The position numbers and the translations under genes were made by a program. A stretch of DNA of 64,000 nucleotides, from contig NZ_SLWU01000002.1 of assembly GCF_004345675.1 (NCBI RefSeq), positions 1 to 64,000 on the forward strand. The letters are read 5' to 3'. This DNA comes from Caldanaerobacter subterraneus (lineage in GTDB: Bacteria > Bacillota > Thermoanaerobacteria > Thermoanaerobacterales > Thermoanaerobacteraceae). Below are positions 1-64,000 of the stretch, in pieces (position 1 is the first letter of the stretch; each line of letters starts with the position of its first letter). The notes beneath the pieces are model-generated. The model saw nothing but the letters and a program-made list of their open reading frames with translations, was not told the DNA's origin and made no database searches.

Positions 1-296
1 TGCTAGAACCTCTGGATGGAACAAGTTTTAGTGCCTATGATTTCTGGCGAGTTCTCAAGGTAGCGGTGGTGACTCCACTCTCTCCTGAGAAGGTAAAAAG
101 AGACTTCTCTGTCCTGAAGGAGTTACTAATTCAGGGCAAGTGGGGAGGCCCGTAAGGGCGCGAGTTCCTGCTTCTTGGGGCAGGGGCTATGGCTTTCCCA
201 AATACCGCCTGCTGGGGATGGGGAAAGCCTGAAGGGCGGACTACAAATACCCCAGCTATCTAAACTGTGCATTTTTGTACAGTTTGGGTAACCAGG
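1..296 (+). mobile_element. IS607-family element, copy A (right end only)
   Basis: This is the right end of an IS607-type element whose left part lies outside the window. It matches the last ~300 bases of copies B (to 5578) and C (to 11759) almost base for base, including the terminal hairpin and the shared end AACCAGG. Immediately after it, mnmE coding sequence resumes in frame (Gly-Ile-Val-Val-Thr), so the element sits inside mnmE at a GG dinucleotide. That is the usual target of IS607 serine recombinases, which make no target duplication. The exact boundary is uncertain by one or two G residues. Confidence 0.85.
1..296 (+). ncRNA. Putative omega-RNA scaffold at right end of IS607 copy A
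   Basis: TnpB nucleases of IS605/IS607 elements use a right-end RNA (omega or reRNA) whose guide is the DNA just outside the element. This region is nearly identical in all three copies, well beyond any protein need. It contains GGCTTTCCC...GGGGAAAGCC and CCCGTAAGGG hairpins, and a terminal stem-loop at 263-289 just before the end. The guide would begin at 297 and read interrupted mnmE sequence. Expression and processing are inferred from the family; the start of the RNA cannot be fixed from sequence. Confidence 0.55.
3..155 (+). pseudogene. tnpB: TnpB C-terminal tail, partial (copy A)
   Basis: This is the last ~50 codons of the TnpB reading frame of copy A, ending at the TAA at 153-155; the rest lies upstream of the window. 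It begins LEPLDGTSF and matches the tails of copies B and C. The three copies agree closely through the LSPE motif and then diverge in frame. The conservation here may therefore reflect the overlapping omega-RNA rather than the protein. Confidence 0.6.
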
Positions 297-1399
297 TATA
301 GTGGTTACCTCAAAAATTCTGGAATTGGTGTTAAAGCAGGGAGCTCGCTTGGCTGAGCCAGGGGAGTTTACTAAGAGGGCTTTTTTAAATGGAAGAATAG
401 ACCTTTCCCAAGCAGAGGCGGTAATTGACATAATTACTGCAAAGACAATGCTGGCAAACAAATACGCCCAAAAGCAATTGTCTGGATACCTAGGACAAAA
501 GATGAGAAAATTAAAGGATAGAATGATGGAATTGCTTGCTCATCTTTTAGCTTTAATCGATTTTCCTGAAGATGATGTGGATAAGCTGGAAAGGTGGCAG
601 ATGTTAGAAAGTGCTAAAGAGATATTGAAAGAGATAGAAAAATTAATTGCTTCTGCCGAAAGTGGAAGAATAATAAGAGAAGGGCTTAAAACAGCTATTA
701 TTGGCAAGCCTAATGTAGGGAAGTCTTCACTTCTAAATGCCCTTTTAAAAGAAAATAGGGCGATTGTGACAGATATTCCCAGCACTACAAGGGACATCAT
801 CGAGGAGTATCTAAATGTGAAGGGGATCCCTATAAGACTAATTGACACAGCGGGGATTAGAGACACTGATGAGTTGGTGGAAAAAATAGGAGTTGAAAGG
901 AGTAAGGAAGTTCTAGGGGCGGCGGATTTAGTTTTATTTGTAATTGATGCCTCTAGAGAACTTTCAAAAGAAGATTATGAGATTTTTGATATTTTGACCG
1001 GAAAAATATTATCTTTGTTCTCAATAAGATTGACCTGCCAAAAAAAATTGCTGAAGAAGAATTAAAAAATCTTACCAAAGATGGTATAATAGTAGAGGTT
1101 TCTACTGTTAAAAAATTGGGTTGGAAAAATTAGAAGAAACCATTTATAATTTAGTATTTAAAGGAAATGTTACAATAGGGAATGAAGAAATAATTACCAA
1201 TGCAAGGCATAAAGAGGCTCTCATAAATGCCAAAAAATACATGGAAAGCGTGGTAGAAGCCATTGAAAAAGGCTACAGTGAGGACCTCATCACAATTGAT
1301 TTAAACAGCGCATTGAATGAAATTGGAAAAATCACCGGTGAGACAGCTACAGAGGATGTAATAGACCAAATCTTTGAGAGATTTTGTGTAGGAAAGTAG
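297..1399 (+). pseudogene. mnmE: tRNA modification GTPase MnmE, 3' part, IS-interrupted and frameshifted
   Basis: MnmE with MnmG installs the carboxymethylaminomethyl group on wobble U34 of certain tRNAs. The window holds the part from the end of the N-terminal folate-binding domain to the C-terminus. Visible motifs are G1 [10 protein letters not shown]3 DTAG, and a C-terminal FCVGK that carries the catalytic Cys. Three lesions break it. IS607 copy A ends at 296. One A is missing from the A-run at 1002-1006; restoring it gives the G4 motif NKID. One T is missing near 1117-1122, where the terminal frame begins at the TTG at 1121. A full-length product is impossible from this copy. Whether another mnmE exists elsewhere cannot be seen. 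Confidence 0.9.
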
Positions 1400-1408
1400 G
1401 TGGTGTTT

Positions 1409-3310
1409 ATGAGGTTTGTTGCTGGAGAATACGATGTTTGTGTAGTTGGTTTGGGACATGCTGGCAGTGAAGCTGCCTTGGCCTCTGCTAGACTTGGACT
1501 TAGTACTGTGGGGTTTGCCACAAATCTGGATGCGATAGCTCTCATGGCCTGTAATCCTTCCATTGGAGGTCCTGCAAAGGCTCAGCTAGTGAGGGAAATT
1601 GACGCTTTGGGAGGCCAGATGGCCATAAACACTGACAAGTCTCTTTTGCAGATGAGGACATTAAATACCAGTAAAGGGCCGGCTGTTCGCTCTTTAAGGG
1701 CCCAGGTTGACAAAAAGCTTTATCAGATGAATATGAAACACACCCTTGAAAGGCAGGAAAATCTCGATATTAAGCAGGCAGAGATTGTGGACATATTGGT
1801 GGAAGACAATAAAGTTACGGGGGTTGTTACAAAATTAGGTGCCATTTACAAATGTAAAGCCTGCATTATAACTACAGGTACTTTCCTAAAAGGAAGAGTG
1901 ATAATTGGAGAAGTGGACTTTGAAAGTGGTCCCAGCGGTCTTTTCCCGGCAAGCGAGTTATCTGAGGCTTTAAAAAGATTGGGATTTAAATTGATGAGAT
2001 TTAAGACAGGGACTCCTCCAAGAGTGGACAAGAGAAGTATTGACTTTTCTAAGATGGAAATACAGCCGGGAGATGAGGTTATAACTCCCTTTTCTTTCAT
2101 GCACGATAAAATAGAAATTGAACAAATGCCCTGCTGGCTCACTTATACCAATGAGAAGACTCACAAAATAATAAGAGATAACATTCACAGAGCTCCTCTT
2201 TTTACGGGGGCCATAACGGGAGTTGGAGTCAGGTATTGTCCCTCCATTGAAGATAAAGTTGTGAAGTTTCCTCACAGAGAAAGACATCAGATTTTTATTG
2301 AGCCAGAAGGCAGGGATACCTATGAAATGTACGTGCAGGGAATGTCCTCCAGCCTTCCTGAGGATGTCCAGTTAGAATTTTTGAGGACAGTTCCAGGGCT
2401 TGAAAATGTGAGGGTAATGAGACCTGCTTATGCCATAGAGTATGACTGCATAGACCCAACTCAATTAAAAGCTACTTTAGAGTCTAAGTGGATAGAGGGC
2501 CTTTATTTTGCTGGTCAAGTAAATGGGACATCTGGATATGAAGAGGCGGCGGCTCAAGGGTTGATGGCAGGAATAAACGCTGCCATGAAAATTTTAAACA
2601 AACCTCCTGTAGTTTTGGACCGCTCTCAAGCCTATATAGGCATTCTCATTGATGACTTAGTCACAAAAGGTACAAATGAACCCTACAGAATGCTAACCTC
2701 AAGGGCAGAATACAGATTGTTATTAAGACAGGACAATGCAGATTTTAGATTGACTGAGATAGGAAAAGAAATAGGGCTTGTGACAGAAGAAAGGTATGAG
2801 AAATTTTTGAGGAAGAAAATACAGTTAGAAAAAGAGATGAGAAGGCTTTCCACAGTCATGGTGAGGCCGACAGAAGAAGTCAACAACTTTTTAATTTCCA
2901 GAGGAAGCACTCCTTTAGTTTCGGGTGTAGACCTGTACACTTTATTGAAGAGACCCGAAGTTGACTACAAATCTACTAAATTTTTAGATCCAGATAGACC
3001 CGATGACATTTTAGATAGCGTTGCAGAGCAAATCGACATAAACATAAAATATGAAGGGTATATTTTGAAGCAGTTGAGACAAGTGGAACAGTTTAAGGCG
3101 ATGGAGAATAAAAAAATTCCAGAGGACATAGATTACTACCAGATCAGTGGACTCAGCAATGAAGCTAAAGAAAAACTGTCAAAGATAAGACCTACTTCTG
3201 TTGGACAGGCATCCCGTATTTCAGGAGTTTCACCTGCAGATATTTCTGTACTTTTAATATATTTACAACAGATGAGAAAAAAGAAGTCCAATGAATCCAG
3301 AATCAGTTGA
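1409..3310 (+). CDS. mnmG: tRNA uridine-5-carboxymethylaminomethyl modification enzyme MnmG
   Basis: MnmG (GidA) is the FAD- and NADH-dependent partner of MnmE in U34 tRNA modification. The 633-residue protein is normal length. It has the dinucleotide-binding motif GLGHAG at residues 14-19, the CNPSIGG signature near residue 50, an FKTGTPPR segment near 200, and the usual C-terminal helical domain ([23 protein letters not shown]). The ATG at 1409 is chosen because AGGTGG lies just upstream; in-frame GTGs at 1400 and 1403 overlap that site. It follows the broken mnmE by 9 bases and its 3' end overlaps the rsmG start. The frame is intact although both neighbours are destroyed, so its partner protein appears to be missing. 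Confidence 0.97.
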
Positions 3311-3365
3311 AATGCTATTGAAATGGAATCAAAAGATGAACTTGGCGGCGAGTACTGAGGAAGAG
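3291..3365 (+). pseudogene. rsmG: 16S rRNA m7G527 methyltransferase RsmG, 5' fragment
   Basis: The ATG at 3291, inside the last codons of mnmG, opens a frame reading [20 protein letters not shown], typical of the RsmG N-terminus. After 25 codons it is cut by IS607 copy B. Joining 3365 to 5579 restores the frame exactly (STEEE then VVIKHFL), which shows the insertion point and the absence of a target duplication. The remainder is listed at 5579-5888. Confidence 0.85.
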
Positions 3366-3426
3366 GAGGTTAAAACAGTTGAAATTAATAGCAAAAAATG
3401 ATATAATTTTAATTAGGTGATGATAA

Positions 3427-4020
3427 ATGTTATTAACTATAAAAAAGGTTAAAGAGCTGTATGATATAAGCAGAATTACATTAATAAACTGGGAAAAGGA
3501 AGGATTAATAACCCCAGTTAGAACACCAAAAGGAAGAAGAAGGTACAAAAAAGAAGATATAGAGAAGTTATTAGGCATGCTGGAAGAAAAACCGAAACCT
3601 AAAGTAGTTTTGTATGCAAGAGTGTCCACAAAGAAACAGGAAGAATATCTTAAGAATCAAATTAGAAGGCTTGAAGAGTATGCTAATTCTCAAGGGTGGC
3701 AGTATGAAGTTATATCCGAAATAGCAAGTGGGGTAAATGAAAACAGGAGAGGTTTATTAAAGCTTCTAAACAAAATCAAAAGAGGGGAAGTTGAAAAAGT
3801 TGTAATAGAATATCCTGATAGACTAGCGAGATTTGGCTTTGAATATCTCAAATTTTTCATGGAAAGCTTTGGGGTGGAACTTATAGTTTTAAACGGAAAA
3901 GAAAACGAGGAAGATGCAAATAAGGAACTAGCAGAGGACTTAATAGCAATAGTAACATCTTTTGCGGCAAGAATTTACGGACAAAAAGGCGGTAAAAAAC
4001 ATGGTAGTAATACAGGCTGA
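3427..4020 (+). CDS. tnpA: IS607 serine recombinase TnpA (copy B)
   Basis: This is the transposase of the element, a small serine site-specific recombinase that cuts and rejoins DNA through a Ser-DNA covalent link. Residues 1-50 form a MerR-like winged helix (KKVKELYDISRITLINWEKEG, then PKGRRRYKKEDI). Residues ~60-190 form the resolvase domain, with the nucleophile in ARVSTKKQ and the PDRLARFGF motif. The length of 197 residues is typical of IS607 TnpA. It differs from the copy C protein at only a few residues. Its last 20 bases overlap tnpB. Confidence 0.95.
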   Translation: MLLTIKKVKELYDISRITLINWEKEGLITPVRTPKGRRRYKKEDIEKLLGMLEEKPKPKVVLYARVSTKKQEEYLKNQIRRLEEYANSQGWQYEVISEIASGVNENRRGLLKLLNKIKRGEVEKVVIEYPDRLARFGFEYLKFFMESFGVELIVLNGKENEEDANKELAEDLIAIVTSFAARIYGQKGGKKHGSNTG

Positions 4021-5446
4021 ACTTGTGTTTTTAAGTCAAGAAGACAAACAAATAGTATTAGACTTAATGAGAAGATGGTCTTCATGCATGAGATTTGCAT
4101 ACAAAAGACTTTTAGAAGGTTATGATAGAAACACATTAAAAAGAAACCTTCAAGAAATGTTTGATTTAAACTCGAGATATGTAGATGACGCAATAATGAA
4201 AGCAAGAAGCATATTAGAATCTGCCAGTGAATTAGGAAGAAGCCCAAAGAAAGTCATTTTTGGTGGAAAAAAGCTGTTTAAAAAACTCCAAAAACGCCAT
4301 ATAAATGGAAAAGCATATGAAAAATTAAAAATTAGGTGGCAGGAGAAGAGAAAAGGAAACCTTTATTCAAGAGGGGATAAAAGCAAAAAAGGAAATCTCA
4401 ATACAAGGATGGAAATAAATGAGAATGGCACTTTCTTAAGGATAAATGTAGGAGAAAGAAAATATGTATATGCAAGAATACAGGCAGGATGGAAGAAGAA
4501 TAAAAACAAGGAAGAGATCCTGCAGGGAATTTCCAAATCGAATATACCATACTCCGTAGAGCTAAAACTTAAAAATGGCAGCATATACGCTTATTTTACT
4601 ATTGAAGAAGAGTATCCGGAAATAATGATAAAAAAAGACAAAGGAGTTATAGGTATAGACACCAATGCATATCCAGACAACATATCATGGGCAGAGACAG
4701 ATGAAAAGGGGAATCTAATAAGCTATGGCAGTATACCAATGCCAGAGCTTGCAAGCGGAAATAAAAACAAAAGAGAATATTTCAGATGGCAGTATGCTCA
4801 TGAAATAGTAAAAATAGCAAAAGAAAAAGGAAAAGCAATTGTAATTGAAGAATTAGAAATAAAAGACAAAGGTAAAAGAGGAGACTTTTCAGGGAGAAAA
4901 TCAAGAAGGATAAGGCATAACTTTAGCTACAAATCACTTTTAAAAAAGATAAAAGTTTTAGCAAAACGAGAAGGAATAGAAGTTATAGAAGTTAATCCTG
5001 CTTATACATCAATAATAGGCATGTTAAAATATGCACCGCAGTACATGATAACAAAAGATGTGGCAGCAGCCTATGTAATAGCTAGAAAAGGATTGGGACT
5101 GCAAGAAAAGATACCGGATAATTACATAAAGTTTCTCAACAAATTAACTACAAAAGAATTAGAAGAATTAGAAGACCATGTAGAAAAAACAGTTAAAAAT
5201 AAGCATTTAAAGAAAAAACATTTAAAGGAGATAAGAAAAGCAATAAAAATGATACAAAGCCTTGAGAGTGAGCCAGGAAGGGTGCTAGAACCTCTGGATG
5301 GAACAAGTTTTAGTGCCCATGATTTCTGGCAAGTTCTCAAGGTAGCGGTGGTAACGCCACTCTCCCCTGAGAGGGTATTAAGAGATGTCTCTGCCCTGAA
5401 GGGTGTATTACATTCGGGGCAAGTGGGGAGACCCGTAAGGGCGTGA
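4001..5446 (+). CDS. tnpB: TnpB RNA-guided nuclease of IS607 element, zinc-finger-less (copy B)
   Basis: TnpB is the RuvC-fold nuclease ancestral to Cas12. It cuts DNA matching a guide copied from the element's right flank and so favours retention of the element. The three RuvC acidic residues are visible: Asp220 (GIDTN), Glu283 (VIEEL) and Asp353 (TKDVAAAYVIAR). The Cys4 zinc finger that most TnpBs carry between the second and third of these is absent; the stretch is short and has no Cys. The ATG at 4001 aligns with copy C, and upstream in-frame codons overlap tnpA. The last ~60 codons run through the conserved right-end RNA region, so the true C-terminus is doubtful. Confidence 0.88.
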   Translation: MVVIQAELVFLSQEDKQIVLDLMRRWSSCMRFAYKRLLEGYDRNTLKRNLQEMFDLNSRYVDDAIMKARSILESASELGRSPKKVIFGGKKLFKKLQKRHINGKAYEKLKIRWQEKRKGNLYSRGDKSKKGNLNTRMEINENGTFLRINVGERKYVYARIQAGWKKNKNKEEILQGISKSNIPYSVELKLKNGSIYAYFTIEEEYPEIMIKKDKGVIGIDTNAYPDNISWAETDEKGNLISYGSIPMPELASGNKNKREYFRWQYAHEIVKIAKEKGKAIVIEELEIKDKGKRGDFSGRKSRRIRHNFSYKSLLKKIKVLAKREGIEVIEVNPAYTSIIGMLKYAPQYMITKDVAAAYVIARKGLGLQEKIPDNYIKFLNKLTTKELEELEDHVEKTVKNKHLKKKHLKEIRKAIKMIQSLESEPGRVLEPLDGTSFSAHDFWQVLKVAVVTPLSPERVLRDVSALKGVLHSGQVGRPVRA

Positions 5447-5578
5447 GTTCCTGCTTCTTGGGGCAGGGGCTATGGCTTTCCCAAATACCGCCTGCTGGGG
5501 ATGGGGAAAGCCTGAAGGGCGGACTACAAATACCCCAGCTGTCTAAACTGTACACTTTTGTACAGTTTAGATAACCAG
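5280..5578 (+). ncRNA. Putative omega-RNA scaffold at right end of IS607 copy B
   Basis: This is the same conserved structured segment as in copies A and C. It ends with a perfect 12-bp stem-loop (CTAAACTGTACA at 5543-5554 with TGTACAGTTTAG at 5559-5570), eight bases before the element boundary. It overlaps the 3' end of tnpB. A guide read out of the element would start at 5579 and match uninterrupted rsmG. Boundaries and expression are inferred. Confidence 0.55.
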
Positions 5579-5888
5579 GTAGTGATAAAACATTTTTTAG
5601 GCAGTTTATCTTTGGTAAGATATAATAAGATAAAACGCCAAGAAAAGGTTATAGATACAGGGACAGGAGCTGGATTTCCGGGAATTCCTTTAAAAATAGT
5701 TTTTCCTGAAATTAGACTTACTCTCTTCTTGAAGCATCTAAGAAGAAAGTCAATTTTTTGAATGTCGTTTCAAAAACGCTCTTTTTTAAGGATGTTGACA
5801 TAGTCCATTTGATTGTAGTAAAAAAGTTGATGTTCTGTCTCCAAAGTATTCTCGAAGAGAAAAAGTCATAAGGACAAAGCCTTTGTAG
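5579..5888 (+). pseudogene. rsmG: RsmG, 3' fragment, frameshifted and internally deleted
   Basis: This continues rsmG after IS607 copy B. It reads VVIKHFLGSLSLV, then the SAM-binding motif DTGTGAGFPGIP and VFPEIRLTL. Near 5720 the frame shifts; the shifted frame reads EASKKKVNFLNVVSKTL and then IVH. The middle of the methyltransferase, roughly 90-100 codons, is missing. The frame then picks up the characteristic basic tail (PKYSRREKVIRTKPL) ending at 5888. With the IS insertion, this copy cannot make a functional 16S rRNA G527 methyltransferase. Confidence 0.85.
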
Positions 5889-5890
5889 TA

Positions 5891-5935
5891 TGAGCGCTTA
5901 TTTTTTAAATTTGGTAGGCGCTTTATTTTTTATCT
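5891..5935 (+). terminator. Weak Rho-independent terminator after rsmG
   Basis: AGCGC (5893-5897) and GCGCT (5918-5922) can pair across an AT-rich loop, followed by TTATTTTTTAT. This is plausibly the original end of the mnmE-mnmG-rsmG operon. The stem is short. Confidence 0.4.
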
Positions 5936-5943
5936 TAAGTCTG

Positions 5944-6255
5944 ATAGTGTAAAATTTCAGTAGGTAACGAAGCAGGAAAATGAGGTATAGATATAAAAAA
6001 GACCTCACTGGGGAAAAATTAAAAATCAAAACAAAGGAAAGTGAGGTCGGGGATGAAATAAAAAAGATAATACAGCCAGTGCAACAGGAGAAAAAAGAAA
6101 ATACAAAGAAGAAGACATAGGAGAGTGGTTAAGAGTTTCATTACCGATACTGGAAGGTCCATTTGTGAGTAAGCCATGGATAAGATGCGTTTTTAAAAGT
6201 TATTAGCGGTGAGGTCGGCTACAAAAATTTTTACTTACAAAATCTTGACACGCAC
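5944..6255 (+). mobile_element. ISLre2-type remnant, internally deleted (copy 1)
   Basis: This is a degraded relative of the element at 13187-13700. The left end matches (GATAGTGTAAAATTTCAG), as does the right end (GTTATTAGCGGTGAGGTCGG to AAAATCTTGACACGCACTTT). Between them, only a C-terminal transposase scrap remains (GEWLRVSLPILEGPF), frameshifted and stopped. Ends such as GTGTAAAATTT and the reverse of the right end (GTGTCAAGATTTT) form an imperfect inverted repeat. A stem at 6001-6009/6040-6048 is conserved with copy 2. Confidence 0.65.
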
Positions 6256-6346
6256 TTTTGTATTTGACGCGGCTACAAAATTTTATAAAAATGTGGTAAC
6301 ATTAATTAAAAGATCAAAAAAGAAGAGTTTACGGGGCAGTGATAAA

Positions 6347-7597
6347 ATGGATACAGTAAAGATTTATGCCAATATTATAAAAGAGAATATGGACAGTCCG
6401 GAAAAAGTAAATAAGCTGATAAACCTTGGTCTTACCACTGCTTATTATTATGTGAGCTTTTTCAAAGACAGGAGGATTCCCAAATCTCTTCATTACCTAA
6501 ATAAATACTGTATAAAAAGCATAAAAGACTCTCTAGCAAATCCTCAAAATTCTGCTTGGGTAAACCTCTTTGCACCCTCTGAATTTTTGATTGCCATGGA
6601 CATAAAACCCTTATTTATTGAAGCATATTCTTCTTTCATGTCAGGCTTCTTCATTGAAGATTATCTTATTGATACTGCCGAATCGAGAGGCATGTCAAAT
6701 ACTTTATGCAGTTACCATAAAACTTTTATAGGAGCCAGTGAGCTTAATATTCTCAAAAAACCTAAATTTATGATGACTACTTCTATGATCTGTGATGCGA
6801 ATATACCTACTTTCAAGTATCTTTCAAAAAAACACGGGGTTCCACTGTACATTATTGATATTCCCTACAAATATTCTAAAAACGCCGTAATGTATGTAAA
6901 AAAACAGCTTTTGGAAGTGGCGGAAAAGCTTGGGGAAATTTTTAATAGAAAGCTTGATATTGATAAATTGAGGGAAGTTGTAAAAACGGAAAATAAAACA
7001 AGAGCACTTATGAGAGAATATTTAAATTATGCGGGAGAAAAAAGATTTATACCTACTATGACCTTTGAAATGTATATGCTCTTTGCATCCCATGTATTCA
7101 TTGGAAGCAAGGAAGTATTACATTTTTATGAGATGTTAGTGGAGGATATAAAAAGAGCTCCTGAAAGAAGTGGAAAAAACATATTTTTTATACACCTTCT
7201 TCCTATATTTGAGAAAAATTTTAAAGATTACTTTAACTTCAGCGATAAATTTCACATTGCTGGTAGTGACTTAAATTATGATTTTCTTGATGAAATTGAT
7301 GAAAACGACCCTTTCAAGGGAATTGCTGAAAAGCTTATCTTAAACTCTTTTAATGGTGAAATAAATAGAAGAGTTGCAAGAATCAAAGAACTGATAGAAA
7401 AAATAAAACCGGACGGCATTATACAGTTTTGTCATTTGGGCTGTAAACAGTCGATGGGTGGAACGTTTATAATTAAAAATCTTGCTTCAGAATTGGGTAT
7501 TCCATTTCTTTATTTAGATGGGGATTGTGTAGACAAAAGAAATAATCAAGAGGGACAGAATAGGACAAGGCTCGAAGCCTTTCTTGAAATGCTTTAG
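6347..7597 (+). CDS. 2-hydroxyacyl-CoA dehydratase-family subunit (HgdB/FldC-like)
   Basis: The protein belongs to the family of 2-hydroxyacyl-CoA dehydratase and benzoyl-CoA reductase subunits, which hold [4Fe-4S] clusters and pass a low-potential electron to the substrate. Family Cys positions are visible: Cys149 (SMICDANIP), Cys362 and Cys366 (QFCHLGCKQSMGG), and a Cys in LDGDCVDKR near the C-terminus. The 416-residue length is normal. The ATG at 6347 is chosen because the ORF upstream runs through the ISLre2 remnant. A GGGG stretch is a weak ribosome site. The next gene supplies a second subunit fused to the activator. The substrate is unknown. Confidence 0.85.
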   Translation: MDTVKIYANIIKENMDSPEKVNKLINLGLTTAYYYVSFFKDRRIPKSLHYLNKYCIKSIKDSLANPQNSAWVNLFAPSEFLIAMDIKPLFIEAYSSFMSGFFIEDYLIDTAESRGMSNTLCSYHKTFIGASELNILKKPKFMMTTSMICDANIPTFKYLSKKHGVPLYIIDIPYKYSKNAVMYVKKQLLEVAEKLGEIFNRKLDIDKLREVVKTENKTRALMREYLNYAGEKRFIPTMTFEMYMLFASHVFIGSKEVLHFYEMLVEDIKRAPERSGKNIFFIHLLPIFEKNFKDYFNFSDKFHIAGSDLNYDFLDEIDENDPFKGIAEKLILNSFNGEINRRVARIKELIEKIKPDGIIQFCHLGCKQSMGGTFIIKNLASELGIPFLYLDGDCVDKRNNQEGQNRTRLEAFLEML

Positions 7598-7619
7598 CAA
7601 TCTTTCTGGAGGTGAAAAA

Positions 7620-9242
7620 TTGATAGGGTACATTTGTAAATACACACCTGTAGAAATAATCGAAGCCTTTGGAGAAGAACCGGTAAGACTTGAGTCAGGA
7701 TATAAGTCTCATGAGCGTGCTGAAGCACTGATTCATTCAAATATGTGCAGTTTTGCAAAAGGGGTTTTGGAAAATATAATTGAAAATAATATTGAAGAGG
7801 TTATATTAACTGCGTGTTGTGATAGTATAAAAAGGCTTTATGATGTATTAAAAGATAAAGTAAAATTTATCCATCTTCTGGACCTGCCTAGAAAAAAAGA
7901 TCCTCTCGCAATAGATCTTTTTTACAATGAAATAATTGAATTTATAGAAGCGTATCAGGCCTTTAAAAACAAGAATTTTGCTGAAGAGAATTTGCTAAAA
8001 ATTCTAGAAAGCAAGTCTTTTAATAAAGAAAAACAATCTGCTGAAAGCATTGCTATATTAGGTGCGAGGCTTAAAGATGATGTTATAGAAAAAATCAGAA
8101 ATTCTTGTACAGCAAAGGTAATAAATTTTACCTGCACAGGTGAAGAAAGAGTATTCAATATCGAAGCAAAAGATAATTTATTAAAAAGCTACGCGGAATC
8201 GCTTCTTAATTTAACACCTTGTATGAGAATGGCAGAAGATCGAAGCAAGTTAATCAATAAAGAATTCAAGGGGATAATATACAACACCATAAAGTTCTGT
8301 GATTTTTATTCCTATGAGTATGCTGAGCTCAAAAGCAAAGCAGACCTCCCACTTTTAAAAATTGAAACTGACTATAACGATTCAAATAGCGGACAGATTT
8401 TAACAAGAATAGATGCTTTTTTGGAATCAACCGGTATTAAAAAGATGGAAAAACAGAAAGCCAAGAAAGGGTATTTTGTAGGAGTGGATAGTGGCTCTAC
8501 TTCTACAAATGTAGTCATAATCGACGAAAACAAAAACATAATATCATATTCTATTATTCCAACAGGTCCTAAAGCTCTAGAAAGTGCTTTTAAAGCTTTT
8601 GAAATTGCTTTAAAAAATGCAGGACTTCAAGAAAAGGATATTACATCAATAGTAGCAACAGGGTATGGAAGAGTAAGCATTCCCTTTGCAGATAGAATTG
8701 TAACTGAAATTACCTGTCACGGAAAAGGCGCGTTTTTTATAGACAATACTGTTAGAACTGTTATAGATATAGGCGGACAGGATAGCAAAGTGATAAGGTT
8801 AGATGACAGCGGCAATGTCATTGATTTTGTAATGAATGACAAATGTTCAGCAGGGACAGGTCGGTTTCTTGAAGTAATGGCGAGAACATTAGGCATTTCA
8901 ATAGAAGAAATGGCAAAAGTGCATAAGGAAGTAAAAGAAAATATCACGATTACCAGTATGTGTACTGTATTTGCAGAATCAGAAGTAATATCTCTTATTG
9001 CGCAAAATAAGGATCAAAGGGATATAATACATGCCCTCAATAAAGCCGTTGCTTCAAAAGCTATTTCCCTGGTCGACAGAATAGGGAGAAAAGGAAAATA
9101 CATGATGACAGGGGGCGTTGCCAAAAATCAGGGAGTAGTTTATGCCATCGAAAGCAGGCTGGGCGAAAAACTTATAATTCCATTTGAACCTCAGATTATC
9201 GGAGCGCTTGGAGCAGCGCTAATTTCACTTGAAGGTAAATGA
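7620..9242 (+). CDS. Fusion of dehydratase-like subunit and 2-hydroxyacyl-CoA dehydratase activator ATPase
   Basis: The N-terminal ~270 residues are Cys-containing (MCSFAKG, TACCDS, TPCMRM) and resemble a shortened HgdB-type subunit. Residues ~285-540 are the ASKHA activator ATPase (HgdC/BadF type), with phosphate loop VDSGSTSTN, DIGGQDSK and TGGVAKNQG. Cluster-binding Cys409 (DKCSAGTG) and Cys448 (TSMCTVF) are 39 residues apart, as in HgdC. The TTG start at 7620 follows GGAGGTG; it lies 22 bases after the preceding stop codon. Known activators use ATP to inject one electron into the dehydratase. Together the two genes look like a self-contained system with activator and second subunit in one chain. 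The substrate cannot be told from sequence. Confidence 0.85.
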   Translation: MIGYICKYTPVEIIEAFGEEPVRLESGYKSHERAEALIHSNMCSFAKGVLENIIENNIEEVILTACCDSIKRLYDVLKDKVKFIHLLDLPRKKDPLAIDLFYNEIIEFIEAYQAFKNKNFAEENLLKILESKSFNKEKQSAESIAILGARLKDDVIEKIRNSCTAKVINFTCTGEERVFNIEAKDNLLKSYAESLLNLTPCMRMAEDRSKLINKEFKGIIYNTIKFCDFYSYEYAELKSKADLPLLKIETDYNDSNSGQILTRIDAFLESTGIKKMEKQKAKKGYFVGVDSGSTSTNVVIIDENKNIISYSIIPTGPKALESAFKAFEIALKNAGLQEKDITSIVATGYGRVSIPFADRIVTEITCHGKGAFFIDNTVRTVIDIGGQDSKVIRLDDSGNVIDFVMNDKCSAGTGRFLEVMARTLGISIEEMAKVHKEVKENITITSMCTVFAESEVISLIAQNKDQRDIIHALNKAVASKAISLVDRIGRKGKYMMTGGVAKNQGVVYAIESRLGEKLIIPFEPQIIGALGAALISLEGK

Positions 9243-9549
9243 GGGTATCACTATAGGCTTTACTCATGTATTTATAGAGATTGAATTTTTAAAATTTGAT
9301 CAAGTCCAAATTTTTGCGTAGAATCCCTATGGTTAGAATACGAACTTTTAGTTAGGTTTTTGGTTCGTTTCTATTTCTACTCTAACCAGAAGGTGAGGAA
9401 TGGCTCAACCCCTTTTTACACAATTATATAAACTTAACTGGCTTCTTTTCCAGGGAGACTCATTCTATATTCTACAACAGAAGACTTTTTAAAGTATTTT
9501 TGGCATTACTTCCTTAAAAAATTGCCTGAAATTAAAGTGACGCTATAGG
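9243..9549 (+). other. Intergenic stretch without a recognisable gene
   Basis: No convincing reading frame is present. The only structure seen is an imperfect inverted repeat (GGTTAG at 9331 with CTAACC at 9382, and an inner GAAC/GTTC pair). It is not followed by a T-run, so it is not an obvious terminator. The stretch ends at the left boundary of IS607 copy C. Confidence 0.6.
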
Positions 9550-9610
9550 GAGGTCAAAACAGTTGAAATTAGTAGTAAAAAATGATATAATTTTAATTGG
9601 GTGATGATGA

Positions 9611-10204
9611 ATGTTATTAACTATAAAAAAGGTTAAAGAGCTGTATGATATAAGCAGAATTACATTAATAAACTGGGAAAAGGAAGGATTAATAACCCCA
9701 ATTAGAACACCAAAAGGAAGAAGAAGGTACAAAAAAGAAGATATAGAGAAGTTATTAGGCATGCTGGAAGAAAAACCAAAACCTAAAGTAGTTTTGTATG
9801 CAAGAGTGTCCACAAAGAAACAAGAAGAATATCTTAAGAATCAAATTAGAAGGCTTGAAGAGTATGCTAATTCCCAAGGATGGCAGTATGAAGTCATATC
9901 CGAAATAGCAAGCGGAGTAAATGAAAATGGAAGAGGCTTATTAAAGCTTTTGAACAAGATAAAAAGAGGAGAAGTTGAAAAAGTTGTAATAGAATATCCT
10001 GATAGACTAGCGAGATTTGGCTTTGAATATCTTAAATTTTTCATGGAAAGCTTTGGGGTAGAGCTTATAGTTTTAAACGGGAAAGAAAACGAAGAAGACG
10101 CAAATAAAGAACTGGCAGAAGACTTAATAGCAATAGTAACATCTTTTGCGGCAAGAATTTATGGACAAAAGGGTGGCAAAAAACATGATAGTAATCCAGG
10201 CTAA
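9611..10204 (+). CDS. tnpA: IS607 serine recombinase TnpA (copy C)
   Basis: This is a 197-residue serine recombinase with an N-terminal MerR-type helix-turn-helix (residues 1-50) and a resolvase domain with the catalytic ARVSTKKQ serine. It differs from copy B at only a few positions (for example Pro-Ile for Pro-Val near residue 30 and Gly for Arg in VNENG). That points to recent spread. It overlaps tnpB by 20 bases. Confidence 0.95.
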   Translation: MLLTIKKVKELYDISRITLINWEKEGLITPIRTPKGRRRYKKEDIEKLLGMLEEKPKPKVVLYARVSTKKQEEYLKNQIRRLEEYANSQGWQYEVISEIASGVNENGRGLLKLLNKIKRGEVEKVVIEYPDRLARFGFEYLKFFMESFGVELIVLNGKENEEDANKELAEDLIAIVTSFAARIYGQKGGKKHDSNPG

Positions 10205-11366
10205 ACTCATTTTTCTAAATCAAGAAGACAAACAAACAGTATTAGACTTAATGAGAAGATGGTCTTCTTGTATGAGATTTGCATATAACAGACTTTTAGA
10301 AGGAGAAAAAAGAGCAGATTTAAAAAGAAAGTTACCCCAGGTATTCAATTTAAACTCAAGGTATGTAGATGATGCAATAATGAAAGCAAGGAGTACACTG
10401 GAATCTGCGAAAGAACTAGGTAAAAGTCCAAGAAAAGTCATTTTTGGCGGAAAAAAACTGTTTAGAAAACTTCAAAAACATCATTTAAATGGTAAAGCAT
10501 ATGAAAAATTAAAAATTAGGTGGCAGGAGAAGAGAAAAGGAAATCTATATTCAAGAGGGGATAAAAGCAAAAAAGGAAATCTCAACACAAGAATAGAAGT
10601 AAATGAAAATGGTACTTTCTTAAGGATAAATGTAGGAGAAAGAAAGTATGTATATACAAAGATACAGGCGGGATGGAAGAAGAATAAAAACAGAGGAGAG
10701 ATGCTTCAAGAAATCTCCAAATCAAATATACCATACTCTGTGGAGCTAAAACTCAAAAATGGCAGCATATACGCCTATTTTGCTATTGAAGAAAAATATC
10801 CAGAAATAAAGATAACAAAGGACAAAGGAGTTATAGGTATAGACGCCAATGCATATCCAGACAACATATCATGGGCAGAAACAGATGAAAAGGGGAATCT
10901 AATAAGCTATGGGAGTATGCCAATGCCAGAGCTTGCAAGCGGAAATAAAAACAAAAGAGAATATTTCAGATGGCAGTATGCTCATGAAATAGTAAAAATA
11001 GCAAAAGAAAAAGGAAAAGCAATTGTAATTGAAGAATTAGAAATAAAAGACAAAGGTAAAAGAGGAGACTTTTCAGGAAGAAAATCAAGAAGAATAAGAC
11101 ACAATTTTAGCTATAAATCACTTTTAAAAAAGATAAAAGTTTTAGCAAAACGAGAAGGGATAGAAGTAATAGAAGTCAATCCTTCTTACACCTCAATAAT
11201 GGGGATGTTAAAATATGCACCGCAGTACATGATAACAAAAGATGTAGCAGCAGCCTATGTAATAGCAAGAAGAGGATTAGGACTGCAAGAAAAGATACCA
11301 GATAATTATATAAAGTTTCTCAACGCATTGACTGTAGATGAATTAGAAGAATTAAAAGAGCTGTAA
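10185..11366 (+). CDS. tnpB: TnpB RNA-guided nuclease, C-terminally truncated by frameshift (copy C)
   Basis: This is homologous to the copy B TnpB, with the same RuvC triad (GIDAN, VIEEL, TKDVAAAYVIAR) and the same lack of a zinc finger. One base is missing near 11358-11365 relative to copy B, which creates an early stop after ELKEL. The downstream frame (11390-11620, MKKKHLKEINKA...) is the displaced tail. The break falls after the last RuvC Asp, so nuclease activity might survive. It is more diverged from copy B than the TnpA pair is. Confidence 0.85.
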   Translation: MIVIQAKLIFLNQEDKQTVLDLMRRWSSCMRFAYNRLLEGEKRADLKRKLPQVFNLNSRYVDDAIMKARSTLESAKELGKSPRKVIFGGKKLFRKLQKHHLNGKAYEKLKIRWQEKRKGNLYSRGDKSKKGNLNTRIEVNENGTFLRINVGERKYVYTKIQAGWKKNKNRGEMLQEISKSNIPYSVELKLKNGSIYAYFAIEEKYPEIKITKDKGVIGIDANAYPDNISWAETDEKGNLISYGSMPMPELASGNKNKREYFRWQYAHEIVKIAKEKGKAIVIEELEIKDKGKRGDFSGRKSRRIRHNFSYKSLLKKIKVLAKREGIEVIEVNPSYTSIMGMLKYAPQYMITKDVAAAYVIARRGLGLQEKIPDNYIKFLNALTVDELEELKEL

Positions 11367-11389
11367 AGAAAACAGTCAGAAACAAGCAG

Positions 11390-11620
11390 TTGAAGAAAAA
11401 ACACTTAAAAGAAATAAATAAAGCAATAGAAATTTTACAAAGCCTTGAGAGCAAGCCAGGAAGGGTGCTAGAACCTCTGGATGGAACAAGTTTTAGTGCC
11501 TATGATTTCTGGCGAGTTCTCAAGGTAGCGGTGGTGACTCCACTCTCTCCTGAGAAGGTAAAAAGAGACTTCTCTACCCTGAAAGGATTACTAATTCAGG
11601 GTAAGTGGAGAGACCCGTAA
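11390..11620 (+). pseudogene. tnpB: Displaced C-terminal tail of tnpB (copy C)
   Basis: The frame after the single-base loss reads KKKHLKEINKAIEILQSLE and then the LEPLDGTSF...LSPEK segment, which is present in all three copies and ends KWRDP. It has no ribosome site of its own. It overlaps the conserved right-end RNA segment. Confidence 0.6.
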
Positions 11621-11759
11621 GGGCGCAAGTTCCTGCTTCTTGAGGCAGGGGCTATGGCTTTCCCAAATACCGCCTGCTGGGGCTGGGAAAGTCTGAAGGG
11701 CGGACTACAAATACCCCAGCTATCTAAACTGTACAGTTTTGTACAGTTTGGGTAACCAG
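11462..11759 (+). ncRNA. Putative omega-RNA scaffold at right end of IS607 copy C
   Basis: This is nearly identical to the right ends of copies A and B, including the terminal stem-loop (CTAAACTGTACA paired with TGTACAGTTTGG). A guide would start at 11760 and read the start of the DUF1002 gene. The start of the transcript and its expression are inferred from the family. Confidence 0.55.
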
Positions 11760-11762
11760 GGT

Positions 11763-12629
11763 ATGAGAAAAGTAGTAAGCTTGTTCTTAATAATACTTTT
11801 TTCTACACTTGCTTTAATTAATCCTATCTATGCCACTGAAAGAGAAATAGTAACTTTAGGTTCAGATCTTACGCCTTCTCAACAACAGGAAATGTTAAAA
11901 TATTTTGGTGTTGAGGGCAAGCAAGTAAAAATTATAAAAGTCACAAATGAAGAGGAGAGGAAATATTTAGAAGGTTTAGTGCCAGGTAGGGAAATAGGGA
12001 CTCGTGCTATTTCTTCTGCTTATTTGCAGCTATTACCGGAAGGGGAAGGAATTTTAGTTGATACCCACAACATAACATGGGTTTCTAAAGAAATGTACGC
12101 AAATGCAATGATAACTGCAGGAATTAAAGATGCAAGGGTTGTGGTAGCTGCTCCTTTTAAGGTATCAGGAACCGCAGCCCTTACCGGAATAATGAAAGCA
12201 TTTGAGGAAGCCACAGGTAAAAAGTTAAGTGAAGAGGCGAAAAAGACTGCTAATGAGGAGTTAGTGATTACGGGTAAATTAGCAGAAAAAGTGGGTGAAG
12301 AGAAGGCAGCTGAACTTCTTGAAAAAGTGAAAAAAGAAGTAATTGAGAAGAGGTTGACGAATGAAAATGAAATTGCCAATGTGATAAAGGAAGTTGCCAG
12401 TAAGCTCAATATTAACCTAACAGAAGACCAAATATCTCAAATTGTTCAGCTTATGAAAAAAATAAATCAGCTTAATTTAGATATTGAAACAGTAAAAAAG
12501 CAATTAGAAAAAATCGGTGCAGATGTGGAGAAGATAAAAAAAACAGTTGAAGAAAATAAAGGCATATTACAAAAGATTTTAAAGGCTATTCAGGGTTTTT
12601 TGGATTGGCTCTTTTCACTATTTAGGTAA
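11763..12629 (+). CDS. Secreted DUF1002 family protein (YpuA-like)
   Basis: Residues 1-24 are a clear signal peptide ending PIYA, so the product is exported. The mature part matches the DUF1002 family in pattern: an N-terminal domain with TLGSDLTPSQQQEML, then a highly charged helical C-terminal half likely to form a coiled coil (residues ~150-280). It ends in a hydrophobic-aromatic tail (FLDWLFSLFR). The family's function is unknown. The ATG at 11763 is directly beyond the IS607 right end; an in-frame start at 11739 lies inside the element and lacks homology. Its original promoter and ribosome site have probably been displaced by the insertion. Confidence 0.75.
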   Translation: MRKVVSLFLIILFSTLALINPIYATEREIVTLGSDLTPSQQQEMLKYFGVEGKQVKIIKVTNEEERKYLEGLVPGREIGTRAISSAYLQLLPEGEGILVDTHNITWVSKEMYANAMITAGIKDARVVVAAPFKVSGTAALTGIMKAFEEATGKKLSEEAKKTANEELVITGKLAEKVGEEKAAELLEKVKKEVIEKRLTNENEIANVIKEVASKLNINLTEDQISQIVQLMKKINQLNLDIETVKKQLEKIGADVEKIKKTVEENKGILQKILKAIQGFLDWLFSLFR

Positions 12630-12659
12630 AGGGAAGTTAAACTGTATTGAGGTGAAATA

Positions 12660-13186
12660 ATGAAATATCTTATGTTTCCTTTCCCTATTTTTTATTTTTT
12701 AGCTTTTTAATATATTTTTCACCTCTTAGAATTAAGCTTGAAACCAAAAAAGATGAAGAAGTTATTTCCCTGAAAATAAAAACTAATATATTTTTTGTAA
12801 AATTGCTGAACTTTAAATTGTAAGTGGATTCAGAAGCTAAAAAGATTTGGATAAAGGTTTTAAGGATAAATTTTGCCAGAAGTGAAGGATAGAAAAGAGA
12901 GAGAGTCTCTACAAAAAAGCCTAGACTTCCACTGTTTGATGTAAGAAAAGTGGATTTTTTTGAAATTTTAAGAGTTTTGAAAGATATGCTTAAAGGCACT
13001 GTGGTTTATAGATTATACTTAAATATAAAAATTGGCTTAGAGAATACAGCGTGTACTGCTATTTTGACTGGATCTTTATGGGGATGGCAATACAGCCCTT
13101 ACGTCCATATACAATAGTGCAAATTTTGTTACTGTTCCGCAAGTTTATATTACCCCTTGTTATGGGGAAAGCAAAATAAATGTAAG
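12660..13186 (+). pseudogene. DUF2953 family membrane protein, frameshifted remnant
   Basis: The start is good (GAGGTGAAATA then ATG at 12660), but the frame stops after 16 codons. Successive frames then spell a DUF2953 protein: FSPLRIKLETKKDEE, NIFFVKLLNFK, VDSEAKKIWIKVL, VVYRLYLNIKIGLE, TACTAILTGSLWG, then FRKFILPLVMG. At least three frameshifts or stops are present, and the 3' end runs into the ISLre2 remnant. DUF2953 proteins are small membrane proteins of unknown function. No functional product is expected. Confidence 0.65.
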
Positions 13187-13700
13187 ATAGTGTAAAATTT
13201 CAGCAGTAACAAAGCAGGAAAATGAGGTATAGATGATGTTGAAAAAAGACCTCACCGGGGAAAAATCAAAAATCAAAACATAGAAAAGGTGAGGTCTAAT
13301 ATGTTATTAGATGTTCGACACAAGTGGGTATAATCCTGCTTTTTGTTCAAGGCTTAATGAAAATAATAAGGGAGAGTAAAGATGTTTATGAATTGGAGAG
13401 AAGGATACATGAACTTACACAAAAAGTATCAAGACAACTTCTTGAGTGGGCAGCAGAGGAGATGGATAAAAAGTTGATGGAGGACCGAGGCAAAAGAGTG
13501 TGGGAAGTAGTGGGATTTAGAGCAAAGCAGAAGGAAAAAAGAAAGTACACGGAAGAAGACATAGAAGAATGGTTAAAAGTTTCGTTACCGATACTGGAAG
13601 GCCCATTTGCGAGCAAGTCATGGATAAAATACGTTTTAAAGGTTATTAGCGGTGAGGTCGGCTATAAAAATTTTACCTCATAAAATCTTGATACGGACTT
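13187..13700 (+). mobile_element. ISLre2-type remnant, internally deleted (copy 2)
   Basis: This is a shortened ISLre2-type element that keeps both ends, an N-terminal and a C-terminal piece of the transposase, and nothing between. A perfect 10-bp inverted repeat (AGACCTCACC at 13247-13256, GGTGAGGTCT at 13288-13297) precedes the transposase start. The same stem with a compensating base change occurs in copy 1 at 5944-6255. It has no intact transposase and would need one in trans. Confidence 0.7.
13324..13683 (+). pseudogene. ISLre2 (UPF0236) transposase, internal-deletion remnant
   Basis: The first ~70 codons read like the N-terminus of an ISLre2 transposase (MKIIRESKDVYELERRIHEL..., then WEVVGFRAK). 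They are joined in frame to a C-terminal scrap (YTEEDIEEWLKVSLPILEGPF). The full transposase is about 450 residues, so more than 300 are missing, including the catalytic region. The likely native start is the ATG near 13357 rather than 13324. Confidence 0.65.
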
Positions 13701-13714
13701 TAAAACATCTTTTA

Positions 13715-13744
13715 TTGCATGGATAAGTAAATGTATAGTATAAT
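13715..13744 (+). promoter_or_regulatory. Probable promoter of the HyuA/deacetylase operon
   Basis: TTGCAT (13715-13720) and TATAAT (13739-13744) are 18 bases apart, followed by a ~105-base leader to the TTG start at 13850. No riboswitch motif was recognised in the leader. Confidence 0.45.
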
Positions 13745-13849
13745 GAAGGCAAGAGACGGAAAAATTTTCTCTGGGAGAATACAAAATACAAAAAACATTA
13801 AAATATAAAATGGCGTGATATTATTATTCCAAAGAAAGGAGGTTTTTAA

Positions 13850-15526
13850 TTGATCATCGGCCTTGATATGGGAGGAACTAATATAGACGGAGTTATCGTA
13901 GAAAAAGGCAAGATTATAAAAACCATAAAAAAACCTACAAATAGAGAGAATTTATTTAACTCCATCTGGACTGCCCTTAAAGAACTGCTTTCAGGATATG
14001 ATAACACTAAAATAGAAAGGATAAATTTAAGCACCACTGTATCTACCAACGCCATAGTTGAAAATAAACTTTCTCCTGTAGGAATGATTATTCAACCTGG
14101 TCCAGGTTTGCCTTATGATTTTTTAGCCTGCGGTGATGAAAACGTATTTATATCTGGATATATTGATCACAGAGGTGAAATAATTAAAGATTTTAATTTG
14201 TTTGAAATAGAAAATGCCATTAAATTATTCAAAGAAAAAAATATTAAAGCTTATGCTGTAGTCACTAAATTTTCTATTAGAAATCCTAGCATTGAAATAA
14301 AAATAAAAGAAATTTTGGAAAATGAAATACCCAACTCTTTTGTTACCATGGGACATACTATATCAGGCAAGTTAAATTTCCCTCGCAGAGTGTATACTTC
14401 TTATTTAAATTCAGCAGTGCACAGTATTTTTAATGAATTTTTAAATAATATTAAAAAATCCCTAGAAAAAGAAGGAATAAATGCACCAGTATTTATATTA
14501 AAAGCCGACGGCGGCACTATGAATATCTCTACAGCAGAGAAAAAACCAGTAGAAACTATCCTATCTGGTCCTGCTGCCAGCCTTATGGGAATTAATGCTA
14601 TGCTTCCTACCAATGAAGATGCAATATTACTAGATATTGGAGGTACTACTACAGACATATTTTTCCTTGCCGATGGAGTTCCTTTATTTGAACCGTGGGG
14701 AATAAGAATAGGTAAATATAAAACTTTAATAAGAGCAATTTATAGTGTTTCCATAGGTTTAGGTGGAGATAGTAGTATTTGTGTTAGAAATGGCAGGATA
14801 AAAATAGGCCCCCAAAGAGAAGGAGTGCCTTACGCTTTTGGTGGTCCCAAACCTACTCCTACAGATGCCATGATAACCTTAGAGTTGATAGATGAAAATG
14901 CATTTCGCCTCACTCACGATAATGTTAAAAAAGCTTATGAAGCAATGACTTTATTGGGAAGAGAGTTAAATTTATCAGCAAAAGATATGGCAAAATTAAT
15001 TCTCAGCACTATGGGAGATATTATTAAAAATAAAGTAGATGAACTTTTACATGAAATAAATAGCCGTCCCGTTTATACTGTAAAAGAATTATTGTACGGG
15101 AAAAAAATTAAACCTAAGCTGATAAATATAATTGGTGGTCCTTCTAAAGTATTAGCCCCTGTACTTGAAGAAAAGTTTAATTTACCTTGCTATTACCCTA
15201 AAAACTATTCTGTAGCCAACGCTATAGGTGCAGCTTTAGCACGACCAACTACCGAAATTACAATGTTCGTTGATACTTCTAAAAAAACACTTTCTGTACC
15301 TGAATTAGGATTATATGAAAAAATAAGTGGAAATTATACTCTTGATAAAGCAAAAGAAAAAGCTTTAGAATTAGTCAAAAAATCTGCTCTATCTCTGGGC
15401 GCTTCTATTGAGGAAATAGAAGCTGAAATAGTAGAAGAAAGTAGCTTCAATATGGTAAGAGGATTTTATACTATCGGAAAGAACATGCGAATTAAAGCTC
15501 AGGTAAAACCAGGACTTATCCAATAA
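13850..15526 (+). CDS. Hydantoinase/oxoprolinase-family (HyuA-like) ASKHA protein
   Basis: This protein has the actin-like ATPase fold of the HyuA/acetophenone carboxylase/oxoprolinase family. Phosphate loops are visible at the N-terminus (GLDMGGTNIDG) and centrally (LLDIGGTTTDIFF), with the SGPAAS motif near residue 240. Known members use ATP to open cyclic amides or activate ketones. At 558 residues it is shorter than classical HyuA (~650-700), and no HyuB partner is nearby. The TTG at 13850 follows AAAGGAGG. The next gene starts 18 bases on, so the two are almost certainly co-transcribed. The substrate is unknown. Confidence 0.8.
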   Translation: MIIGLDMGGTNIDGVIVEKGKIIKTIKKPTNRENLFNSIWTALKELLSGYDNTKIERINLSTTVSTNAIVENKLSPVGMIIQPGPGLPYDFLACGDENVFISGYIDHRGEIIKDFNLFEIENAIKLFKEKNIKAYAVVTKFSIRNPSIEIKIKEILENEIPNSFVTMGHTISGKLNFPRRVYTSYLNSAVHSIFNEFLNNIKKSLEKEGINAPVFILKADGGTMNISTAEKKPVETILSGPAASLMGINAMLPTNEDAILLDIGGTTTDIFFLADGVPLFEPWGIRIGKYKTLIRAIYSVSIGLGGDSSICVRNGRIKIGPQREGVPYAFGGPKPTPTDAMITLELIDENAFRLTHDNVKKAYEAMTLLGRELNLSAKDMAKLILSTMGDIIKNKVDELLHEINSRPVYTVKELLYGKKIKPKLINIIGGPSKVLAPVLEEKFNLPCYYPKNYSVANAIGAALARPTTEITMFVDTSKKTLSVPELGLYEKISGNYTLDKAKEKALELVKKSALSLGASIEEIEAEIVEESSFNMVRGFYTIGKNMRIKAQVKPGLIQ

Positions 15527-15544
15527 ATTGAGAGGTGAATGAGA

Positions 15545-16852
15545 ATGATTAAAGCTAAAAATAGATTGGGCATTGTATTCTTTCCTGCTTTTGACTGGGC
15601 TATTAGTCCTACTCATCCAGAAAGAGAAGAAAGACTCCTTTATACTCAAGATCAAATTTTTGAAGAAGGAATTGAAGACATTGAAGGAGTTAAATTTTAT
15701 AATCCAATTATTGCTGAAGAAAAAGATATTAACAGAGTACATTTTGTAGTGCCAGATGTAAAATCTGTAGTTACTCAATCTCACCTCATATCCGCCGGTG
15801 GAGCTATTAAAGCCCTTCAAGCAGTGATGGAAAAAGAAGTAGATAAAGCCTTTGCTTTAGTTCGTCCCCCAGGGCATCATGCTCAGAGAGTAGTTTATGG
15901 AGACAGAGGTTTTTGTATAATCAATGTGGAAGCAGTAATGCTAGAAAGAATAAGGCAAGAATATGGAAATTTAAGAGTCGCCATTGTAGATACAGACTGT
16001 CACCACGGTGATGGCACTCAAGATATCTATTGGAACGACAAAGATACTTTGTTTATTTCTCTCCATCAAGACGGAAGAACTCTCTATCCTGGAACAGGAT
16101 TTATAGAAGAATTTGGAGGCCCAGCTGCTTATGGGTACAATATAAATATCCCCTTACCTCCTGGAACAGGAGAAGAAGGTTTTCTATACGTATTAGATAA
16201 TGTGGTAATACCTATTTTAGAGGAATATAAACCTGATATAATAATAAACTCTGCTGGCCAAGACAACCATTATACAGACCCGCTTACCAATATGAACTTT
16301 ACAGCTCAAGGATATGCAAAATTAAACGAACGACTAAATCCTGATGTTGCAGTTCTTGAAGGAGGCTATTCTATTGAAGGAGCTTTGCCTTATGTTAATT
16401 TGGGAATAATATTAGCTATGGCAGGTATTGACTACTCTAGAGTGCGTGAACCAGATTATGATGAAGAGAAATTAAAACAGCCAAAAGATATTACAGAATA
16501 TATCAAAAAATTGTCAGAAATAGTATATAACCGCTGGAAAAATAAAGATGACTTGCGATTAAAAGAATTTAAAGATGTGAATTATGTAAAAAGACCTAGA
16601 CGAGTGTATTATGATACAGATGGTATATTAGAAACACAAGTTCAAAATTTTAAAATATGTAACAAGTGCTCTGGAGTAAATACAATTGAGTCAAAAAGTG
16701 ATAGAGGATATCATATATTTGCTATAACTATTCCTAGAGATGCCTGCCCTAATTGTATTGATGAAGGATACAAACTGTATAAAAATGCTTCTTCTCATTA
16801 TACAAATGTGTATTTACAAGATAGAGTAAATGACGAATATTATTCTAAATAA
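15545..16852 (+). CDS. Histone deacetylase-family amidohydrolase with C-terminal zinc-ribbon-like tail
   Basis: This zinc hydrolase has the arginase/deacetylase fold of HDACs, AcuC and acetylpolyamine amidohydrolases. The catalytic pair His111-His112 (PPGHHA) and the metal ligands Asp151 and His153 (DTDCHHGDG) and Asp240 (SAGQDNH) are present, as is the EGGYS segment. Residues ~300-435 form an extension with CNKC and CPNC pairs that could bind another zinc. The ATG at 15545 is preferred over 15539 because of spacing to GAGGTG. It forms a two-gene operon with the HyuA-like gene. The likely reaction is hydrolysis of an N-acyl or other linear amide; the substrate is unknown. Confidence 0.85.
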   Translation: MIKAKNRLGIVFFPAFDWAISPTHPEREERLLYTQDQIFEEGIEDIEGVKFYNPIIAEEKDINRVHFVVPDVKSVVTQSHLISAGGAIKALQAVMEKEVDKAFALVRPPGHHAQRVVYGDRGFCIINVEAVMLERIRQEYGNLRVAIVDTDCHHGDGTQDIYWNDKDTLFISLHQDGRTLYPGTGFIEEFGGPAAYGYNINIPLPPGTGEEGFLYVLDNVVIPILEEYKPDIIINSAGQDNHYTDPLTNMNFTAQGYAKLNERLNPDVAVLEGGYSIEGALPYVNLGIILAMAGIDYSRVREPDYDEEKLKQPKDITEYIKKLSEIVYNRWKNKDDLRLKEFKDVNYVKRPRRVYYDTDGILETQVQNFKICNKCSGVNTIESKSDRGYHIFAITIPRDACPNCIDEGYKLYKNASSHYTNVYLQDRVNDEYYSK

Positions 16853-16945
16853 AAACACTATCTGGTGTTAGTATATTATTGTAATAATAAGTCTCAAAAA
16901 AGTTCAAAGACTAAAAAAATCAATAAAAGCGCTAAAAATTAACTC

Positions 16946-16978
16946 AAAAAGCGCCCAAGGAGATTATGGGCGCTTTTT
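16946..16978. terminator. Bidirectional Rho-independent terminator
   Basis: AAAAAGCGCCCA and TGGGCGCTTTTTT form a strong stem around a 9-base loop, flanked by A- and T-runs. It serves both the deacetylase operon and the convergent PLD-ATPase gene. Confidence 0.9.
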
Positions 16979-19057
16979 TCAAGATTTTACTAATCCTTTT
17001 ATCAACCTTATGACAGGATTTAGCTTTTTCTTTTCTCCGATGTATTCAAAAAATTCTTTTTCGTTTAGTATAAGGATATGGCTGGATTCGTTTATGCAGC
17101 CGGGGCCCAGCATATTTAGAGCGAAGTCTTTTTCTTTAGGATCTTTGAAAAGCTCGTTTATTTCTACGTAGATTGTGCCATCAGGCCTTATTTGAAAGAG
17201 TTCTTTGTGATGTTTATATTTTTCCTGCCACCATCTTTTTCCTCTCTCTTCGTAGTCGTTAAAAGGCTTTTTGGGGAACCATTCGGGGAGGTCCATTTTG
17301 CATTCTCTGTAGTATTCTTCAAAAATTTTTCTAGCCGCGTATAGGTAATCATTTCGCAAATACAGAGGTTCTCCCTCTCGTATTAGTTCTCCCATTCTAT
17401 AAGTAAAATCTTTGAAAAGGGTACTATTTATTCCTCTTCTAATTTTAGTGAGATGCTCCTGTGATTCTAAATTGTATCTTTTGTCAAACTCGCTATCTAT
17501 CTGCAAATAGTAAATTCTTCTTAAGATTTGCTGGGGTACATTGAATTCGTTCATATTAGTAGTGCAGATCATTACAGGATGCTTGCCTTTCGCATTGTTA
17601 CTTACATTTTTTATGATATTTTCACCAGTTCTACCTGTAAAAAAGGAAATTGGCATTTCATCAACTAAAATTGGGGCCAGATATTCACTGCCAAAAAATC
17701 CTTCTAAAAGTTCTCTGTCTGCTACATTTCCTTTTCTTATGGTGTCGTATGAGATGAAATAGGGTGGGTAGTTTCCTAAAAGCATTCCTATTATTTCTAA
17801 GGCAGTGGTTTTTCCAGAATAAGCCCTTCCTCCGAGGACTAAGAAAATAGGCACATTGGCTCTGTAACTCTCTCCTCCATATTGTATAACTAAATCTTCT
17901 CTAATCTTCCACAAATAGACAGACATAAAGGCGTAAAGTATAGCTTCCATAACTTTCCCCAGGTGTTTATCTTCTTTTGTAACGGTGAATTTTCTATAAG
18001 CTTCAACAAATTCTGTTATTAAAGAAATGTGAGTTTTGATTTCGTCTTTTTCAGCTTTTTGGGAAAATTCTGCTGTTTTATTGTCTTCTGATACAATATA
18101 GATTAGGTCATTTTTGTCCCAATATATTAACTTTTGGCAAACTTGCAATTGGTCTTCTTTTAGTGAGTTTGACACCAGAGTATCTACTACTATATTCATT
18201 TTTCTTATCTCTTGAGGGGGTTTAAGTCTATAGACTTTTCCATCTTTTTTTGTGATTGCGGCGATGATTTGGGTCTTTTGCCTTACTTCATTTGCCTGAA
18301 GTTCAGCTTGATACTGGATATTCTGAGGGGATGCCTTCCATTCTTCAAAAATTTCTTGAGAAAGAGGAACGATGTGGTAAAGGTTTCTTGCGATTTCATT
18401 GGTAACTATATTTGCTTTTTCTTCTTTATCCAATACAATTGTTTGGGCTTTTTCCTGCTTTATCTTTTTCTTTATCTCCTCTGGTACAAAGTCAAAGCTA
18501 TTTGAAAAAAGCTTCTTAAACCACTCTAAATATATTTTAAAAATCTCAGGCTGGTTATCAAATATTGCTATGTTTTCATACTGTTTTTCTCCACTAAAGG
18601 CTCTTTCAGTGAGATTGGCAGATCCTATTATCACGCGAGTATTGCCAGTATCAGGATTTTCTAAAAGATAAAGCTTTGTATGTATTGGCAAATTAGTATT
18701 GCAATACCTTATTTTTACTTTATCTTCCGAGACTTTGGTTTGCAACTCAGCATCAAATTCTTTGATGAAGTCAATTCTTTTATTTACATCTATTAAAAGG
18801 GAATAAACGCTGTTAAAATTTATTGCCTGTTCTGCTGAATCAATGCCGAGTATAAATTCTACTTCTTCAAATCCTTTTACAACTTTAGCGAAGAACTTGG
18901 GGGAGGAAACGTATGAAATTGCCATAAACTTTTTAAATCTATGGGAATCAAAAATTTCCTCAATCGATAGATTTGCTTGTTCACCGTTGAGCACTATAAA
19001 AAGGGTGCTTTCCTTTCCCTTTACGGAGCCTATATCTAAAGTCATCTGTTCTGCCAT
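16979..19057 (-). CDS. Phospholipase D-like nuclease fused to P-loop ATPase (candidate defence protein)
   Basis: Residues ~35-175 form a PLD domain with one HKD-type motif: His126-x-Lys128 (HTKLYLL) followed by Ser146 and Asn148 (GSANLTE). A linker of ~220 residues follows. The ATPase module has Walker A at 409-418 (GGRAYSGKTT), Walker B at 463-467 (ILVDE), a TTN sensor near 500 and an RR pair at 513-514. That arrangement resembles SF3/AAA-type motors. I do not recognise the exact family. Single-HKD PLD nucleases dimerise, and nuclease-ATPase fusions of this size are common in antiphage systems, so defence or DNA processing is an inference. The start ATG at 19057 (MAEQMTLD) follows AGGGGG; the ATG at 19084 is less likely. 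Confidence 0.75.
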   Translation of the reverse strand: MAEQMTLDIGSVKGKESTLFIVLNGEQANLSIEEIFDSHRFKKFMAISYVSSPKFFAKVVKGFEEVEFILGIDSAEQAINFNSVYSLLIDVNKRIDFIKEFDAELQTKVSEDKVKIRYCNTNLPIHTKLYLLENPDTGNTRVIIGSANLTERAFSGEKQYENIAIFDNQPEIFKIYLEWFKKLFSNSFDFVPEEIKKKIKQEKAQTIVLDKEEKANIVTNEIARNLYHIVPLSQEIFEEWKASPQNIQYQAELQANEVRQKTQIIAAITKKDGKVYRLKPPQEIRKMNIVVDTLVSNSLKEDQLQVCQKLIYWDKNDLIYIVSEDNKTAEFSQKAEKDEIKTHISLITEFVEAYRKFTVTKEDKHLGKVMEAILYAFMSVYLWKIREDLVIQYGGESYRANVPIFLVLGGRAYSGKTTALEIIGMLLGNYPPYFISYDTIRKGNVADRELLEGFFGSEYLAPILVDEMPISFFTGRTGENIIKNVSNNAKGKHPVMICTTNMNEFNVPQQILRRIYYLQIDSEFDKRYNLESQEHLTKIRRGINSTLFKDFTYRMGELIREGEPLYLRNDYLYAARKIFEEYYRECKMDLPEWFPKKPFNDYEERGKRWWQEKYKHHKELFQIRPDGTIYVEINELFKDPKEKDFALNMLGPGCINESSHILILNEKEFFEYIGEKKKLNPVIRLIKGLVKS

Positions 19058-19251
19058 TAAGATACCCCCTAACCTTTGCTTCACAGTCTATTTTATCATA
19101 ATTTTGAGATAATTGCTCAATTTTTTAAAAAATATTTGGAAATTCTACAAGAAAAGAAGGATTTAGGCTTTTGTTGTAGAATTATTAAAATACAGAAGAA
19201 AAATGTCGAATATTCTAATCGAAGAGTTCATTAAAGAGAGGAGAAATTGTG

Positions 19252-21594
19252 ATGGAAAAGAAAAAAGTAGCAGTTTTCTTGCTCTCTTCCTCCTTGGTAT
19301 TATCTATGGCTAATAATGCTTATGCTGCTACAATACTGAAGTATGGGATGAGATCTCCTGAGGTGAGAAAGCTTCAGGAAAATTTGAATAGACTGGGATA
19401 CTTCGTAACTTCTACTCCTACAGACTATTTTGGACCGGCTACTTTAAATGCTCTTATAAAATTCCAGAAGGATTCTAATTTGGTGCCTGATGGAATATAC
19501 GGACCTTCTACAGAGAAAGTTCTTTTGGAAAAACTGAATGCTTTTTCTGGTAAAAATGTAAGTAGTCCTCCTCAAACTTCTAATACATCTAATTCATCAG
19601 CTACTCAAACAGTCGCACAAGCTACATTTTCAAGGACATTGAGATATGGGATGCAGGGAGAGGATGTAAAGTTTCTGCAGAGTATTTTAAACAAGCTGGG
19701 CTTTGATGTAGGGACACCTGATGGCATATTTGGTTTTAAGACTCAAAATGCTGTGGTGCAATTTCAGAAGGCGAATGGATTAGTGGCAGATGGAATTGTA
19801 GGGCCCGCAACTCAAAAAGTGTTATTGCAAAAAGTTAATGCCCCTTCTCCTTCAAGAGGAGATGAAAAAAGGGAAGAGGTTCAGACGACATTGCCCTCTA
19901 GCTCTAATGGAAGTGGAAAAGGTATTTCTAATGGAGATGGAAATGCTATTTTCAATAAGGTATTGAAATACGGAATGATAGGAGAAGAAGTGAAGCTTTT
20001 ACAGCAGTATCTGAATAAATTGGGATTTGATGCTGGTGTCCCTGATGGAATATTTGGTGGAAAGACGAGACAGGCAGTTATAAATTTTCAGAAGTCAGCA
20101 AATCTTGAGGCAGACGGGATAGTAGGTCCTATGACATGGCAGGCACTTATTTCGAGGTTGAATGTGACACTTCCTTCCAGAGGAGATGTAAATAGAGATA
20201 ATCCCCAAAATCAAAAAGAAGACCAGATACAATTTCCTACTCCTTTTACAAGGGAATTAAAGGGAGGACTCCAGGGAGATGATGTGAAGCTATTGCAAGG
20301 AATGCTTTCAGAACTTAAATATTATGATGGAGATGTAACTGGTACATATGACGATGTCACTTCAAATGCAGTAAGATCTTTCCAACAGTATTATTCTTTA
20401 AATCCTACGGGAATTGCGGATGTCGACACGTTAAAAAAACTGTTAGAAGTGGATGCGCAAGTGAAGGCGGTCAAGGGATTTTATGTTCAAGGGAAAGGCG
20501 GATATGGCCACGGTGTTGGAATGACGCAGTTTGGCGCAAAGGGGATGGCAGAACAGGGATTTAAGTATGACGAGATAATAAAATACTATTACACAGGAGT
20601 GGATATAAATAAGGTAGACACTTCCAATGTCAATGTGAAAGTAAAAATTAGCTTGGATGTTACAAGTCAGGATATAAAGATTACAAGCAGTCAGCCATAC
20701 AATGTCATATACAAAGTAAAGGACGATAGCACAGGTCAGATAATTGAAAAACAGGAGACTTTTTTGCCTGATTCTGTAACTTCTATAAATTACCTAGATG
20801 GCAATATTTTAATTGCAAATTCACAATCTCCTGAAATAAGAACTTCAGTAGATATGGTCAAAATTGTACCTACTAACGATGGGGTGCTATTTTACGTTAA
20901 CAAGGCAAGGCCTTATGAGGGAGAATTTAGGATATATCCAAATCCAAACTCTATCCCTTCTGGTTTGGACTTAATAAATGTGCTTCCGATTGAGGAGTAT
21001 TTGAGGGGAGTAGTGCCAGCAGAGATGTCGCCTTCTTGGCCTGAAGAGGCGTTAAAAGCTCAAATTCTTGCAGCTAGAACTTATGCCTTAGTGAGGATAA
21101 AAGATGAGAATATTTTTGACGTTTACGACACAACTCTTTCGCAAGTTTACAAGGGTATTTCTATTGCTGACCCCAAGATTGACCAGCTGATTGAGTCTAC
21201 AAAAGGGGAGGTAGTTACATACGGCGGAAAATTGGCGGATACTGTTTACAGCGCTTCTGCAGGGGGCTATACAGTAGATTCATTTTTTGCCTGGAAAAAA
21301 GATGTTCCGTATTTGAAGGGCAAACCTGACCCTTATGATACTTCTAAATACGCTACTTATTGGTGGAATGTGAGCATTTCTAGAAGTCAAATAGAAAAAG
21401 CATATCCTCAAATTGGCGCTGTTTTAAATGTTGAGATTACTAAGAAGATGTTTGACAGACCTGTGGAGATTAAAATCACAGGGACCAAAGGAATTATCAC
21501 GGTAGGAAATGATGATTTTAGGAAGGCTATTGAAGATGCAGCAGGGCAGAAGCTTTTTGCTTCAGAGTATTTTGATATTGTGATTCAGAATTAA
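19252..21594 (+). CDS. Secreted SpoIID/LytB-domain protein with four peptidoglycan-binding repeats
   Basis: A signal peptide (residues 1-26, ending AYA) precedes four PG_binding_1 repeats at about 30-90, 128-188, 236-298 and 336-392. Each has the R/G-L-G-(Y/F)...FG...AVxxFQ pattern. The third and second linkers are Ser/Asn/Thr-rich with a repeated PSRGD motif. The SpoIID/LytB domain occupies ~550-750 (EEYLRGVVPAEM, AQILAARTYAL, SASAGGYTVDS). SpoIID-type proteins cleave glycan strands as lytic transglycosylases. The GHGVGMTQFGA motif, usually near the end, lies here before the domain at ~417. The ATG at 19252 follows GAGAGGAG. It likely acts in cell-wall remodelling. Confidence 0.9.
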   Translation: MEKKKVAVFLLSSSLVLSMANNAYAATILKYGMRSPEVRKLQENLNRLGYFVTSTPTDYFGPATLNALIKFQKDSNLVPDGIYGPSTEKVLLEKLNAFSGKNVSSPPQTSNTSNSSATQTVAQATFSRTLRYGMQGEDVKFLQSILNKLGFDVGTPDGIFGFKTQNAVVQFQKANGLVADGIVGPATQKVLLQKVNAPSPSRGDEKREEVQTTLPSSSNGSGKGISNGDGNAIFNKVLKYGMIGEEVKLLQQYLNKLGFDAGVPDGIFGGKTRQAVINFQKSANLEADGIVGPMTWQALISRLNVTLPSRGDVNRDNPQNQKEDQIQFPTPFTRELKGGLQGDDVKLLQGMLSELKYYDGDVTGTYDDVTSNAVRSFQQYYSLNPTGIADVDTLKKLLEVDAQVKAVKGFYVQGKGGYGHGVGMTQFGAKGMAEQGFKYDEIIKYYYTGVDINKVDTSNVNVKVKISLDVTSQDIKITSSQPYNVIYKVKDDSTGQIIEKQETFLPDSVTSINYLDGNILIANSQSPEIRTSVDMVKIVPTNDGVLFYVNKARPYEGEFRIYPNPNSIPSGLDLINVLPIEEYLRGVVPAEMSPSWPEEALKAQILAARTYALVRIKDENIFDVYDTTLSQVYKGISIADPKIDQLIESTKGEVVTYGGKLADTVYSASAGGYTVDSFFAWKKDVPYLKGKPDPYDTSKYATYWWNVSISRSQIEKAYPQIGAVLNVEITKKMFDRPVEIKITGTKGIITVGNDDFRKAIEDAAGQKLFASEYFDIVIQN

Positions 21595-21600
21595 GTCAAG

Positions 21601-21625
21601 GAGCCTCCGAAGAGGAGGTTTTTTA
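21601..21625 (+). terminator. Rho-independent terminator
   Basis: CCTCC (21604-21608) pairs with GGAGG (21614-21618) and is followed by TTTTTTAT, just after the SpoIID/LytB gene. Confidence 0.7.
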
Positions 21626-21690
21626 TATAAGTTGCTTTTTTGCAAAAGATAGAATATATTATAATTACAAAACTTTGGGTTGGTGATTGT

Positions 21691-22926
21691 ATGGAAGAAC
21701 TTACAAGAGATAAGGAAAGAGCTATTTTAGTCGCTATTATTTCTTCTCCTGAGGATGAAGAAACGCTTAATGAATTAAAAGAGCTTGCAGTGACTGCCGG
21801 AGCTGAAGTGATTGGGATACTGACCCAAAAAAAGAAGGGGATAAACAAGGCTCATTACATTGGCAAAGGCAAACTGGAAGAATTGAAGATGTTTGTGGAG
21901 AATCAGCAGGCTGATTTGGTGATTGTAAATGACGAACTCACAGGGACCCAGATAAAAAATCTTGAGGATGCTTTAGGCGTCAAAATCGTAGATAGAACTA
22001 ACCTCATATTGGATATATTTGCCAAAAGAGCTCGCTCAAAAGAGGGAATGCTTCAAGTAGAGTTGGCTCAGCTAAAATATCGTTTGCCAAGACTTGTAGG
22101 CTTAGGAGGGCAGCTTTCCAGGCTGGGAGGAGGAATAGGGACAAGAGGGCCGGGGGAGACAAAATTAGAAGTTGATAGAAGACATATCAGGAATAGGATA
22201 AAGGCTATAGAGGAGAAGTTAGAAGAATTAGAGAAACATAGAAATTTGCAGAGGCAAAGAAGAAAGAAAAATCAAATTCCCGTTGTGGCAATTGTGGGTT
22301 ACACCAATGCAGGAAAATCGACTTTGTTAAATGCTTTGACAGGTGCTGATGCTTATGTGGAAGATAAATTATTTGCCACATTAGATCCAACTGCTAGAAA
22401 GCTTGTACTTCCTTCAGGCAGAGAAGCCATTTTGACCGATACAGTTGGGTTTATAAGAAAACTTCCGCATGATCTGGTGGAGGCCTTTAAATCTACCTTG
22501 GAAGAAGTGAAGTATGCGGATTTGCTGCTGCATGTGATTGATGTAACATCTCCTGACATGGAAGAAAAGATAAAAGTTGTGGAGAAGGTGCTTTCTGATT
22601 TGGGAGCAATTGAAACTCCCAGGATAAATGTCTATAACAAGATAGACCTTTTAGAAATTGTACCTTCAGGGAATAACAGAGATATTTACATATCTGCAAA
22701 AAATAAAATAGGGCTTGACAGGCTTTTAGAGGCTATTGAAAGAGAGCTTTTTAAAGAGACAGAGGTGGTGAGTTTTTTATTCCCCTACGAAAAAACGAGA
22801 GAGTATAATTATTTAAAAGAGAGAGGGAAGGTGATTGAGGAAAAATTTGATGAAAAAGGGATATCAGTAAAAGCTGAGGTTACGGGTGAGATAAAAGAAA
22901 GGCTTAGGAATTTTATTATCTCTTGA
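21691..22926 (+). CDS. hflX: Ribosome-associated GTPase HflX
   Basis: HflX is a stress GTPase that splits stalled or heat-damaged 70S ribosomes. The 411-residue protein has the N-terminal HflX domain, the glycine-rich family signature ([17 protein letters not shown] near residue 150), and the G domain with G1 [10 protein letters not shown]3 DTVGF and G4 NKID. The ATG at 21691 matches family starts; the upstream in-frame extension has no homology. Its last 11 bases overlap the end of the convergent DUF3189 gene. Confidence 0.96.
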
Positions 22927-23398
22927 TGGCGTTGTATTCTGCTTTTTCCTGTGCTTTAACGTTTTTTACTATTTGTACAATTTTTTTGTAAGATTTTTGT
23001 GTTCCGTAAGTTACAAGAGGCCTTCCCAGCACAGGAAATTTTAGTGCGATTGAGAGGAATCCTCCAATTTTCATCAACCAATTTGTAGCGGCAGTTGTGT
23101 CTACTAATAAAAGACCTTCGTTGGTGTTAAAAAGATGGTAGTATAGGTCTTTTAAAGCTGGTTCTATGAGCTTTTTTGCATTTTTTACTCCCATGGAGTA
23201 TACATTATTGCCGTATTCGTCAGTTCCAATTAAGACTATATGACCTGGGTCGTTTTGTCCGTTTAATTTATCAAAAAGAGGTATGCCTTCTATCTGCTCT
23301 CTAGATGGGGTCTTGTCTTCGGGCAGTTGACCTGTGTGGATATAAGCTGCTATGACAGAAGTATGTGTGCCTCCATAACAGTGATAGATTATGTGCAT
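22916..23398 (-). CDS. DUF3189 family protein
   Basis: This 160-residue protein opens [14 protein letters not shown] and matches the pattern of DUF3189 proteins of spore-forming Firmicutes, whose function is unknown. The N-terminal strand followed by a CYGGTHTSV loop resembles a nucleotide- or phosphate-binding turn. There is no signal peptide; one hydrophobic stretch lies near residue 110-125 ([15 protein letters not shown]). A strong AAGGAGAG site precedes the ATG. It stands alone on the minus strand. Confidence 0.75.
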
Positions 23399-23592
23399 AT
23401 AAAACTCTCCTTCCTTTCTCTTGCAGTACTTATTGTCTGTGATTTTTGCTTTTTTATACTGGAAAAAAGTAATTTTAAATGTATAATTATGGTGACCGGT
23501 GGAAAAATAAAAATAAAATTAAAAATTAAGCAGGAATTTGAGAGTTTTTAAAGAATATTATAATAAAAGAAAATGTTTTAGGGGGCTTGAAA

Positions 23593-24021
23593 ATGTTAAT
23601 AAGAGAGTGCGCTGGAGGAGTTGTATTCAAAGGAGACAGTGTATTTATCCTCAAAAATGAAAAGGGGGAATGGGTGTTACCCAAAGGGGTCATTAGAAAT
23701 AATGAACTCCCCATTGACGTGGCCATAAGGAGAGTGTGTGCTGAAACAGGTCTTAAGTCAGTTGAAGTCCTTTCTACTGCTGGTGAGACCAGCTATGAGT
23801 TCTATTCTGTAACCCGTCAGCGTCCCGTCTTTAATAAAATCACCTGGTATCTCATGACGACGAGTGAAGAGGAATTTAATATAAGCAAGGAGGACGGCTT
23901 TGTTGATGGAGGATTTTTCCCCATAGACAAGGCATTGGAGATGATTACCTACAGTCAAGATAAATCGCTTGTAAACGTTTCTTACTTTAAATACAAAACT
24001 CTCACAAAAGCGCTGGCTTAA
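23593..24021 (+). CDS. Nudix hydrolase-fold protein with degenerate Nudix box
   Basis: Nudix enzymes hydrolyse nucleoside diphosphates linked to another group. The fold is recognisable (ECAGGVVFKGD, then GEWVLPKG and the Nudix helix). The catalytic signature is altered: the box reads G-x5-E-x7-RRVCAETGL, where REUxEExGU is expected, so the first Glu is Arg and the second is Ala. Only the last metal-binding Glu remains. It may be a weak enzyme or a non-catalytic binding protein. The ATG at 23593 follows AGGGGGC. The length of 142 residues is normal. Confidence 0.8.
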   Translation: MLIRECAGGVVFKGDSVFILKNEKGEWVLPKGVIRNNELPIDVAIRRVCAETGLKSVEVLSTAGETSYEFYSVTRQRPVFNKITWYLMTTSEEEFNISKEDGFVDGGFFPIDKALEMITYSQDKSLVNVSYFKYKTLTKALA

Positions 24022-24050
24022 GGTTGTAAAATAGGAAGGACTTTGATTTT

Positions 24051-24076
24051 TAAAGCCGGCAACGGCTTTATTTTTT
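24051..24076 (+). terminator. Rho-independent terminator
   Basis: AAAGCCG and CGGCTTT flank a GCAA loop, followed by ATTTTTT. It terminates the Nudix gene. Confidence 0.8.
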
Positions 24077-24113
24077 GGCTATAATTTGGTATAATGACAA
24101 ACGGGGTGTTAAT

Positions 24114-24761
24114 TTGGGCAAAATTTATAAGACTCTTCTTGGATACGGAGTTGCAGAAGTTGAGATAAAAAAGTCAAAATTTATAGGGCATGCAAGTCCT
24201 GTAGCCTCTGAGGAGGAGGCTATAAAATTTATAGAGAAAATAAGGGCTGAACACAGACTTGCTACGCACAATGTGTACGCCTACGTAGTAGGGGAAAATG
24301 ATGAAATACAGCGGTTTAGCGACGATGGTGAGCCTTCGGGAACAGCTGGTATGCCTGTCTTAAACGTGATAAAAAAACAGGAACTGAAGAATGTAGTTGT
24401 TGTGGTTACAAGATATTTTGGAGGAATATTGTTGGGAGCAGGTGGTTTAGTCAGGGCATACACAAAAGCAGCTAAGATGGGGATCGATGCGGCGGGAATA
24501 GTAGAAAAGATTCCGGCTAAGGAGATTGAACTCACTTTTGATTATAATCTGCTTGGGAAAATTCAGAATGAACTTTTAAGAAGAGATTATTTGATAAAGG
24601 ATATCTCTTATGCGGATAAGGTTATTATTACATTGCCTGTCGTAGAAGAGAAAGTTTCAGAGTTTAAGAATTTTATCACTGACTTGACTGCCAGTCGCTG
24701 CGATATAAGAGTAAAAGAAGATGTGTACCTTTTTAAAAAGGATGGAAAATACATTTTGTAA
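24114..24761 (+). CDS. YigZ/IMPACT (UPF0029) family protein
   Basis: The N-terminal ~120 residues form the UPF0029/Impact domain with KSKFIGHASPV, THNVYAYV, RFSDDGEPSGTAG and the YFGGILLGAGGLVRAY segment. A smaller EF-G domain V-like DUF1949 domain follows. The bacterial family's role is not settled; the eukaryotic homologue IMPACT modulates translation control. The TTG at 24114 follows GGGGTG; an in-frame codon at 24075 overlaps the upstream terminator. The length of 215 residues is typical. Confidence 0.9.
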   Translation: MGKIYKTLLGYGVAEVEIKKSKFIGHASPVASEEEAIKFIEKIRAEHRLATHNVYAYVVGENDEIQRFSDDGEPSGTAGMPVLNVIKKQELKNVVVVVTRYFGGILLGAGGLVRAYTKAAKMGIDAAGIVEKIPAKEIELTFDYNLLGKIQNELLRRDYLIKDISYADKVIITLPVVEEKVSEFKNFITDLTASRCDIRVKEDVYLFKKDGKYIL

Positions 24762-24793
24762 GGGGAGATGGAGAAGGTTAGGAGGTATTGAAA

Positions 24794-25189
24794 ATGGATT
24801 GGGACTATGTAGAGGACGCTATGAAGAGAAAAGTATGGGCAGTTGTAGGTGCGCTTCCTCGCGAGACAAAGTACGGTTTTCAGATTTATAAAACCCTCAA
24901 ATTAAATGGATATACTGCTTATCCTGTAAATCCTAAGTTTGAAGAAGTAGATGGAGACAAGTGTTATGATTCTCTTTCTAGTTTACCTGTAGTTCCAGAG
25001 GTCGTGGATATGGTTGTTCCACCTACAAGAGGAGAAAAATACGTAGAAGAGGCTGCTAAGTTAGGAGTAGAATTTATATGGTTTCAGCCGGGATCTGAAA
25101 GTGAAGAATTGATTGAAAAGGCTAAAGATCTAGGATTAAAGGTTATACACAATACTTGCGTGATGTTAGAAACTGACAAGAGAAAATAA
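24794..25189 (+). CDS. CoA-binding domain protein (YccU-like)
   Basis: This is a 131-residue stand-alone CoA-binding domain with a Rossmann-like fold, the same fold as the N-terminal part of succinyl-CoA synthetase alpha. Visible features are VWAVVGALPRET, the TAYPVNPK strand-loop and WFQPGSES. Its partners are unknown. The ATG at 24794 follows GGAGG, and the gene is 32 bases after yigZ, so it probably shares its transcript. Confidence 0.88.
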   Translation: MDWDYVEDAMKRKVWAVVGALPRETKYGFQIYKTLKLNGYTAYPVNPKFEEVDGDKCYDSLSSLPVVPEVVDMVVPPTRGEKYVEEAAKLGVEFIWFQPGSESEELIEKAKDLGLKVIHNTCVMLETDKRK

Positions 25190-25212
25190 GAGGGGATTTC
25201 TCCTCTTATTTT
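25183..25212. terminator. Bidirectional Rho-independent terminator
   Basis: AAAATAAGAGG (25183-25193) pairs with CCTCTTATTTT (25202-25212). It overlaps the 3' ends of the CoA-binding gene and the convergent TauE-type gene. Confidence 0.85.
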
Positions 25213-25565
25213 CATTTTCGTGGCTTTGAGAGGATTTCATATGTGCCTATTAAAAATAGCAAAATTGCAAATATTTTCTTAAGAAGAATTGCTTTAGTTA
25301 CAATAGCTATATTGGCACCTACTAGGCTACCTATTATTCCACCTGTGATTATGAGTGGAAGTATGGAGTATTTTATGTTTCTCTTTTTTAAGTGATATAT
25401 AAGGGCAATTACAGCTGTGGGAATAAAGGAGAGTAAATTTACGCTCTGAGCTGTATGCTGTTCTACGCCCATTATTATAGTGAGAGCAGGAATAAGTATT
25501 GTGCCTCCTCCTATCCCCATTCCACCAATAATTCCTGAAAAAAGGCCAATTAAAAATAGCTTCAT
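25212..25565 (-). CDS. TauE/SafE-family exporter, C-terminal half protein
   Basis: This is a small membrane protein of 117 residues with about four hydrophobic segments and the family signature GMGIGGGTILIPAL near the N-terminus. TauE/SafE permeases move sulfite or organosulfonates and are normally one chain of ~250 residues with two such halves. Here the two halves are separate genes joined by an ATGA overlap, which points to translational coupling and a heteromeric carrier. The ATG at 25565 is chosen because of the overlap. A cysK gene follows divergently, in keeping with sulfur metabolism. Confidence 0.85.
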   Translation of the reverse strand: MKLFLIGLFSGIIGGMGIGGGTILIPALTIIMGVEQHTAQSVNLLSFIPTAVIALIYHLKKRNIKYSILPLIITGGIIGSLVGANIAIVTKAILLKKIFAILLFLIGTYEILSKPRK

Positions 25566-25918
25566 TGTACCCACATCCTGAAGGCGGCGGTTATCATTAT
25601 TACACCGAAGATTTTCCTTAAAAATGGAATTGAAATTTTGTTGAGAAAATATGCTCCTATAATTCCACCAAAAGTTTCTCCTATGGCTACATTGAGTGTG
25701 AGGGGGAGGTCTATTATTTTGCTTTGAAGGTAGATGAAGCTACTTATTACTGTTAAGGGAAGGATTATGGAAATTGCTGTGGCATGAGCCTTATGGTCCT
25801 CTATGCCTAGCAAAAATACCAGGGCAGGGACTATCAATGTTCCTCCACCAGCTCCCAAAAGCCCGTTTATGAAGCCTGTTGCAGTTCCTATGAGAAAAAG
25901 TTTTTTGTTTTTTGACAT
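25562..25918 (-). CDS. TauE/SafE-family exporter, N-terminal half protein
   Basis: This is a 118-residue membrane protein with the same repeat as its partner (GLLGAGGGTLIVPALVFLLG) and about four transmembrane segments. The ATG at 25918 (MSKNKKLF) follows AAGGTGATAG; an upstream in-frame start at 25984 would add a basic segment lacking homology. It ends in an ATGA overlap with the second half. Confidence 0.85.
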   Translation of the reverse strand: MSKNKKLFLIGTATGFINGLLGAGGGTLIVPALVFLLGIEDHKAHATAISIILPLTVISSFIYLQSKIIDLPLTLNVAIGETFGGIIGAYFLNKISIPFLRKIFGVIMITAAFRMWVQ

Positions 25919-26047
25919 TCTATCACCTTGCCATCTTTTTGCTATTAGTTTTCCTCTAAAAATTTTAACTATTCGAATTTCCATTTGACAGATTAAGTTT
26001 TGTCAGTTTAAAATGGGTATAGCAATGTATGTATGGAGGTCTTTAAA

Positions 26048-26968
26048 ATGGTGGCAAACAATATTCTTGATTTGATAGGGAAAACCCCTGTGGTAAAGTT
26101 AAATAAGGTGCCTGATAAAAATAGCGCTGAAGTGTACTTGAAGCTTGAGTTTTTTAACCCTGCCGGCAGCGTCAAAGACAGAATTGCCCTTGCTATGATA
26201 GAAAAGGCAGAAAAAGAAGGGATATTAAAAAAAGACAGTGTGATTGTGGAACCCACCAGTGGAAATACAGGAATAGGGCTGGCAATGGTGGGGGCTGCAA
26301 AAGGATATAAAGTTATAATAATCATGCCTGACACCATGAGCATGGAAAGGCGGATGCTTTTGGCTGCTTACGGGGCAGAGGTGATTTTGACTCCTGGAAA
26401 ACTGGGCATGGAGGGAGCTATTAGAAAAGCGGAAGAGTTAGTTAAGCAGAACAAGAACTATTTCATGCCCCAGCAGTTTGAGAATTTGGCAAATCCTTTA
26501 ATTCATGAAGAGACTACTGCAAAGGAAATAATAGAGGATTTTAAGGAAGGTTTAGATGCTTTTGTAGCGGGTATAGGTACAGGAGGGACTATTACAGGAG
26601 TTGGTAGAGCCCTTAAAAAAGTTTTTCCAGATATAAAGATTGTGGGGGTAGAACCTTACTCTGCCGCAGTTTTATCTGGAAGAGAACCGGGTCCCCACAA
26701 GATTCAGGGAATTGGAGCAGGCTTTATACCCAAAGTCTTGGATAGAGAAGTGCTAGATGAAGTGATACCAGTGAAAGATGAAGATGCCTTTGAAATGACT
26801 AGAATTTTGGCCAAAAAAGAAGGTGTTTTGGCAGGGATTTCTACTGGTGCTTTTTTGTGGGCAGCGCTTAATGTAGCTAAGAAATTAGGAAAAGGGAAGA
26901 AAGTCCTTGCAATAGCGGCAGACAGCGGAGAGAGGTATTTAAGTACGCAGATTTTCAGAGAATATTAA
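26048..26968 (+). CDS. cysK: Cysteine synthase A (O-acetylserine sulfhydrylase)
   Basis: CysK is a PLP enzyme that makes L-cysteine from O-acetylserine and sulfide. The PLP lysine is in PAGSVKDR (near residue 42), with the substrate loop TSGNTG, the phosphate-binding GTGGTITG and the C-terminal [10 protein letters not shown]. The length of 306 residues is usual. The ATG at 26048 follows GGAGGT. Upstream, TGACA and TGTCA form an inverted repeat (25986-26005) over a TTGACA hexamer, which could be an operator. yebC follows 12 bases downstream. Confidence 0.96.
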
Positions 26969-26980
26969 GGAGGGATGTTT

Positions 26981-27718
26981 ATGGCTGGACATTCCAAATG
27001 GGCTAATATAAAGCACAAAAAAGAAAAAATGGACGCTAAAAAAGGGAGAATCTTTACTAAACTTACAAAAGATATCATAAAGGCGGCAAAAGAAGGAGGG
27101 GGAGACCCCGAGACTAACAGTAAACTGAAATTAGCAATTGAAAGGGCAAAAGCCTTTAATTTGCCCGGTGAAAATATTCAAAGGGCTATTAAAAAGGGTA
27201 CTGGTGAATTAGGAGGAGCAAAGCTTGAAGAGGTAATTTACGAAGGATATGGCCCGGCAGGTACAGCTATAATTGTTGAGGCTTTAACCGACAACAAGAA
27301 CCGCACAGCAGGTGAAATAAGGCATATTTTTGACAGAAATGGCGGCACTCTAGGGGCTGCTGGATCTGTCACATGGATGTTTGACAAAGTAGGGGTTATA
27401 GTAGTGGAAAAAACTGATTCCGTAAATGAAGAGGACTTGATGATGGTGGCGATAGAGGCCGGAGCAGAAGATTTTTCGGCGGACGAGGGAGAATTTGAGA
27501 TTATAACTGACCCTTCTAATTTCCAAGAAGTAAGGGAGGCTATAGAAAAAGCAGGATATAAAATTTCTGAGGCAGAAATTACAATGCTTCCTAAAAACAC
27601 CATTAAGCTAAGTCCTGAAGACTATGAGAAATTCGAGAAATTGATTGACAAACTTGAGGACAATGACGATGTTCAGAATGTTTACCACAATGTAGAATTA
27701 GAAGATGAGGAGGAATAA
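26981..27718 (+). CDS. yebC: YebC/PmpR-family protein
   Basis: Members of this family are cytosolic proteins reported as transcriptional regulators and, more recently, as translation factors for difficult peptide sequences. The 245-residue protein begins with the family signature [14 protein letters not shown]. It continues with [29 protein letters not shown] and [10 protein letters not shown]. The ATG at 26981 follows AAGGAGGG. It is probably co-transcribed with cysK; a terminator follows immediately. Confidence 0.96.
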
Positions 27719-27762
27719 AAAGAAAGAGATAGAAAGCTAAATATGCTCTATCTCTTTCTTTT
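27718..27762. terminator. Bidirectional Rho-independent terminator
   Basis: AAAAGAAAGAGATAG (27718-27732) pairs perfectly with CTATCTCTTTCTTTT (27748-27762). It serves yebC and, on the other strand, overlaps the last codons of cheW. Confidence 0.85.
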
Positions 27763-28183
27763 CTTTTTCTGTAAGTATTTTATGTAAGTCAAGGTTGATA
27801 ATCAACCTTCCGTTTAGGTTGATGATAGAAGTTATGTACTCTCTTCCAATTCCTTTTATTATGTCTGGCGCTTCTTGTATTGTGGAATCTTCAACTCTTA
27901 AAACTTCTGTCACTGAGTCTACTATGAACCCTACAGGCCTTTCTGTGACATTTACCACAATTATTCTGTTGTTTTCATTTTTTTCTGATGTGGGCAGATT
28001 AAATCTTTTCTTGAGATCTATTATGGGGATTACTGTGCCCCTTAAATTGGTTATGCCTTCTACAAAAGAAGGTGCATCTGGCACTTTGATGATGGTCTGA
28101 AGCCTTATGATTTCTACCACCTGATTGATGTCTACACAAAAGTCCTCGTTGTTTAATTTAAATACTACAATCTGTTTTGGCAT
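27737..28183 (-). CDS. cheW: CheW-like chemotaxis coupling protein
   Basis: CheW couples chemoreceptors to the histidine kinase CheA. The 148-residue protein consists of one CheW domain (QIVVFKLNNEDFCVDI, LRGTVIPIIDLKKRF, FIVDSVTEVLRV, and a final NLDLHKIL). The ATG is preceded by AAGGAGGAG. No other chemotaxis gene is nearby, so its partners must be elsewhere. Confidence 0.92.
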   Translation of the reverse strand: MPKQIVVFKLNNEDFCVDINQVVEIIRLQTIIKVPDAPSFVEGITNLRGTVIPIIDLKKRFNLPTSEKNENNRIIVVNVTERPVGFIVDSVTEVLRVEDSTIQEAPDIIKGIGREYITSIINLNGRLIINLDLHKILTEKEKKEIEHI

Positions 28184-28292
28184 TTCCCATCTCCTCCTTC
28201 CTAGATATTATTCGATATTTTTTGACAAAATCCTGCAAGAAGAATAAATTTTTTAAAATTGGTTATAATTACATAAAACAGGAGGAGATGTT

Positions 28293-28859
28293 ATGAAAAA
28301 GATAATTTCCTATAAGATGGTTGCTATATATATTTTTGCTATATTTTTGGGAGCGATGACAGGATATTTCATAAGCGTTAAACAGAATGAAAAGGAAAGG
28401 GAAGCGAAAAGCGCAAAGTATGAAAAACCATTTCCCATTCAGCAGGAAGCTCTTGCTAAAAGAGCAGATTTTTATAAAAAGTTAATTTTTGAGACCAGGT
28501 ATCTTGAAAATGGTGAAGTTGTACGAGAAGAGCAAAAGCTTACTCCTTCCCTTTACGGCAAGTCAAAAGAGGAATTGGAAAAGATATATTCTGGATGGAG
28601 GGTTATAAAATTTGACGATGAAGAGATAGTCTTATGTAGGGAAAAAGAAGGTTTGCCGCCAGATTATTACATAATTTCTGTGCTTGACGGTTATGTGGTT
28701 TTGCTCAAAAGCGATGGAAATGGACATAAAGAAGTTGTAGAAAAGACGGACATTTCTATTGAAAGTTTGACGCCTTTTGACAGGGAAAGAGTTATGGAGA
28801 ATATAGTTACAAAAGATAAGGATGAAGCTTATCAGATACTGGCAAATTTAAGCTCTTAA
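28293..28859 (+). CDS. BofC-like protein (forespore regulator family)
   Basis: This is a 188-residue protein with one N-terminal transmembrane segment (residues 9-28) and an extracytoplasmic domain. The second half (TPSLYGKSKEELEKIYSGW, IISVLDGYVVLL) resembles the C-terminal domain of BofC. In Bacillus, BofC restrains the SpoIVB protease that triggers pro-sigmaK processing, and its gene lies beside ruvA, as here beside ruvC. The assignment rests on this pattern plus the neighbourhood. An AGGAGGAG site precedes the ATG. Confidence 0.7.
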   Translation: MKKIISYKMVAIYIFAIFLGAMTGYFISVKQNEKEREAKSAKYEKPFPIQQEALAKRADFYKKLIFETRYLENGEVVREEQKLTPSLYGKSKEELEKIYSGWRVIKFDDEEIVLCREKEGLPPDYYIISVLDGYVVLLKSDGNGHKEVVEKTDISIESLTPFDRERVMENIVTKDKDEAYQILANLSS

Positions 28860-28922
28860 AGGAGTTTTCCTTCGGGAGACTTCAGAGCGAAGTTTAAAAA
28901 AACTCTATCTAGATTTATAAAA

Positions 28923-28957
28923 AAGTCCCTGTTTTTGAAGGTAGGAAACAGGGACTT
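28923..28957 (+). terminator. Rho-independent terminator
   Basis: AAGTCCCTGTTT (28923-28934) pairs with AAACAGGGACTT (28946-28957), followed by AATTTTG. It separates the bofC-like gene from ruvC. Confidence 0.75.
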
Positions 28958-29053
28958 AATTTTGTCTTTGAAAGGTCGATTTCTCCTTCGGGAGAACTTT
29001 TTCTTGTTTATAAACTCTATTGATGTTAAAATAAATAAAAGGAGAGGAGAAGA

Positions 29054-29551
29054 ATGAGGGTATTGGGAATAGATCCGGGAATTGCCACATTGGGATATGG
29101 AGTCGTTGAGTATAAGAACAACAAATTTTTTCCCATAGCTTATGGAGCCATCACTACAGATGTGGGAGTTGACAAGGCGTTTCGTCTTTACACTCTATAT
29201 AAAGGACTTGAAGATATTATAAAGCTTTATCGTCCAGAGATTGTAGCGATTGAAGAGCTTTTCTACAATAAAAATTCTAAGACGGTAATTACAATTGGAG
29301 AAGTTAGAGGGATTTCAATACTGGCTGCTGTAAATTCAGGAGTAAAAGTGTATGAGTATACCCCCCTACAGGTGAAACAGGCAGTAGTTGGGTATGGGAG
29401 AGCGGAAAAACAGCAGGTTCAGCAGATGGTAAAGGTGCTTTTAAATCTTGATGAGATACCAAAGCCAGATGATGTGGCTGATGCGCTGGCCGTTGCCATT
29501 TGCCACTGCCACAGCAATAATATGTTGGAAAGACTGGGGTATGGGCGATGA
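29054..29551 (+). CDS. ruvC: Crossover junction endodeoxyribonuclease RuvC
   Basis: RuvC is the Holliday-junction resolvase. Acidic active-site residues appear in GIDPG (Asp7), AIEELF (Glu67 region) and the C-terminal [12 protein letters not shown]. The length of 165 residues is normal. The start follows GGAGAGGAG. The stop overlaps the ruvA start (ATGA), and ruvCAB forms a single operon. Confidence 0.97.
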
Positions 29552-30111
29552 TTGAGTACATAAGGGGAATTATTGAAGACATAGGACCAGATCATGTGAT
29601 AATCGACCTTATGGGCATAGGTATAAAAATTTTTGTGCCCTTTTCTACTATGAAGGAGTTGCCTCCCAAAGGAAATATAACAAAGCTTTACACATACCTT
29701 TACGTCAGGGAAGATGGATTTCAGATTTTTGGCTTTAAGAGAAAAGAAGAGCTAGAACTTTTTGAGAAATTACTTTCTGTGAGCGGCGTAGGACCTAAAG
29801 GTGCTCTTTCTATTCTCTCTGTTGTGCCAATAGAAAGCTTTATAAAGGCAGTAAACAGCGGTGATTACAAAATTTTAACAGCAGCTCCTGGCATAGGAAA
29901 GAAGACAGCAGAGAGGATCATATTAGAGCTCAAGGATAAAGTGCCCAAAGAGGTTGTAGTCCCGAAAGAGGACAGCCTGTTAAATGAGGCTTTAGAGGCT
30001 TTGCTAGCATTGGGTTATACTAAAAGTGAGGCTATTTACGCTCTTTCTGATGTAAACTGTGAAAGTGTGGAACAGGCTGTCAAAGAGGCGCTGAAAAAAT
30101 TGGCGAAATAG
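29548..30111 (+). CDS. ruvA: Holliday junction branch-migration protein RuvA
   Basis: RuvA binds four-way junctions and loads RuvB. The 187-residue protein has the N-terminal OB fold ([13 protein letters not shown]), the helix-hairpin-helix pair ([23 protein letters not shown]), and the C-terminal RuvB-contact domain ([16 protein letters not shown]). It is translationally coupled to ruvC and lies 10 bases before ruvB. Confidence 0.97.
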
Positions 30112-30121
30112 GGTGAAGTAA

Positions 30122-31138
30122 ATGGAAGAAAGGATATTGACTCAAAATTTTACTCAAGAGGATGCGACGGAATACAGTCTCCGTCCCAGGTGGCTTTCTG
30201 AGTACATAGGACAGGAGAAAATAAAACAGGAGCTAAAAATCTATATAGAAGCAGCTAAAAAAAGAGGAGAACCACTAGACCATGTGCTACTTTACGGCCC
30301 TCCTGGGCTTGGGAAGACTACTTTAGCTACAGTTATTTCCAATGAAATGGGAGTAGGCATAAAAATAACTTCAGGACCTGCTATAGAGAGGTCTGGGGAT
30401 TTGGCGGCAATTCTGACAAATTTGCAGGAGAACGACATACTCTTTATAGACGAGATTCACAGATTAAACAGAAGCGTTGAGGAGATTTTGTATCCTGCTA
30501 TGGAAGATTTTGAGCTTGACATAGTAATAGGGAAGGGACCAAGTGCTAGGTCTATAAGGCTTAGCCTTCCTAAATTTACGCTTATTGGAGCTACTACAAG
30601 GGCAGCTCTCATGACTTCTCCTTTAAGGAGTAGATTTGGAGTCATAAATCGCCTTGATTATTATTCAGTAGAGGAATTAAAGGAAATTATAAAAAGGTCA
30701 GCTAATATTTTGAATATTGGTATTGACGAAGATGCAGCTTTTGAGATAGCTAGAAGGTCCAGAGGAACTCCCAGAATAGCTAACAGGCTTTTAAAAAGGG
30801 TGAGAGATTTCGCAGAAGTGAAAGGAAATGGCTATATTGATTACAATACGGCAAATATAGCTTTAAACATGCTTGGGGTCGATGAAATGGGCTTAGAGGA
30901 AATTGATAGAAAGATCTTGATTGCAATAATAGAGAAGTTTGGCGGAGGACCTGTTGGAATTGATGCTATTGCTGCATCAGTTGGTGAAGATGTGGATACA
31001 ATAGAAGATATGTACGAGCCTTATCTCATGCAGATAGGATTTTTAAATAGAACTCCAAGAGGGAGAGTAGTTACAAAACTGGCCTATCAGTATCTTAAGT
31101 ACCCTTATGTTGAGCAGAGGAGGATTGAGGATGTTTGA
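30122..31138 (+). CDS. ruvB: Holliday junction branch-migration helicase RuvB
   Basis: This is the AAA+ motor that drives branch migration with RuvA. It has Walker [10 protein letters not shown], Walker B FIDEIHRL, sensor GATTRAA, arginine finger LRSRFG and the C-terminal winged helix ([13 protein letters not shown]). The length of 338 residues is usual. Its end overlaps the DUF2905 gene by 8 bases. Confidence 0.97.
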
Positions 31139-31343
31139 CAACTTTGGCAAAATGTTAATATTTATGGGAGCAATTTTAATCGCCATAGGACTTCTTTTTT
31201 CAGCAGGTTCAAAAATTGGTTTGGGCCGTTTGCCAGGAGATATAGTTTATCACAGGGGAAATTTTACTTTTTATTTTCCATTGATGACAAGCCTTTTATT
31301 AAGCGTATTTTTAACACTTCTTTTCTGGCTTTTTAGAAGGTAA
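31131..31343 (+). CDS. DUF2905 family small membrane protein
   Basis: This 70-residue protein has two predicted transmembrane helices (residues ~8-25 and ~46-66) separated by the conserved loop [21 protein letters not shown]. That pattern matches DUF2905, a family commonly found beside ruvB and queA in Firmicutes. Its function is unknown. The ATG at 31131 follows GAGGATTGAGG and overlaps ruvB. Confidence 0.88.
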
Positions 31344-31411
31344 GTATTGAAAATTTTTTGATTTAACGGTATAATCACCATATGCATTCTTGAAAAGGGA
31401 TGGAGTAGGGT

Positions 31412-33581
<2,170 letters not shown>

Positions 33582-33584
33582 TGA

Positions 33585-33890
33585 ATGAACGAAACTACTT
33601 ATGTACTCATTCAATTTGCGATTTTAATTGCAATTTTTTACTTTTTACTTATTTTGCCACAGCAGAGAAGGCAGAAAAAAGAGAGAGAAATGCTGGATTC
33701 TTTGAGGCCTGGAGATGAAATTATAACTAAAAGCGGTTTTTATGGAAAGATACTCAATATAAAGGACGATGTGATAACTCTTGAAATGGGAGCAGACAAG
33801 GTAAGATTAAAGATTGCTAAATGGGCAGTAGGTGGAGTTGTGAGCAGAGCAGAATCTAACAACAATAAAGGAGATAAGGAATCAAAGTAG
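33585..33890 (+). CDS. yajC: Preprotein translocase accessory subunit YajC
   Basis: YajC is a single-span membrane protein that associates with SecDF. The 101-residue protein has one transmembrane helix (residues ~7-24, ending LPQQRRQKKER) and a small cytoplasmic beta domain (PGDEIITKSGFYGKI). It sits immediately after tgt; secDF is ~2.7 kb downstream, an arrangement common in Clostridia. Confidence 0.95.
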   Translation: MNETTYVLIQFAILIAIFYFLLILPQQRRQKKEREMLDSLRPGDEIITKSGFYGKILNIKDDVITLEMGADKVRLKIAKWAVGGVVSRAESNNNKGDKESK

Positions 33891-33916
33891 GGTGCGGCTA
33901 GTCCGCATCTTTTTTG
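33890..33916 (+). terminator. Rho-independent terminator
   Basis: GGTGCGG and CCGCATC pair around CTAGT, followed by TTTTTT. It ends the queA-tgt-yajC transcript. Confidence 0.8.
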
Positions 33917-33973
33917 TACTATGTTTTTGTTTTTTGGCATAGATATTAGTGAGAAGTGAAAGGGGGTAGGAGG

Positions 33974-34366
33974 TTGAGAAGGCACTTTGTGATGGATAAA
34001 AGGAGTGGAATCAATTTTTCAGGCATTTTAATTGGAGTTTTAGTCTCTTACATAATTACACTTCTTTTTTTCATAATCTACGCCCTTCTTTTAACTTTTA
34101 CTTCTGTTTCGGAGATGGCTTTGCCTAAATTCACAATCTTCGTCACTATTACAGGAGTGGTATTGGCAGGAGCCCTATCTGCAAGGAATACTGCCAGCAA
34201 AGGCTGGTTAAATGGCGGAATTGCAGGAATTTTGTACATTGCAGTGATGGCACTTTTAGGAACTTTTTTGGTGAAGGAATTTGGACCCTCATCTTCGCTG
34301 GCTGTAAAGTTTTTATGGGGAGCTTTTCTGGGCTCTTTGGGAGGGATGATAGGCATCAATTTATAA
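33974..34366 (+). CDS. TIGR04086-type four-helix membrane protein
   Basis: This ~130-residue hydrophobic protein has four predicted transmembrane segments and the small-residue motif SKGWLNGGIAGILY. It matches by pattern and position the family found between yajC and the SCIFF peptide gene in Clostridia. Function is unknown. The TTG at 33974 is preferred because AAAGGGGG lies at good spacing; ATG at 33992 and GTG at 33956 are alternatives. Confidence 0.75.
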   Translation: MRRHFVMDKRSGINFSGILIGVLVSYIITLLFFIIYALLLTFTSVSEMALPKFTIFVTITGVVLAGALSARNTASKGWLNGGIAGILYIAVMALLGTFLVKEFGPSSSLAVKFLWGAFLGSLGGMIGINL

Positions 34367-34418
34367 CTTTCCTTCCTTCTTTTTATGTGTTATAATAAAG
34401 CGGGAGGAGGGAAGGAAG

Positions 34419-34559
34419 ATGAGGAGAATTATAACAATTAACAAGCCCACATTGAGAGAGAGCCTTAAAAAACCTGGTTGTGGAGAATGCCAGGCATCCT
34501 GTCAGTCTGCTTGTAAGACTTCCTGCACTGTAGGTAATCAAGAGTGCCAGTATAACTAA
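34419..34559 (+). CDS. scfA: SCIFF ranthipeptide precursor (six Cys in 45 residues)
   Basis: This is a 46-residue ribosomal peptide with six Cys in its C-terminal half (GCGECQASC, SACKTSCTV, QEC). The pattern is that of the SCIFF family, which is almost universal in Clostridia. The partner radical-SAM enzyme forms thioether links from Cys to downstream residues. The first ~20 residues (MRRIITINKPTLRESLKKPG) are the leader. A GGGAGGAGG site precedes the ATG. The maturase gene lies 72 bases downstream across a stem-loop. Proposed roles for the mature peptide include quorum or metabolic signalling. Confidence 0.93.
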   Translation: MRRIITINKPTLRESLKKPGCGECQASCQSACKTSCTVGNQECQYN

Positions 34560-34577
34560 CTTTAATACATAACCACC

Positions 34578-34610
34578 TTAAAATGGCAGTAAGTATTTAC
34601 TGCCATTTAA
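34578..34610 (+). promoter_or_regulatory. Stem-loop between SCIFF peptide and maturase genes
   Basis: TTAAAATGGCAGTAA and TTACTGCCATTTAA form a long stem with one bulged A and a short loop, but no strong T-run follows. It may be a leaky terminator or a 3' stabiliser that makes more peptide mRNA than maturase mRNA. Confidence 0.55.
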
Positions 34611-34631
34611 ACTTGCAATGGAGGTTTAAAA

Positions 34632-36041
34632 ATGGCTGCGACAATGCATAAATTTAAAAGATTGGGACTTAACATAGTGGTTGACCCAGTAAGTGGTGCC
34701 ATACATGTGGTGGATGATGTAGTGTATGATGTATTAGATTATTACGAAAACCATTCTCGCGAGGAAATTGTAAATTTGCTAAAAGATAAGTACAAAGAAG
34801 AAGATATTTTAGAGGCGATTTCAGAAGTCGATGAGTTAAAGGAAAACGGACTTCTTTTTACTGAGGATATATACAAAGATATAGCAATTTCAAGAGCGGA
34901 TTCTGTGATAAAGGCAATGTGTTTGAATGTAGCTCATGACTGTAATTTGAGGTGCAAGTATTGTTTTGCTTCTACTGGAGATTTTAAAGGTGGAAGAAAA
35001 TTGATGGACTTTGAGACGGGGAGAAAAGCCATAGATTTTTTGATAAAGAGTTCTGGTAAGAGGAGAAATATTGAAATTGACTTTTTTGGCGGTGAACCCC
35101 TTTTAAATTTTGAAGTTGTTAAGCAATTAGTGGAGTATGGCAAACAGAAGGCAAAAGAGAACAAGAAAAATATCAAGTTTACAATAACTACAAATGCAGT
35201 TCTTTTAGACGATGAAAAGATAGAGTACTTCAATGAAAATTTTTCAAATGTGGTCTTAAGTTTAGATGGCAGGAAAGAAGTAAACGACCGGATGAGAGTA
35301 AGGGCTGATGGAAGCGGCACCTATGATGTTATTGTGCCAAAAATTCAAAAGTTTGTTAAGACACGGGGTAAAAAGGAATACTATGTTAGAGGGACTTTTA
35401 CTGCTAAAAATCTGGACTTTGTGGAGGATGTGCTTCATATAGCCGATTTGGGAGTGTATGAAATTTCAGTAGAACCTGTTGTAGAAAAAGAGGACAGGGA
35501 CTACACTTTGAAGGAAGAGCACTTAGATAGAATTTTTGAAGAATACGACAGATTAGCAGAAGAGTATATAAGGCGCTATGAGGAAGGGAGACCTTTTGCT
35601 TTTTATCATTTTAAGATAGACTTAAAAGGTGGGCCCTGCATAAAGAAAAGATTACAGGGTTGTGGTGCGGGATTTGAATATATAGCTGTAACTCCTGATG
35701 GGGAGATTTACCCATGTCACCAGTTTGTAGGGATTGAGGAATTTAAATTGGGAACTTTAGATGAAGGAATTACAAATATAGAGTTGCAGAGAAAATTCAT
35801 GGAAAGTGATATTTACAAAAGGGAAGAATGCGCTAATTGCTGGGCGAGATTTTATTGCAGCGGTGGGTGCTTTGCAAATAATTATAATATTAACGGAGAT
35901 ATTAACAAACCTTATAAACTTGCCTGTGAAATGCAAAAAAGGCGCATTGAAAATGCCATTGCCATAAAGGCTTACCTTACATTGAGGGGTGAAAAAGGTG
36001 ATTATCAAAGAGTACAAAGGGATAAAGCCGCAAATAGATGA
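34632..36041 (+). CDS. scfB: SCIFF radical-SAM maturase with SPASM domain
   Basis: This enzyme installs thioether crosslinks on the SCIFF peptide. The N-terminal ~90 residues resemble a RiPP recognition element (NIVVDPVSGAIHVVDDVVYD). The radical-SAM motif is CNLRCKYC at ~102-109. The C-terminal SPASM region binds auxiliary clusters through Cys in GPCIKK, GCGAGF, YPCHQF, CANCWARFYCSGGC and ACEMQ. The length of 469 residues is as expected. The ATG at 34632 follows GGAGG. It overlaps the next gene by about 40 bases. Confidence 0.94.
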   Translation: MAATMHKFKRLGLNIVVDPVSGAIHVVDDVVYDVLDYYENHSREEIVNLLKDKYKEEDILEAISEVDELKENGLLFTEDIYKDIAISRADSVIKAMCLNVAHDCNLRCKYCFASTGDFKGGRKLMDFETGRKAIDFLIKSSGKRRNIEIDFFGGEPLLNFEVVKQLVEYGKQKAKENKKNIKFTITTNAVLLDDEKIEYFNENFSNVVLSLDGRKEVNDRMRVRADGSGTYDVIVPKIQKFVKTRGKKEYYVRGTFTAKNLDFVEDVLHIADLGVYEISVEPVVEKEDRDYTLKEEHLDRIFEEYDRLAEEYIRRYEEGRPFAFYHFKIDLKGGPCIKKRLQGCGAGFEYIAVTPDGEIYPCHQFVGIEEFKLGTLDEGITNIELQRKFMESDIYKREECANCWARFYCSGGCFANNYNINGDINKPYKLACEMQKRRIENAIAIKAYLTLRGEKGDYQRVQRDKAANR

Positions 36042-36555
36042 AGAGGCTTATATAGCCGAGACTGCTGAGATTATTGGGGATGTGGAAATAAAAAAGAACG
36101 TAAATATCTGGTATGGAGCGGTTTTAAGAGGGGATGTTGATAAGATAGTGGTGGAGGAAGGGACAAATATACAGGACAACTGTGTAGTGCATGTGACAGA
36201 TGGACATCCCTGCTATATAGGAAAATACTGCACAATAGGGCACGGAGCAATTGTCCACGCTTGTAAAGTGGGGAATAACGTGTTGATAGGAATGGGAGCA
36301 ATTATTCTGGATGATGCAGAGATAGGGGATAATTGCATAATTGGAGCTGGTGCTTTAGTGACAGGAGGCAAGAAAATTCCTCCAGGGAGCCTCGTCATAG
36401 GAAGCCCTGCTAAAGTAGTGAGGCAGCTCACAGAAGAGGAGATAGAAAGCATCCATAAGTCCTACGAACACTATGTAGAATTAGCAAAATTGCATTTTTC
36501 TGAGTTTGGGCAATTGACCGTTTACAATAAAAGTAATATAATAGAAAATAGTTAG
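35998..36555 (+). CDS. Gamma carbonic anhydrase-like hexapeptide-repeat protein (YrdA family)
   Basis: This is a left-handed beta-helix protein with repeated hexapeptides (IGDVEIKKNVNIWYGAVLRG, NIQDNCVVHV, IGKYCTIGHGAIVHAC). Zinc-ligand histidines appear in VVHVTDGH and IGHGAIVH, as in gamma carbonic anhydrases. Activity in this subfamily is variable. The GTG at 35998 is chosen because GAGGGGTG precedes it; the alternative GTG at 35989 overlaps that site. It overlaps the 3' end of the SCIFF maturase gene in another frame. Confidence 0.9.
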   Translation: MIIKEYKGIKPQIDEEAYIAETAEIIGDVEIKKNVNIWYGAVLRGDVDKIVVEEGTNIQDNCVVHVTDGHPCYIGKYCTIGHGAIVHACKVGNNVLIGMGAIILDDAEIGDNCIIGAGALVTGGKKIPPGSLVIGSPAKVVRQLTEEEIESIHKSYEHYVELAKLHFSEFGQLTVYNKSNIIENS

Positions 36556-36578
36556 TCAAACGACAAAGGAGGATTTAG

Positions 36579-37814
36579 ATGAGAAGTCGAGGCTTTATTA
36601 AATTTTTTTCTGTAATTTTGGTCTCAGCAATGGTGGCGTATGTGGCTTTTTTTGGAATTAAAGCGGGTAATTACTCTATTTCACCAATTCAGGATCGCAT
36701 ACGACTGGGACTTGATTTAAGAGGAGGCGTATATGTATTAGAAGAAGCTCAGGGAAATGTGACACAAGATGCTATAAATAAGGCTATTGCTGTTATAAGA
36801 AATAGAGTAGATGCTTTAGGAGTGACGCAGCCTGTCATAGCGCAGCAAGGTTCTAACAGAATCCGTGTGGAGTTGCCAGGTATGAAAGACCCAGATAAAG
36901 CGATAGAGATAATTGGTAAGACTGCGCAGTTAAAGTTTGTGGGCCCAGATGGGAAGGTTATCTTGACAGGAGCAAATGTAAAAGATTCTAAAGCAGTGTA
37001 TGCTCATACTGAAACAGGAATACAGCAACCACAAGTTACGTTAGTACTTGATGCAGAGGGCACGAAAAAGTTTGCAGAAGCAACACAGAAGTTTTTGGGA
37101 CAACCTATTGCAATACTGTTAGATGATAAAGTTATCTCAGCACCTACTGTCAAAGATGTGATAACGACAGGAAATGCAGTAATTACTGGCTTGAAAGATT
37201 TCCAAGAAGCATCTGAATTGGCTACTCTTATAAGAGCTGGTTCTTTGCCTGTAACGCTAAAACCTATAGCTTATAGTTCAGTAGGTGCAACATTAGGGCC
37301 CAATGCTTATAATGCCAGTGTAAAAGCTGGTATATACGGCGTGCTACTTATTTTACTATTTATGGCAGCTTTTTATAGATTGCCAGGAGTAATGGCAGAT
37401 ATAGCCCTTTTAATATACATATTGATAAATCTAATAATTTACTCTTTACTTAATATAACTTTAGACTTACCTGGTATTGCAGGCTTCCTATTGTCAATTG
37501 GGATGGCTGTTGATGCTAATGTTTTAATTTTTGAAAGATTTAAAGAAGAATTAAGAGCTGGTAAAAGCATACGAGCTGCTTTAGATGCAGGTTTTGCAAG
37601 GGCCTTCAGAGCCATTTTTGATGCTAATATGACTACTATTATTGGTACTATTATACTTTTTTACATGGGCTCTGGAAATGTGAAAGGTTTTGCTTTAACA
37701 CTTCTAATAGGTGTCATATCCAGCTTATTCACAGCTATAACTGTAACGAGATTTTTGTTACATGCGCTCCTTGATATGGATCTGACAAAGAATATAAAAC
37801 TTTATGGAGCATAG
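36579..37814 (+). CDS. secD: Protein translocase subunit SecD
   Basis: SecD with SecF forms the RND-type membrane complex that uses proton or sodium flux to pull exported proteins through SecYEG. The 411-residue protein has one N-terminal helix, the RLGLDLRGGVYV motif, a periplasmic P1 domain, and five C-terminal helices including AVDANVLIFERFKEE. It is 12 bases upstream of secF. Confidence 0.97.
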   Translation: MRSRGFIKFFSVILVSAMVAYVAFFGIKAGNYSISPIQDRIRLGLDLRGGVYVLEEAQGNVTQDAINKAIAVIRNRVDALGVTQPVIAQQGSNRIRVELPGMKDPDKAIEIIGKTAQLKFVGPDGKVILTGANVKDSKAVYAHTETGIQQPQVTLVLDAEGTKKFAEATQKFLGQPIAILLDDKVISAPTVKDVITTGNAVITGLKDFQEASELATLIRAGSLPVTLKPIAYSSVGATLGPNAYNASVKAGIYGVLLILLFMAAFYRLPGVMADIALLIYILINLIIYSLLNITLDLPGIAGFLLSIGMAVDANVLIFERFKEELRAGKSIRAALDAGFARAFRAIFDANMTTIIGTIILFYMGSGNVKGFALTLLIGVISSLFTAITVTRFLLHALLDMDLTKNIKLYGA

Positions 37815-37826
37815 GAGGGGAATTAA

Positions 37827-38738
37827 GTGAACCAACACGGATTTCATATAGATGTCATTGGCAAAACGAAGATTTGGTTTGCAATATCAGGGATCATAAT
37901 TTTAATCGGCGTAATAGCCATGCTTGTAGATGGATTTAATTGGGGAATAGATTTTACTGGTGGAACAATAATGGAATTTAAAATTGGCAAACCTTTTGAC
38001 ACAAAGGATATAATTAAAATTTTAAATGAATATAAAGTCAAAGACTACCAAATACAAAAAGTAGGGACAAAAGGTGATCATGTTTCAATAAAGACGAGCC
38101 CTATTTCTCATGAAACGCAGCTTTCAATAATAAAAGATATCGAAAAAAAGTACAACTTAACAGAAGATGACATAATAATGTCACAGCAGGTGGGACCTTC
38201 TTTAGGGAGAGAAATAAAATTGGGAATGATAGGAGCTGTATTGCTGGCTTCTATTGCAATGTTTGTCTATTTAGGATTTAGATTTGAATTTACAATGAGT
38301 GTGGCGGCAGTGATTGGTTTACTCCACGATGTGCTTATACTAATTTCTGTATATACTATTTTTAACATAACGATGAATGCCCCTTTTATAGCAGCAGTTT
38401 TAACTGTATTTGGCTATTCTGTTAATGATACTGTTGTAATTTTTGACAGAATAAGGGATAACTTAAAAATCATGAGAAGATCGGATTATGCAAAAATTGC
38501 AAATGACAGTGTAAATCAGACTCTTACAAGGTCAATAAATACAACTTTGACTACGTTAATTATGCTTATTTTAATGTATTTCTTAGGACCTAAGGCATTG
38601 AAAGATTTCGCATTGCCTTTGCTTATTGGGATAACTTCGGGAACGTATTCTTCGATATTTATCTCTACTCCTCTTTGGGTATTAATTAAGAATAGAGAAA
38701 AGAGGAGAAAAACCTCTAATAAACCTATAAAAGCCTAA
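37827..38738 (+). CDS. secF: Protein translocase subunit SecF
   Basis: This is the partner of SecD. The 303-residue protein shows GIDFTGGTIMEFK after the first helix, the conserved VFGYSVNDTVVIFDRIRDNL, and the final helices. The GTG at 37827 follows GGAGGGG. Confidence 0.97.
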   Translation: MNQHGFHIDVIGKTKIWFAISGIIILIGVIAMLVDGFNWGIDFTGGTIMEFKIGKPFDTKDIIKILNEYKVKDYQIQKVGTKGDHVSIKTSPISHETQLSIIKDIEKKYNLTEDDIIMSQQVGPSLGREIKLGMIGAVLLASIAMFVYLGFRFEFTMSVAAVIGLLHDVLILISVYTIFNITMNAPFIAAVLTVFGYSVNDTVVIFDRIRDNLKIMRRSDYAKIANDSVNQTLTRSINTTLTTLIMLILMYFLGPKALKDFALPLLIGITSGTYSSIFISTPLWVLIKNREKRRKTSNKPIKA

Positions 38739-38790
38739 GTTTTAAATAATACCAAAAACGTAGTGGCATAATATCTCTTGAGGTGAAAAA

Positions 38791-40458
38791 ATGAATTTGC
38801 TTTTTGTTTTTAGAAATAAAAATATTACCAAAAGGTATAAAGAGATATTAAAGATTTTAACTAAAAATGGTTTTGGTTTTATTTCTGATATTTTATTAAA
38901 AGGTAGACATATACCTTTTTATATACTGAAAAGTCATGATTACATGGGAGCTGGAGAGAGAATTCGGAAAACATTAGAAGAATTGGGGCCAACTTTTATA
39001 AAATTGGGGCAACTTTTAAGTACAAGAGCAGACCTTATACCTCACGACATTTTATTGGAACTGGCAAAACTCCAGGACAAAGTCGCACCTGAAAATTTTA
39101 ATTCTATTAGAGGAGTTTTGGAAAGTGAGTTAAAAGGAGATATTAAAGAATTTTTTAGCTATTTTGAGGAAGAACCTATTGCTTCTGCTTCTATCGGACA
39201 AGTGTACAGAGCAAGGACGAGAGAAGGAAAAGAGGTAGTTGTCAAAGTTCAAAGGCCAGAAGTTGCAGAAAAGGTCAATGCTGATGTTGTAATCCTTAAG
39301 AGTATTGCTAAAGTCTTAAACGACCGAATAATTGATTCTCCAATAGATTTTGTAGAAATAGTAGAGGAGCTGACAGATTCTTTATTGAATGAATTGGATT
39401 ACACCCAAGAAGGAAATAATGCAGATAGGTTTAGAGAAAATTTTAAGAATGAAAATTATATATATATCCCTAAAGTGTATTGGGAATACACCACAAAGAG
39501 AGTACTTACAATGGAATATGTAGAAGGGATAAGTGTTAAAAATAAAGATCTGTTAATTAAAATGGGATATGACCTTAAACGAATAGCAAGAAATGGTGTG
39601 TGGGCTATTTTTTTACAAGTATATAAGTATGGCCTTTTTCACGGTGACCCTCATCCAGGGAATATCTTAATAACGAAAGAGGGAAAGATATCTTATATAG
39701 ATTTTGGAATTGTTGGATATCTTGATAAGTCGTCACGGGAAGTTCTCATAGAACTCTTTAAAGCCTTTGCAGAAAATGATACAGAAGAAGTCATAGAGAT
39801 TTTGTCAGATATTGGTGCTATAAGGTCTGACACAAATCTGAGAAGCTTAAAAGCCGATTTAGGCCGGATAATAAATTATTTTTACAATACTCCTTTGCGC
39901 AACATAAGTGTGAATGATTCTATGAAAAAAATTATGGCTATTGTTCATAGACATAAATTGATGTTGCCACCAGGATTTACTCTCTTTCTAAAGTCATTAG
40001 CTACGGTTGAGGGGGTAGGGAGAGACTTAGATCCGGACTTTAGCATTTCAGATGTGGCAAAAGACTTCGTCAAACAGATGTACCTTCAAAAAATTGATGT
40101 AAAGGAAATAATCAAAGAAAACTCTAAGGAATTGCACAAAGCTTTAGTAATACTTAGAAAACTTCCTTTTAGATTGCAGAGCATAATGACAAAGCTTATA
40201 AAGGACGATATTAAAGTTAGGATAAATATAGATGAAAGTGAGAGCTTAAGATATGATTTGAATATCATGATAAACAAAGTAATTGTGAGTATAATAGCTT
40301 CAGCTTTGATTGTTGGTTCATCACTCGTTTTGACTTATGGTGGTGGATACAAAATTTTTGGATATAATGCCATTGGTTTTTTTGGATATATGATTGCCAC
40401 TCTGTTGTGTCTATGGGTATTTTATCGCATTTTTATAGTAGACAGAAGAAAAAAATGA
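38791..40458 (+). CDS. ABC1/UbiB-family atypical kinase
   Basis: This is a membrane-anchored protein-kinase-like ATPase. The family motif KxGQ appears as FIKLGQLLSTRADL near residue 70, with the Ala-rich loop EEPIASASIGQVYRA, the catalytic HGDPHPGNIL and the metal-binding DFGIVG. Two transmembrane helices lie at the C-terminus (~505-550). In aerobes UbiB aids ubiquinone synthesis. An anaerobe without ubiquinone probably uses it in another lipid-related role, which is an inference. The ATG follows TTGAGGTG. Confidence 0.92.
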   Translation: MNLLFVFRNKNITKRYKEILKILTKNGFGFISDILLKGRHIPFYILKSHDYMGAGERIRKTLEELGPTFIKLGQLLSTRADLIPHDILLELAKLQDKVAPENFNSIRGVLESELKGDIKEFFSYFEEEPIASASIGQVYRARTREGKEVVVKVQRPEVAEKVNADVVILKSIAKVLNDRIIDSPIDFVEIVEELTDSLLNELDYTQEGNNADRFRENFKNENYIYIPKVYWEYTTKRVLTMEYVEGISVKNKDLLIKMGYDLKRIARNGVWAIFLQVYKYGLFHGDPHPGNILITKEGKISYIDFGIVGYLDKSSREVLIELFKAFAENDTEEVIEILSDIGAIRSDTNLRSLKADLGRIINYFYNTPLRNISVNDSMKKIMAIVHRHKLMLPPGFTLFLKSLATVEGVGRDLDPDFSISDVAKDFVKQMYLQKIDVKEIIKENSKELHKALVILRKLPFRLQSIMTKLIKDDIKVRINIDESESLRYDLNIMINKVIVSIIASALIVGSSLVLTYGGGYKIFGYNAIGFFGYMIATLLCLWVFYRIFIVDRRKK

Positions 40459-40477
40459 AAACTTATGGGTGAGTTGG

Positions 40478-42919
40478 ATGACCAAAATTTATAAGTGGGT
40501 TATAAAAGAAAATGACCCTCAAAAGGTGGAGGAGATAACAAGAAAATACTCTTTATCGAGAGTTGTTTCAGAAGTACTTGTTTCTAGGGGAATTACAGAG
40601 GTAAAAAATTTTTTAGAACCCCAATTAAGTGATTTGTTATCTCCTTTTTTGTTAAAAGGGATAAAAGAAGCCAGAGAATTGATAAATAAACATCTCCAAG
40701 AGGGCAATTTAATTACGATTTATGGAGACTACGATGTAGATGGGATTACTGCTACTTCTCTTATGTACCTTACTCTTAAAAAGTTGGGAGGGAAGGTCGA
40801 TTTTTATATTCCTGAAAGAATATCAGAGGGTTATGGAATAAACGAAGAGGCTATAGAAAAAATTGTCCAAAAAGGGACAAAACTTGTAATCACTGTTGAT
40901 TGTGGAATTACTGCTGTTAATGAGGTAAAAAAAGCTAAATCTGTTGGGTTGGAGGTGGTAATCACTGACCACCACAGCATACCTGAAGAAATTCCACAGG
41001 CAGATGTGGTAGTAAATCCTCATTTGCCTGGCGCTTATCCTTTTAGCGATTTAGCAGGGGTGGGGGTTGCATTTAAATTAGCCCAAAGTCTTATTGGTGA
41101 GAAGGCTTTTGACTTTTTGGATATTGTTTCTTTAGGTACTATTGCTGATATTGTACCTCTGGTAGGAGAGAACAGAATAATTGTCAAAGAAGGTCTAAAA
41201 AAATTAAATGAAACGCAAAACCTCGGTTTAAAAGCTCTTATAAAGGCTTCAGGGTTACAGAATGTGCGGATTGATGAATATCACGTAGGTTTTATTCTGG
41301 CACCTCGCCTAAATGTTGCAGGAAGGTTAAAAAGCGCAGAGGCAGCTGTTAGGTTGTTGATAAGTGAAGATGAAAAAGAAGTGGAAGAGATAGCAAGATA
41401 TCTTAACGAAGAAAATTCTAGAAGGCAGAATATTGAAAATAATATTTTAGAAGAAGCTGTTAAAAAAGTAGAAGAGTCCGTCGATTTGAAAAAAGATAAA
41501 GTGATAGTTTTATGGGATGAAAAATGGCATCCTGGAGTTATTGGAATTGTATCTTCTAGAATAACTGAAAAATATGCCAGACCTTCTATCCTGATAAGTC
41601 TGAAGGAAGAAGAGGGTAAGGGTTCAGGTAGAAGTATTGAGGGGTTTAACCTTTACAAAGGATTGGAATATTGTAGAGATTTATTGGTTAAATATGGCGG
41701 TCATGAGATGGCGGGAGGACTGACTATTAAAAAAGATAACTTAGACCTTTTTAAAAAGAAAATAAATGAATATGCTGATATTGTGTTGAAAGATATAGAC
41801 CTTATTCCTACTTTAAAAGTAGATGCTAGGGCAAAAGAAGAAAAAATAAATATAAAGGTGGCAAAGCAACTTCAAGAATTAAAGCCCTTTGGGGTTGACA
41901 ACCCCCGACCTATCTTGCTTTTTGAGGGGCTCACTGTTGAAAAGATTTTTGAAGTGAATAACGGAAAGCACGTAAAAATCATAGGGCGGAAGGATGATTT
42001 TGTTTATGAACTGTTGATTTTTGACCTTTCTTCCAAAGAAATAAAGGTAGGAATAGGGGATGTCATAGATGTTGTTGGAACTGTAGACATAAATAATTGG
42101 AATGGGATAGAATCAGTAGTTATAAATGTGAAAGATTTAAGGATTAGATTTCCGCTTTTTGCATATTATAAAAATCTGAGCAGAGTTTTAATTTCTTCTA
42201 AATCCCAAAGGAAGAGAGTAAACAAAAGCTTAGGAGATATTATTGATAAAAGAGGTATGCAGGACAAAGAGAGATATGTACTGAGGCTTTTTAAAAGTGA
42301 CAGAAAAACCCTTGTGTTGGTAAGCACTGAGATAGAGCTGAGGTCTTTACTTAGGTACCTTAAAATAGAGAAATTTTACAATTTTTCCGTATCTACTAGA
42401 TATTGTCAAGGAAAAAATGTCATACTGTTTTTCCCGCACTCTTTTAAGCCTTGTGACTTTTATGATGATATAGTGATGTATGACATTCCTTTTGACAAAG
42501 AGTTGTTTTACAACATCATTTCTCTCTCTGATAAAAAGAAAGTTCATTTAATTTTCAGAAAAGAGGACGTATATAATAATTTAAGGGTTTTTGATGAGAT
42601 TTTTCCTCGGCGAGAGGATTTTATAAGGCTTTATAAGTTTGTAGATGAAGGGAATAACATTTTCTTTAAAGGTCATTTGCATCCTGATTTGAATTTGAAT
42701 CCTATAAAATTCAGAATTTGCTTAGAAGCAATGAAAGAAACAGGATTGATAAATGTAGAAGAACGTGATAATATTTTAATGTTGAGCAAAAATTTTGTAG
42801 CTGAAAAGGTTAATCTAGAAGAAACCGAAATTCTGCAGAAGATAATCTCGGCTAAAAGAGAATTTATTAAGTTTGCCAAGTCCATCTTTAAACCGAATTT
42901 TAAGGAGGTTTTACAATGA
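40478..42919 (+). CDS. recJ: Single-stranded-DNA exonuclease RecJ
   Basis: RecJ degrades single-stranded DNA 5' to 3' in recombination and repair. DHH-family motifs are clear: GDYDVDGITAT (~79), TVDCGITA, the DHH box in TDHHSIPEEIP, and SLGTIADIVPL. The DHHA1 domain contains GRLKSAEAA...GGHEMAGGL. An OB-fold and a C-terminal extension of about 250 residues follow. The length of 813 residues is long but usual for clostridial RecJ. The ATG at 40478 follows GGGTGAG; a GTG at 40469 is in frame. Confidence 0.95.
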   Translation: MTKIYKWVIKENDPQKVEEITRKYSLSRVVSEVLVSRGITEVKNFLEPQLSDLLSPFLLKGIKEARELINKHLQEGNLITIYGDYDVDGITATSLMYLTLKKLGGKVDFYIPERISEGYGINEEAIEKIVQKGTKLVITVDCGITAVNEVKKAKSVGLEVVITDHHSIPEEIPQADVVVNPHLPGAYPFSDLAGVGVAFKLAQSLIGEKAFDFLDIVSLGTIADIVPLVGENRIIVKEGLKKLNETQNLGLKALIKASGLQNVRIDEYHVGFILAPRLNVAGRLKSAEAAVRLLISEDEKEVEEIARYLNEENSRRQNIENNILEEAVKKVEESVDLKKDKVIVLWDEKWHPGVIGIVSSRITEKYARPSILISLKEEEGKGSGRSIEGFNLYKGLEYCRDLLVKYGGHEMAGGLTIKKDNLDLFKKKINEYADIVLKDIDLIPTLKVDARAKEEKINIKVAKQLQELKPFGVDNPRPILLFEGLTVEKIFEVNNGKHVKIIGRKDDFVYELLIFDLSSKEIKVGIGDVIDVVGTVDINNWNGIESVVINVKDLRIRFPLFAYYKNLSRVLISSKSQRKRVNKSLGDIIDKRGMQDKERYVLRLFKSDRKTLVLVSTEIELRSLLRYLKIEKFYNFSVSTRYCQGKNVILFFPHSFKPCDFYDDIVMYDIPFDKELFYNIISLSDKKKVHLIFRKEDVYNNLRVFDEIFPRREDFIRLYKFVDEGNNIFFKGHLHPDLNLNPIKFRICLEAMKETGLINVEERDNILMLSKNFVAEKVNLEETEILQKIISAKREFIKFAKSIFKPNFKEVLQ

Positions 42920-43437
42920 CGCTAGAGGACATTAAAGAAATGATACGAGAAATACCAGATTTCCCCAAGAAAGGAATAAGGTTTAAGGATATAACGCCTG
43001 TTTTAAAGGACGCTAAGGCATTTAATTATTCTATAGAAATGCTAGCAAAGGCCTTAGAGGGCAGAAAATTTGACCTTATAGCTGCCCCTGAAGCAAGAGG
43101 ATTTTTATTTGGAGCTCCTCTTGCCTTCCGGTTAGGAGTGGGATTTGTTCCGGTGAGAAAACCCGGGAAGTTACCTGCTGAAACCTTAAGCTACGAATAT
43201 GAACTAGAGTACGGCCTGGATTCTCTTGAGATACACAAAGATGCGGTAGTTAAGGGGCAGAGAGTTGTGATAGTGGATGACCTTCTGGCTACAGGGGGAA
43301 CTGTTTACGCTTCAGCCAAGCTTGTAGAAAGCTTGGGAGGAGTAGTGGATTCTATTTTGTTTTTGACGGAACTGACATTTCTAGATGGTAGAAAAAAGCT
43401 TGACGGATATGATATAATTTCATTAATAAAGTTCTAA
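42916..43437 (+). CDS. apt: Adenine phosphoribosyltransferase
   Basis: Apt salvages adenine to AMP with PRPP. The 173-residue protein has the PRPP loop VIVDDLLATGGT, the family segment FPKKGIRFKDITPVL and AAPEARGFLFG. It starts in an ATGA overlap with recJ after AAGGAGG. The recJ-apt-relA order is widespread in Firmicutes. Confidence 0.97.
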   Translation: MTLEDIKEMIREIPDFPKKGIRFKDITPVLKDAKAFNYSIEMLAKALEGRKFDLIAAPEARGFLFGAPLAFRLGVGFVPVRKPGKLPAETLSYEYELEYGLDSLEIHKDAVVKGQRVVIVDDLLATGGTVYASAKLVESLGGVVDSILFLTELTFLDGRKKLDGYDIISLIKF

Positions 43438-43442
43438 ATATC

Positions 43443-43469
43443 TTTAAAGTGGCATTTTGCCACTTTAAA
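43443..43469 (+). terminator. Stem-loop between apt and relA
   Basis: TTTAAAGTGGCA and TGCCACTTTAAA form a near-perfect stem around TTT, ending in an AT-rich tail. It could act as a weak terminator; relA starts ~20 bases later, so read-through is likely. Confidence 0.55.
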
Positions 43470-43487
43470 TTATAAGGTGTGATGACT

Positions 43488-45644
43488 GTGATAGAAAAAG
43501 TAATAAATAGAGTAAAACAATACATGGGGGAAAATGCAAATTTAGACCTTTTATATAAAGCCTACAACTTTGCAGTGAAAGCCCATGAGGGGCAGGTAAG
43601 GAATTCAGGGGAGCCTTACATTGTGCATCCTGTAGAAGTCGCATACATTCTTGCTGATTTGGAGCTAGACCTTACTACAATTGTTGCAGGGCTTTTGCAC
43701 GACGTGATTGAGGACACAGGTGTTACTTATGACCAGTTGATGGAAGAATTTGGAAAAGAAATTGCTGACCTGGTAGATGGGGTTACCAAATTGGGAAAGA
43801 TAGAGTATAAAAGCAAAGTTGAGCAACAGGCTGAAAACATGAGAAAAATGTTAATAGCGATGGCAAAGGATATAAGGGTGATACTCATAAAATTAGCCGA
43901 CAGGCTTCACAACATGAGAACTTTAAAGTATTTGCCTCCTGATAAGCAGAAGGAAAAGGCAGAGGAGACATTAGAAATTTATGCGCCTATAGCCCACAGA
44001 CTGGGAATATCAAAAATAAAATGGGAATTGGAAGATCTGTGCCTGAGGTATTTGCACCCTGAAGAGTATTACGACTTAGTAGAAAAAGTTGCTGCAAAGA
44101 GAAAAGAGAGAGAAGAATTTATACAAAACATAATAGCCACTATCAAGCAAAAATTAGATGAGATGGGTATACCAGCGGAAGTAGATGGGCGGCCAAAGCA
44201 TTTTTACAGCATATACAAAAAAATGAAGACTCAAAATAAGACTTTTGAAGAAATTTACGACCTTTTAGCTATAAGAATAATTGTAAATACGGTAAAAGAC
44301 TGCTACGGCGTGTTGGGAATAGTGCATACCTTATGGAAGCCAATTCCAGGGCGTTTTAAAGATTACATCGCTATGCCTAAGCCAAATATGTATCAATCTC
44401 TTCATACCACAGTTATAGGCCCAAAAGGAGAGCCTTTTGAAGTACAGATAAGGACGTGGGAGATGCATAAAACTGCTGAATACGGTATTGCAGCCCACTG
44501 GCGCTATAAAGAAGGGAAGACCACAGAAGACGAGTTTGACAAAAAGCTTGTATGGTTAAGGCAGCTTTTAGAATGGCAGAAGGAATTGAAAGACCCTAAA
44601 GAGTTTATGGAAACTTTAAAGATAGACCTTTTTACAGACGAAGTTTTTGTGTTTACTCCAAAAGGGGATGTCATCAGCTTGCCGGCAGGGTCTACTCCTA
44701 TCGATTTTGCGTACAGCATACACACTGAAATAGGTCACAGGATGAACGGTGCCAAAGTAAATGGGAGAATAGTTCCTATAAACTATCAGCTTAAGACGGG
44801 AGATATTGTGGAAATACTAGTAAGTCCTAATAAAGATAGAGGGCCTAGTAGGGATTGGCTGCAGATTGTCAAGACTTCTCAGGCGAGAAACAAAATAAGG
44901 CAGTGGTTTAAAAAAGAGAAAAGGGAAGAGAATATAGCTCGCGGAGAAGAAATGTTAGAGAAAGAGCTGCGGCGCCAGGGGATACAGCCTTCAATGATTA
45001 AGACAGAAATATGGGAAGAAGTGTTAAAGAAATTAAACATCCATACAATGGAGGACTTATACGCTACAATAGGTTATGGCGGACTTACGTTAAACCAGGT
45101 AATTCCAAGAATTAAAGAGGAATTAAAGAAATCTCAAAAGAGCATCGCTAAAGTACAAGCTCCAGCAAAAGAAGAGAGAAAGAAAGAGAAAAAAAATGGC
45201 GCTGGGGTTATTGTAAAGGGCGTTGACAATGTCATGGTGAGATTTGCTAAGTGCTGTTCTCCTGTGCCGGGAGATGAAATAGTTGGATATGTGACGAGAG
45301 GAAGAGGAATTTCCATTCACAGGAAAGATTGTCCGAATGTGAGAGACCTCCTGTATGACAAAAACAGAATAGTGGAAGTGGAATGGGCACAGGATAGAAA
45401 CATGGCCTATCAAACAGATATTCAGATTATGGCAAATGATAAGTTTGGGCTTTTGACAGAAGTTACTGGAGTTTTGGCAGATGCTAAAATAAATGTAAAA
45501 GCTATAAACGCCAGGACTACTAGAGACAACATAGCCATTATAAATCTCACTTTAGAGATTACTTCAAAAGAGCAATTAGAAAAGGTGATGAACCGCCTTA
45601 AGTCTCTAGAAGGAGTAATGGATGTGTACAGATTAAGTGCATAG
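43488..45644 (+). CDS. relA: Bifunctional (p)ppGpp synthetase/hydrolase RelA/SpoT (Rel)
   Basis: Rel makes and degrades the stringent-response alarmone. Its domains in order are the HD hydrolase (LLHDVIEDT near residue 70), the synthetase (RLHNMRTLK, then [10 protein letters not shown]), TGS ([14 protein letters not shown]), the conserved-Cys region ([10 protein letters not shown]) and a C-terminal ACT domain. The length of ~718 residues is usual. The GTG at 43488 has the best spacing from AAGGTG; an ATG at 43482 is a close alternative. It overlaps the upstream sequence of dtd. Confidence 0.96.
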
Positions 45645-45654
45645 GGGTGATTTT

Positions 45655-46104
45655 GTGAGAGCTGTTGTACAAAGAGTAACTCGCGGAGAAGTGAGGGTAG
45701 ACGGCGAAGTTGTGGGGGCTATAGGGAAAGGGTTTGTGGTTTTAGTGGGAATTGCTGAAGATGACACGGAAGAAGATATAGCTTATATGGCAGACAAACT
45801 GGTGAATTTGAGGGTTTTTGAAGATGAAGAGGGAAAAATGAATTTATCCCTTCTTGATGTGGGAGGAGAAATGCTTTTGGTTTCTCAATTTACCCTTATG
45901 GGAGATGTGAGAAAGGGTAGAAGGCCCAGTTTTACTTCTGCAAAAAGGCCTGAGGAAGCACTTCCTTATTTCAATAAGCTTGTAGAAGAAGTCAGAAAAA
46001 AGGGAGTAAAAGTGGAAACTGGTAAATTTCAAGCTATGATGAAGGTATTGATTGAAAATGATGGCCCAGTCACTATTTTGATTGACTCAAAAAAATTATT
46101 TTAA
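45655..46104 (+). CDS. dtd: D-aminoacyl-tRNA deacylase
   Basis: Dtd removes D-amino acids mischarged onto tRNA. The GTG at 45655 gives [13 protein letters not shown] and the standard length of 149 residues. The active-site signatures SQFTLMGD and [19 protein letters not shown] are present, the latter as the family's GxMQVxLxNDGPVT motif. It starts 10 bases after relA and is part of the same operon. Confidence 0.96.
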
Positions 46105-46119
46105 GTGGAGCTGAGATCT

Positions 46120-46749
46120 ATGGAAGTAAAAAGGTACGTGGTGGGACCTTATGGAGCAAATTTATACGTTGTCTGGGATAGAGATACAAGAGAGGGAATA
46201 ATAATAGACCCTGGAGAAGTGTATGACGAGATAAAGAACTATATAAAAGAAAATGGTATAAAGGTAAAGCACATCCTTCTTACTCACGGGCATTTTGACC
46301 ATATAGGCGGAGTAGAGGAGATCAGAGCCTTTACAGGAGGAAAAGTTGCGATTTCAGAAGAAGATGCTCCGATGCTTTTAGACCCTTCTCAGAATTTATC
46401 AGAGATGGTCTTTAAAAAGGTGATTTGCTCACCAGCTGATATAATTCTAAAAGACAAAGATGTACTAGGCTTCGGAAATTATTCTTTAGAAGTTATCTCT
46501 ACACCAGGGCACACCAAAGGAAGTGTATGCTTTAAGATTGGAGATGTATACTTTACAGGGGATACTTTATTTAGGGGTTCTATAGGAAGACACGATTTTC
46601 CTGGAGGAAATTTTGAAACTCTCATGGCTTCAATAAAAGAAAGGCTTTTAACTTTAAAAGATGAAACAGTGATATACCCGGGCCATGGTGATTTTTCCAC
46701 AATAGGAAGGGAAAAAAGGCTTAATATGTTTTTGAAAAATTTAGTATAA
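46120..46749 (+). CDS. Metallo-beta-lactamase-fold hydrolase (glyoxalase II-like)
   Basis: This is a 209-residue MBL-fold protein with the metal motif LTHGHFDHIGG (HxHxDH) and later ligands in STPGHTKGS, FTGDTLF and YPGHGDFS. Such proteins hydrolyse thioesters or related esters; the substrate is unknown. The ATG at 46120 follows GGAG; a GTG at 46105 directly after the dtd stop is also in frame. It is probably the last gene of the recJ-relA-dtd operon. Confidence 0.92.
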   Translation: MEVKRYVVGPYGANLYVVWDRDTREGIIIDPGEVYDEIKNYIKENGIKVKHILLTHGHFDHIGGVEEIRAFTGGKVAISEEDAPMLLDPSQNLSEMVFKKVICSPADIILKDKDVLGFGNYSLEVISTPGHTKGSVCFKIGDVYFTGDTLFRGSIGRHDFPGGNFETLMASIKERLLTLKDETVIYPGHGDFSTIGREKRLNMFLKNLV

Positions 46750-46780
46750 AAAGCAAGAGGAATTTATCCCCTTGCTTTTT
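46750..46780. terminator. Bidirectional Rho-independent terminator
   Basis: AAAAGCAAGAGG and CCCCTTGCTTTTT pair around AATTTATC, flanked by A- and T-runs. It lies between the convergent MBL-fold and ABC permease genes. Confidence 0.85.
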
Positions 46781-47996
46781 ATTCATATCTCAATGCTACT
46801 ATTGGGTCTAGTTTTGCTGCTTTTTGAGCAGGGTATATTCCAAAGAATATTCCAACTGCGGTGGAGAAGAAGAAAGCGATAAGTATCGCGTTTATTGAAA
46901 TAATTGGTTTTATGTCGATAAAGGGGCCTACGATATTAGCTAAGAGGTATCCCAGCAAAATTCCTATTGCTCCTCCTATAAGGGATATGGTAACAGACTC
47001 TATCAAAAACTGTATCATTATATCTTTTCTCCTTGCACCTACTGCCTTTCTTATCCCTATTTCTTTGGTGCGTTCAGTTACAGAGACAAGCATTATATTC
47101 ATAATTCCTATTCCGCCTACCAAGAGAGAAATACCCGCAATCGCACCTATCACAGTTGTAAATATCCCAAGGATTCTGTTAAATTCCTCTAAAAAACTTA
47201 TAAGATTTTCTGTCTTGTATTTGTCTTTGTTGTGGTGTAATGATTCTATTAAACGCACTGCCTGGGAAGAAGCTTCTTCTAATTGGCTTTGGTCGTAAGT
47301 CATTACATAAATTTGAGATATGTTTATGTCAGGGAAAATTTTTTGTGCGTAAGTTATAGGAATTGCAGCGATTATGGGTATTTGATCAGCTATTGATCCA
47401 CCTAAGCTTTTTAAATTTCCACTGTCTATGACGCCAATTATCTTCGCTGTATCAAAATAATAATAGGTGCCTATTTTAATACTCTTTCCTACACAGTCTT
47501 CATAACCAAACAGTTCTATAGCTGAGTCTTTATCAATGAGTATTACATTTCTTCCTAATAAGATGTCCTTTTCATTTAGGAATCTCCCGTGAATTACTTT
47601 GAGGCTGGAAATATTGCCATAGTCAAAGTCTGTTCCTATAAAAAGAGCTCTTTTAGTGTATTTTTCAGTTTTAGCAAGTCCCATTTTTTCTGCTACTGGT
47701 GCAGCGTATTTTACAGAAGGCAATCTTTTTCTTATCATTTCTACATCTCTTAAGGTTAACCTATCGCCCTCTCGAATGTCCACGTCGTTTCTCATTTTTA
47801 TAGAAAATACATTTACGCCTATTTTTTCAAACTCTCCTAATATTGCCTTTTGCCCTCCTGCTCCCAAAGACACAATTGTTATCACAGAAGCGATTCCTAT
47901 TATGATACCCAACATTGTTAGGAAAGTTCTGAGCTTATTACTTAAGATACTTTCAATGGCTACTTTAAAGGCTTCCCAGATATACATTATTCTCAC
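46779..47996 (-). CDS. MacB/FtsX-type ABC transporter permease
   Basis: This is a 405-residue permease with one N-terminal helix (LRTFLTMLGIIIGIASVI), a large MacB-type periplasmic domain (~45-270), and three C-terminal helices (GAIAGISLLVGGIGIMN, then TERTKEIGIRKAVGA). Such permeases do not move substrates through a channel; they couple ATP use to an extracytoplasmic pump. It is the last gene of the marR-hlyD-ATPase-permease operon. Confidence 0.93.
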   Translation of the reverse strand: MRIMYIWEAFKVAIESILSNKLRTFLTMLGIIIGIASVITIVSLGAGGQKAILGEFEKIGVNVFSIKMRNDVDIREGDRLTLRDVEMIRKRLPSVKYAAPVAEKMGLAKTEKYTKRALFIGTDFDYGNISSLKVIHGRFLNEKDILLGRNVILIDKDSAIELFGYEDCVGKSIKIGTYYYFDTAKIIGVIDSGNLKSLGGSIADQIPIIAAIPITYAQKIFPDINISQIYVMTYDQSQLEEASSQAVRLIESLHHNKDKYKTENLISFLEEFNRILGIFTTVIGAIAGISLLVGGIGIMNIMLVSVTERTKEIGIRKAVGARRKDIMIQFLIESVTISLIGGAIGILLGYLLANIVGPFIDIKPIISINAILIAFFFSTAVGIFFGIYPAQKAAKLDPIVALRYE

Positions 47997-47999
47997 CTG

Positions 48000-48695
48000 T
48001 CAATAAGTTATTCTATTTGAAACCAAACTGTCTTCTACAATGAGCCCATCTCTTAAGCGAACTATTCTTTTTGCATGATTTGCAATGTCTTGTTCATGTG
48101 TGACCATGATAATTGTAGTACCTGCTTCGTTTAATTGGTGGAAAATCTTCATTATCTCAATGCTGGAAGCTGTATCGAGGTTTCCTGTAGGTTCATCTGC
48201 CAGAAGAAAAGAAGGGTTCATCACTATGGCTCGGGCGATTGCAACTCTTTGCTGTTGACCTCCAGAGAGTTCATTAGGCTTGTGATAAATTCTATCAGAT
48301 AGCCCAACTATTTCTAATGCTTTTAGTGCCCTTTCTCTTCTTTCTCTTGATGGTATTTTTGCGTATAACATTGGAAGTTCTACATTTGCCAACGCGTTTA
48401 ATCTGTGCAAGAGATTGAAAGATTGGAACACGAAACCTATCTGACGGTTTCTTAAATAAGCCAACTGGTCATCACTTAAAGTAGAGACCTCTACTCCATT
48501 TAGTTTATAGCTTCCAGCAGTTGGCCTATCTAAAAGTCCAATTATATTCATTAAAGTGGATTTGCCAGAGCCTGAAGGCCCTACTATTGCCACGTATTCT
48601 CCTTTGTCTATTTTTAGGGATACTCCTTTTAATGCTTCTACTTGCACTTTTCCTAGGCTGTAGACTTTTTTTATTCCTTCAAGCTCTACCATCAT
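48000..48695 (-). CDS. ABC transporter ATP-binding protein (MacB/LolD type)
   Basis: This is a 231-residue ATPase with Walker [10 protein letters not shown], the Q-loop QSFNLLHR, the signature [14 protein letters not shown], Walker [13 protein letters not shown] and the switch His (VTHEQD). It powers the adjacent permease. Its start overlaps the end of the HlyD gene by 4 bases. Confidence 0.95.
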
Positions 48696-49873
48696 TCTTT
48701 ACCGCCTTTCGTCATTACTTTCACTCCATCCTTTATGGCAGCGCTCGGATTTAGTATGACCTTATCTCCCACATTTGCTCCTTCTAAAATTTCTGTTTCA
48801 AGGTCTGAGACAAGGCCTGTTTTTACTTTTCTCTGCTTTGCTATTCCATTTTCAACCACATACACAAATTCGTTGCCGTTCTTATCAGTTACGATTGCTT
48901 CTGAGGGTATTTTTATTGTGTCTTTCTTTTCTCCAATCTTTATGTCTACATCTACTTTAAATCCAGGTTTTATTGTGCCATCGTTATTTAGAATATCTAC
49001 ATAGACTTTAACTACGCTGTCTCCTCCTGTTTGGCTCATCACTTTTACAGCGGTAGGGCTTATTTTATTCACTTTTCCTTCAAAAGTTTTGCCTGCAAAG
49101 TGTATGTAGGCTTGCTGTCCTTCGCTTAAGCTTACCGCGTCATAAGGGTTTACATCTAACACTACTTGCAAATTTTGCAAATCTTCTACTGTTATTGCGG
49201 GGAACTGGGTTGAAGTGAAATAATTATTTTCTTTTGCGTTTAAAGAAGTTACCGTTCCATCAAAGTCAGCTGTCACGTATTTTTGCATTTTGTTCATGTT
49301 CTGCTGTATGCTTTTTAAGTTTAACTCAGCAATTTCTACCTGCTTTTCCTGAAGCTTAATCTGGTCATCAAGGCTTAAAGAGGAAGTAGGCTGTTGAAAC
49401 TGTGCTTGAGTCTGATGAGGTATTGACTGCTCTGAAGCGGGAGCTTGCTGTGGTAAAGAAGGAGTTGGAATTTGACTTTGTTCAGTTTGTTTCTGCTTTA
49501 AATTTTTTAATGCTTCTAACTGTATTTGCGCCATTTCCAGTTGCTTTTTTGCAATTTGGTATTGAATAGAAAGGTCCTGCGTTTCTAACTCTAAAAGTCT
49601 ATCCCCTTTTTTTACTTGATCACCGACAGAAACATACACTTTTAAGACTTTTGTAGGTGAAAATATGTAAAATTCCTGTTTAGACTTTGATTCTACTACG
49701 CCACTGGTAGAGAAAAGAGAAACGAGGTCTCCTTTTTCCACCTTAGAAACAGTGACTTCGACTGCAGAGCCTGCCTCTTTGTTCTTTACAGAGATAAAGT
49801 AGATAGAAGCTACCACAATAATTAAAACTACAATCCAAATCCAGATACTTTTTTTATTTTCCATAGACACCAC
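48692..49873 (-). CDS. HlyD/MacA-family membrane-fusion protein
   Basis: The 393-residue protein has one N-terminal transmembrane helix (~10-26). It continues with a barrel/lipoyl half ([32 protein letters not shown]), a coiled-coil hairpin with a Gln/Pro-rich insert ([14 protein letters not shown]), and the beta-barrel and membrane-proximal domains. In Gram-positives such adaptors work with MacB-like pumps at the cell surface to expel peptides or drugs. It lies 9 bases from marR. Confidence 0.92.
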
Positions 49874-49882
49874 CTTTGATTT

Positions 49883-50323
49883 TTATAATCCTTCTTTAAT
49901 CTTTTGGAGGATGCTTTTTAAGGCCTCTATCTCTTCAGGCGAAAGTTTACCAAATATTGGCATCAGCACTTTTTTTCTAAATTCTACTAAATGTTCGTGT
50001 ATATTTTCTCCCTTTTCTGTGAGAGAAATTTGGACCTTGCGCCTATCATCGATGTCCAAATCCCTTTTCACCAATCCCTTTTCTACTAGTTTATCGACTA
50101 TTGTTGTCAGGGTGCTTGGGGATATTCCGAGTTCAGAGGCTACATCTTTCATGTACATCGGAGTATGTTTATTTTCGCTTAGCACCATTATCACTTGCTG
50201 TTCGCCTAAAGTTAAATTTTCCTGAAGTTCAGAAAGGTTATTTGCCCTTAATTGGTTGTTGAGTTTCTGGCGTATAGTTCGTAACAAGTCATACAATAGT
50301 TTGCTATTTTCTTCCTTGCTCAT
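49883..50323 (-). CDS. MarR-family transcriptional regulator
   Basis: This is a 146-residue winged-helix regulator with the family core (TLGEQQVIMVL, MKDVASELGISPSTLTTIVDKLVEKGLVKRD and the DRRKVQISLT wing). It is the first gene of the efflux operon and probably represses it until a ligand binds. The start follows GAGGTG. Repeats around its promoter look like operators (see 50349-50386). Confidence 0.93.
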   Translation of the reverse strand: MSKEENSKLLYDLLRTIRQKLNNQLRANNLSELQENLTLGEQQVIMVLSENKHTPMYMKDVASELGISPSTLTTIVDKLVEKGLVKRDLDIDDRRKVQISLTEKGENIHEHLVEFRKKVLMPIFGKLSPEEIEALKSILQKIKEGL

Positions 50324-50348
50324 AAACTTTCACCTCAAAAATATTTCG

Positions 50349-50386
50349 TACATCAAAATATTAGTTCATCGAAATTGTTTTGTCAA
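50349..50386 (-). promoter_or_regulatory. Promoter and probable MarR operator of the efflux operon
   Basis: Read on the minus strand, TTGACA (50386-50381) and TAATAT (50363-50358) are 17 bases apart. The -10 box lies beside two similar repeats, TTCATCGAAAT (50366-50376) and TACATCAAAAT (50349-50359) on the plus strand. That is the layout expected for autorepression by MarR. Confidence 0.55.
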
Positions 50387-50400
50387 GATGGAATTTACCA

Positions 50401-50430
50401 TTGACAGCAATTTATAGGATGGGGTATAAT
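50401..50430 (+). promoter_or_regulatory. Promoter of the hisS-aspS operon
   Basis: TTGACA (50401-50406) and TATAAT (50425-50430) match the consensus with 18-base spacing. Transcription would start near 50437, just ahead of the T-box leader. Confidence 0.85.
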
Positions 50431-50439
50431 ATCAAATAA

Positions 50440-50670
50440 AATAAGGAAAATGCGATGAACAGGAGAGTAGCAATAGCAGGTATACAGGGAGAAGATACCG
50501 CGACTGAGAGTATCTTTATACTCATGCTATTGCGAAGGACACCTGGGAGCTGACTGGCCGACAATGTAGGCCAGATCCGTGAACCTGCGTTAAGGGAATG
50601 AGTACCAATCAGGGTGGCACCACGGGATTAACCTCTCGTCCCTGCGTTCTGCAGACGAGGGGTTTTTAAA
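50440..50670 (+). promoter_or_regulatory. T-box leader, histidine-responsive, upstream of hisS
   Basis: The T-box element senses uncharged tRNA and switches between antiterminator and terminator. The T-box sequence AGGGTGGCACCACGGG is at 50611-50626 and the GAGAGTAG K-turn region at 50463-50470. Stem I can be folded: GCAATAGC (50470-50477) pairs with GCTATTGC (50526-50533), and AGATAC pairs with GTATCT below the GCGACTGAGA loop. The internal loop on the 3' side contains TCAT, giving CAT (50523-50525) as a His specifier, in agreement with the hisS gene that follows. The terminator is CCTCTCGTC/GACGAGGGG then TTTTT (50630-50668). Confidence 0.92.
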
Positions 50671-50698
50671 TGTAAGAAGATAAAAAGGAGTTGGTGAG

Positions 50699-51952
50699 AT
50701 GCTTACAAAAGCTCCAAGAGGTACTAAGGACGTTTTGCCCTCAGAATCCTATAAATGGCAGTATGTGGAGAATCTGATGAGGGAAATATGCGAATTTTAC
50801 GGGTACAAAGAAATACGCACCCCTGGATTTGAGCATACAGAACTTTTCTTAAGAGGGGTTGGGGAGTCTACTGACATTGTGAGAAAAGAGATGTACACTT
50901 TTAATGATAGGTCTGGAAGGAGCATTACTCTAAAAGCAGAAGGAACTTCTCCTGCAGTTAGAGCTTTTATAGAGCATGGACTTTACGCAGAGACGCAGCC
51001 TACAAAGCTTTACTACATAACCCCTGTGTACAGGTATGAAAAGCCTCAAGCAGGAAGGTTAAGAGAGCACCATCAGTTTGGGGTGGAGATTTTCGGGGCA
51101 AAAAGCGCTTCTGCTGATGCAGAAGTCATAAGCATTGCCATGACTCTTTTAAAAAAGTTAGGCCTTAATAACCTGGAACTTAGAATAAATAGCGTGGGGT
51201 GTCCTGTTTGCAGGAAGAATTACAACAAGGTGTTGAAGGAGTTTTTGAAAGAACACCTGGATGAGCTCTGTGACGATTGTAAGGTGAGATACGAAGTCAA
51301 TCCTTTAAGAGTGCTTGACTGCAAAGTGGAAAGTTGCAGAAGGGTTACAGGGGAGGCACCTCTTATTACGGATTATCTTTGTGATGACTGCAGAAACCAT
51401 TTTGAAGAGCTAAAGAAGTATCTGGATGCTATGGGATATAATTACATAGTCGATCCCAGAATAGTGAGAGGGCTTGACTATTACACAAAAACAGCTTTTG
51501 AGATAATTTCAAAGGATATAGGAGCACAGGGTACAGTATGCGGAGGAGGAAGGTATGACGGCTTGATAGAGGAGATTGGCGGACCTTCAATGCCTGGGGT
51601 AGGCTTTGGTATGGGAATAGAGAGGCTTCTTCTGACTTTGGAGCAGAATGGCATTGAAATTACTAAGCCAGAGGGACCAGACCTTTTTATAGCTTACATT
51701 GGCGATGAAGCGAAGCTTTTTACTTTTACCCTTGCGAATAAACTCAGGTTTAACGGTTTAAAGGTAGAGATAGACCATATGGAAAGAAGTTTAAAGGCGC
51801 AAATGAAATATGCCAATAAATTAAATGCCAAATTTGCTGTGGTGATAGGTGAAGAAGAACTCGAGAGCAAAAAAGTGAAATTGAAGAATATGGCTACAGG
51901 AGAAGAGACAGAAATTTTAATTGATGAAATAGAAAAAGCGATAAAAAATTGA
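50699..51952 (+). CDS. hisS: Histidyl-tRNA synthetase
   Basis: This is a class II synthetase charging tRNA-His. The 417-residue protein shows RGTKDVLP at the N-terminus, motif 2 (LKAEGTSPAVRAF with YRYEKPQAGR), the histidine-binding RGLDYYTKTAFEI, GGGRYDGLIEEIGG and motif 3 (GFGMGIERLLL), then the anticodon-binding domain. It is controlled by the upstream T-box and lies 14 bases from aspS. Confidence 0.97.
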   Translation: MLTKAPRGTKDVLPSESYKWQYVENLMREICEFYGYKEIRTPGFEHTELFLRGVGESTDIVRKEMYTFNDRSGRSITLKAEGTSPAVRAFIEHGLYAETQPTKLYYITPVYRYEKPQAGRLREHHQFGVEIFGAKSASADAEVISIAMTLLKKLGLNNLELRINSVGCPVCRKNYNKVLKEFLKEHLDELCDDCKVRYEVNPLRVLDCKVESCRRVTGEAPLITDYLCDDCRNHFEELKKYLDAMGYNYIVDPRIVRGLDYYTKTAFEIISKDIGAQGTVCGGGRYDGLIEEIGGPSMPGVGFGMGIERLLLTLEQNGIEITKPEGPDLFIAYIGDEAKLFTFTLANKLRFNGLKVEIDHMERSLKAQMKYANKLNAKFAVVIGEEELESKKVKLKNMATGEETEILIDEIEKAIKN

Positions 51953-51966
51953 ATGGAGGGAGTTTA

Positions 51967-53745
51967 ATGGGAGAACAACTTGGCGGTCTTAAAAGAACCC
52001 ATATGTGCGGAGAGCTCGGGGTTAAAGATGTGGGAAAGTCTGTCGTAGTGATGGGATGGGTCAACAGCAGGAGAGACCACGGAGGATTAGTTTTTATAGA
52101 TTTGAGGGACAGAACAGGAATTGTGCAGATAGTATTCAGTGAACAGGTTTCTAAAGAGGCTTTTGAAAAGGTGCAAAGCGTGAGAAGTGAATATGTATTG
52201 GCAGTGGAAGGGGAAGTAGTAAAAAGACTTCCTGAGAATGTAAATCCCAAAATACTCACAGGAGAAATAGAAATTTACGCCAAAAATTTGAAGATTTTGA
52301 GCAAGTCTGAAACACCTCCTTTTCCAATAGAGGATAGGAGCAATGTATCGGAAGCGGTAAGGCTCAAATACAGGTACCTGGACTTGAGAAGACCTTCAAT
52401 GCAGAAGAATTTAATCACTCGCTTTAAGCTTACGCAAGCCGTGAGGGAGTTTCTCAATGACAATGGCTTTATTGAAATAGAAACTCCCATGCTGATAAAG
52501 AGCACTCCTGAAGGCGCAAGAGACTACCTTGTGCCAAGCAGAATTTATCCTGGCAAGTTTTACGCACTGCCTCAGTCTCCGCAAATATTCAAGCAGCTTT
52601 TGATGATTGCAGGATTTGACAGGTATTATCAGATCGCCAGGTGCTTAAGAGATGAAGATTTGAGAGCTGACAGGCAGCCAGAGTTTACGCAGATAGATAT
52701 TGAAATGTCCTTTGTAGAGGTGGAAGATGTCCTCGATATAAATGAGAAAATGATAAAGCATGTATTTAAAAAGGTTTTGGATATAGACCTTGATATTCCT
52801 TTTAGAAGGTTGACTTATCAGGAAGCAATGGAGAGATTTGGTACTGACAAACCTGACTTGAGGTTTGGAATGGAACTTAAAGATTTGTCCGACATACTAA
52901 GAGAGTCAGAGTTTAATGTGTTTAAAAATGCTTTGAAAAATGGCGGTTCAATAAGGGGTATAAATGTAAAAGGAGCTGCTTCAATGACAAGAAAGCAGCT
53001 GGATGAACTAGTAGAATTCGCTAAAAACTTTGGGGCAAAAGGCCTCTTGTGGATGCAAGTTTTGGAAGGGGAAGTGAAGTCACCTGCTACTAAATTTTTG
53101 ACTGAAGGAGAATTGAATAAAATTTTGGAAAGACTTGAAGCAGAAGTGGGAGATTTACTTCTCATAGTGGCGGATAAAGATGAAGTGGTTTTTGACACTT
53201 TAGGGCATTTGAGAGTTGAAATGGCAAAAAGATTTAATCTTATTGACGAAAGCAAATACGAGTTTGTATGGGTAGTGGATTTTCCGCTTTTAGAGTATGA
53301 CGAAGAAGAAAAGAGGTATGTTGCAAAGCACCATCCATTTACATCACCTAAAGATGAAGATATAGACCTTTTAGAAAAAGAGCCTCTAAAAGTTAGAGCG
53401 AAAGCCTACGATATAGTATTAAACGGCACAGAAATAGGCGGTGGAAGCATAAGAATACATGATACTGAATTGCAGAAGAGGATGTTTAAAGTGCTGGGAT
53501 TTAGCGAAGAGGAAGCATGGAAAAAATTTGGATTTTTAATGGAGGCTTTCAAATACGGTGCTCCTCCTCACGGTGGAATAGCGTATGGGCTTGACAGGCT
53601 TGCAATGATAATGACAGGAAGCGACACCATAAGGGATGTGATTGCATTTCCCAAAACTCAAAACGCTGTGTGCCTGATGTCAGATGCACCATCGGAAGTG
53701 TCTGAAAAGCAGCTTAAGGAACTTCACATCAAGATAGACCTATAA
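51967..53745 (+). CDS. aspS: Aspartyl-tRNA synthetase
   Basis: This is a bacterial-type AspRS of 592 residues. It has the N-terminal OB anticodon domain (VMGWVNSRRDHGGLVFIDLRD), class II motifs (FIEIETPML, RYYQIARCLRDEDLRADRQPEFTQID, and GLDRLAMI near the end), and the bacterial GAD insertion domain (~300-410). The ATG at 51967 follows GGAGGGAG. It is co-transcribed with hisS and so is under the same His T-box. Confidence 0.97.
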   Translation: MGEQLGGLKRTHMCGELGVKDVGKSVVVMGWVNSRRDHGGLVFIDLRDRTGIVQIVFSEQVSKEAFEKVQSVRSEYVLAVEGEVVKRLPENVNPKILTGEIEIYAKNLKILSKSETPPFPIEDRSNVSEAVRLKYRYLDLRRPSMQKNLITRFKLTQAVREFLNDNGFIEIETPMLIKSTPEGARDYLVPSRIYPGKFYALPQSPQIFKQLLMIAGFDRYYQIARCLRDEDLRADRQPEFTQIDIEMSFVEVEDVLDINEKMIKHVFKKVLDIDLDIPFRRLTYQEAMERFGTDKPDLRFGMELKDLSDILRESEFNVFKNALKNGGSIRGINVKGAASMTRKQLDELVEFAKNFGAKGLLWMQVLEGEVKSPATKFLTEGELNKILERLEAEVGDLLLIVADKDEVVFDTLGHLRVEMAKRFNLIDESKYEFVWVVDFPLLEYDEEEKRYVAKHHPFTSPKDEDIDLLEKEPLKVRAKAYDIVLNGTEIGGGSIRIHDTELQKRMFKVLGFSEEEAWKKFGFLMEAFKYGAPPHGGIAYGLDRLAMIMTGSDTIRDVIAFPKTQNAVCLMSDAPSEVSEKQLKELHIKIDL

Positions 53746-53808
53746 ACGTTTACCAGTTGAAAAATAGAGGGTTTTATGATATTATTTATATAGGCAAAGG
53801 AATAAAGC

Positions 53809-53997
53809 GAAAAAACCCTGTGGTGTTCGTGTGACCCGGTGAAAGGTTGAGCCAACACCAAAAATAAGGGAGCCTGGGCTTTGGCAGTGGATTGTAGGCC
53901 GCCTCGTCGCGGAAACATGAAGCTGCCAAGAGGGCACCCACTTTGTGAGGACGGGTTCAAAACCTACCGGTAGGCACGGCACTATGGGGTTTTTTGT
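53809..53997 (+). ncRNA. ssrS: Probable 6S RNA
   Basis: A ~190-base structured region between aspS and csoR has terminal arms that pair end to end: AAAAAACCCTGTGGTG near 53810 with CACTATGGGGTTTTTT at the 3' end, where the T-run also serves as terminator. Internal GC-rich hairpins such as CCTACCGGTAGG are present and there is no reading frame. The length, long closing stem, and position directly after aspS, as for B. subtilis bsrA, point to 6S RNA, which sequesters sigma-A RNA polymerase in stationary phase. A covariance-model match has not been run. Confidence 0.7.
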
Positions 53998-54022
53998 TAA
54001 TTAAAAAAATAACGAAAAGCTA

Positions 54023-54051
54023 TTGACATATCTATGAAAAAATTTTATACT
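54023..54051 (+). promoter_or_regulatory. Promoter of csoR-thioredoxin genes
   Basis: TTGACA (54023-54028) and TATACT (54046-54051) with 17-base spacing lie directly upstream of a palindromic operator. Confidence 0.8.
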
Positions 54052-54059
54052 ATTCTTTG

Positions 54060-54086
54060 GATACCCCACTGGGGTTGGGAGGTATA
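54060..54086 (+). promoter_or_regulatory. CsoR-type operator palindrome
   Basis: ATACCCCACTGGGGT (54061-54075) contains a perfect ACCCC/GGGGT palindrome around ACT, followed by TGGGAGGTAT. CsoR/RcnR repressors bind G-tract palindromes of this kind. It overlaps the expected transcription start and the ribosome site of the repressor gene, so it would give autorepression. Confidence 0.65.
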
Positions 54087-54088
54087 GT

Positions 54089-54355
54089 ATGTACGAAGAA
54101 AGTAGAGAAGACCTTTTAAGGCGGCTGAAGAAGATAGAGGGTCAGGTAAAAGGCATACAGAAGATGATAGAGAATGATGCTTACTGCATTGACGTCTTAA
54201 TACAGGTGGCTGCTGTTCGTTCTGCTATAAACAGCGTAGCTAAAATCCTGCTAAAAAGCTATACTAGTAACTGTATAAAAGGAGCCATGTGCGCTGAAAA
54301 GCAGGAGGAGATGGTGGACGATTTAGTGGAGACTTTTATAAAGTTCATGAGGTAG
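54089..54355 (+). CDS. CsoR/RcnR/FrmR-family metal- or sulfur-sensing repressor
   Basis: This is an 88-residue all-helical repressor of the DUF156 family (REDLLRRLKKIEGQVKGIQKMIE, then YCIDVLIQVAAVRSAINSVAKILL). Copper-type CsoR uses Cys-His-Cys ligands. Here the first Cys (YCIDVL) and the later Cys (SNCIKGAMC) are present, but the HxxxC histidine is Tyr (YTSNC), and an extra Cys follows. That resembles persulfide-sensing members more than copper sensors, so the inducer may be reactive sulfur or another thiol stress. This is an inference. It precedes a thioredoxin gene and has a palindromic operator. Confidence 0.88.
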   Translation: MYEESREDLLRRLKKIEGQVKGIQKMIENDAYCIDVLIQVAAVRSAINSVAKILLKSYTSNCIKGAMCAEKQEEMVDDLVETFIKFMR

Positions 54356-54441
54356 TTTTAAAAAGCATTTTGCTTTTAAAATGCATAAAGCAATTGCTTT
54401 GTACAAAAATAAAAATGAAATAAAAGTATAGGAGTGGTTTT

Positions 54442-55113
54442 ATGGCAGAAGTGGTTATAACAAGTGAAAACTGGGAAGAAGAAGTTGTAAACTCAGATGT
54501 GCCAGTTTTAATTGACTTTTGGGCAGAATGGTGCATGCCCTGCAGGTTGGTTGCTCCTATTATTGAGGAACTAGCAAAGGAGTATGAAGGCAAAATCAAA
54601 GTGGGCAAAGTCAATGTAGACGAAGAAGATGAACTTGCAATGAAGTTCAGAATAATGAGCATACCTACAATTGGGCTTTTCAAAAACGGTAAAATGGTAG
54701 GAAAGCTAATAGGTGCAAGGCCAAAAGCCGACTTTGTGAAATTTATAGAAAAGTATTTGAATGAGGATACATTCCAGAAAGAAGAATCACTAGAAGTAGA
54801 AATTACATACGACAACTGGGAAGAAGAAGTTGTGAATTCAGACGTACCAGTTTTGATAGATTTCTGGGCAGAATGGTGTGCGCCCTGTAGGTTAGTCGCT
54901 CCTATTGTAGAAGAGCTGGCTCATGAATACAAGGGCAGATTGAAAGTAGGAAAAGTTAATGTGGATGAAGAACAGGAATTAGCGATGAAATTCAGGATAA
55001 TGAGCATTCCTACTATCGGACTATTTAAGAAAGGCAAGATGGTTGATAAGATAATAGGAGCAAGGCCAAAAGCTGATTTTGTAAGGTTTATAGAAAAACA
55101 CCTAAACAATTAA
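54442..55113 (+). CDS. Tandem-duplicated thioredoxin
   Basis: Two complete thioredoxin domains lie in one 223-residue chain: residues 1-108 with WCMPC and 118-223 with WCAPC, joined by a short acidic linker (EDTFQKEESLE). The halves are close to identical, down to VNSDVPVLIDFWAEWC, which points to recent duplication in tandem. The active site WCxPC lacks the usual Gly. It lies 86 bases after the CsoR-like repressor with no terminator seen between, so it probably belongs to that regulon. A terminator follows. Confidence 0.92.
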   Translation: MAEVVITSENWEEEVVNSDVPVLIDFWAEWCMPCRLVAPIIEELAKEYEGKIKVGKVNVDEEDELAMKFRIMSIPTIGLFKNGKMVGKLIGARPKADFVKFIEKYLNEDTFQKEESLEVEITYDNWEEEVVNSDVPVLIDFWAEWCAPCRLVAPIVEELAHEYKGRLKVGKVNVDEEQELAMKFRIMSIPTIGLFKKGKMVDKIIGARPKADFVRFIEKHLNN

Positions 55114-55140
55114 AAATCCTGCCTCGGGCAGGATTTTTAA
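55112..55140 (+). terminator. Rho-independent terminator
   Basis: AAAAATCCTGCC and GGCAGGATTTTT form a stem around TCG, just after the tandem thioredoxin gene. Confidence 0.9.
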
Positions 55141-55227
55141 TTTTGCTGTGTGAATAAATATGAAAGGAATTGCTTAATTTTCCAAAAAATTTAGAAAATC
55201 GAAACATAATAAGGCATACTCTAGTAA

Positions 55228-55270
55228 AACGGAGAAAAACCGAAATTTTTTTTGGTTTTCTCCGTTTTTT
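55228..55270 (+). terminator. Strong terminator-like hairpin ahead of the ornithine operon
   Basis: AACGGAGAAAAACC pairs with GGTTTTCTCCGTT across an AT-rich loop, followed by TTTTTT. Another terminator already ends the thioredoxin gene 90 bases upstream, so this one could be an attenuator in the leader of the ornithine operon. A promoter between the two terminators was not clearly found; a TATACAAT box near 55308 could be used instead. Confidence 0.6.
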
Positions 55271-55350
55271 GATTGTTAGAAAGGCTTTTATTTAGGCAAA
55301 GTAAATGTATACAATAAGATTAGAAGAAAAATTTTTATTGAGGTGATAAA

Positions 55351-56391
55351 ATGGAAAACATAAAAGTAGTCGTGTGGGGCCTTGGGGCAATGGGAAGCGG
55401 CATTGCAAAGATGATTCTTTCCAAAAAAGGAATGGAAATTGTAGGTGCTATTGACACTGACCCTAACAAAATCGGGAAAGATTTAAATGAGCTTTTAGGC
55501 ACGAATTCTAAACCGGTATATGTCACTTCAAATCCCGATGAAGTTATAAGAAAAGGAAGTGCTGATATAGCCGTAATTGCAACTTCTTCATATGTAGAAA
55601 AGGTTTTCCCCCTCATAAAAAAAGCAGTGGAGAACGGGATGAATGTCATAACTACTGCTGAAGAGATGGCATACCCTTGGGCTCAGCATCCTGACCTGGC
55701 AGATGAAATTGACAGGCTTGCAAAAGAAAACGGTGTGACAGTGCTCGGCACTGGTATAAACCCGGGGTTTGTGCTGGATTATCTCATTACAGCTTTAACA
55801 GGAGTTTGTATGGAAGTTGAGTCAATTAAGGCCTCCAGAATAAACGATTTATCACCTTTTGGAAAGGCTGTGATGGAAGAACAAGGGGTTGGCCTTACGC
55901 CAGAGGAGTTTGAGGAGGGCGTAAAAAAGGGCACGGTTGCGGGGCACATAGGTTTTCCTGAATCGATTACAATGATTAGCAAAGCCATAGGATGGAAATT
56001 ATCAGGAATTGAGCAAGTGAGAGAGCCAATAATTTCTAAAACTCACAGGGAAACTCCTTATGCAAAAGTAGAACCTGGATACGTTGCCGGGTGTCGCCAG
56101 ATAGGTTACGGCAAAGTGGATGGTGAGGTAAAAATAATTTTGGAGCACCCTCAGCAGATACAGCCTGAAAAGGAAGGGGTAGACACAGGAGATTACATTG
56201 AGATCAAAGGCACGCCTAATATAAAGCTATCTATAAAGCCTGAGATCCCTGGCGGGATTGGAACCATAGCTATTTGCGTCAACATGATACCCCATGTGAT
56301 AAATGCAGAACCAGGGCTTGTTACTATGCTTGATTTGCCTGTGCCCAGAGCTATTATGGGGGATGCAAGGGATATGATAAGGAGGAAGTGA
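55351..56391 (+). CDS. ord: 2,4-diaminopentanoate dehydrogenase
   Basis: Ord oxidatively deaminates (2R,4S)-2,4-diaminopentanoate to 2-amino-4-ketopentanoate with NAD(P)+. The 346-residue protein has the N-terminal Rossmann motif VVWGLGAMGSGIAKM and a dihydrodipicolinate-reductase-like layout (GTGINPGFVLDYLI). The ATG follows TTGAGGTG. It opens the ornithine operon and lies 1 base before ortA. In the pathway it acts after the aminomutase and before the thiolase. Confidence 0.94.
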   Translation: MENIKVVVWGLGAMGSGIAKMILSKKGMEIVGAIDTDPNKIGKDLNELLGTNSKPVYVTSNPDEVIRKGSADIAVIATSSYVEKVFPLIKKAVENGMNVITTAEEMAYPWAQHPDLADEIDRLAKENGVTVLGTGINPGFVLDYLITALTGVCMEVESIKASRINDLSPFGKAVMEEQGVGLTPEEFEEGVKKGTVAGHIGFPESITMISKAIGWKLSGIEQVREPIISKTHRETPYAKVEPGYVAGCRQIGYGKVDGEVKIILEHPQQIQPEKEGVDTGDYIEIKGTPNIKLSIKPEIPGGIGTIAICVNMIPHVINAEPGLVTMLDLPVPRAIMGDARDMIRRK

Positions 56392-56392
56392 T

Positions 56393-56704
56393 ATGGCCAA
56401 AAAGGGAGACTGGGTCAAAATCAAACAGATTGTCCTTGAACCTCACGAGAGGGCTGAAAATATCCCGGAAGATACTAAAAAGACGCCTCTTACCATGTGG
56501 GTGAAGGGCATACTTATGGAAGATGCTGAAATTGGCCAAAAAGCGAAGATCAAAACATTTACAGGAAGAATAGTAGAGGGAATTTTGGTAGAAGAAAATC
56601 CCCGGCACATCCACGACTTTGGGAGTCCAGTTCCGGAGCTTATAAAGGCTGGCATGAAGGCAAGAGAAATATTGTACGGCGGTGAAGGCAATGAGCAGGT
56701 ATAA
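56393..56704 (+). CDS. ortA: 2-amino-4-ketopentanoate thiolase, alpha subunit
   Basis: OrtA is the small subunit of the PLP-dependent thiolase that cleaves 2-amino-4-ketopentanoate with CoA to acetyl-CoA and alanine. The 103-residue protein reads GDWVKIKQIVLEPHERA, KGILMEDAEIGQKAKI and NPRHIHDFGSPVPELI, as expected for the family. It overlaps ortB by 14 bases. Confidence 0.93.
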   Translation: MAKKGDWVKIKQIVLEPHERAENIPEDTKKTPLTMWVKGILMEDAEIGQKAKIKTFTGRIVEGILVEENPRHIHDFGSPVPELIKAGMKAREILYGGEGNEQV

Positions 56705-58100
56705 GGAGATAATGGCAAGGAAAAATGAGATTATGAAAAAATCTCTAGGAATAGACTATGAAAGATTTGAATCAGGCAGTATTGCTTTTGACTATGAGAG
56801 AATGATGAGAGAGACAGGTTACAGCTTAGAAGAGATAATTAAGATACAAAGAGAAGCCAATGTGGGCAATACTCCTTTAATAGAATTGAAAAATTTAACG
56901 GAGCTTGCAAGAAAAGTGTCTCCAACCGGCAAAGCCGCCAGAATATTTATTAAAGATGAAGCCTGCAATCCTTCAGGAAGCTTTAAAGAAAGAAGAGCTA
57001 GCGTTTCTGTGTATCATGCGAAAAAGCACGGTTACAAAGGAGTCATAGCAGCTACAAGCGGAAATTACGGTGCGGCAGTTGCCTCTCAAGCGGCAATGAA
57101 AGGGCTAAAGTGCATTGTGGTACAAGAGGCATATGACAGCAGAGGTATAGGTCAGCCGGAAATCCTAGAAAAAGGGAGAAAATGCGAGACCTTTGGTGCA
57201 GAGGTTGTACAGCTAACTGTTGGACCAGAATTATTTTATGTAAACTTGATGCTTTTAGAGGAGACGGGATACTTTAATGCTTCTCTTTACACGCCTTTTG
57301 GGATTGCGGGTATTGAAACATTAGGGTATGAGATAGCAAATCAGGTAAAAGAGAGGACGGGCAAATTCCCTGATGTAGTGGTTGTGACTCACGCAGGGGG
57401 AGGGAATTTGACAGGTACTGCAAGAGGCCTTATAAAGGCAGGGGCTTTAGATACGAAGGTGTACGGAGTGAGCGTTGATTTGACAGGGCTACACATGGCT
57501 TCAGACACTGATTTTAACAGAAAATCCTTTACAACAGGCCATACCGGTTTTGGCATACCTTTTGCGACATGGCCGGATAGGGCGGATGTACCGAGAAATG
57601 CTGCAAGGCCTTTGAGATACATGGACGGGTATTACCTTGTAAAGCAGGGAGAAGTATTTTACATGACAGAGCTTCTTGCTCAGTTAGAAGGATTAGAGAG
57701 GGGACCTGCTGGCAATACCTCGTTAGCTGCAGCTTTTAGCTTGGCACAGCAGATGGAAAATGACCAGATAATAGTTGTTCAGGAGACAGAATACACTGGG
57801 GCAGGTAAAAACCCAACTGCTCAGCTGACTTTTGCTAAGCAAAATGGAGTTCAGGTGCTTGTAGGAAATCCTGATGAGGAAGTTCCGGGTAAAAACATAA
57901 TTCTTCCTGAACATCCTTCAATGGTCAAAGCGAGAGAAGTGAAACTTGATAATTTGAAGAAATCTTACATTAGAAACTGCATCCAGCACTTTGGAATGCC
58001 AAATGAAGAAGACATAAAATTTTTGGCTGAGGATACCAAGTCCAGTGAAGATTTTGTGAGAAGGACAATTGAAGAATTAAAGAATGGAGGGTTAGTATGA
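56691..58100 (+). CDS. ortB: 2-amino-4-ketopentanoate thiolase, beta subunit (PLP)
   Basis: OrtB is the PLP-binding subunit, related to threonine synthase. The lysine is in NPSGSFKERRA (near residue 98), with the phosphate loop THAGGGNLTG and TSGNYGAAVA. The length of 469 residues fits. The ATG at 56691 is used; a GTG at 56682 is in frame. Its stop overlaps the oraS start. Confidence 0.95.
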   Translation: MSRYKEIMARKNEIMKKSLGIDYERFESGSIAFDYERMMRETGYSLEEIIKIQREANVGNTPLIELKNLTELARKVSPTGKAARIFIKDEACNPSGSFKERRASVSVYHAKKHGYKGVIAATSGNYGAAVASQAAMKGLKCIVVQEAYDSRGIGQPEILEKGRKCETFGAEVVQLTVGPELFYVNLMLLEETGYFNASLYTPFGIAGIETLGYEIANQVKERTGKFPDVVVVTHAGGGNLTGTARGLIKAGALDTKVYGVSVDLTGLHMASDTDFNRKSFTTGHTGFGIPFATWPDRADVPRNAARPLRYMDGYYLVKQGEVFYMTELLAQLEGLERGPAGNTSLAAAFSLAQQMENDQIIVVQETEYTGAGKNPTAQLTFAKQNGVQVLVGNPDEEVPGKNIILPEHPSMVKAREVKLDNLKKSYIRNCIQHFGMPNEEDIKFLAEDTKSSEDFVRRTIEELKNGGLV

Positions 58101-58480
58101 GAAGGGAAGACGATTTTGAAGTGAGAAGTAAGCACTTGCAACACATGACAGATGAAGAATTAGATGCCTACTTTTGGGAGTTGGCGGAAAAAATTGTGGA
58201 TCCTTTGATAGAGCTGGCTTATTATCACACTTCTCCTTCCATTGAAAGGTCTGTGCTTCTGAGAATGGGATTTTCCAGCATTGAAGCTAAGGAAATTGTC
58301 AATAGAATTGAGGAAAGAGGGCTTCTTTCAAAGGGAGCAGGGCATATAGTGCTCAAGGTGGCAGAAAGAGCAAAAACAGACTATCTCACAGCAGGAAGAG
58401 GCCTTGCAAATGGCCAGTATCTAGATGTGTTGGATGAGATTGCGAGGGAGGCGAGAGAGAATGAAGCTGGAGAAAGATAA
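58097..58480 (+). CDS. oraS: D-ornithine 4,5-aminomutase, alpha subunit
   Basis: OraS is the small subunit of the adenosylcobalamin- and PLP-dependent mutase that moves the 5-amino group of D-ornithine to C4. The 127-residue protein (DDFEVRSKHLQHMTDEELDA..., SIERSVLLRMGFSS) matches the family. It overlaps ortB by 4 bases and oraE by 20 bases, so expression is tightly coupled. Confidence 0.95.
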   Translation: MRREDDFEVRSKHLQHMTDEELDAYFWELAEKIVDPLIELAYYHTSPSIERSVLLRMGFSSIEAKEIVNRIEERGLLSKGAGHIVLKVAERAKTDYLTAGRGLANGQYLDVLDEIAREARENEAGER

Positions 58481-60665
58481 AAAGATTGACATAGAAGAGA
58501 TTTTAAAAGACCTTGACAAATATGTTCCTAGAAGAAGAGGATGGCACTGGAGGGAAGGGGTAGGAAGGCGCAAAATTGGAGATTTTGAGTATTACCAGGT
58601 CTCTGAGCCATTGAAAAATAGCATTCCACTGCCTGCTGCAAAGTATTTTGGAAATATTGACCCGCAACCAGACTGCGTGATCACCACTGAAATTGCTTCA
58701 GGAAGATTTGAAGACGACATAAGGCGAATGAGAATGGCGGCATGGCACGGTGCAGACCACATAATGGTGATAAGGACTTTGGGGCAGAGCCATTTTGACG
58801 GATTGATAGAAGGAACTCCTGAGGGAGTGGGAGGAGTCCCAATCACCCGCAAACAAGTTAGAGCGACGAGAAAAGCTCTTGATTTGATTGAGGATGAAGT
58901 AGGAAGACCTATAAATTTTCATTCATATGTCAGTGGAATTGCAGGGCCTGAAATAGCTGTAATGTTTGCGGAAGAGGGAGTAAACGGCGCTCATCAGGAC
59001 CCACAGTATAACGTTTTGTATAGAAATGTAAATATGGTTCGCTCTTTTGTGGATGCGGCAGTTGCCAAAAAGATTATGGCAGATGCTGACATGCTCCAAA
59101 TTGACGGAGCTCACAACGCAAATGCGACTGCAAAATATGGATGGAAAGTAATGCCAGAACTTTTGGTGCAGCACGCTATAAATACCATGTATTCTCTGAA
59201 AGTGGGAATGAAGCCTGAGAACATAGCCTTATCTACTGTGCCGCCAGATGCTCCGCCAGCACCCTGTATAAGGCTTGACCTTCCTTACGCGGTAGCCTTG
59301 AGGCAGCTTTTCAAAAATTACAAGATAAGGGCGCAGATGAATACCAAATACATTGAACACGATACAAGAGAGGCGACAGTTACACATGTTTTAAACCTTT
59401 TAATATCCCGCTTGACATCTGCTGACATCCAAAGTACAATTACTCCCGATGAGGGAAGAAACGTTCCGTGGCATTACAACAATATAAACGCTATAAACAC
59501 AGCAAAACAGGCATTGATTGGAATGGACGGCCTTACGGAAATGGTAAAACTCAATTTTGACGGAGAATTGGGGAAAAAAGTAAGAGAGCTCAAGATGAGG
59601 GCAATACTTTTCATGGAAGAAATACTAGAAGTTGGTGGATATTTTAAAGCAGTGGAAGCAGGATTTTTTGTAGATTCTGGCTATTATCCTGAGAGAAACG
59701 GTGATGGCATTGTAAGGACTATAAACGGAGGAATTGGAGCTGGCACAGTGTATAAGAGAGATAAGGACTACATGGCCCCTGTATGCTCTCATTTTGGGTA
59801 CAACAACCTGCCGGAAGGCCTTAACAAGCCCTGTGATTTAATAGATGGGTGCACTTTGTGCAAGAGAGAGAAGATTCAGTATATAGACGAACTGGACGAA
59901 ACTGACAATGTGCACAATAGGTTAAAAGAGACGTTTGAATATAGAAAAGGAGACAAGATAAAACCTGAAGTTGAATGGGCTGGAGATGGCGTAATAAGCA
60001 TGAACCTCTTTTTGCCTGTGGATGAGAGGACTGCAGAATATGCTGCTATTAAGTACGCTGAAAAATTAGGGCTTACTGATATAGCAGTTTTAAGTAAGCT
60101 TCCAATGCACCCTGCAGAGGGAACATATGTGGAAATAAGGGGTCGTGTTCAGTTTGCCATTGATAAAAATGAGTTAGTAATTCCGCCTGAAGAGAAGATA
60201 CTATCAGATGAGGAAATAGAAGAAGACATAAAGAGAAAGCCAATGAAGGTTGTAGCGGCAACCGTAGGAAATGACGAACACTCTGTCGGTTTAAGGGAAA
60301 TCCTGGATATAAAGCACGGGGGAATTGAGAAATACGGCATAAAAGTGGTATACCTGGGTACGTCAGTTCCTGTAGAAAAGCTTGTAGATGCGGCAATAGA
60401 AGAAAACGCTGATGCCATTTTGGTGAGCACCATAATAACGCACGACGATGTGCACATCAAAAACATGAAAAAAGTACACGACCTGTGTGTAGAAAAGGGC
60501 ATAAGAGACAGAGTGATACTGGTAGGGGGGGGAACGCAGATTACAAATGATTTGGCTAAAAGCGTAGGATTTGATGCCGGATTTGGCAGGGGCACAAAAG
60601 GAAATCAGGTAGCAAGCTTTTTAGTTAAAAGGAGAAGGGAAATGGAAAATGAAAAGGACAGTTGA
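58461..60665 (+). CDS. oraE: D-ornithine 4,5-aminomutase, beta subunit
   Basis: OraE carries PLP and adenosylcobalamin. The N-terminal ~600 residues form the TIM-barrel with substrate and PLP contacts. The C-terminal Rossmann domain has the base-off B12 motif D-x-H-x-x-G as DEHSVG and then LVGGGTQ. The length of 734 residues is as expected. The ATG at 58461 follows GGGAGGCGAG. The gene downstream overlaps it by 17 bases. Confidence 0.96.
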   Translation: MKLEKDKKIDIEEILKDLDKYVPRRRGWHWREGVGRRKIGDFEYYQVSEPLKNSIPLPAAKYFGNIDPQPDCVITTEIASGRFEDDIRRMRMAAWHGADHIMVIRTLGQSHFDGLIEGTPEGVGGVPITRKQVRATRKALDLIEDEVGRPINFHSYVSGIAGPEIAVMFAEEGVNGAHQDPQYNVLYRNVNMVRSFVDAAVAKKIMADADMLQIDGAHNANATAKYGWKVMPELLVQHAINTMYSLKVGMKPENIALSTVPPDAPPAPCIRLDLPYAVALRQLFKNYKIRAQMNTKYIEHDTREATVTHVLNLLISRLTSADIQSTITPDEGRNVPWHYNNINAINTAKQALIGMDGLTEMVKLNFDGELGKKVRELKMRAILFMEEILEVGGYFKAVEAGFFVDSGYYPERNGDGIVRTINGGIGAGTVYKRDKDYMAPVCSHFGYNNLPEGLNKPCDLIDGCTLCKREKIQYIDELDETDNVHNRLKETFEYRKGDKIKPEVEWAGDGVISMNLFLPVDERTAEYAAIKYAEKLGLTDIAVLSKLPMHPAEGTYVEIRGRVQFAIDKNELVIPPEEKILSDEEIEEDIKRKPMKVVAATVGNDEHSVGLREILDIKHGGIEKYGIKVVYLGTSVPVEKLVDAAIEENADAILVSTIITHDDVHIKNMKKVHDLCVEKGIRDRVILVGGGTQITNDLAKSVGFDAGFGRGTKGNQVASFLVKRRREMENEKDS

Positions 60666-61992
60666 TGTTCTGGTAGCTGAGATTGGAAGTACAACTACAA
60701 CTGTAAATGCTTTTAACTTAGAGGGCACACCGATCTTTCTAGGGCAGGGCATGGCACCTACTACTGTGCTAGAAGGAGATGTAAATGTTGGGCTCAAGGC
60801 TGCCATTGAAGATTTGAAAGGTAAAATAGGGGATTTTGAGTACAAAGAAATGCTCGCCTGTAGTAGCGCTGCAGGCGGGCTTAAAATGACTGTCCACGGT
60901 CTTGTCTATGACATGACTGTAAGAGCAGCAAAAGAAGCGGCTTTGGGGGCAGGTGCCAATATAAAGCTTATCACTGCAGGAAAATTGAGAAGAACCGATT
61001 TGGAAAAAATAAAAGAGATAAAACCTAATATAATACTTTTGGCAGGTGGAGTGGATTACGGAGACAGAGAGACAGCCCTTTATAATGGCGAAAAGTTAGC
61101 AGAACTGAAACTGAACGTGCCTGTGATATACGCTGGAAACATAGAGAACAGGGAAGAAATAGCTTACATCTTCAAAGAAGCAGGTCAAGAAGTGTACATT
61201 GTAGACAATGTATATCCTTCTATTGATAAACTGAATGTTGAACCCACGAGAAAAATGATTCAACAGGTGTTTGAAAAGCACATCATCACGGCTCCGGGGA
61301 TGAGCAGGGTAAAAGAATTGGTCACAGGTAATATCATTCCGACTCCTGGAGCAGTGATGGAAGCCTGCATACTGCTTTACAATGAAATAGGAGATCTTAT
61401 GGCATTAGACATAGGAGGAGCCACTACAGATGTCCACTCTGTTACAGAAGGAAGTGAAGAGATACAAAAGATGACAGTAAATCCGGAGCCATTGGCCAAA
61501 AGGACTGTAGAAGGGGATTTAGGGGTATTTGTAAATTCCAGAAATCTTTTTGAACTCTGGGGAGAGGAGATATATAAAAAATTTGCCAATGCTGAAGAAC
61601 TTATAAAAAACATAAAGCCAGTTCCAACAACAGATGAAGAGAGGGAATTTGTTCTCTTTCTTGCAGCTAAAGCTGTAGAAATAGCAGTAAAGCGCCATGC
61701 TGGCAAAATGGTCAGCTATTTTGGACCCACTGGAAAGAGCTTTTACGTTGAGGGAAGAGATTTGACAGCAGTAAAGTGGATTATAGGAACTGGAGGAGTG
61801 TTCACAAGAATTAAAGGTTCAGAGGAATTGCTCAAAAACATAAATGACAAAGCTCCTGGGAAGGAGCTCTATCCTTCTTCTTCAGCAAAAGTTTTAATTG
61901 ACAGAGATTATATCATGGCGGCCTGCGGAGTTTTATCTAAAAAATACCCTGAAGAGGCTTTGAGACTGCTGAAAAATAGCCTTGGAATTTAA
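60649..61992 (+). CDS. GlmL/MutL-family ASKHA ATPase of the ornithine operon
   Basis: This is a 447-residue actin-fold ATPase of the family found with B12 mutases such as glutamate mutase (MutL/GlmL). Phosphate loops are visible as AEIGSTTTTVNAF and ALDIGGATTDVHS, with LLAGGVDYGDRE. In glutamate mutase operons it is thought to reactivate or repair the enzyme. A like role for ornithine aminomutase is inferred from its position between oraE and orr. It overlaps oraE. Confidence 0.88.
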   Translation: MKRTVDVLVAEIGSTTTTVNAFNLEGTPIFLGQGMAPTTVLEGDVNVGLKAAIEDLKGKIGDFEYKEMLACSSAAGGLKMTVHGLVYDMTVRAAKEAALGAGANIKLITAGKLRRTDLEKIKEIKPNIILLAGGVDYGDRETALYNGEKLAELKLNVPVIYAGNIENREEIAYIFKEAGQEVYIVDNVYPSIDKLNVEPTRKMIQQVFEKHIITAPGMSRVKELVTGNIIPTPGAVMEACILLYNEIGDLMALDIGGATTDVHSVTEGSEEIQKMTVNPEPLAKRTVEGDLGVFVNSRNLFELWGEEIYKKFANAEELIKNIKPVPTTDEEREFVLFLAAKAVEIAVKRHAGKMVSYFGPTGKSFYVEGRDLTAVKWIIGTGGVFTRIKGSEELLKNINDKAPGKELYPSSSAKVLIDRDYIMAACGVLSKKYPEEALRLLKNSLGI

Positions 61993-62008
61993 AAGTGAGG
62001 GAAGATAG

Positions 62009-63073
62009 ATGTATCCTTTATTGAGAATAAATTTAGAAAAGCTTCGCCACAACGCCCATATTATTGTTGAACTGTGTAGAAAAAGAAATATAAAAGTATT
62101 GGGGGTCACAAAAGTTTTTTGTGCTATTCCCAAAGTAGCTGAGGAACTTGTGAAAGCCGGAGTAGACATGTTAGGAGATTCCAGGATAAAGAATTTAAAA
62201 AAATTGCAGCACATACCTGTGCCTAAAATGCTTCTTCGGATTCCAATGGAAAGCGAAGTAGAAGAGGTTGTAAAATACGCTGATATAAGTTTAAATTCAG
62301 AGATAAGCACAATCAGAAATTTATCAGAAGAGGCTATAAGGCAAGGCAAGGTTCACGATATAATACTCATGATAGATTTAGGGGATTTAAGAGAGGGAGT
62401 GTTAAAAGAAGATGCCCTTTCAGTTGCTGAAGAGATACTAGAACTCAAAGGAGTGAGGTTAAGAGGTGTTGGAACTAATTTGACCTGCTACGGTTCTGTT
62501 ATTCCTACCCCTGATATACTGGAAGAACTTATCGAAGTAAAGGAGGCCATTGAGAAAAAATTCGGTCAAAAATTAGACATAGTTTCGGGGGGTAATTCGA
62601 GTAGCTTGTATCTTGTTCAGAACGGACTTATTCCTCGTGGCATTAATCAGCTGAGAATAGGAGAGGCAATCGTTTTAGGTAGGGAAACCGCTTTTGGGGA
62701 TAGGATTCCCCACACTTATGATGATGTGTTCACATTGGAGGCTCAGATAGTAGAGCTTAAAGAAAAACCCTCTTATCCAAGGGGAATTTTAGGCATGGAT
62801 GCCTTTGGTGAAAGGCAAGTTTATGTAGATAGAGGTACAATGAAAAGAGCCATATTGGGAATTGGCAGGCAGGATGTCAATATTAACGATTTGATTCCTG
62901 TAGAAAGCTGTATAGAGTTAATTGGCTCAAGCAGTGACCATCTGATTGTGAATGTGACCAATTGCGATTATCCTTACAAAGTTGGGGATGTAGTGAAGTT
63001 TAAGCTAAGATATGGAGGAATTCTTTCTTGCTCTACTTCAGAATATGTAGAAAAAGTTATTGAAGAGGCGTAA
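62009..63073 (+). CDS. orr: Ornithine racemase (alanine racemase-fold PLP enzyme)
   Basis: Orr converts L-ornithine to the D-ornithine that OraSE needs. The 354-residue protein has the N-terminal alanine-racemase barrel with PLP lysine in LGVTKVFCA (near residue 34), the GDSRIKNLKKL segment, and DIVSGGNSSSLYL for phosphate binding. Broader alanine/ornithine racemase activity is possible; the operon supports ornithine. Its last codons form the first arm of the terminator. Confidence 0.93.
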   Translation: MYPLLRINLEKLRHNAHIIVELCRKRNIKVLGVTKVFCAIPKVAEELVKAGVDMLGDSRIKNLKKLQHIPVPKMLLRIPMESEVEEVVKYADISLNSEISTIRNLSEEAIRQGKVHDIILMIDLGDLREGVLKEDALSVAEEILELKGVRLRGVGTNLTCYGSVIPTPDILEELIEVKEAIEKKFGQKLDIVSGGNSSSLYLVQNGLIPRGINQLRIGEAIVLGRETAFGDRIPHTYDDVFTLEAQIVELKEKPSYPRGILGMDAFGERQVYVDRGTMKRAILGIGRQDVNINDLIPVESCIELIGSSSDHLIVNVTNCDYPYKVGDVVKFKLRYGGILSCSTSEYVEKVIEEA

Positions 63074-63084
63074 GCCTCTTTTTA
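63063..63084 (+). terminator. Rho-independent terminator of the ornithine operon
   Basis: AAGAGGC (63063-63069) pairs with GCCTCTT (63074-63080), followed by TTTAT. It overlaps the orr stop codon. Confidence 0.85.
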
Positions 63085-63086
63085 TG

Positions 63087-63115
63087 TTGACAATAACTTT
63101 GTTACATGGTATGCT
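63087..63115 (+). promoter_or_regulatory. Promoter of iscR-mnmA
   Basis: TTGACA (63087-63092) and TATGCT (63110-63115) with 17-base spacing lie ~50 bases ahead of the regulator start. Confidence 0.75.
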
Positions 63116-63163
63116 TTTTATTGAAATCCGGGTGATATAGTAGGAATTCAGGGGTGAGGAACT

Positions 63164-63613
63164 ATGAAGCTTTCTACAAAGGGACGATATGGGATTCAAG
63201 CTATGTTTGAATTGGCCCTATATTACGGGGAAGGACCTATCTCTTTAAAGACTATTGCAGAAAATGAAGGGCTTTCTGAACATTATCTGGAACAACTTAT
63301 GGCAATTTTGAGAAAAGCAGACCTTGTAAAAAGCGTAAGAGGTGCTCAAGGAGGGTATATGCTGGCAGCTCCGCCGGATAAAATAACTGTAGGCGATGTG
63401 ATAAGGACTCTAGAAGGTTCTCTTGCCCCTGCAGATTGTGTAGTGGAAGACACTCCTTTTGAATGCAGCAGAGCAGGAGGCTGTCCTACAAAGCTCGTTA
63501 TGGAGAGAATAAGAGACAGCATAAATAAAGTTATAGATTCTATCACTTTGCAAGACATGGTGGAAGACTACAGAAGGCTTAATCAAAAAAGCGCTTTTAT
63601 GTACTACATTTAA
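63164..63613 (+). CDS. iscR: Rrf2/IscR-family transcriptional regulator
   Basis: This is a 149-residue winged-helix regulator (MKLSTKGRYGIQAMFELALY, then SLKTIAENEGLSEHYLEQLMAILRKADLV). Three Cys in DCVVEDTPFEC and GGC match the [2Fe-2S]-binding spacing of IscR, unlike cysteine-sensing CymR, which lacks them. IscR-type proteins tune iron-sulfur cluster synthesis. It is followed 29 bases later by mnmA rather than by iscS/iscU. Confidence 0.9.
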   Translation: MKLSTKGRYGIQAMFELALYYGEGPISLKTIAENEGLSEHYLEQLMAILRKADLVKSVRGAQGGYMLAAPPDKITVGDVIRTLEGSLAPADCVVEDTPFECSRAGGCPTKLVMERIRDSINKVIDSITLQDMVEDYRRLNQKSAFMYYI

Positions 63614-63642
63614 TGTCGCTAAAAGGAGGATTTTTATATTAC

Positions 63643-64000
63643 ATGGAGGTAAACAACAGAGTTGTAGTTGGAATGAGCGGAGGAGTAGATAGTTCAGTCA
63701 CTGCATACCTTTTAAAAGAGCAGGGATTTGAAGTTATAGGAGTGACAATGAGAGTTTGGGTAGACCCTTACAGCAAAGCTCAAGACGATGACAAAAGCTG
63801 CTGTTCCTTGAAGGCAATACACGATGCAAAGGAAGTTGCTAAGATTTTAGGGATTCCCCATTATACTGTGAACTTGAGCGAACCTTTTTATAATAAAATT
63901 GTAAAATATTTCATTGAAGAATATTTAAAAGGGCGAACACCGAACCCTTGTGTTTTTTGTAACAGGCTCATAAAATTTGGAGACCTTCTAGAAAAAGCCC
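63643..64000 (+). CDS. mnmA: tRNA-specific 2-thiouridylase MnmA (5' part)
   Basis: MnmA adds sulfur to C2 of wobble U34 in tRNA-Lys, -Glu and -Gln. The 119 codons seen include the PP-loop ATPase motif VVGMSGGVDSS and the RTPNPCVFCNRLIKFG segment with the first catalytic Cys. The gene runs off the window. The ATG at 63643 lies 12 bases after AGGAGGA, a long spacing. It depends on a cysteine desulfurase not found here. It acts on the same uridine as MnmEG, whose mnmE is broken in this window. Confidence 0.93.
   Translation, partial: MEVNNRVVVGMSGGVDSSVTAYLLKEQGFEVIGVTMRVWVDPYSKAQDDDKSCCSLKAIHDAKEVAKILGIPHYTVNLSEPFYNKIVKYFIEEYLKGRTPNPCVFCNRLIKFGDLLEKA

Follow-up and report, generated by a model that had tools for sequence, protein, structure and literature searches.

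The window, i.e., the whole stretch of DNA that was analyzed, comprises the 64 kb at the start of contig C2 in a 2.58-Mb draft assembly of 79 contigs, and its position 1 is the contig end. RecR of this genome matches PDB 3vdp, a protein of Thermoanaerobacter tengcongensis (now Caldanaerobacter subterraneus), at 193/194 residues, which makes C. subterraneus the probable species. It opens with a copy of the mnmE-mnmG-rsmG genes in a region with three copies of the insertion sequence IS607. Within this copy mnmE is dead, rsmG is dead too (through an IS607 copy and deletions of 77 and 261 bases), and mnmG is intact, as the initial annotation had already claimed for its 633 codons. The features are presented in Table 1.

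Table 1. Features of the mnmE-mnmG-rsmG copy and its insertion sequences (window positions).
Feature	Position	Strand	Evidence
IS607 right end; element cut by contig start	1..296	+	Five-copy alignment of right ends
mnmE remnant without residues 1-95, with two one-base frameshifts	295..1399	+	TIGR00450 and PF12631 matches on pieces; alignment with intact gene
Codon AGC, Ser replacing Gly of IPGTTRD (switch I)	781..783	+	Gly in 91/91 relatives
A-run, first one-base loss	1002..1006	+	Alignment with intact C12 and G006 mnmE
A6TT tract, second one-base loss	1110..1117	+	Alignment with intact C12 and G006 mnmE
Intact second mnmG, ATG start, 633 codons	1409..3310	+	TIGR00136, 896.5 bits; 0/147 invariant-site departures
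mnmG 3' third, from about codon 414, putative gene-conversion tract	2650..3310	+	Step in third-position agreement
rsmG 5' remnant, 77-base deletion	3291..3369	+	Alignment
Complete IS607 copy within rsmG, at GG	3370..5579	+	NF033518 match; element boundaries
tnpA of the IS607 copy in rsmG	3427-4020	+	
tnpB-like ORF of the rsmG-inserted IS607 copy	3962-5446	+	
rsmG 3' remnant, 2-base insertion and 261-base deletion	5580..5906	+	
Third IS607 copy of the region	9554..11760	+	

The mnmE remnant, numbered according to the intact MnmE encoded on contig C12, resumes at residue 96 and runs to a stop at 1399. It falls outside MnmE as defined by TIGR00450, which calls for an N-terminal folate-binding domain plus helical and G domains without interruption, given that TrmE_N is matched only from model position 84 and the frame is broken twice. 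A second copy of the missing 5' part was found in the assembly neither by profile search nor by DNA search, and no second jag was found in the assembly. The alignment of IS607 right ends, together with the alignment of the remnant against the intact mnmE genes of C12 and of the same-genus genome G006, bears out the initial annotation's account of a gene broken by an insertion plus two frameshifts. Of the two base losses it proposed, the one in the A-run stands, whereas the loss of a T near 1120 is only partly sustained: the site is the A6TT tract, where the missing base is ambiguous between A and T, A being the likelier. As both frameshifts are in homopolymers they could be sequencing errors, in which case the insertion and the lack of the 5' end would still stand.

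The genome contains 16 IS607 right ends. The junction with mnmE is the GG at 295-296, given that five genome copies align through ...AACCAGG and then diverge; the left end of this element is out of view, beyond the contig start. The element had been described as joining mnmE in frame at 297. The junction is correct, and the mnmE frame does resume at GGT (295-297), yet a stop codon in that frame at 289-291 means that no IS protein is fused to mnmE, and hence the in-frame join means little. Family membership is indicated by a score of 230 bits against NF033518 (cut-off of 110) and by the GG found at both junctions, in mnmE and in rsmG; both operon insertions are thus IS607 at GG, which is a known insertion target of this family (PMC6188088). 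The window copies resemble other IS607 elements in the serine transposase and TnpB-like ORF, the insertion at GG and the lack of a flanking duplication, and present no notable difference from them. The TnpB-like ORF of the copy within rsmG reads into the IS right end (494 aa), and that of the copy at 10146 ends after 406 aa.

The complete operon at the replication origin

A search of the genome found an intact mnmE on contig C12, at the replication origin, accompanied by an mnmG and an rsmG of its own. The gene order is rnpA-yidC-jag-mnmE-mnmG-rsmG-noc-soj-parB, and dnaA, dnaN and recF lie on the opposite side. All three genes are whole, with 463 codons in mnmE, 633 in mnmG and 239 in rsmG. 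MnmE is encoded in one frame, scores 443.9 bits against TIGR00450 (cut-off of 252.6) and keeps all 53 invariant sites; eight further proteins of the genome's origin region have together lost a single invariant site. Given this complete operon, the window copy is an extra, redundant one.

This removes an apparent paradox. An intact mnmG beside a dead mnmE had been considered unexpected, and a second mnmE, another role for MnmG and very recent decay had been offered as explanations. The intact mnmE on C12 is the first of these, and it leaves the second unneeded, i.e., there is no MnmG without MnmE in this genome; a pseudogene seen in a window requires a check of the whole genome. Recent loss of mnmE is supported as well. 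The remnant has 14 private amino-acid changes (17 in the C12 mnmE), and its ratio of amino-acid to silent changes is 14:24 (0.58), the ratios of living mnmE genes being 0.33 to 2.14, with one lineage at 0. The lack of an excess of amino-acid changes indicates that mnmE died recently relative to the age of the copy.

In comparison with the known MnmE-MnmG (GidA/TrmE) wobble-uridine modification complex, whose two proteins jointly form cmnm5U34, the C12 MnmE and both MnmG proteins exceed the curated cut-offs by a wide margin, and the order of the origin operon is kept on C12. The difference is the presence of a second copy in which mnmG alone is intact, whereas each of the nine same-genus genomes searched has a single mnmG. 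In same-genus genomes, the genes surrounding mnmG are those of the C12 origin locus. In the same-genus genome G003 (L100, reverse strand, one contig), the only mnmG has an in-frame TGA at codon 364, which is Lys in relatives, and the adjoining mnmE frame is intact. This TGA is either a sequencing error or a nonsense mutation that arose recently.

In the trees of both mnmE (99%) and mnmG (100%), the C2 and C12 copies group as sisters, and their mnmG genes are 81% identical in DNA. The two operon copies are old sisters. A recent segmental duplication is ruled out by the 81% identity, and a donor outside the genus is unsupported, given the sister relationship with shared derived residues and the similar GC3.

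Conservation of the two mnmG genes

Both proteins belong to MnmG according to TIGR00136 (cut-off of 524.85), with 896.5 bits for the window copy and 881.8 bits for the C12 copy. Both also have the catalytic-cysteine motifs, ACNPSIGG and a second one of ten residues; the role of the two catalytic cysteines (C47 and C277 in E. coli) is described in PMC12397908. A promoter scan upstream of the window mnmG presented no clear excess over chance.

When private changes were counted in the two copies against four same-genus outgroups, the window mnmG presented 3 amino-acid changes versus 37 in the C12 mnmG (p = 8e-8), and 45 silent changes versus 57 (p = 0.24). Conservation was also assessed against 97 clostridial sequences, which are distant relatives among the matches listed. 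The window MnmG departs from none of 147 invariant sites, whereas the C12 MnmG departs from three: K199N and G201S, both in KTGTPPR, and S313F. E. coli has K, G and S at these positions. In a leave-one-out analysis, just one of the 97 relatives loses as many invariant sites as the C12 MnmG, in which 10 private residues are absent from all 97. Residues 312-328 of the C12 protein (L004, within 8098-9999) accumulate 8 private changes in 17 residues, most of them unseen or rare among the 97 relatives. This segment is in insertion domain 2, which holds a motif that meets MnmE (PMC12397908).

By these counts, the window mnmG is, unexpectedly, the better preserved of the genome's two mnmG genes, and this is what remains of interest in the locus: the better-conserved gene is the one in the wrecked copy. 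Relaxed selection on the C12 MnmG is not proven, however. Its ratio of amino-acid to silent changes is 0.65, and the ratios of single-copy lineages vary widely, from 0.06 to 1.57 (0.47 in G006, 0.50 in G003 and 1.57 in G010).

The two mnmG genes are not equally similar along their length. Third-position agreement is 48% over codons 0-425 and 68% from about codon 414 (p = 5e-6). The breakpoint near codon 414 is sharp; its statistic was not reached in 300 permutations, and other pairs present no such step. This suggests that the 3' third has undergone gene conversion between the copies, or an exchange between sister lineages. According to the cryo-EM structure (PMC12397908), the helical domain under this conversion-like tract is the one that binds MnmE. 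Given the two MnmG proteins differ at only 9 of 226 residues in this domain, the window MnmG should fit the C12 MnmE.

Explanations for the locus

The window very probably contains a decaying second copy of the origin operon, with the complete C12 copy supplying MnmE and RsmG. Two IS607 insertions at GG, small indels and deletions would have cut this copy down to mnmG. The C12 operon has the genes for MnmE and RsmG, and hence the losses in the window copy presumably cost nothing. The window mnmG is expected to encode a normal MnmG that would join the C12-encoded MnmE in trans, and it would either be maintained as a second functional MnmG or have escaped decay so far. The decay of duplicated or transferred operons is similar, in that insertion, frameshift and deletion affect genes whose intact copy makes them redundant; the difference is that here one gene of three is whole, and more conserved than its origin counterpart. 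A crude Poisson estimate of mnmG having escaped disablement by luck is 0.02-0.03 (mnmE or small-indel density), which is weak evidence for selection on the window mnmG after the death of mnmE. Invariant-site losses (0/147 versus 1/39) are too few to tell on this.

The chances are about even that such a copy was acquired recently from a sister lineage, where it was working, and that it is now decaying, with mnmG still whole from shortness of time. The 14:24 ratio of the mnmE remnant suggests selection during nearly all of its history, and selection that long is more readily achieved in a different genome than next to a functional copy. The absence of a second copy in the nine genus genomes and the richness of the region in IS607 point the same way. 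However, the conversion-like 3' third of mnmG suggests the copies met long ago, GC3 is no different in the two, and the silent distances of the window mnmG to the genus are within the range of the genome's native genes. That the copy instead came from a contaminating strain, its frameshifts being homopolymer errors, is highly improbable. Although both indels sit in A-runs and the assembly is fragmented, the copy is on a 147-kb contig that runs on into housekeeping genes, the contamination estimate is 0.19, and the IS junction, the missing mnmE 5' end and the rsmG deletions are not homopolymer errors.

A further explanation, possible but doubtful, is complementary degeneration, in which C12 keeps MnmE, the window keeps a fully competent MnmG, and the C12 MnmG is losing or changing its function. 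The excess of private amino-acid changes in the C12 MnmG, at similar silent counts, is in agreement with this, as is the loss of K199, G201 and S313, invariant in the 97 relatives and common to E. coli, in a genome where the C12 MnmE loses no invariant site and eight other origin-region proteins lose one between them. The changes are also mainly in insertion domain 2, with its MnmE-meeting motif. Yet the ratio of the C12 mnmG is near those of the single-copy G006 and G003 and below that of G010, three invariant-site losses do not allow a firm test, and the protein is still well above the TIGR00136 cut-off with its frame open. Moreover, if the window copy arrived recently, the C12 MnmG alone served for most of its history.

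Under complementary degeneration, the working pair may be the origin MnmE and the window MnmG acting in trans, although we consider this rather doubtful. It is unlikely that reciprocal loss has detached an obligate complex from its operon, such that the origin MnmE and the window MnmG would form the active enzyme and the origin MnmG would be inactive or have a new role, e.g., joining mixed MnmG dimers as a partner without catalytic activity. A literature search turned up no description of a split mnmEG pair. If complementary degeneration is true, the genome would offer a natural case of a two-protein machine with its components preserved in separate copies of a duplicated operon, as well as a natural MnmG variant at three invariant residues.

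Other features of the window

Between two of the IS607 copies, at 6209-9242, are genes for a 2-hydroxyglutaryl-CoA dehydratase type D-component and a BadF/BcrA-type activator. At 13850-16852, a gene for a histone-deacetylase-fold protein adjoins a hydantoinase-A-like gene, both with a GC3 of 0.20-0.21, below that of their neighbours. Two RNA features have gathering-level Rfam matches: a T-box leader 5' of hisS (50446-50646) and a 6S RNA 3' of aspS (53812-53994).

Follow-up and report, generated by a model that had tools for sequence, protein, structure and literature searches.

The locus and its gene

The window analysed here is a stretch of 64,000 nucleotides from Caldanaerobacter subterraneus (contig NZ_SLWU01000002.1, positions 1 to 64,000); one of its genes, present in a single copy in the genome, encodes a protein in which a PLD nuclease domain is joined to a P-loop ATPase (Table 1). 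The ORF finder picked a GTG start that gives 701 aa, while the ATG at 19057, preceded by a ribosome-binding site, gives 692 aa—the length proposed in an earlier note made from the letters of this DNA. The reading frame is open in the aligned full-length relatives as well. The bidirectional terminator that the note had assigned to the gene is a strong one, with a 12-bp stem, a T-run in both directions, folding energies of -17.6 and -19.0 kcal/mol and z about -4.5 on both strands; a simple terminator scan missed this hairpin because its loop exceeds 8.

The gene does stand alone, as had been claimed: a hydantoinase/histone-deacetylase-like pair lies on one side, and on the other a SpoIID/peptidoglycan-binding gene followed by a gene that we take to be HflX-like. 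No defence gene adjoins it, and nothing else at the locus is a defence gene. In four loci of the same genus that match either flank, the segment 16862-19235, which holds the gene and its terminator alone, is unmatched; homology to genome G007 stops at 16861 on the left and homology to G001 starts at 19236 on the right, so the gene and terminator fill a gap between two blocks. An Rfam scan of 12500-24000 gave no match, and repeats around the gene include no notable flanking pair. Upstream of the locus are two IS607-type resolvase genes (MerR and Resolvase domains) and a UPF0236 remnant, presumably ISLre2-type (3427-5446, 9611-11366 and 13324-13683 for the three together); behind each resolvase gene comes an ORF that overlaps it and has no Pfam match.

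Table 1. Features of the PLD-ATPase gene and protein, in window positions.
Feature	Positions	Strand	Basis or remark
Coding sequence, 692 aa	16979..19057	minus	ATG at 19057, TGA stop 16979-16981
Ribosome-binding site AGGGGG	19065..19070	minus	read from sequence; precedes ATG at 19057
QMTLDI, residues 4-9, candidate sliding-clamp motif of hexapeptide type	19031..19048	minus	family motif census
PLD nuclease domain, residues about 23-195	18473..18991	minus	Pfam PLDc_2/RE_NgoFVII, fold matches
H126	18680-18682	minus	
K128	18674-18676	minus	
S146	18620-18622	minus	
N148	18614-18616	minus	
Helical linker, lower confidence, residues 196-308	18134..18472	minus	AlphaFold2 model
Cch/SaPI-Rep-like ATPase, residues 309-679	17021..18133	minus	half-protein model, fold matches
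Walker A GGRAYSGKT (K416)	17807-17833	minus	
Walker B ILVDE (D466/E467)	17654-17671	minus	
Sensor-1 TTN (N501)	17555-17563	minus	
RR (513-514)	17516-17521	minus	
Basic C-terminal tail, residues 681-692	16982..17017	minus	predicted helix
Bidirectional intrinsic terminator hairpin	16946..16978	both	between two convergent genes

Relatives and their distribution

Among the 60 other genomes searched, two from the same family hold full-length relatives at 46% identity; counting its own genome the gene is found in 5/61, two of the five copies being partial. Within the genus, one genome in ten—the query's own—has it intact, and one other (G002) keeps a remnant, 41 aa of the C-terminus at 78% identity (L004:1501-1635), which follows, in frame, what by eye is a MarR-like fragment. 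More distant relatives, at identities down to about 20%, sharing the PLD and P-loop halves, extend over several phyla, archaea included. A profile search found the gene in 13/398 genomes of the phylum (about 3%) and in 13/189 and 8/250 of further sets, and an alignment-based scan located 23 loci in named genomes, whose hosts include Carboxydothermus, Lysinibacillus, Desulfurellales, Sulfurimonas, Arcobacter, Thermodesulfovibrio, Mesoaciditogaceae, Gracilibacteria and Aenigmatarchaeota. Plasmids gave matches in 19 records, six with at least 80% coverage; single-protein scans of genome contigs and viral contigs, an alignment-based scan of viral contigs and a search of 50,697 phage records gave none. 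A distribution as sporadic as this is what a mobile accessory gene shows.

A tree of 41 rows has two clades and places the query with G012/G016 and Carboxydothermus (support 100/99), in a half where host phyla are mixed. In two species the gene is 98% identical and sits within rearranged versions of one island (L031, L032), with Shango sequence in both versions and McrBC seen in one. In the Aquifex aeolicus plasmid ece1 the motor half is split across two overlapping ORFs (L012:9755-11069). In 6/12 rows of the divergent clade the PLD-helicase is directly followed by a gene of about 190-206 aa (L039:10083-10703, L040:8098-8700, L042:10485-11066, L043:10539-11117, L106:8098-8712, L109:8032-8631); by eye it carries a degenerate serine-recombinase domain and an HTH (GLKRxTFYxMxxEY), and two examples scanned against Pfam gave no match.

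Of the 42 assembled rows, 40 enter the motif and residue counts below; the other two, G012 and G760, were dropped as near-duplicates. Sequences kept out of the 42 were duplicates or near-duplicates (L045, L048, L055, L053, L064), partial or broken (L050, L051, L056, L060, L065), partial, broken or distant (G352, G149, G051, G002, G466, G487, G521), of unsure start (Lsal), or from the same locus as another row (G201, same locus as L063).

The nuclease half

The N-terminal half matches the Pfam families PLDc_2 (E 1.2e-10) and RE_NgoFVII (1.1e-8), both beyond the curated cut-off, and a PDB sequence search returned usable E-values for PLD-domain relatives only. The domain model agrees with this assignment, its fold matching NucT (Z 12.1, rmsd 3.0 over 131), NgoAVII R (Z 11.8, rmsd 3.6 over 150) and Nuc (Z 11.5, rmsd 3.6 over 137). 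With HxK and GSxN set in a PLD fold the query belongs to the PLD superfamily, and its four catalytic residues are at the positions first proposed; the Asp that a classical HKD motif would have is not conserved, the query having E as read from the alignment.

Both halves keep their active sites across the family. In the A4 alignment (22 rows) H126, K128, G145, S146 and N148 are retained in at least 90%, as are G415, K416, T417, D466, E467, N501 and R514 of the ATPase. By regex HxK is found in 38/40 rows (a few matches fall at another His), GSxN in 38/40, and Walker A and B in 38/40, the two rows without the latter being fragments; the catalytic His is lost in two rows (G277, G455). Since these motifs persist in 38/40 rows, both catalytic centres appear to be under selection.

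The motor half

Sequence profiles say little about the C-terminal half. At E up to 10 the query matched no profile of a known ATPase family from Pfam, PHROGs, NCBIfam or PADLOC, the best PHROGs value for the query was 0.033, and profile scans of 22 family members yielded only weak AAA-type matches. The Walker A, Walker B, TTN and RR elements previously described are all present. AlphaFold2 supports a PLD domain followed by a P-loop ATPase, which was one of the checks suggested in the note: the whole chain, modelled with an alignment of 22 sequences, reaches pLDDT 79.8 and pTM 0.53—the latter leaving the domain arrangement unfixed—and the C-terminal half alone reaches pLDDT 86.2 and pTM 0.83.

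The model of the motor half is most similar to two replication helicases of mobile elements. Among the fold families that VIA lists (BrxL is not one of them), SCCmec Cch (5dgk) matched at Z 13.8 with rmsd 7.1 over 303 residues, and SaPIBov1 Rep (8tch) at Z 13.3 with rmsd 8.3 over 291 residues; MCM came next at Z about 10, some 3.5 below, and Foldseek also ranked Cch first. The tool warns that helix-rich models may score in this way by common arrangement; here, however, a pair of related helicases scores well above all others and covers nearly the whole model (residues 10-388 of 393). In PMC7581432, Cch is described as MCM-like, related to the self-loading initiator of SaPIBov1, and as containing DUF927. 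The query has no DUF927 match at E up to 10, nor have the 22 members at 0.01. Thus the Cch/SaPI-Rep fold extends over the full helicase half, and membership of the Cch/SaPI-Rep sequence family was rejected for lack of a DUF927 match; at the query locus and the relatives' loci read, no recombinase/primase operon was noticed adjoining the gene. Judged by its model, the motor is a Cch/SaPI-Rep-like ring helicase and not a generic SF2 or AAA protein. The earlier label of SF3/AAA-like ATPase can be narrowed by fold to the Cch/SaPI-Rep lineage. By analogy with Cch, the query would form hexamers and unwind DNA.

Beyond the motor most members have a conserved FxxFIG-like element and then a short basic end that includes aromatic or aliphatic residues. 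This tail is conserved in kind across the family, with a mean charge of +3.3 (38 sequences, near-duplicates among them). MinD-type membrane-targeting tails resemble it; helical amphipathicity is inconsistent here. A membrane anchor was rejected as a general description, the hydrophobic moment clearly beating shuffles in some members only (mean shuffle fraction 0.33).

A candidate clamp motif at the N-terminus

The first 15 residues of the query model have pLDDT under 50, and within them lies a short element, missed by the earlier note, that may point to replication. PMC12309361 gives the consensus for sliding-clamp binding as QL[S/D]LF or QxxLF, and QLSLPL as a tight-binding E. coli clamp peptide. 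Searching for the strict pattern Q[LIMFVTAD][SDNT]L[FL] within the first 40 aa, we found it in 13/40 relatives versus 0/820 other ORFs from the same loci, or in 9/32 clusters at 70% identity (clustered by hand); beyond aa 40 it occurs in 0/42 family rows, and anywhere at all in 13/820 background ORFs. The forms include QLSLF (G647), QLDLF (G747), QFSLF and, in G016, QISLL; for L054 and L067 the N-terminus was taken from the stretch of the same open frame that precedes the automatic start. A smaller earlier test with a similar regex found 6/28 rows, which 0/1000 shuffles reach. The p-values for the motif are optimistic because the regexes were composed after the sequences were seen. Rows of the G201 order (QLDLF, QLNLF, QLSLF), added after the first test, agree with it.

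The strict motif is absent in 27/40 rows, archaeal and Lactobacillaceae members included, and the query's QMTLDI is a hexapeptide variant, not the canonical pentapeptide. Two looser patterns were set aside: [SDNT]LF (32/40 versus 44/820), as the domain start itself often reads 'LFD', and a wider regex fitted to QMTLDI (14/40 versus 17/820, one a truncated query copy). As a hypothesis read from the motif, docking on the clamp is strong for some of the family but weaker for the query itself.

Neighbourhoods of relatives

Several relatives lie beside known defence genes: McrBC (G012, G291), Shango SngA/B/C (G016), a BrxD-like gene (G155), DISARM DrmABC (G385), PDC-M33A (G106), HEC-06/Orf5 (G277, G525; we take these to be GmrSD-like), two type II methyltransferases (G536) and PbeA (G704). 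Defence genes are found within about 3.5 kb at 7/24 loci, or 9 with borderline cases, versus 1/20 control stretches taken in those genomes (Fisher p 0.043 or 0.011, respectively)—counts from a small sample, made by eye and not blind. For this count 25 loci were taken as 24, as G012 and G016 share one island, and L107 (G466) and all loci from other phyla were left out; the one positive control is by eye a CRISPR-type region (L117), about 16 kb from a family member on the same contig. Unfiltered PADLOC tallies hardly differ between neighbours and controls, with 49 versus 42 families at 1e-25. In Salinigranum the gene belongs to a co-directional run of Piwi, PLD-ATPase, a 693-aa gene, PD-(D/E)XK and a helicase, with gaps of 36, 5, -4 and -4 bp. 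In this haloarchaeal plasmid run (L010:7151-18421) the 693-aa gene is annotated UvrD and has no Pfam match.

The single-gene antiphage role suggested in the note thus gains from the nuclease-motor fusion, from the gene standing alone and from relatives lying near defence genes more often than controls do, and is weakened by the query's own lack of a defence neighbour. The context named in advance as speaking against it, a plasmid replication module, is seen in a minority of relatives (rep/par) and not consistently.

Interpretation

We favour, at about even odds (roughly 0.5), a stand-alone enzyme directed against mobile DNA, in which a Cch/SaPI-Rep-like helicase is combined with a PLD nuclease and a clamp-docked N-terminal peptide. 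The architecture is the firm new part of this reading and the clamp motif the most testable part; a defence role is plausible but unproven. Nuclease-motor fusions are common in prokaryotic defence, and the motor of this one is similar to the helicases that SCCmec and SaPI elements use for their own replication. As in Cch, the C-terminal half would be a hexameric helicase that translocates on DNA; like known PLD nucleases, the PLD half would act in pairs, metal-free, through a phosphohistidine. If the motif is what it seems, the flexible N-terminal peptide would tether the enzyme to the host's sliding clamp, DnaN, and so bring it to DNA at or behind replication forks, where it would cut aberrant or invading DNA. 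Its target could be abnormally replicating DNA, or an incoming phage or plasmid that uses the host clamp, and the basic tail might also contact the membrane, DNA or a partner. Nuclease and helicase activity of the query, together with clamp binding, are predicted from sequence and models.

A sharper version—an immune enzyme riding the clamp, which uses a parasite's replication motor, a PLD domain and a DnaN peptide to destroy phage or plasmid DNA on the host replisome—is a tentative and somewhat doubtful proposal. If true, it would mean a widespread, unnamed single-gene defence system that picks its target via the replication clamp. Such a principle could be tested directly: changing two residues of the five-residue tag to alanine should abolish targeting.

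Plasmid-borne relatives suggest a different role, as a maintenance or replication factor of plasmids and integrated elements, with the PLD domain processing element DNA and the chromosomal copies as relics. The motor fold is indeed nearest to element-encoded replication helicases, and besides the plasmid records matched, an Arcobacter copy lies in a plasmid backbone 250 bp from parA and near rep, and a Ligilactobacillus plasmid copy about 2 kb from rep genes. However, each plasmid read with rep genes carries its own Rep, for most members the flanks read showed no sign of rep, par or integrase genes, and the gene is missing from the phage records and from both scans of viral contigs; nor would this role explain the neighbouring McrBC, DISARM and Shango genes. 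We regard it as unlikely.

Alternatively, the protein could be a helicase-nuclease tied to the clamp for stress or fork repair, spread horizontally and not aimed at invaders. Clamp motifs of this kind are typical of replication and repair proteins (PMC12309361). Many members have housekeeping-like neighbours alone (L049, L056, L058, L061, L062 and the query), a point that also counts against the favoured reading, and L058 adjoins genes that by eye are Ku/LigD-like. The presence in about 3% of the phylum's genomes, the lack of conserved repair neighbours and the single intact copy within the genus are unlike core repair, and make this role rather improbable. Equally improbable is an abortive-infection effector whose ATPase senses infection while the PLD domain degrades host DNA or RNA and the clamp motif leads it to host forks, for which the single gene, a plausible PLD toxicity and a tail of possibly membrane-targeting kind speak, but against which stand the lack of an antitoxin-like partner at the query locus and a replicative-helicase-like fold that suggests processive DNA action, not sensing.

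Comparison with known systems

The note could assign the protein to no named system, and in scans with PADLOC, Pfam and NCBIfam no model was found that combines PLD with a Cch/SaPI-Rep-like ring helicase; the literature searched held no paper on a PLD nuclease/Cch-like helicase fusion. PADLOC-DB 2.0.0 gave no full-length match, and its partial matches are confined to the PLD part (ZacB 2.2e-6, REase_II 4e-5). DISARM DrmC was rejected, with no DrmC match for the query and no drm genes at the locus; weak NCBIfam DrmC matches occur in 3/22 members, and the DISARM locus next to G385 comes with a DrmC of its own.

With SCCmec Cch and SaPIBov1 Rep the protein shares the fold of its whole C-terminal half; unlike them, it has a fused nuclease and no recombinase or primase operon nearby, at 12-13% identity and with no common sequence family found. 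With NgoFVII/NgoAVII R, NucT and Nuc it shares the PLD fold and motif, whereas those proteins are without a ring helicase. Some family members parallel the clamp-docked peptides PolC QLSLF and E. coli QLSLPL in placing the same short motif within a flexible segment; the query variant differs in being non-canonical, and docking here is predicted from the motif.

The pairing of a PLD nuclease with a DNA motor is that of SauUSI (PLD and SF2 helicase, 7clg), PbeA and Druantia III DruE. The motors of SauUSI and DruE are SF2-type. PMC10853773 describes the PbeA motor as SF2-type as well. The query motor, in contrast, is by its model ring-type and Cch-like, and a candidate clamp motif occurs in part of the family; a SauUSI-type enzyme was rejected, with no SF2 profile among the Pfam/NCBIfam matches and a motor model that resembles Cch/MCM. 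A BrxL with a C-terminal HKD nuclease, described in PMC12839542, likewise joins an HKD nuclease to an AAA+ DNA motor, with the domain order reversed and in a BREX operon context; this identity too was rejected, with no BrxL match in PADLOC, an N-terminal nuclease and no BREX operon at the locus. By the tests made the protein is a member of none of these groups, and our best reading, by analogy, is that it would act as the PLD-motor defence enzymes SauUSI, PbeA and BrxL-HKD do.
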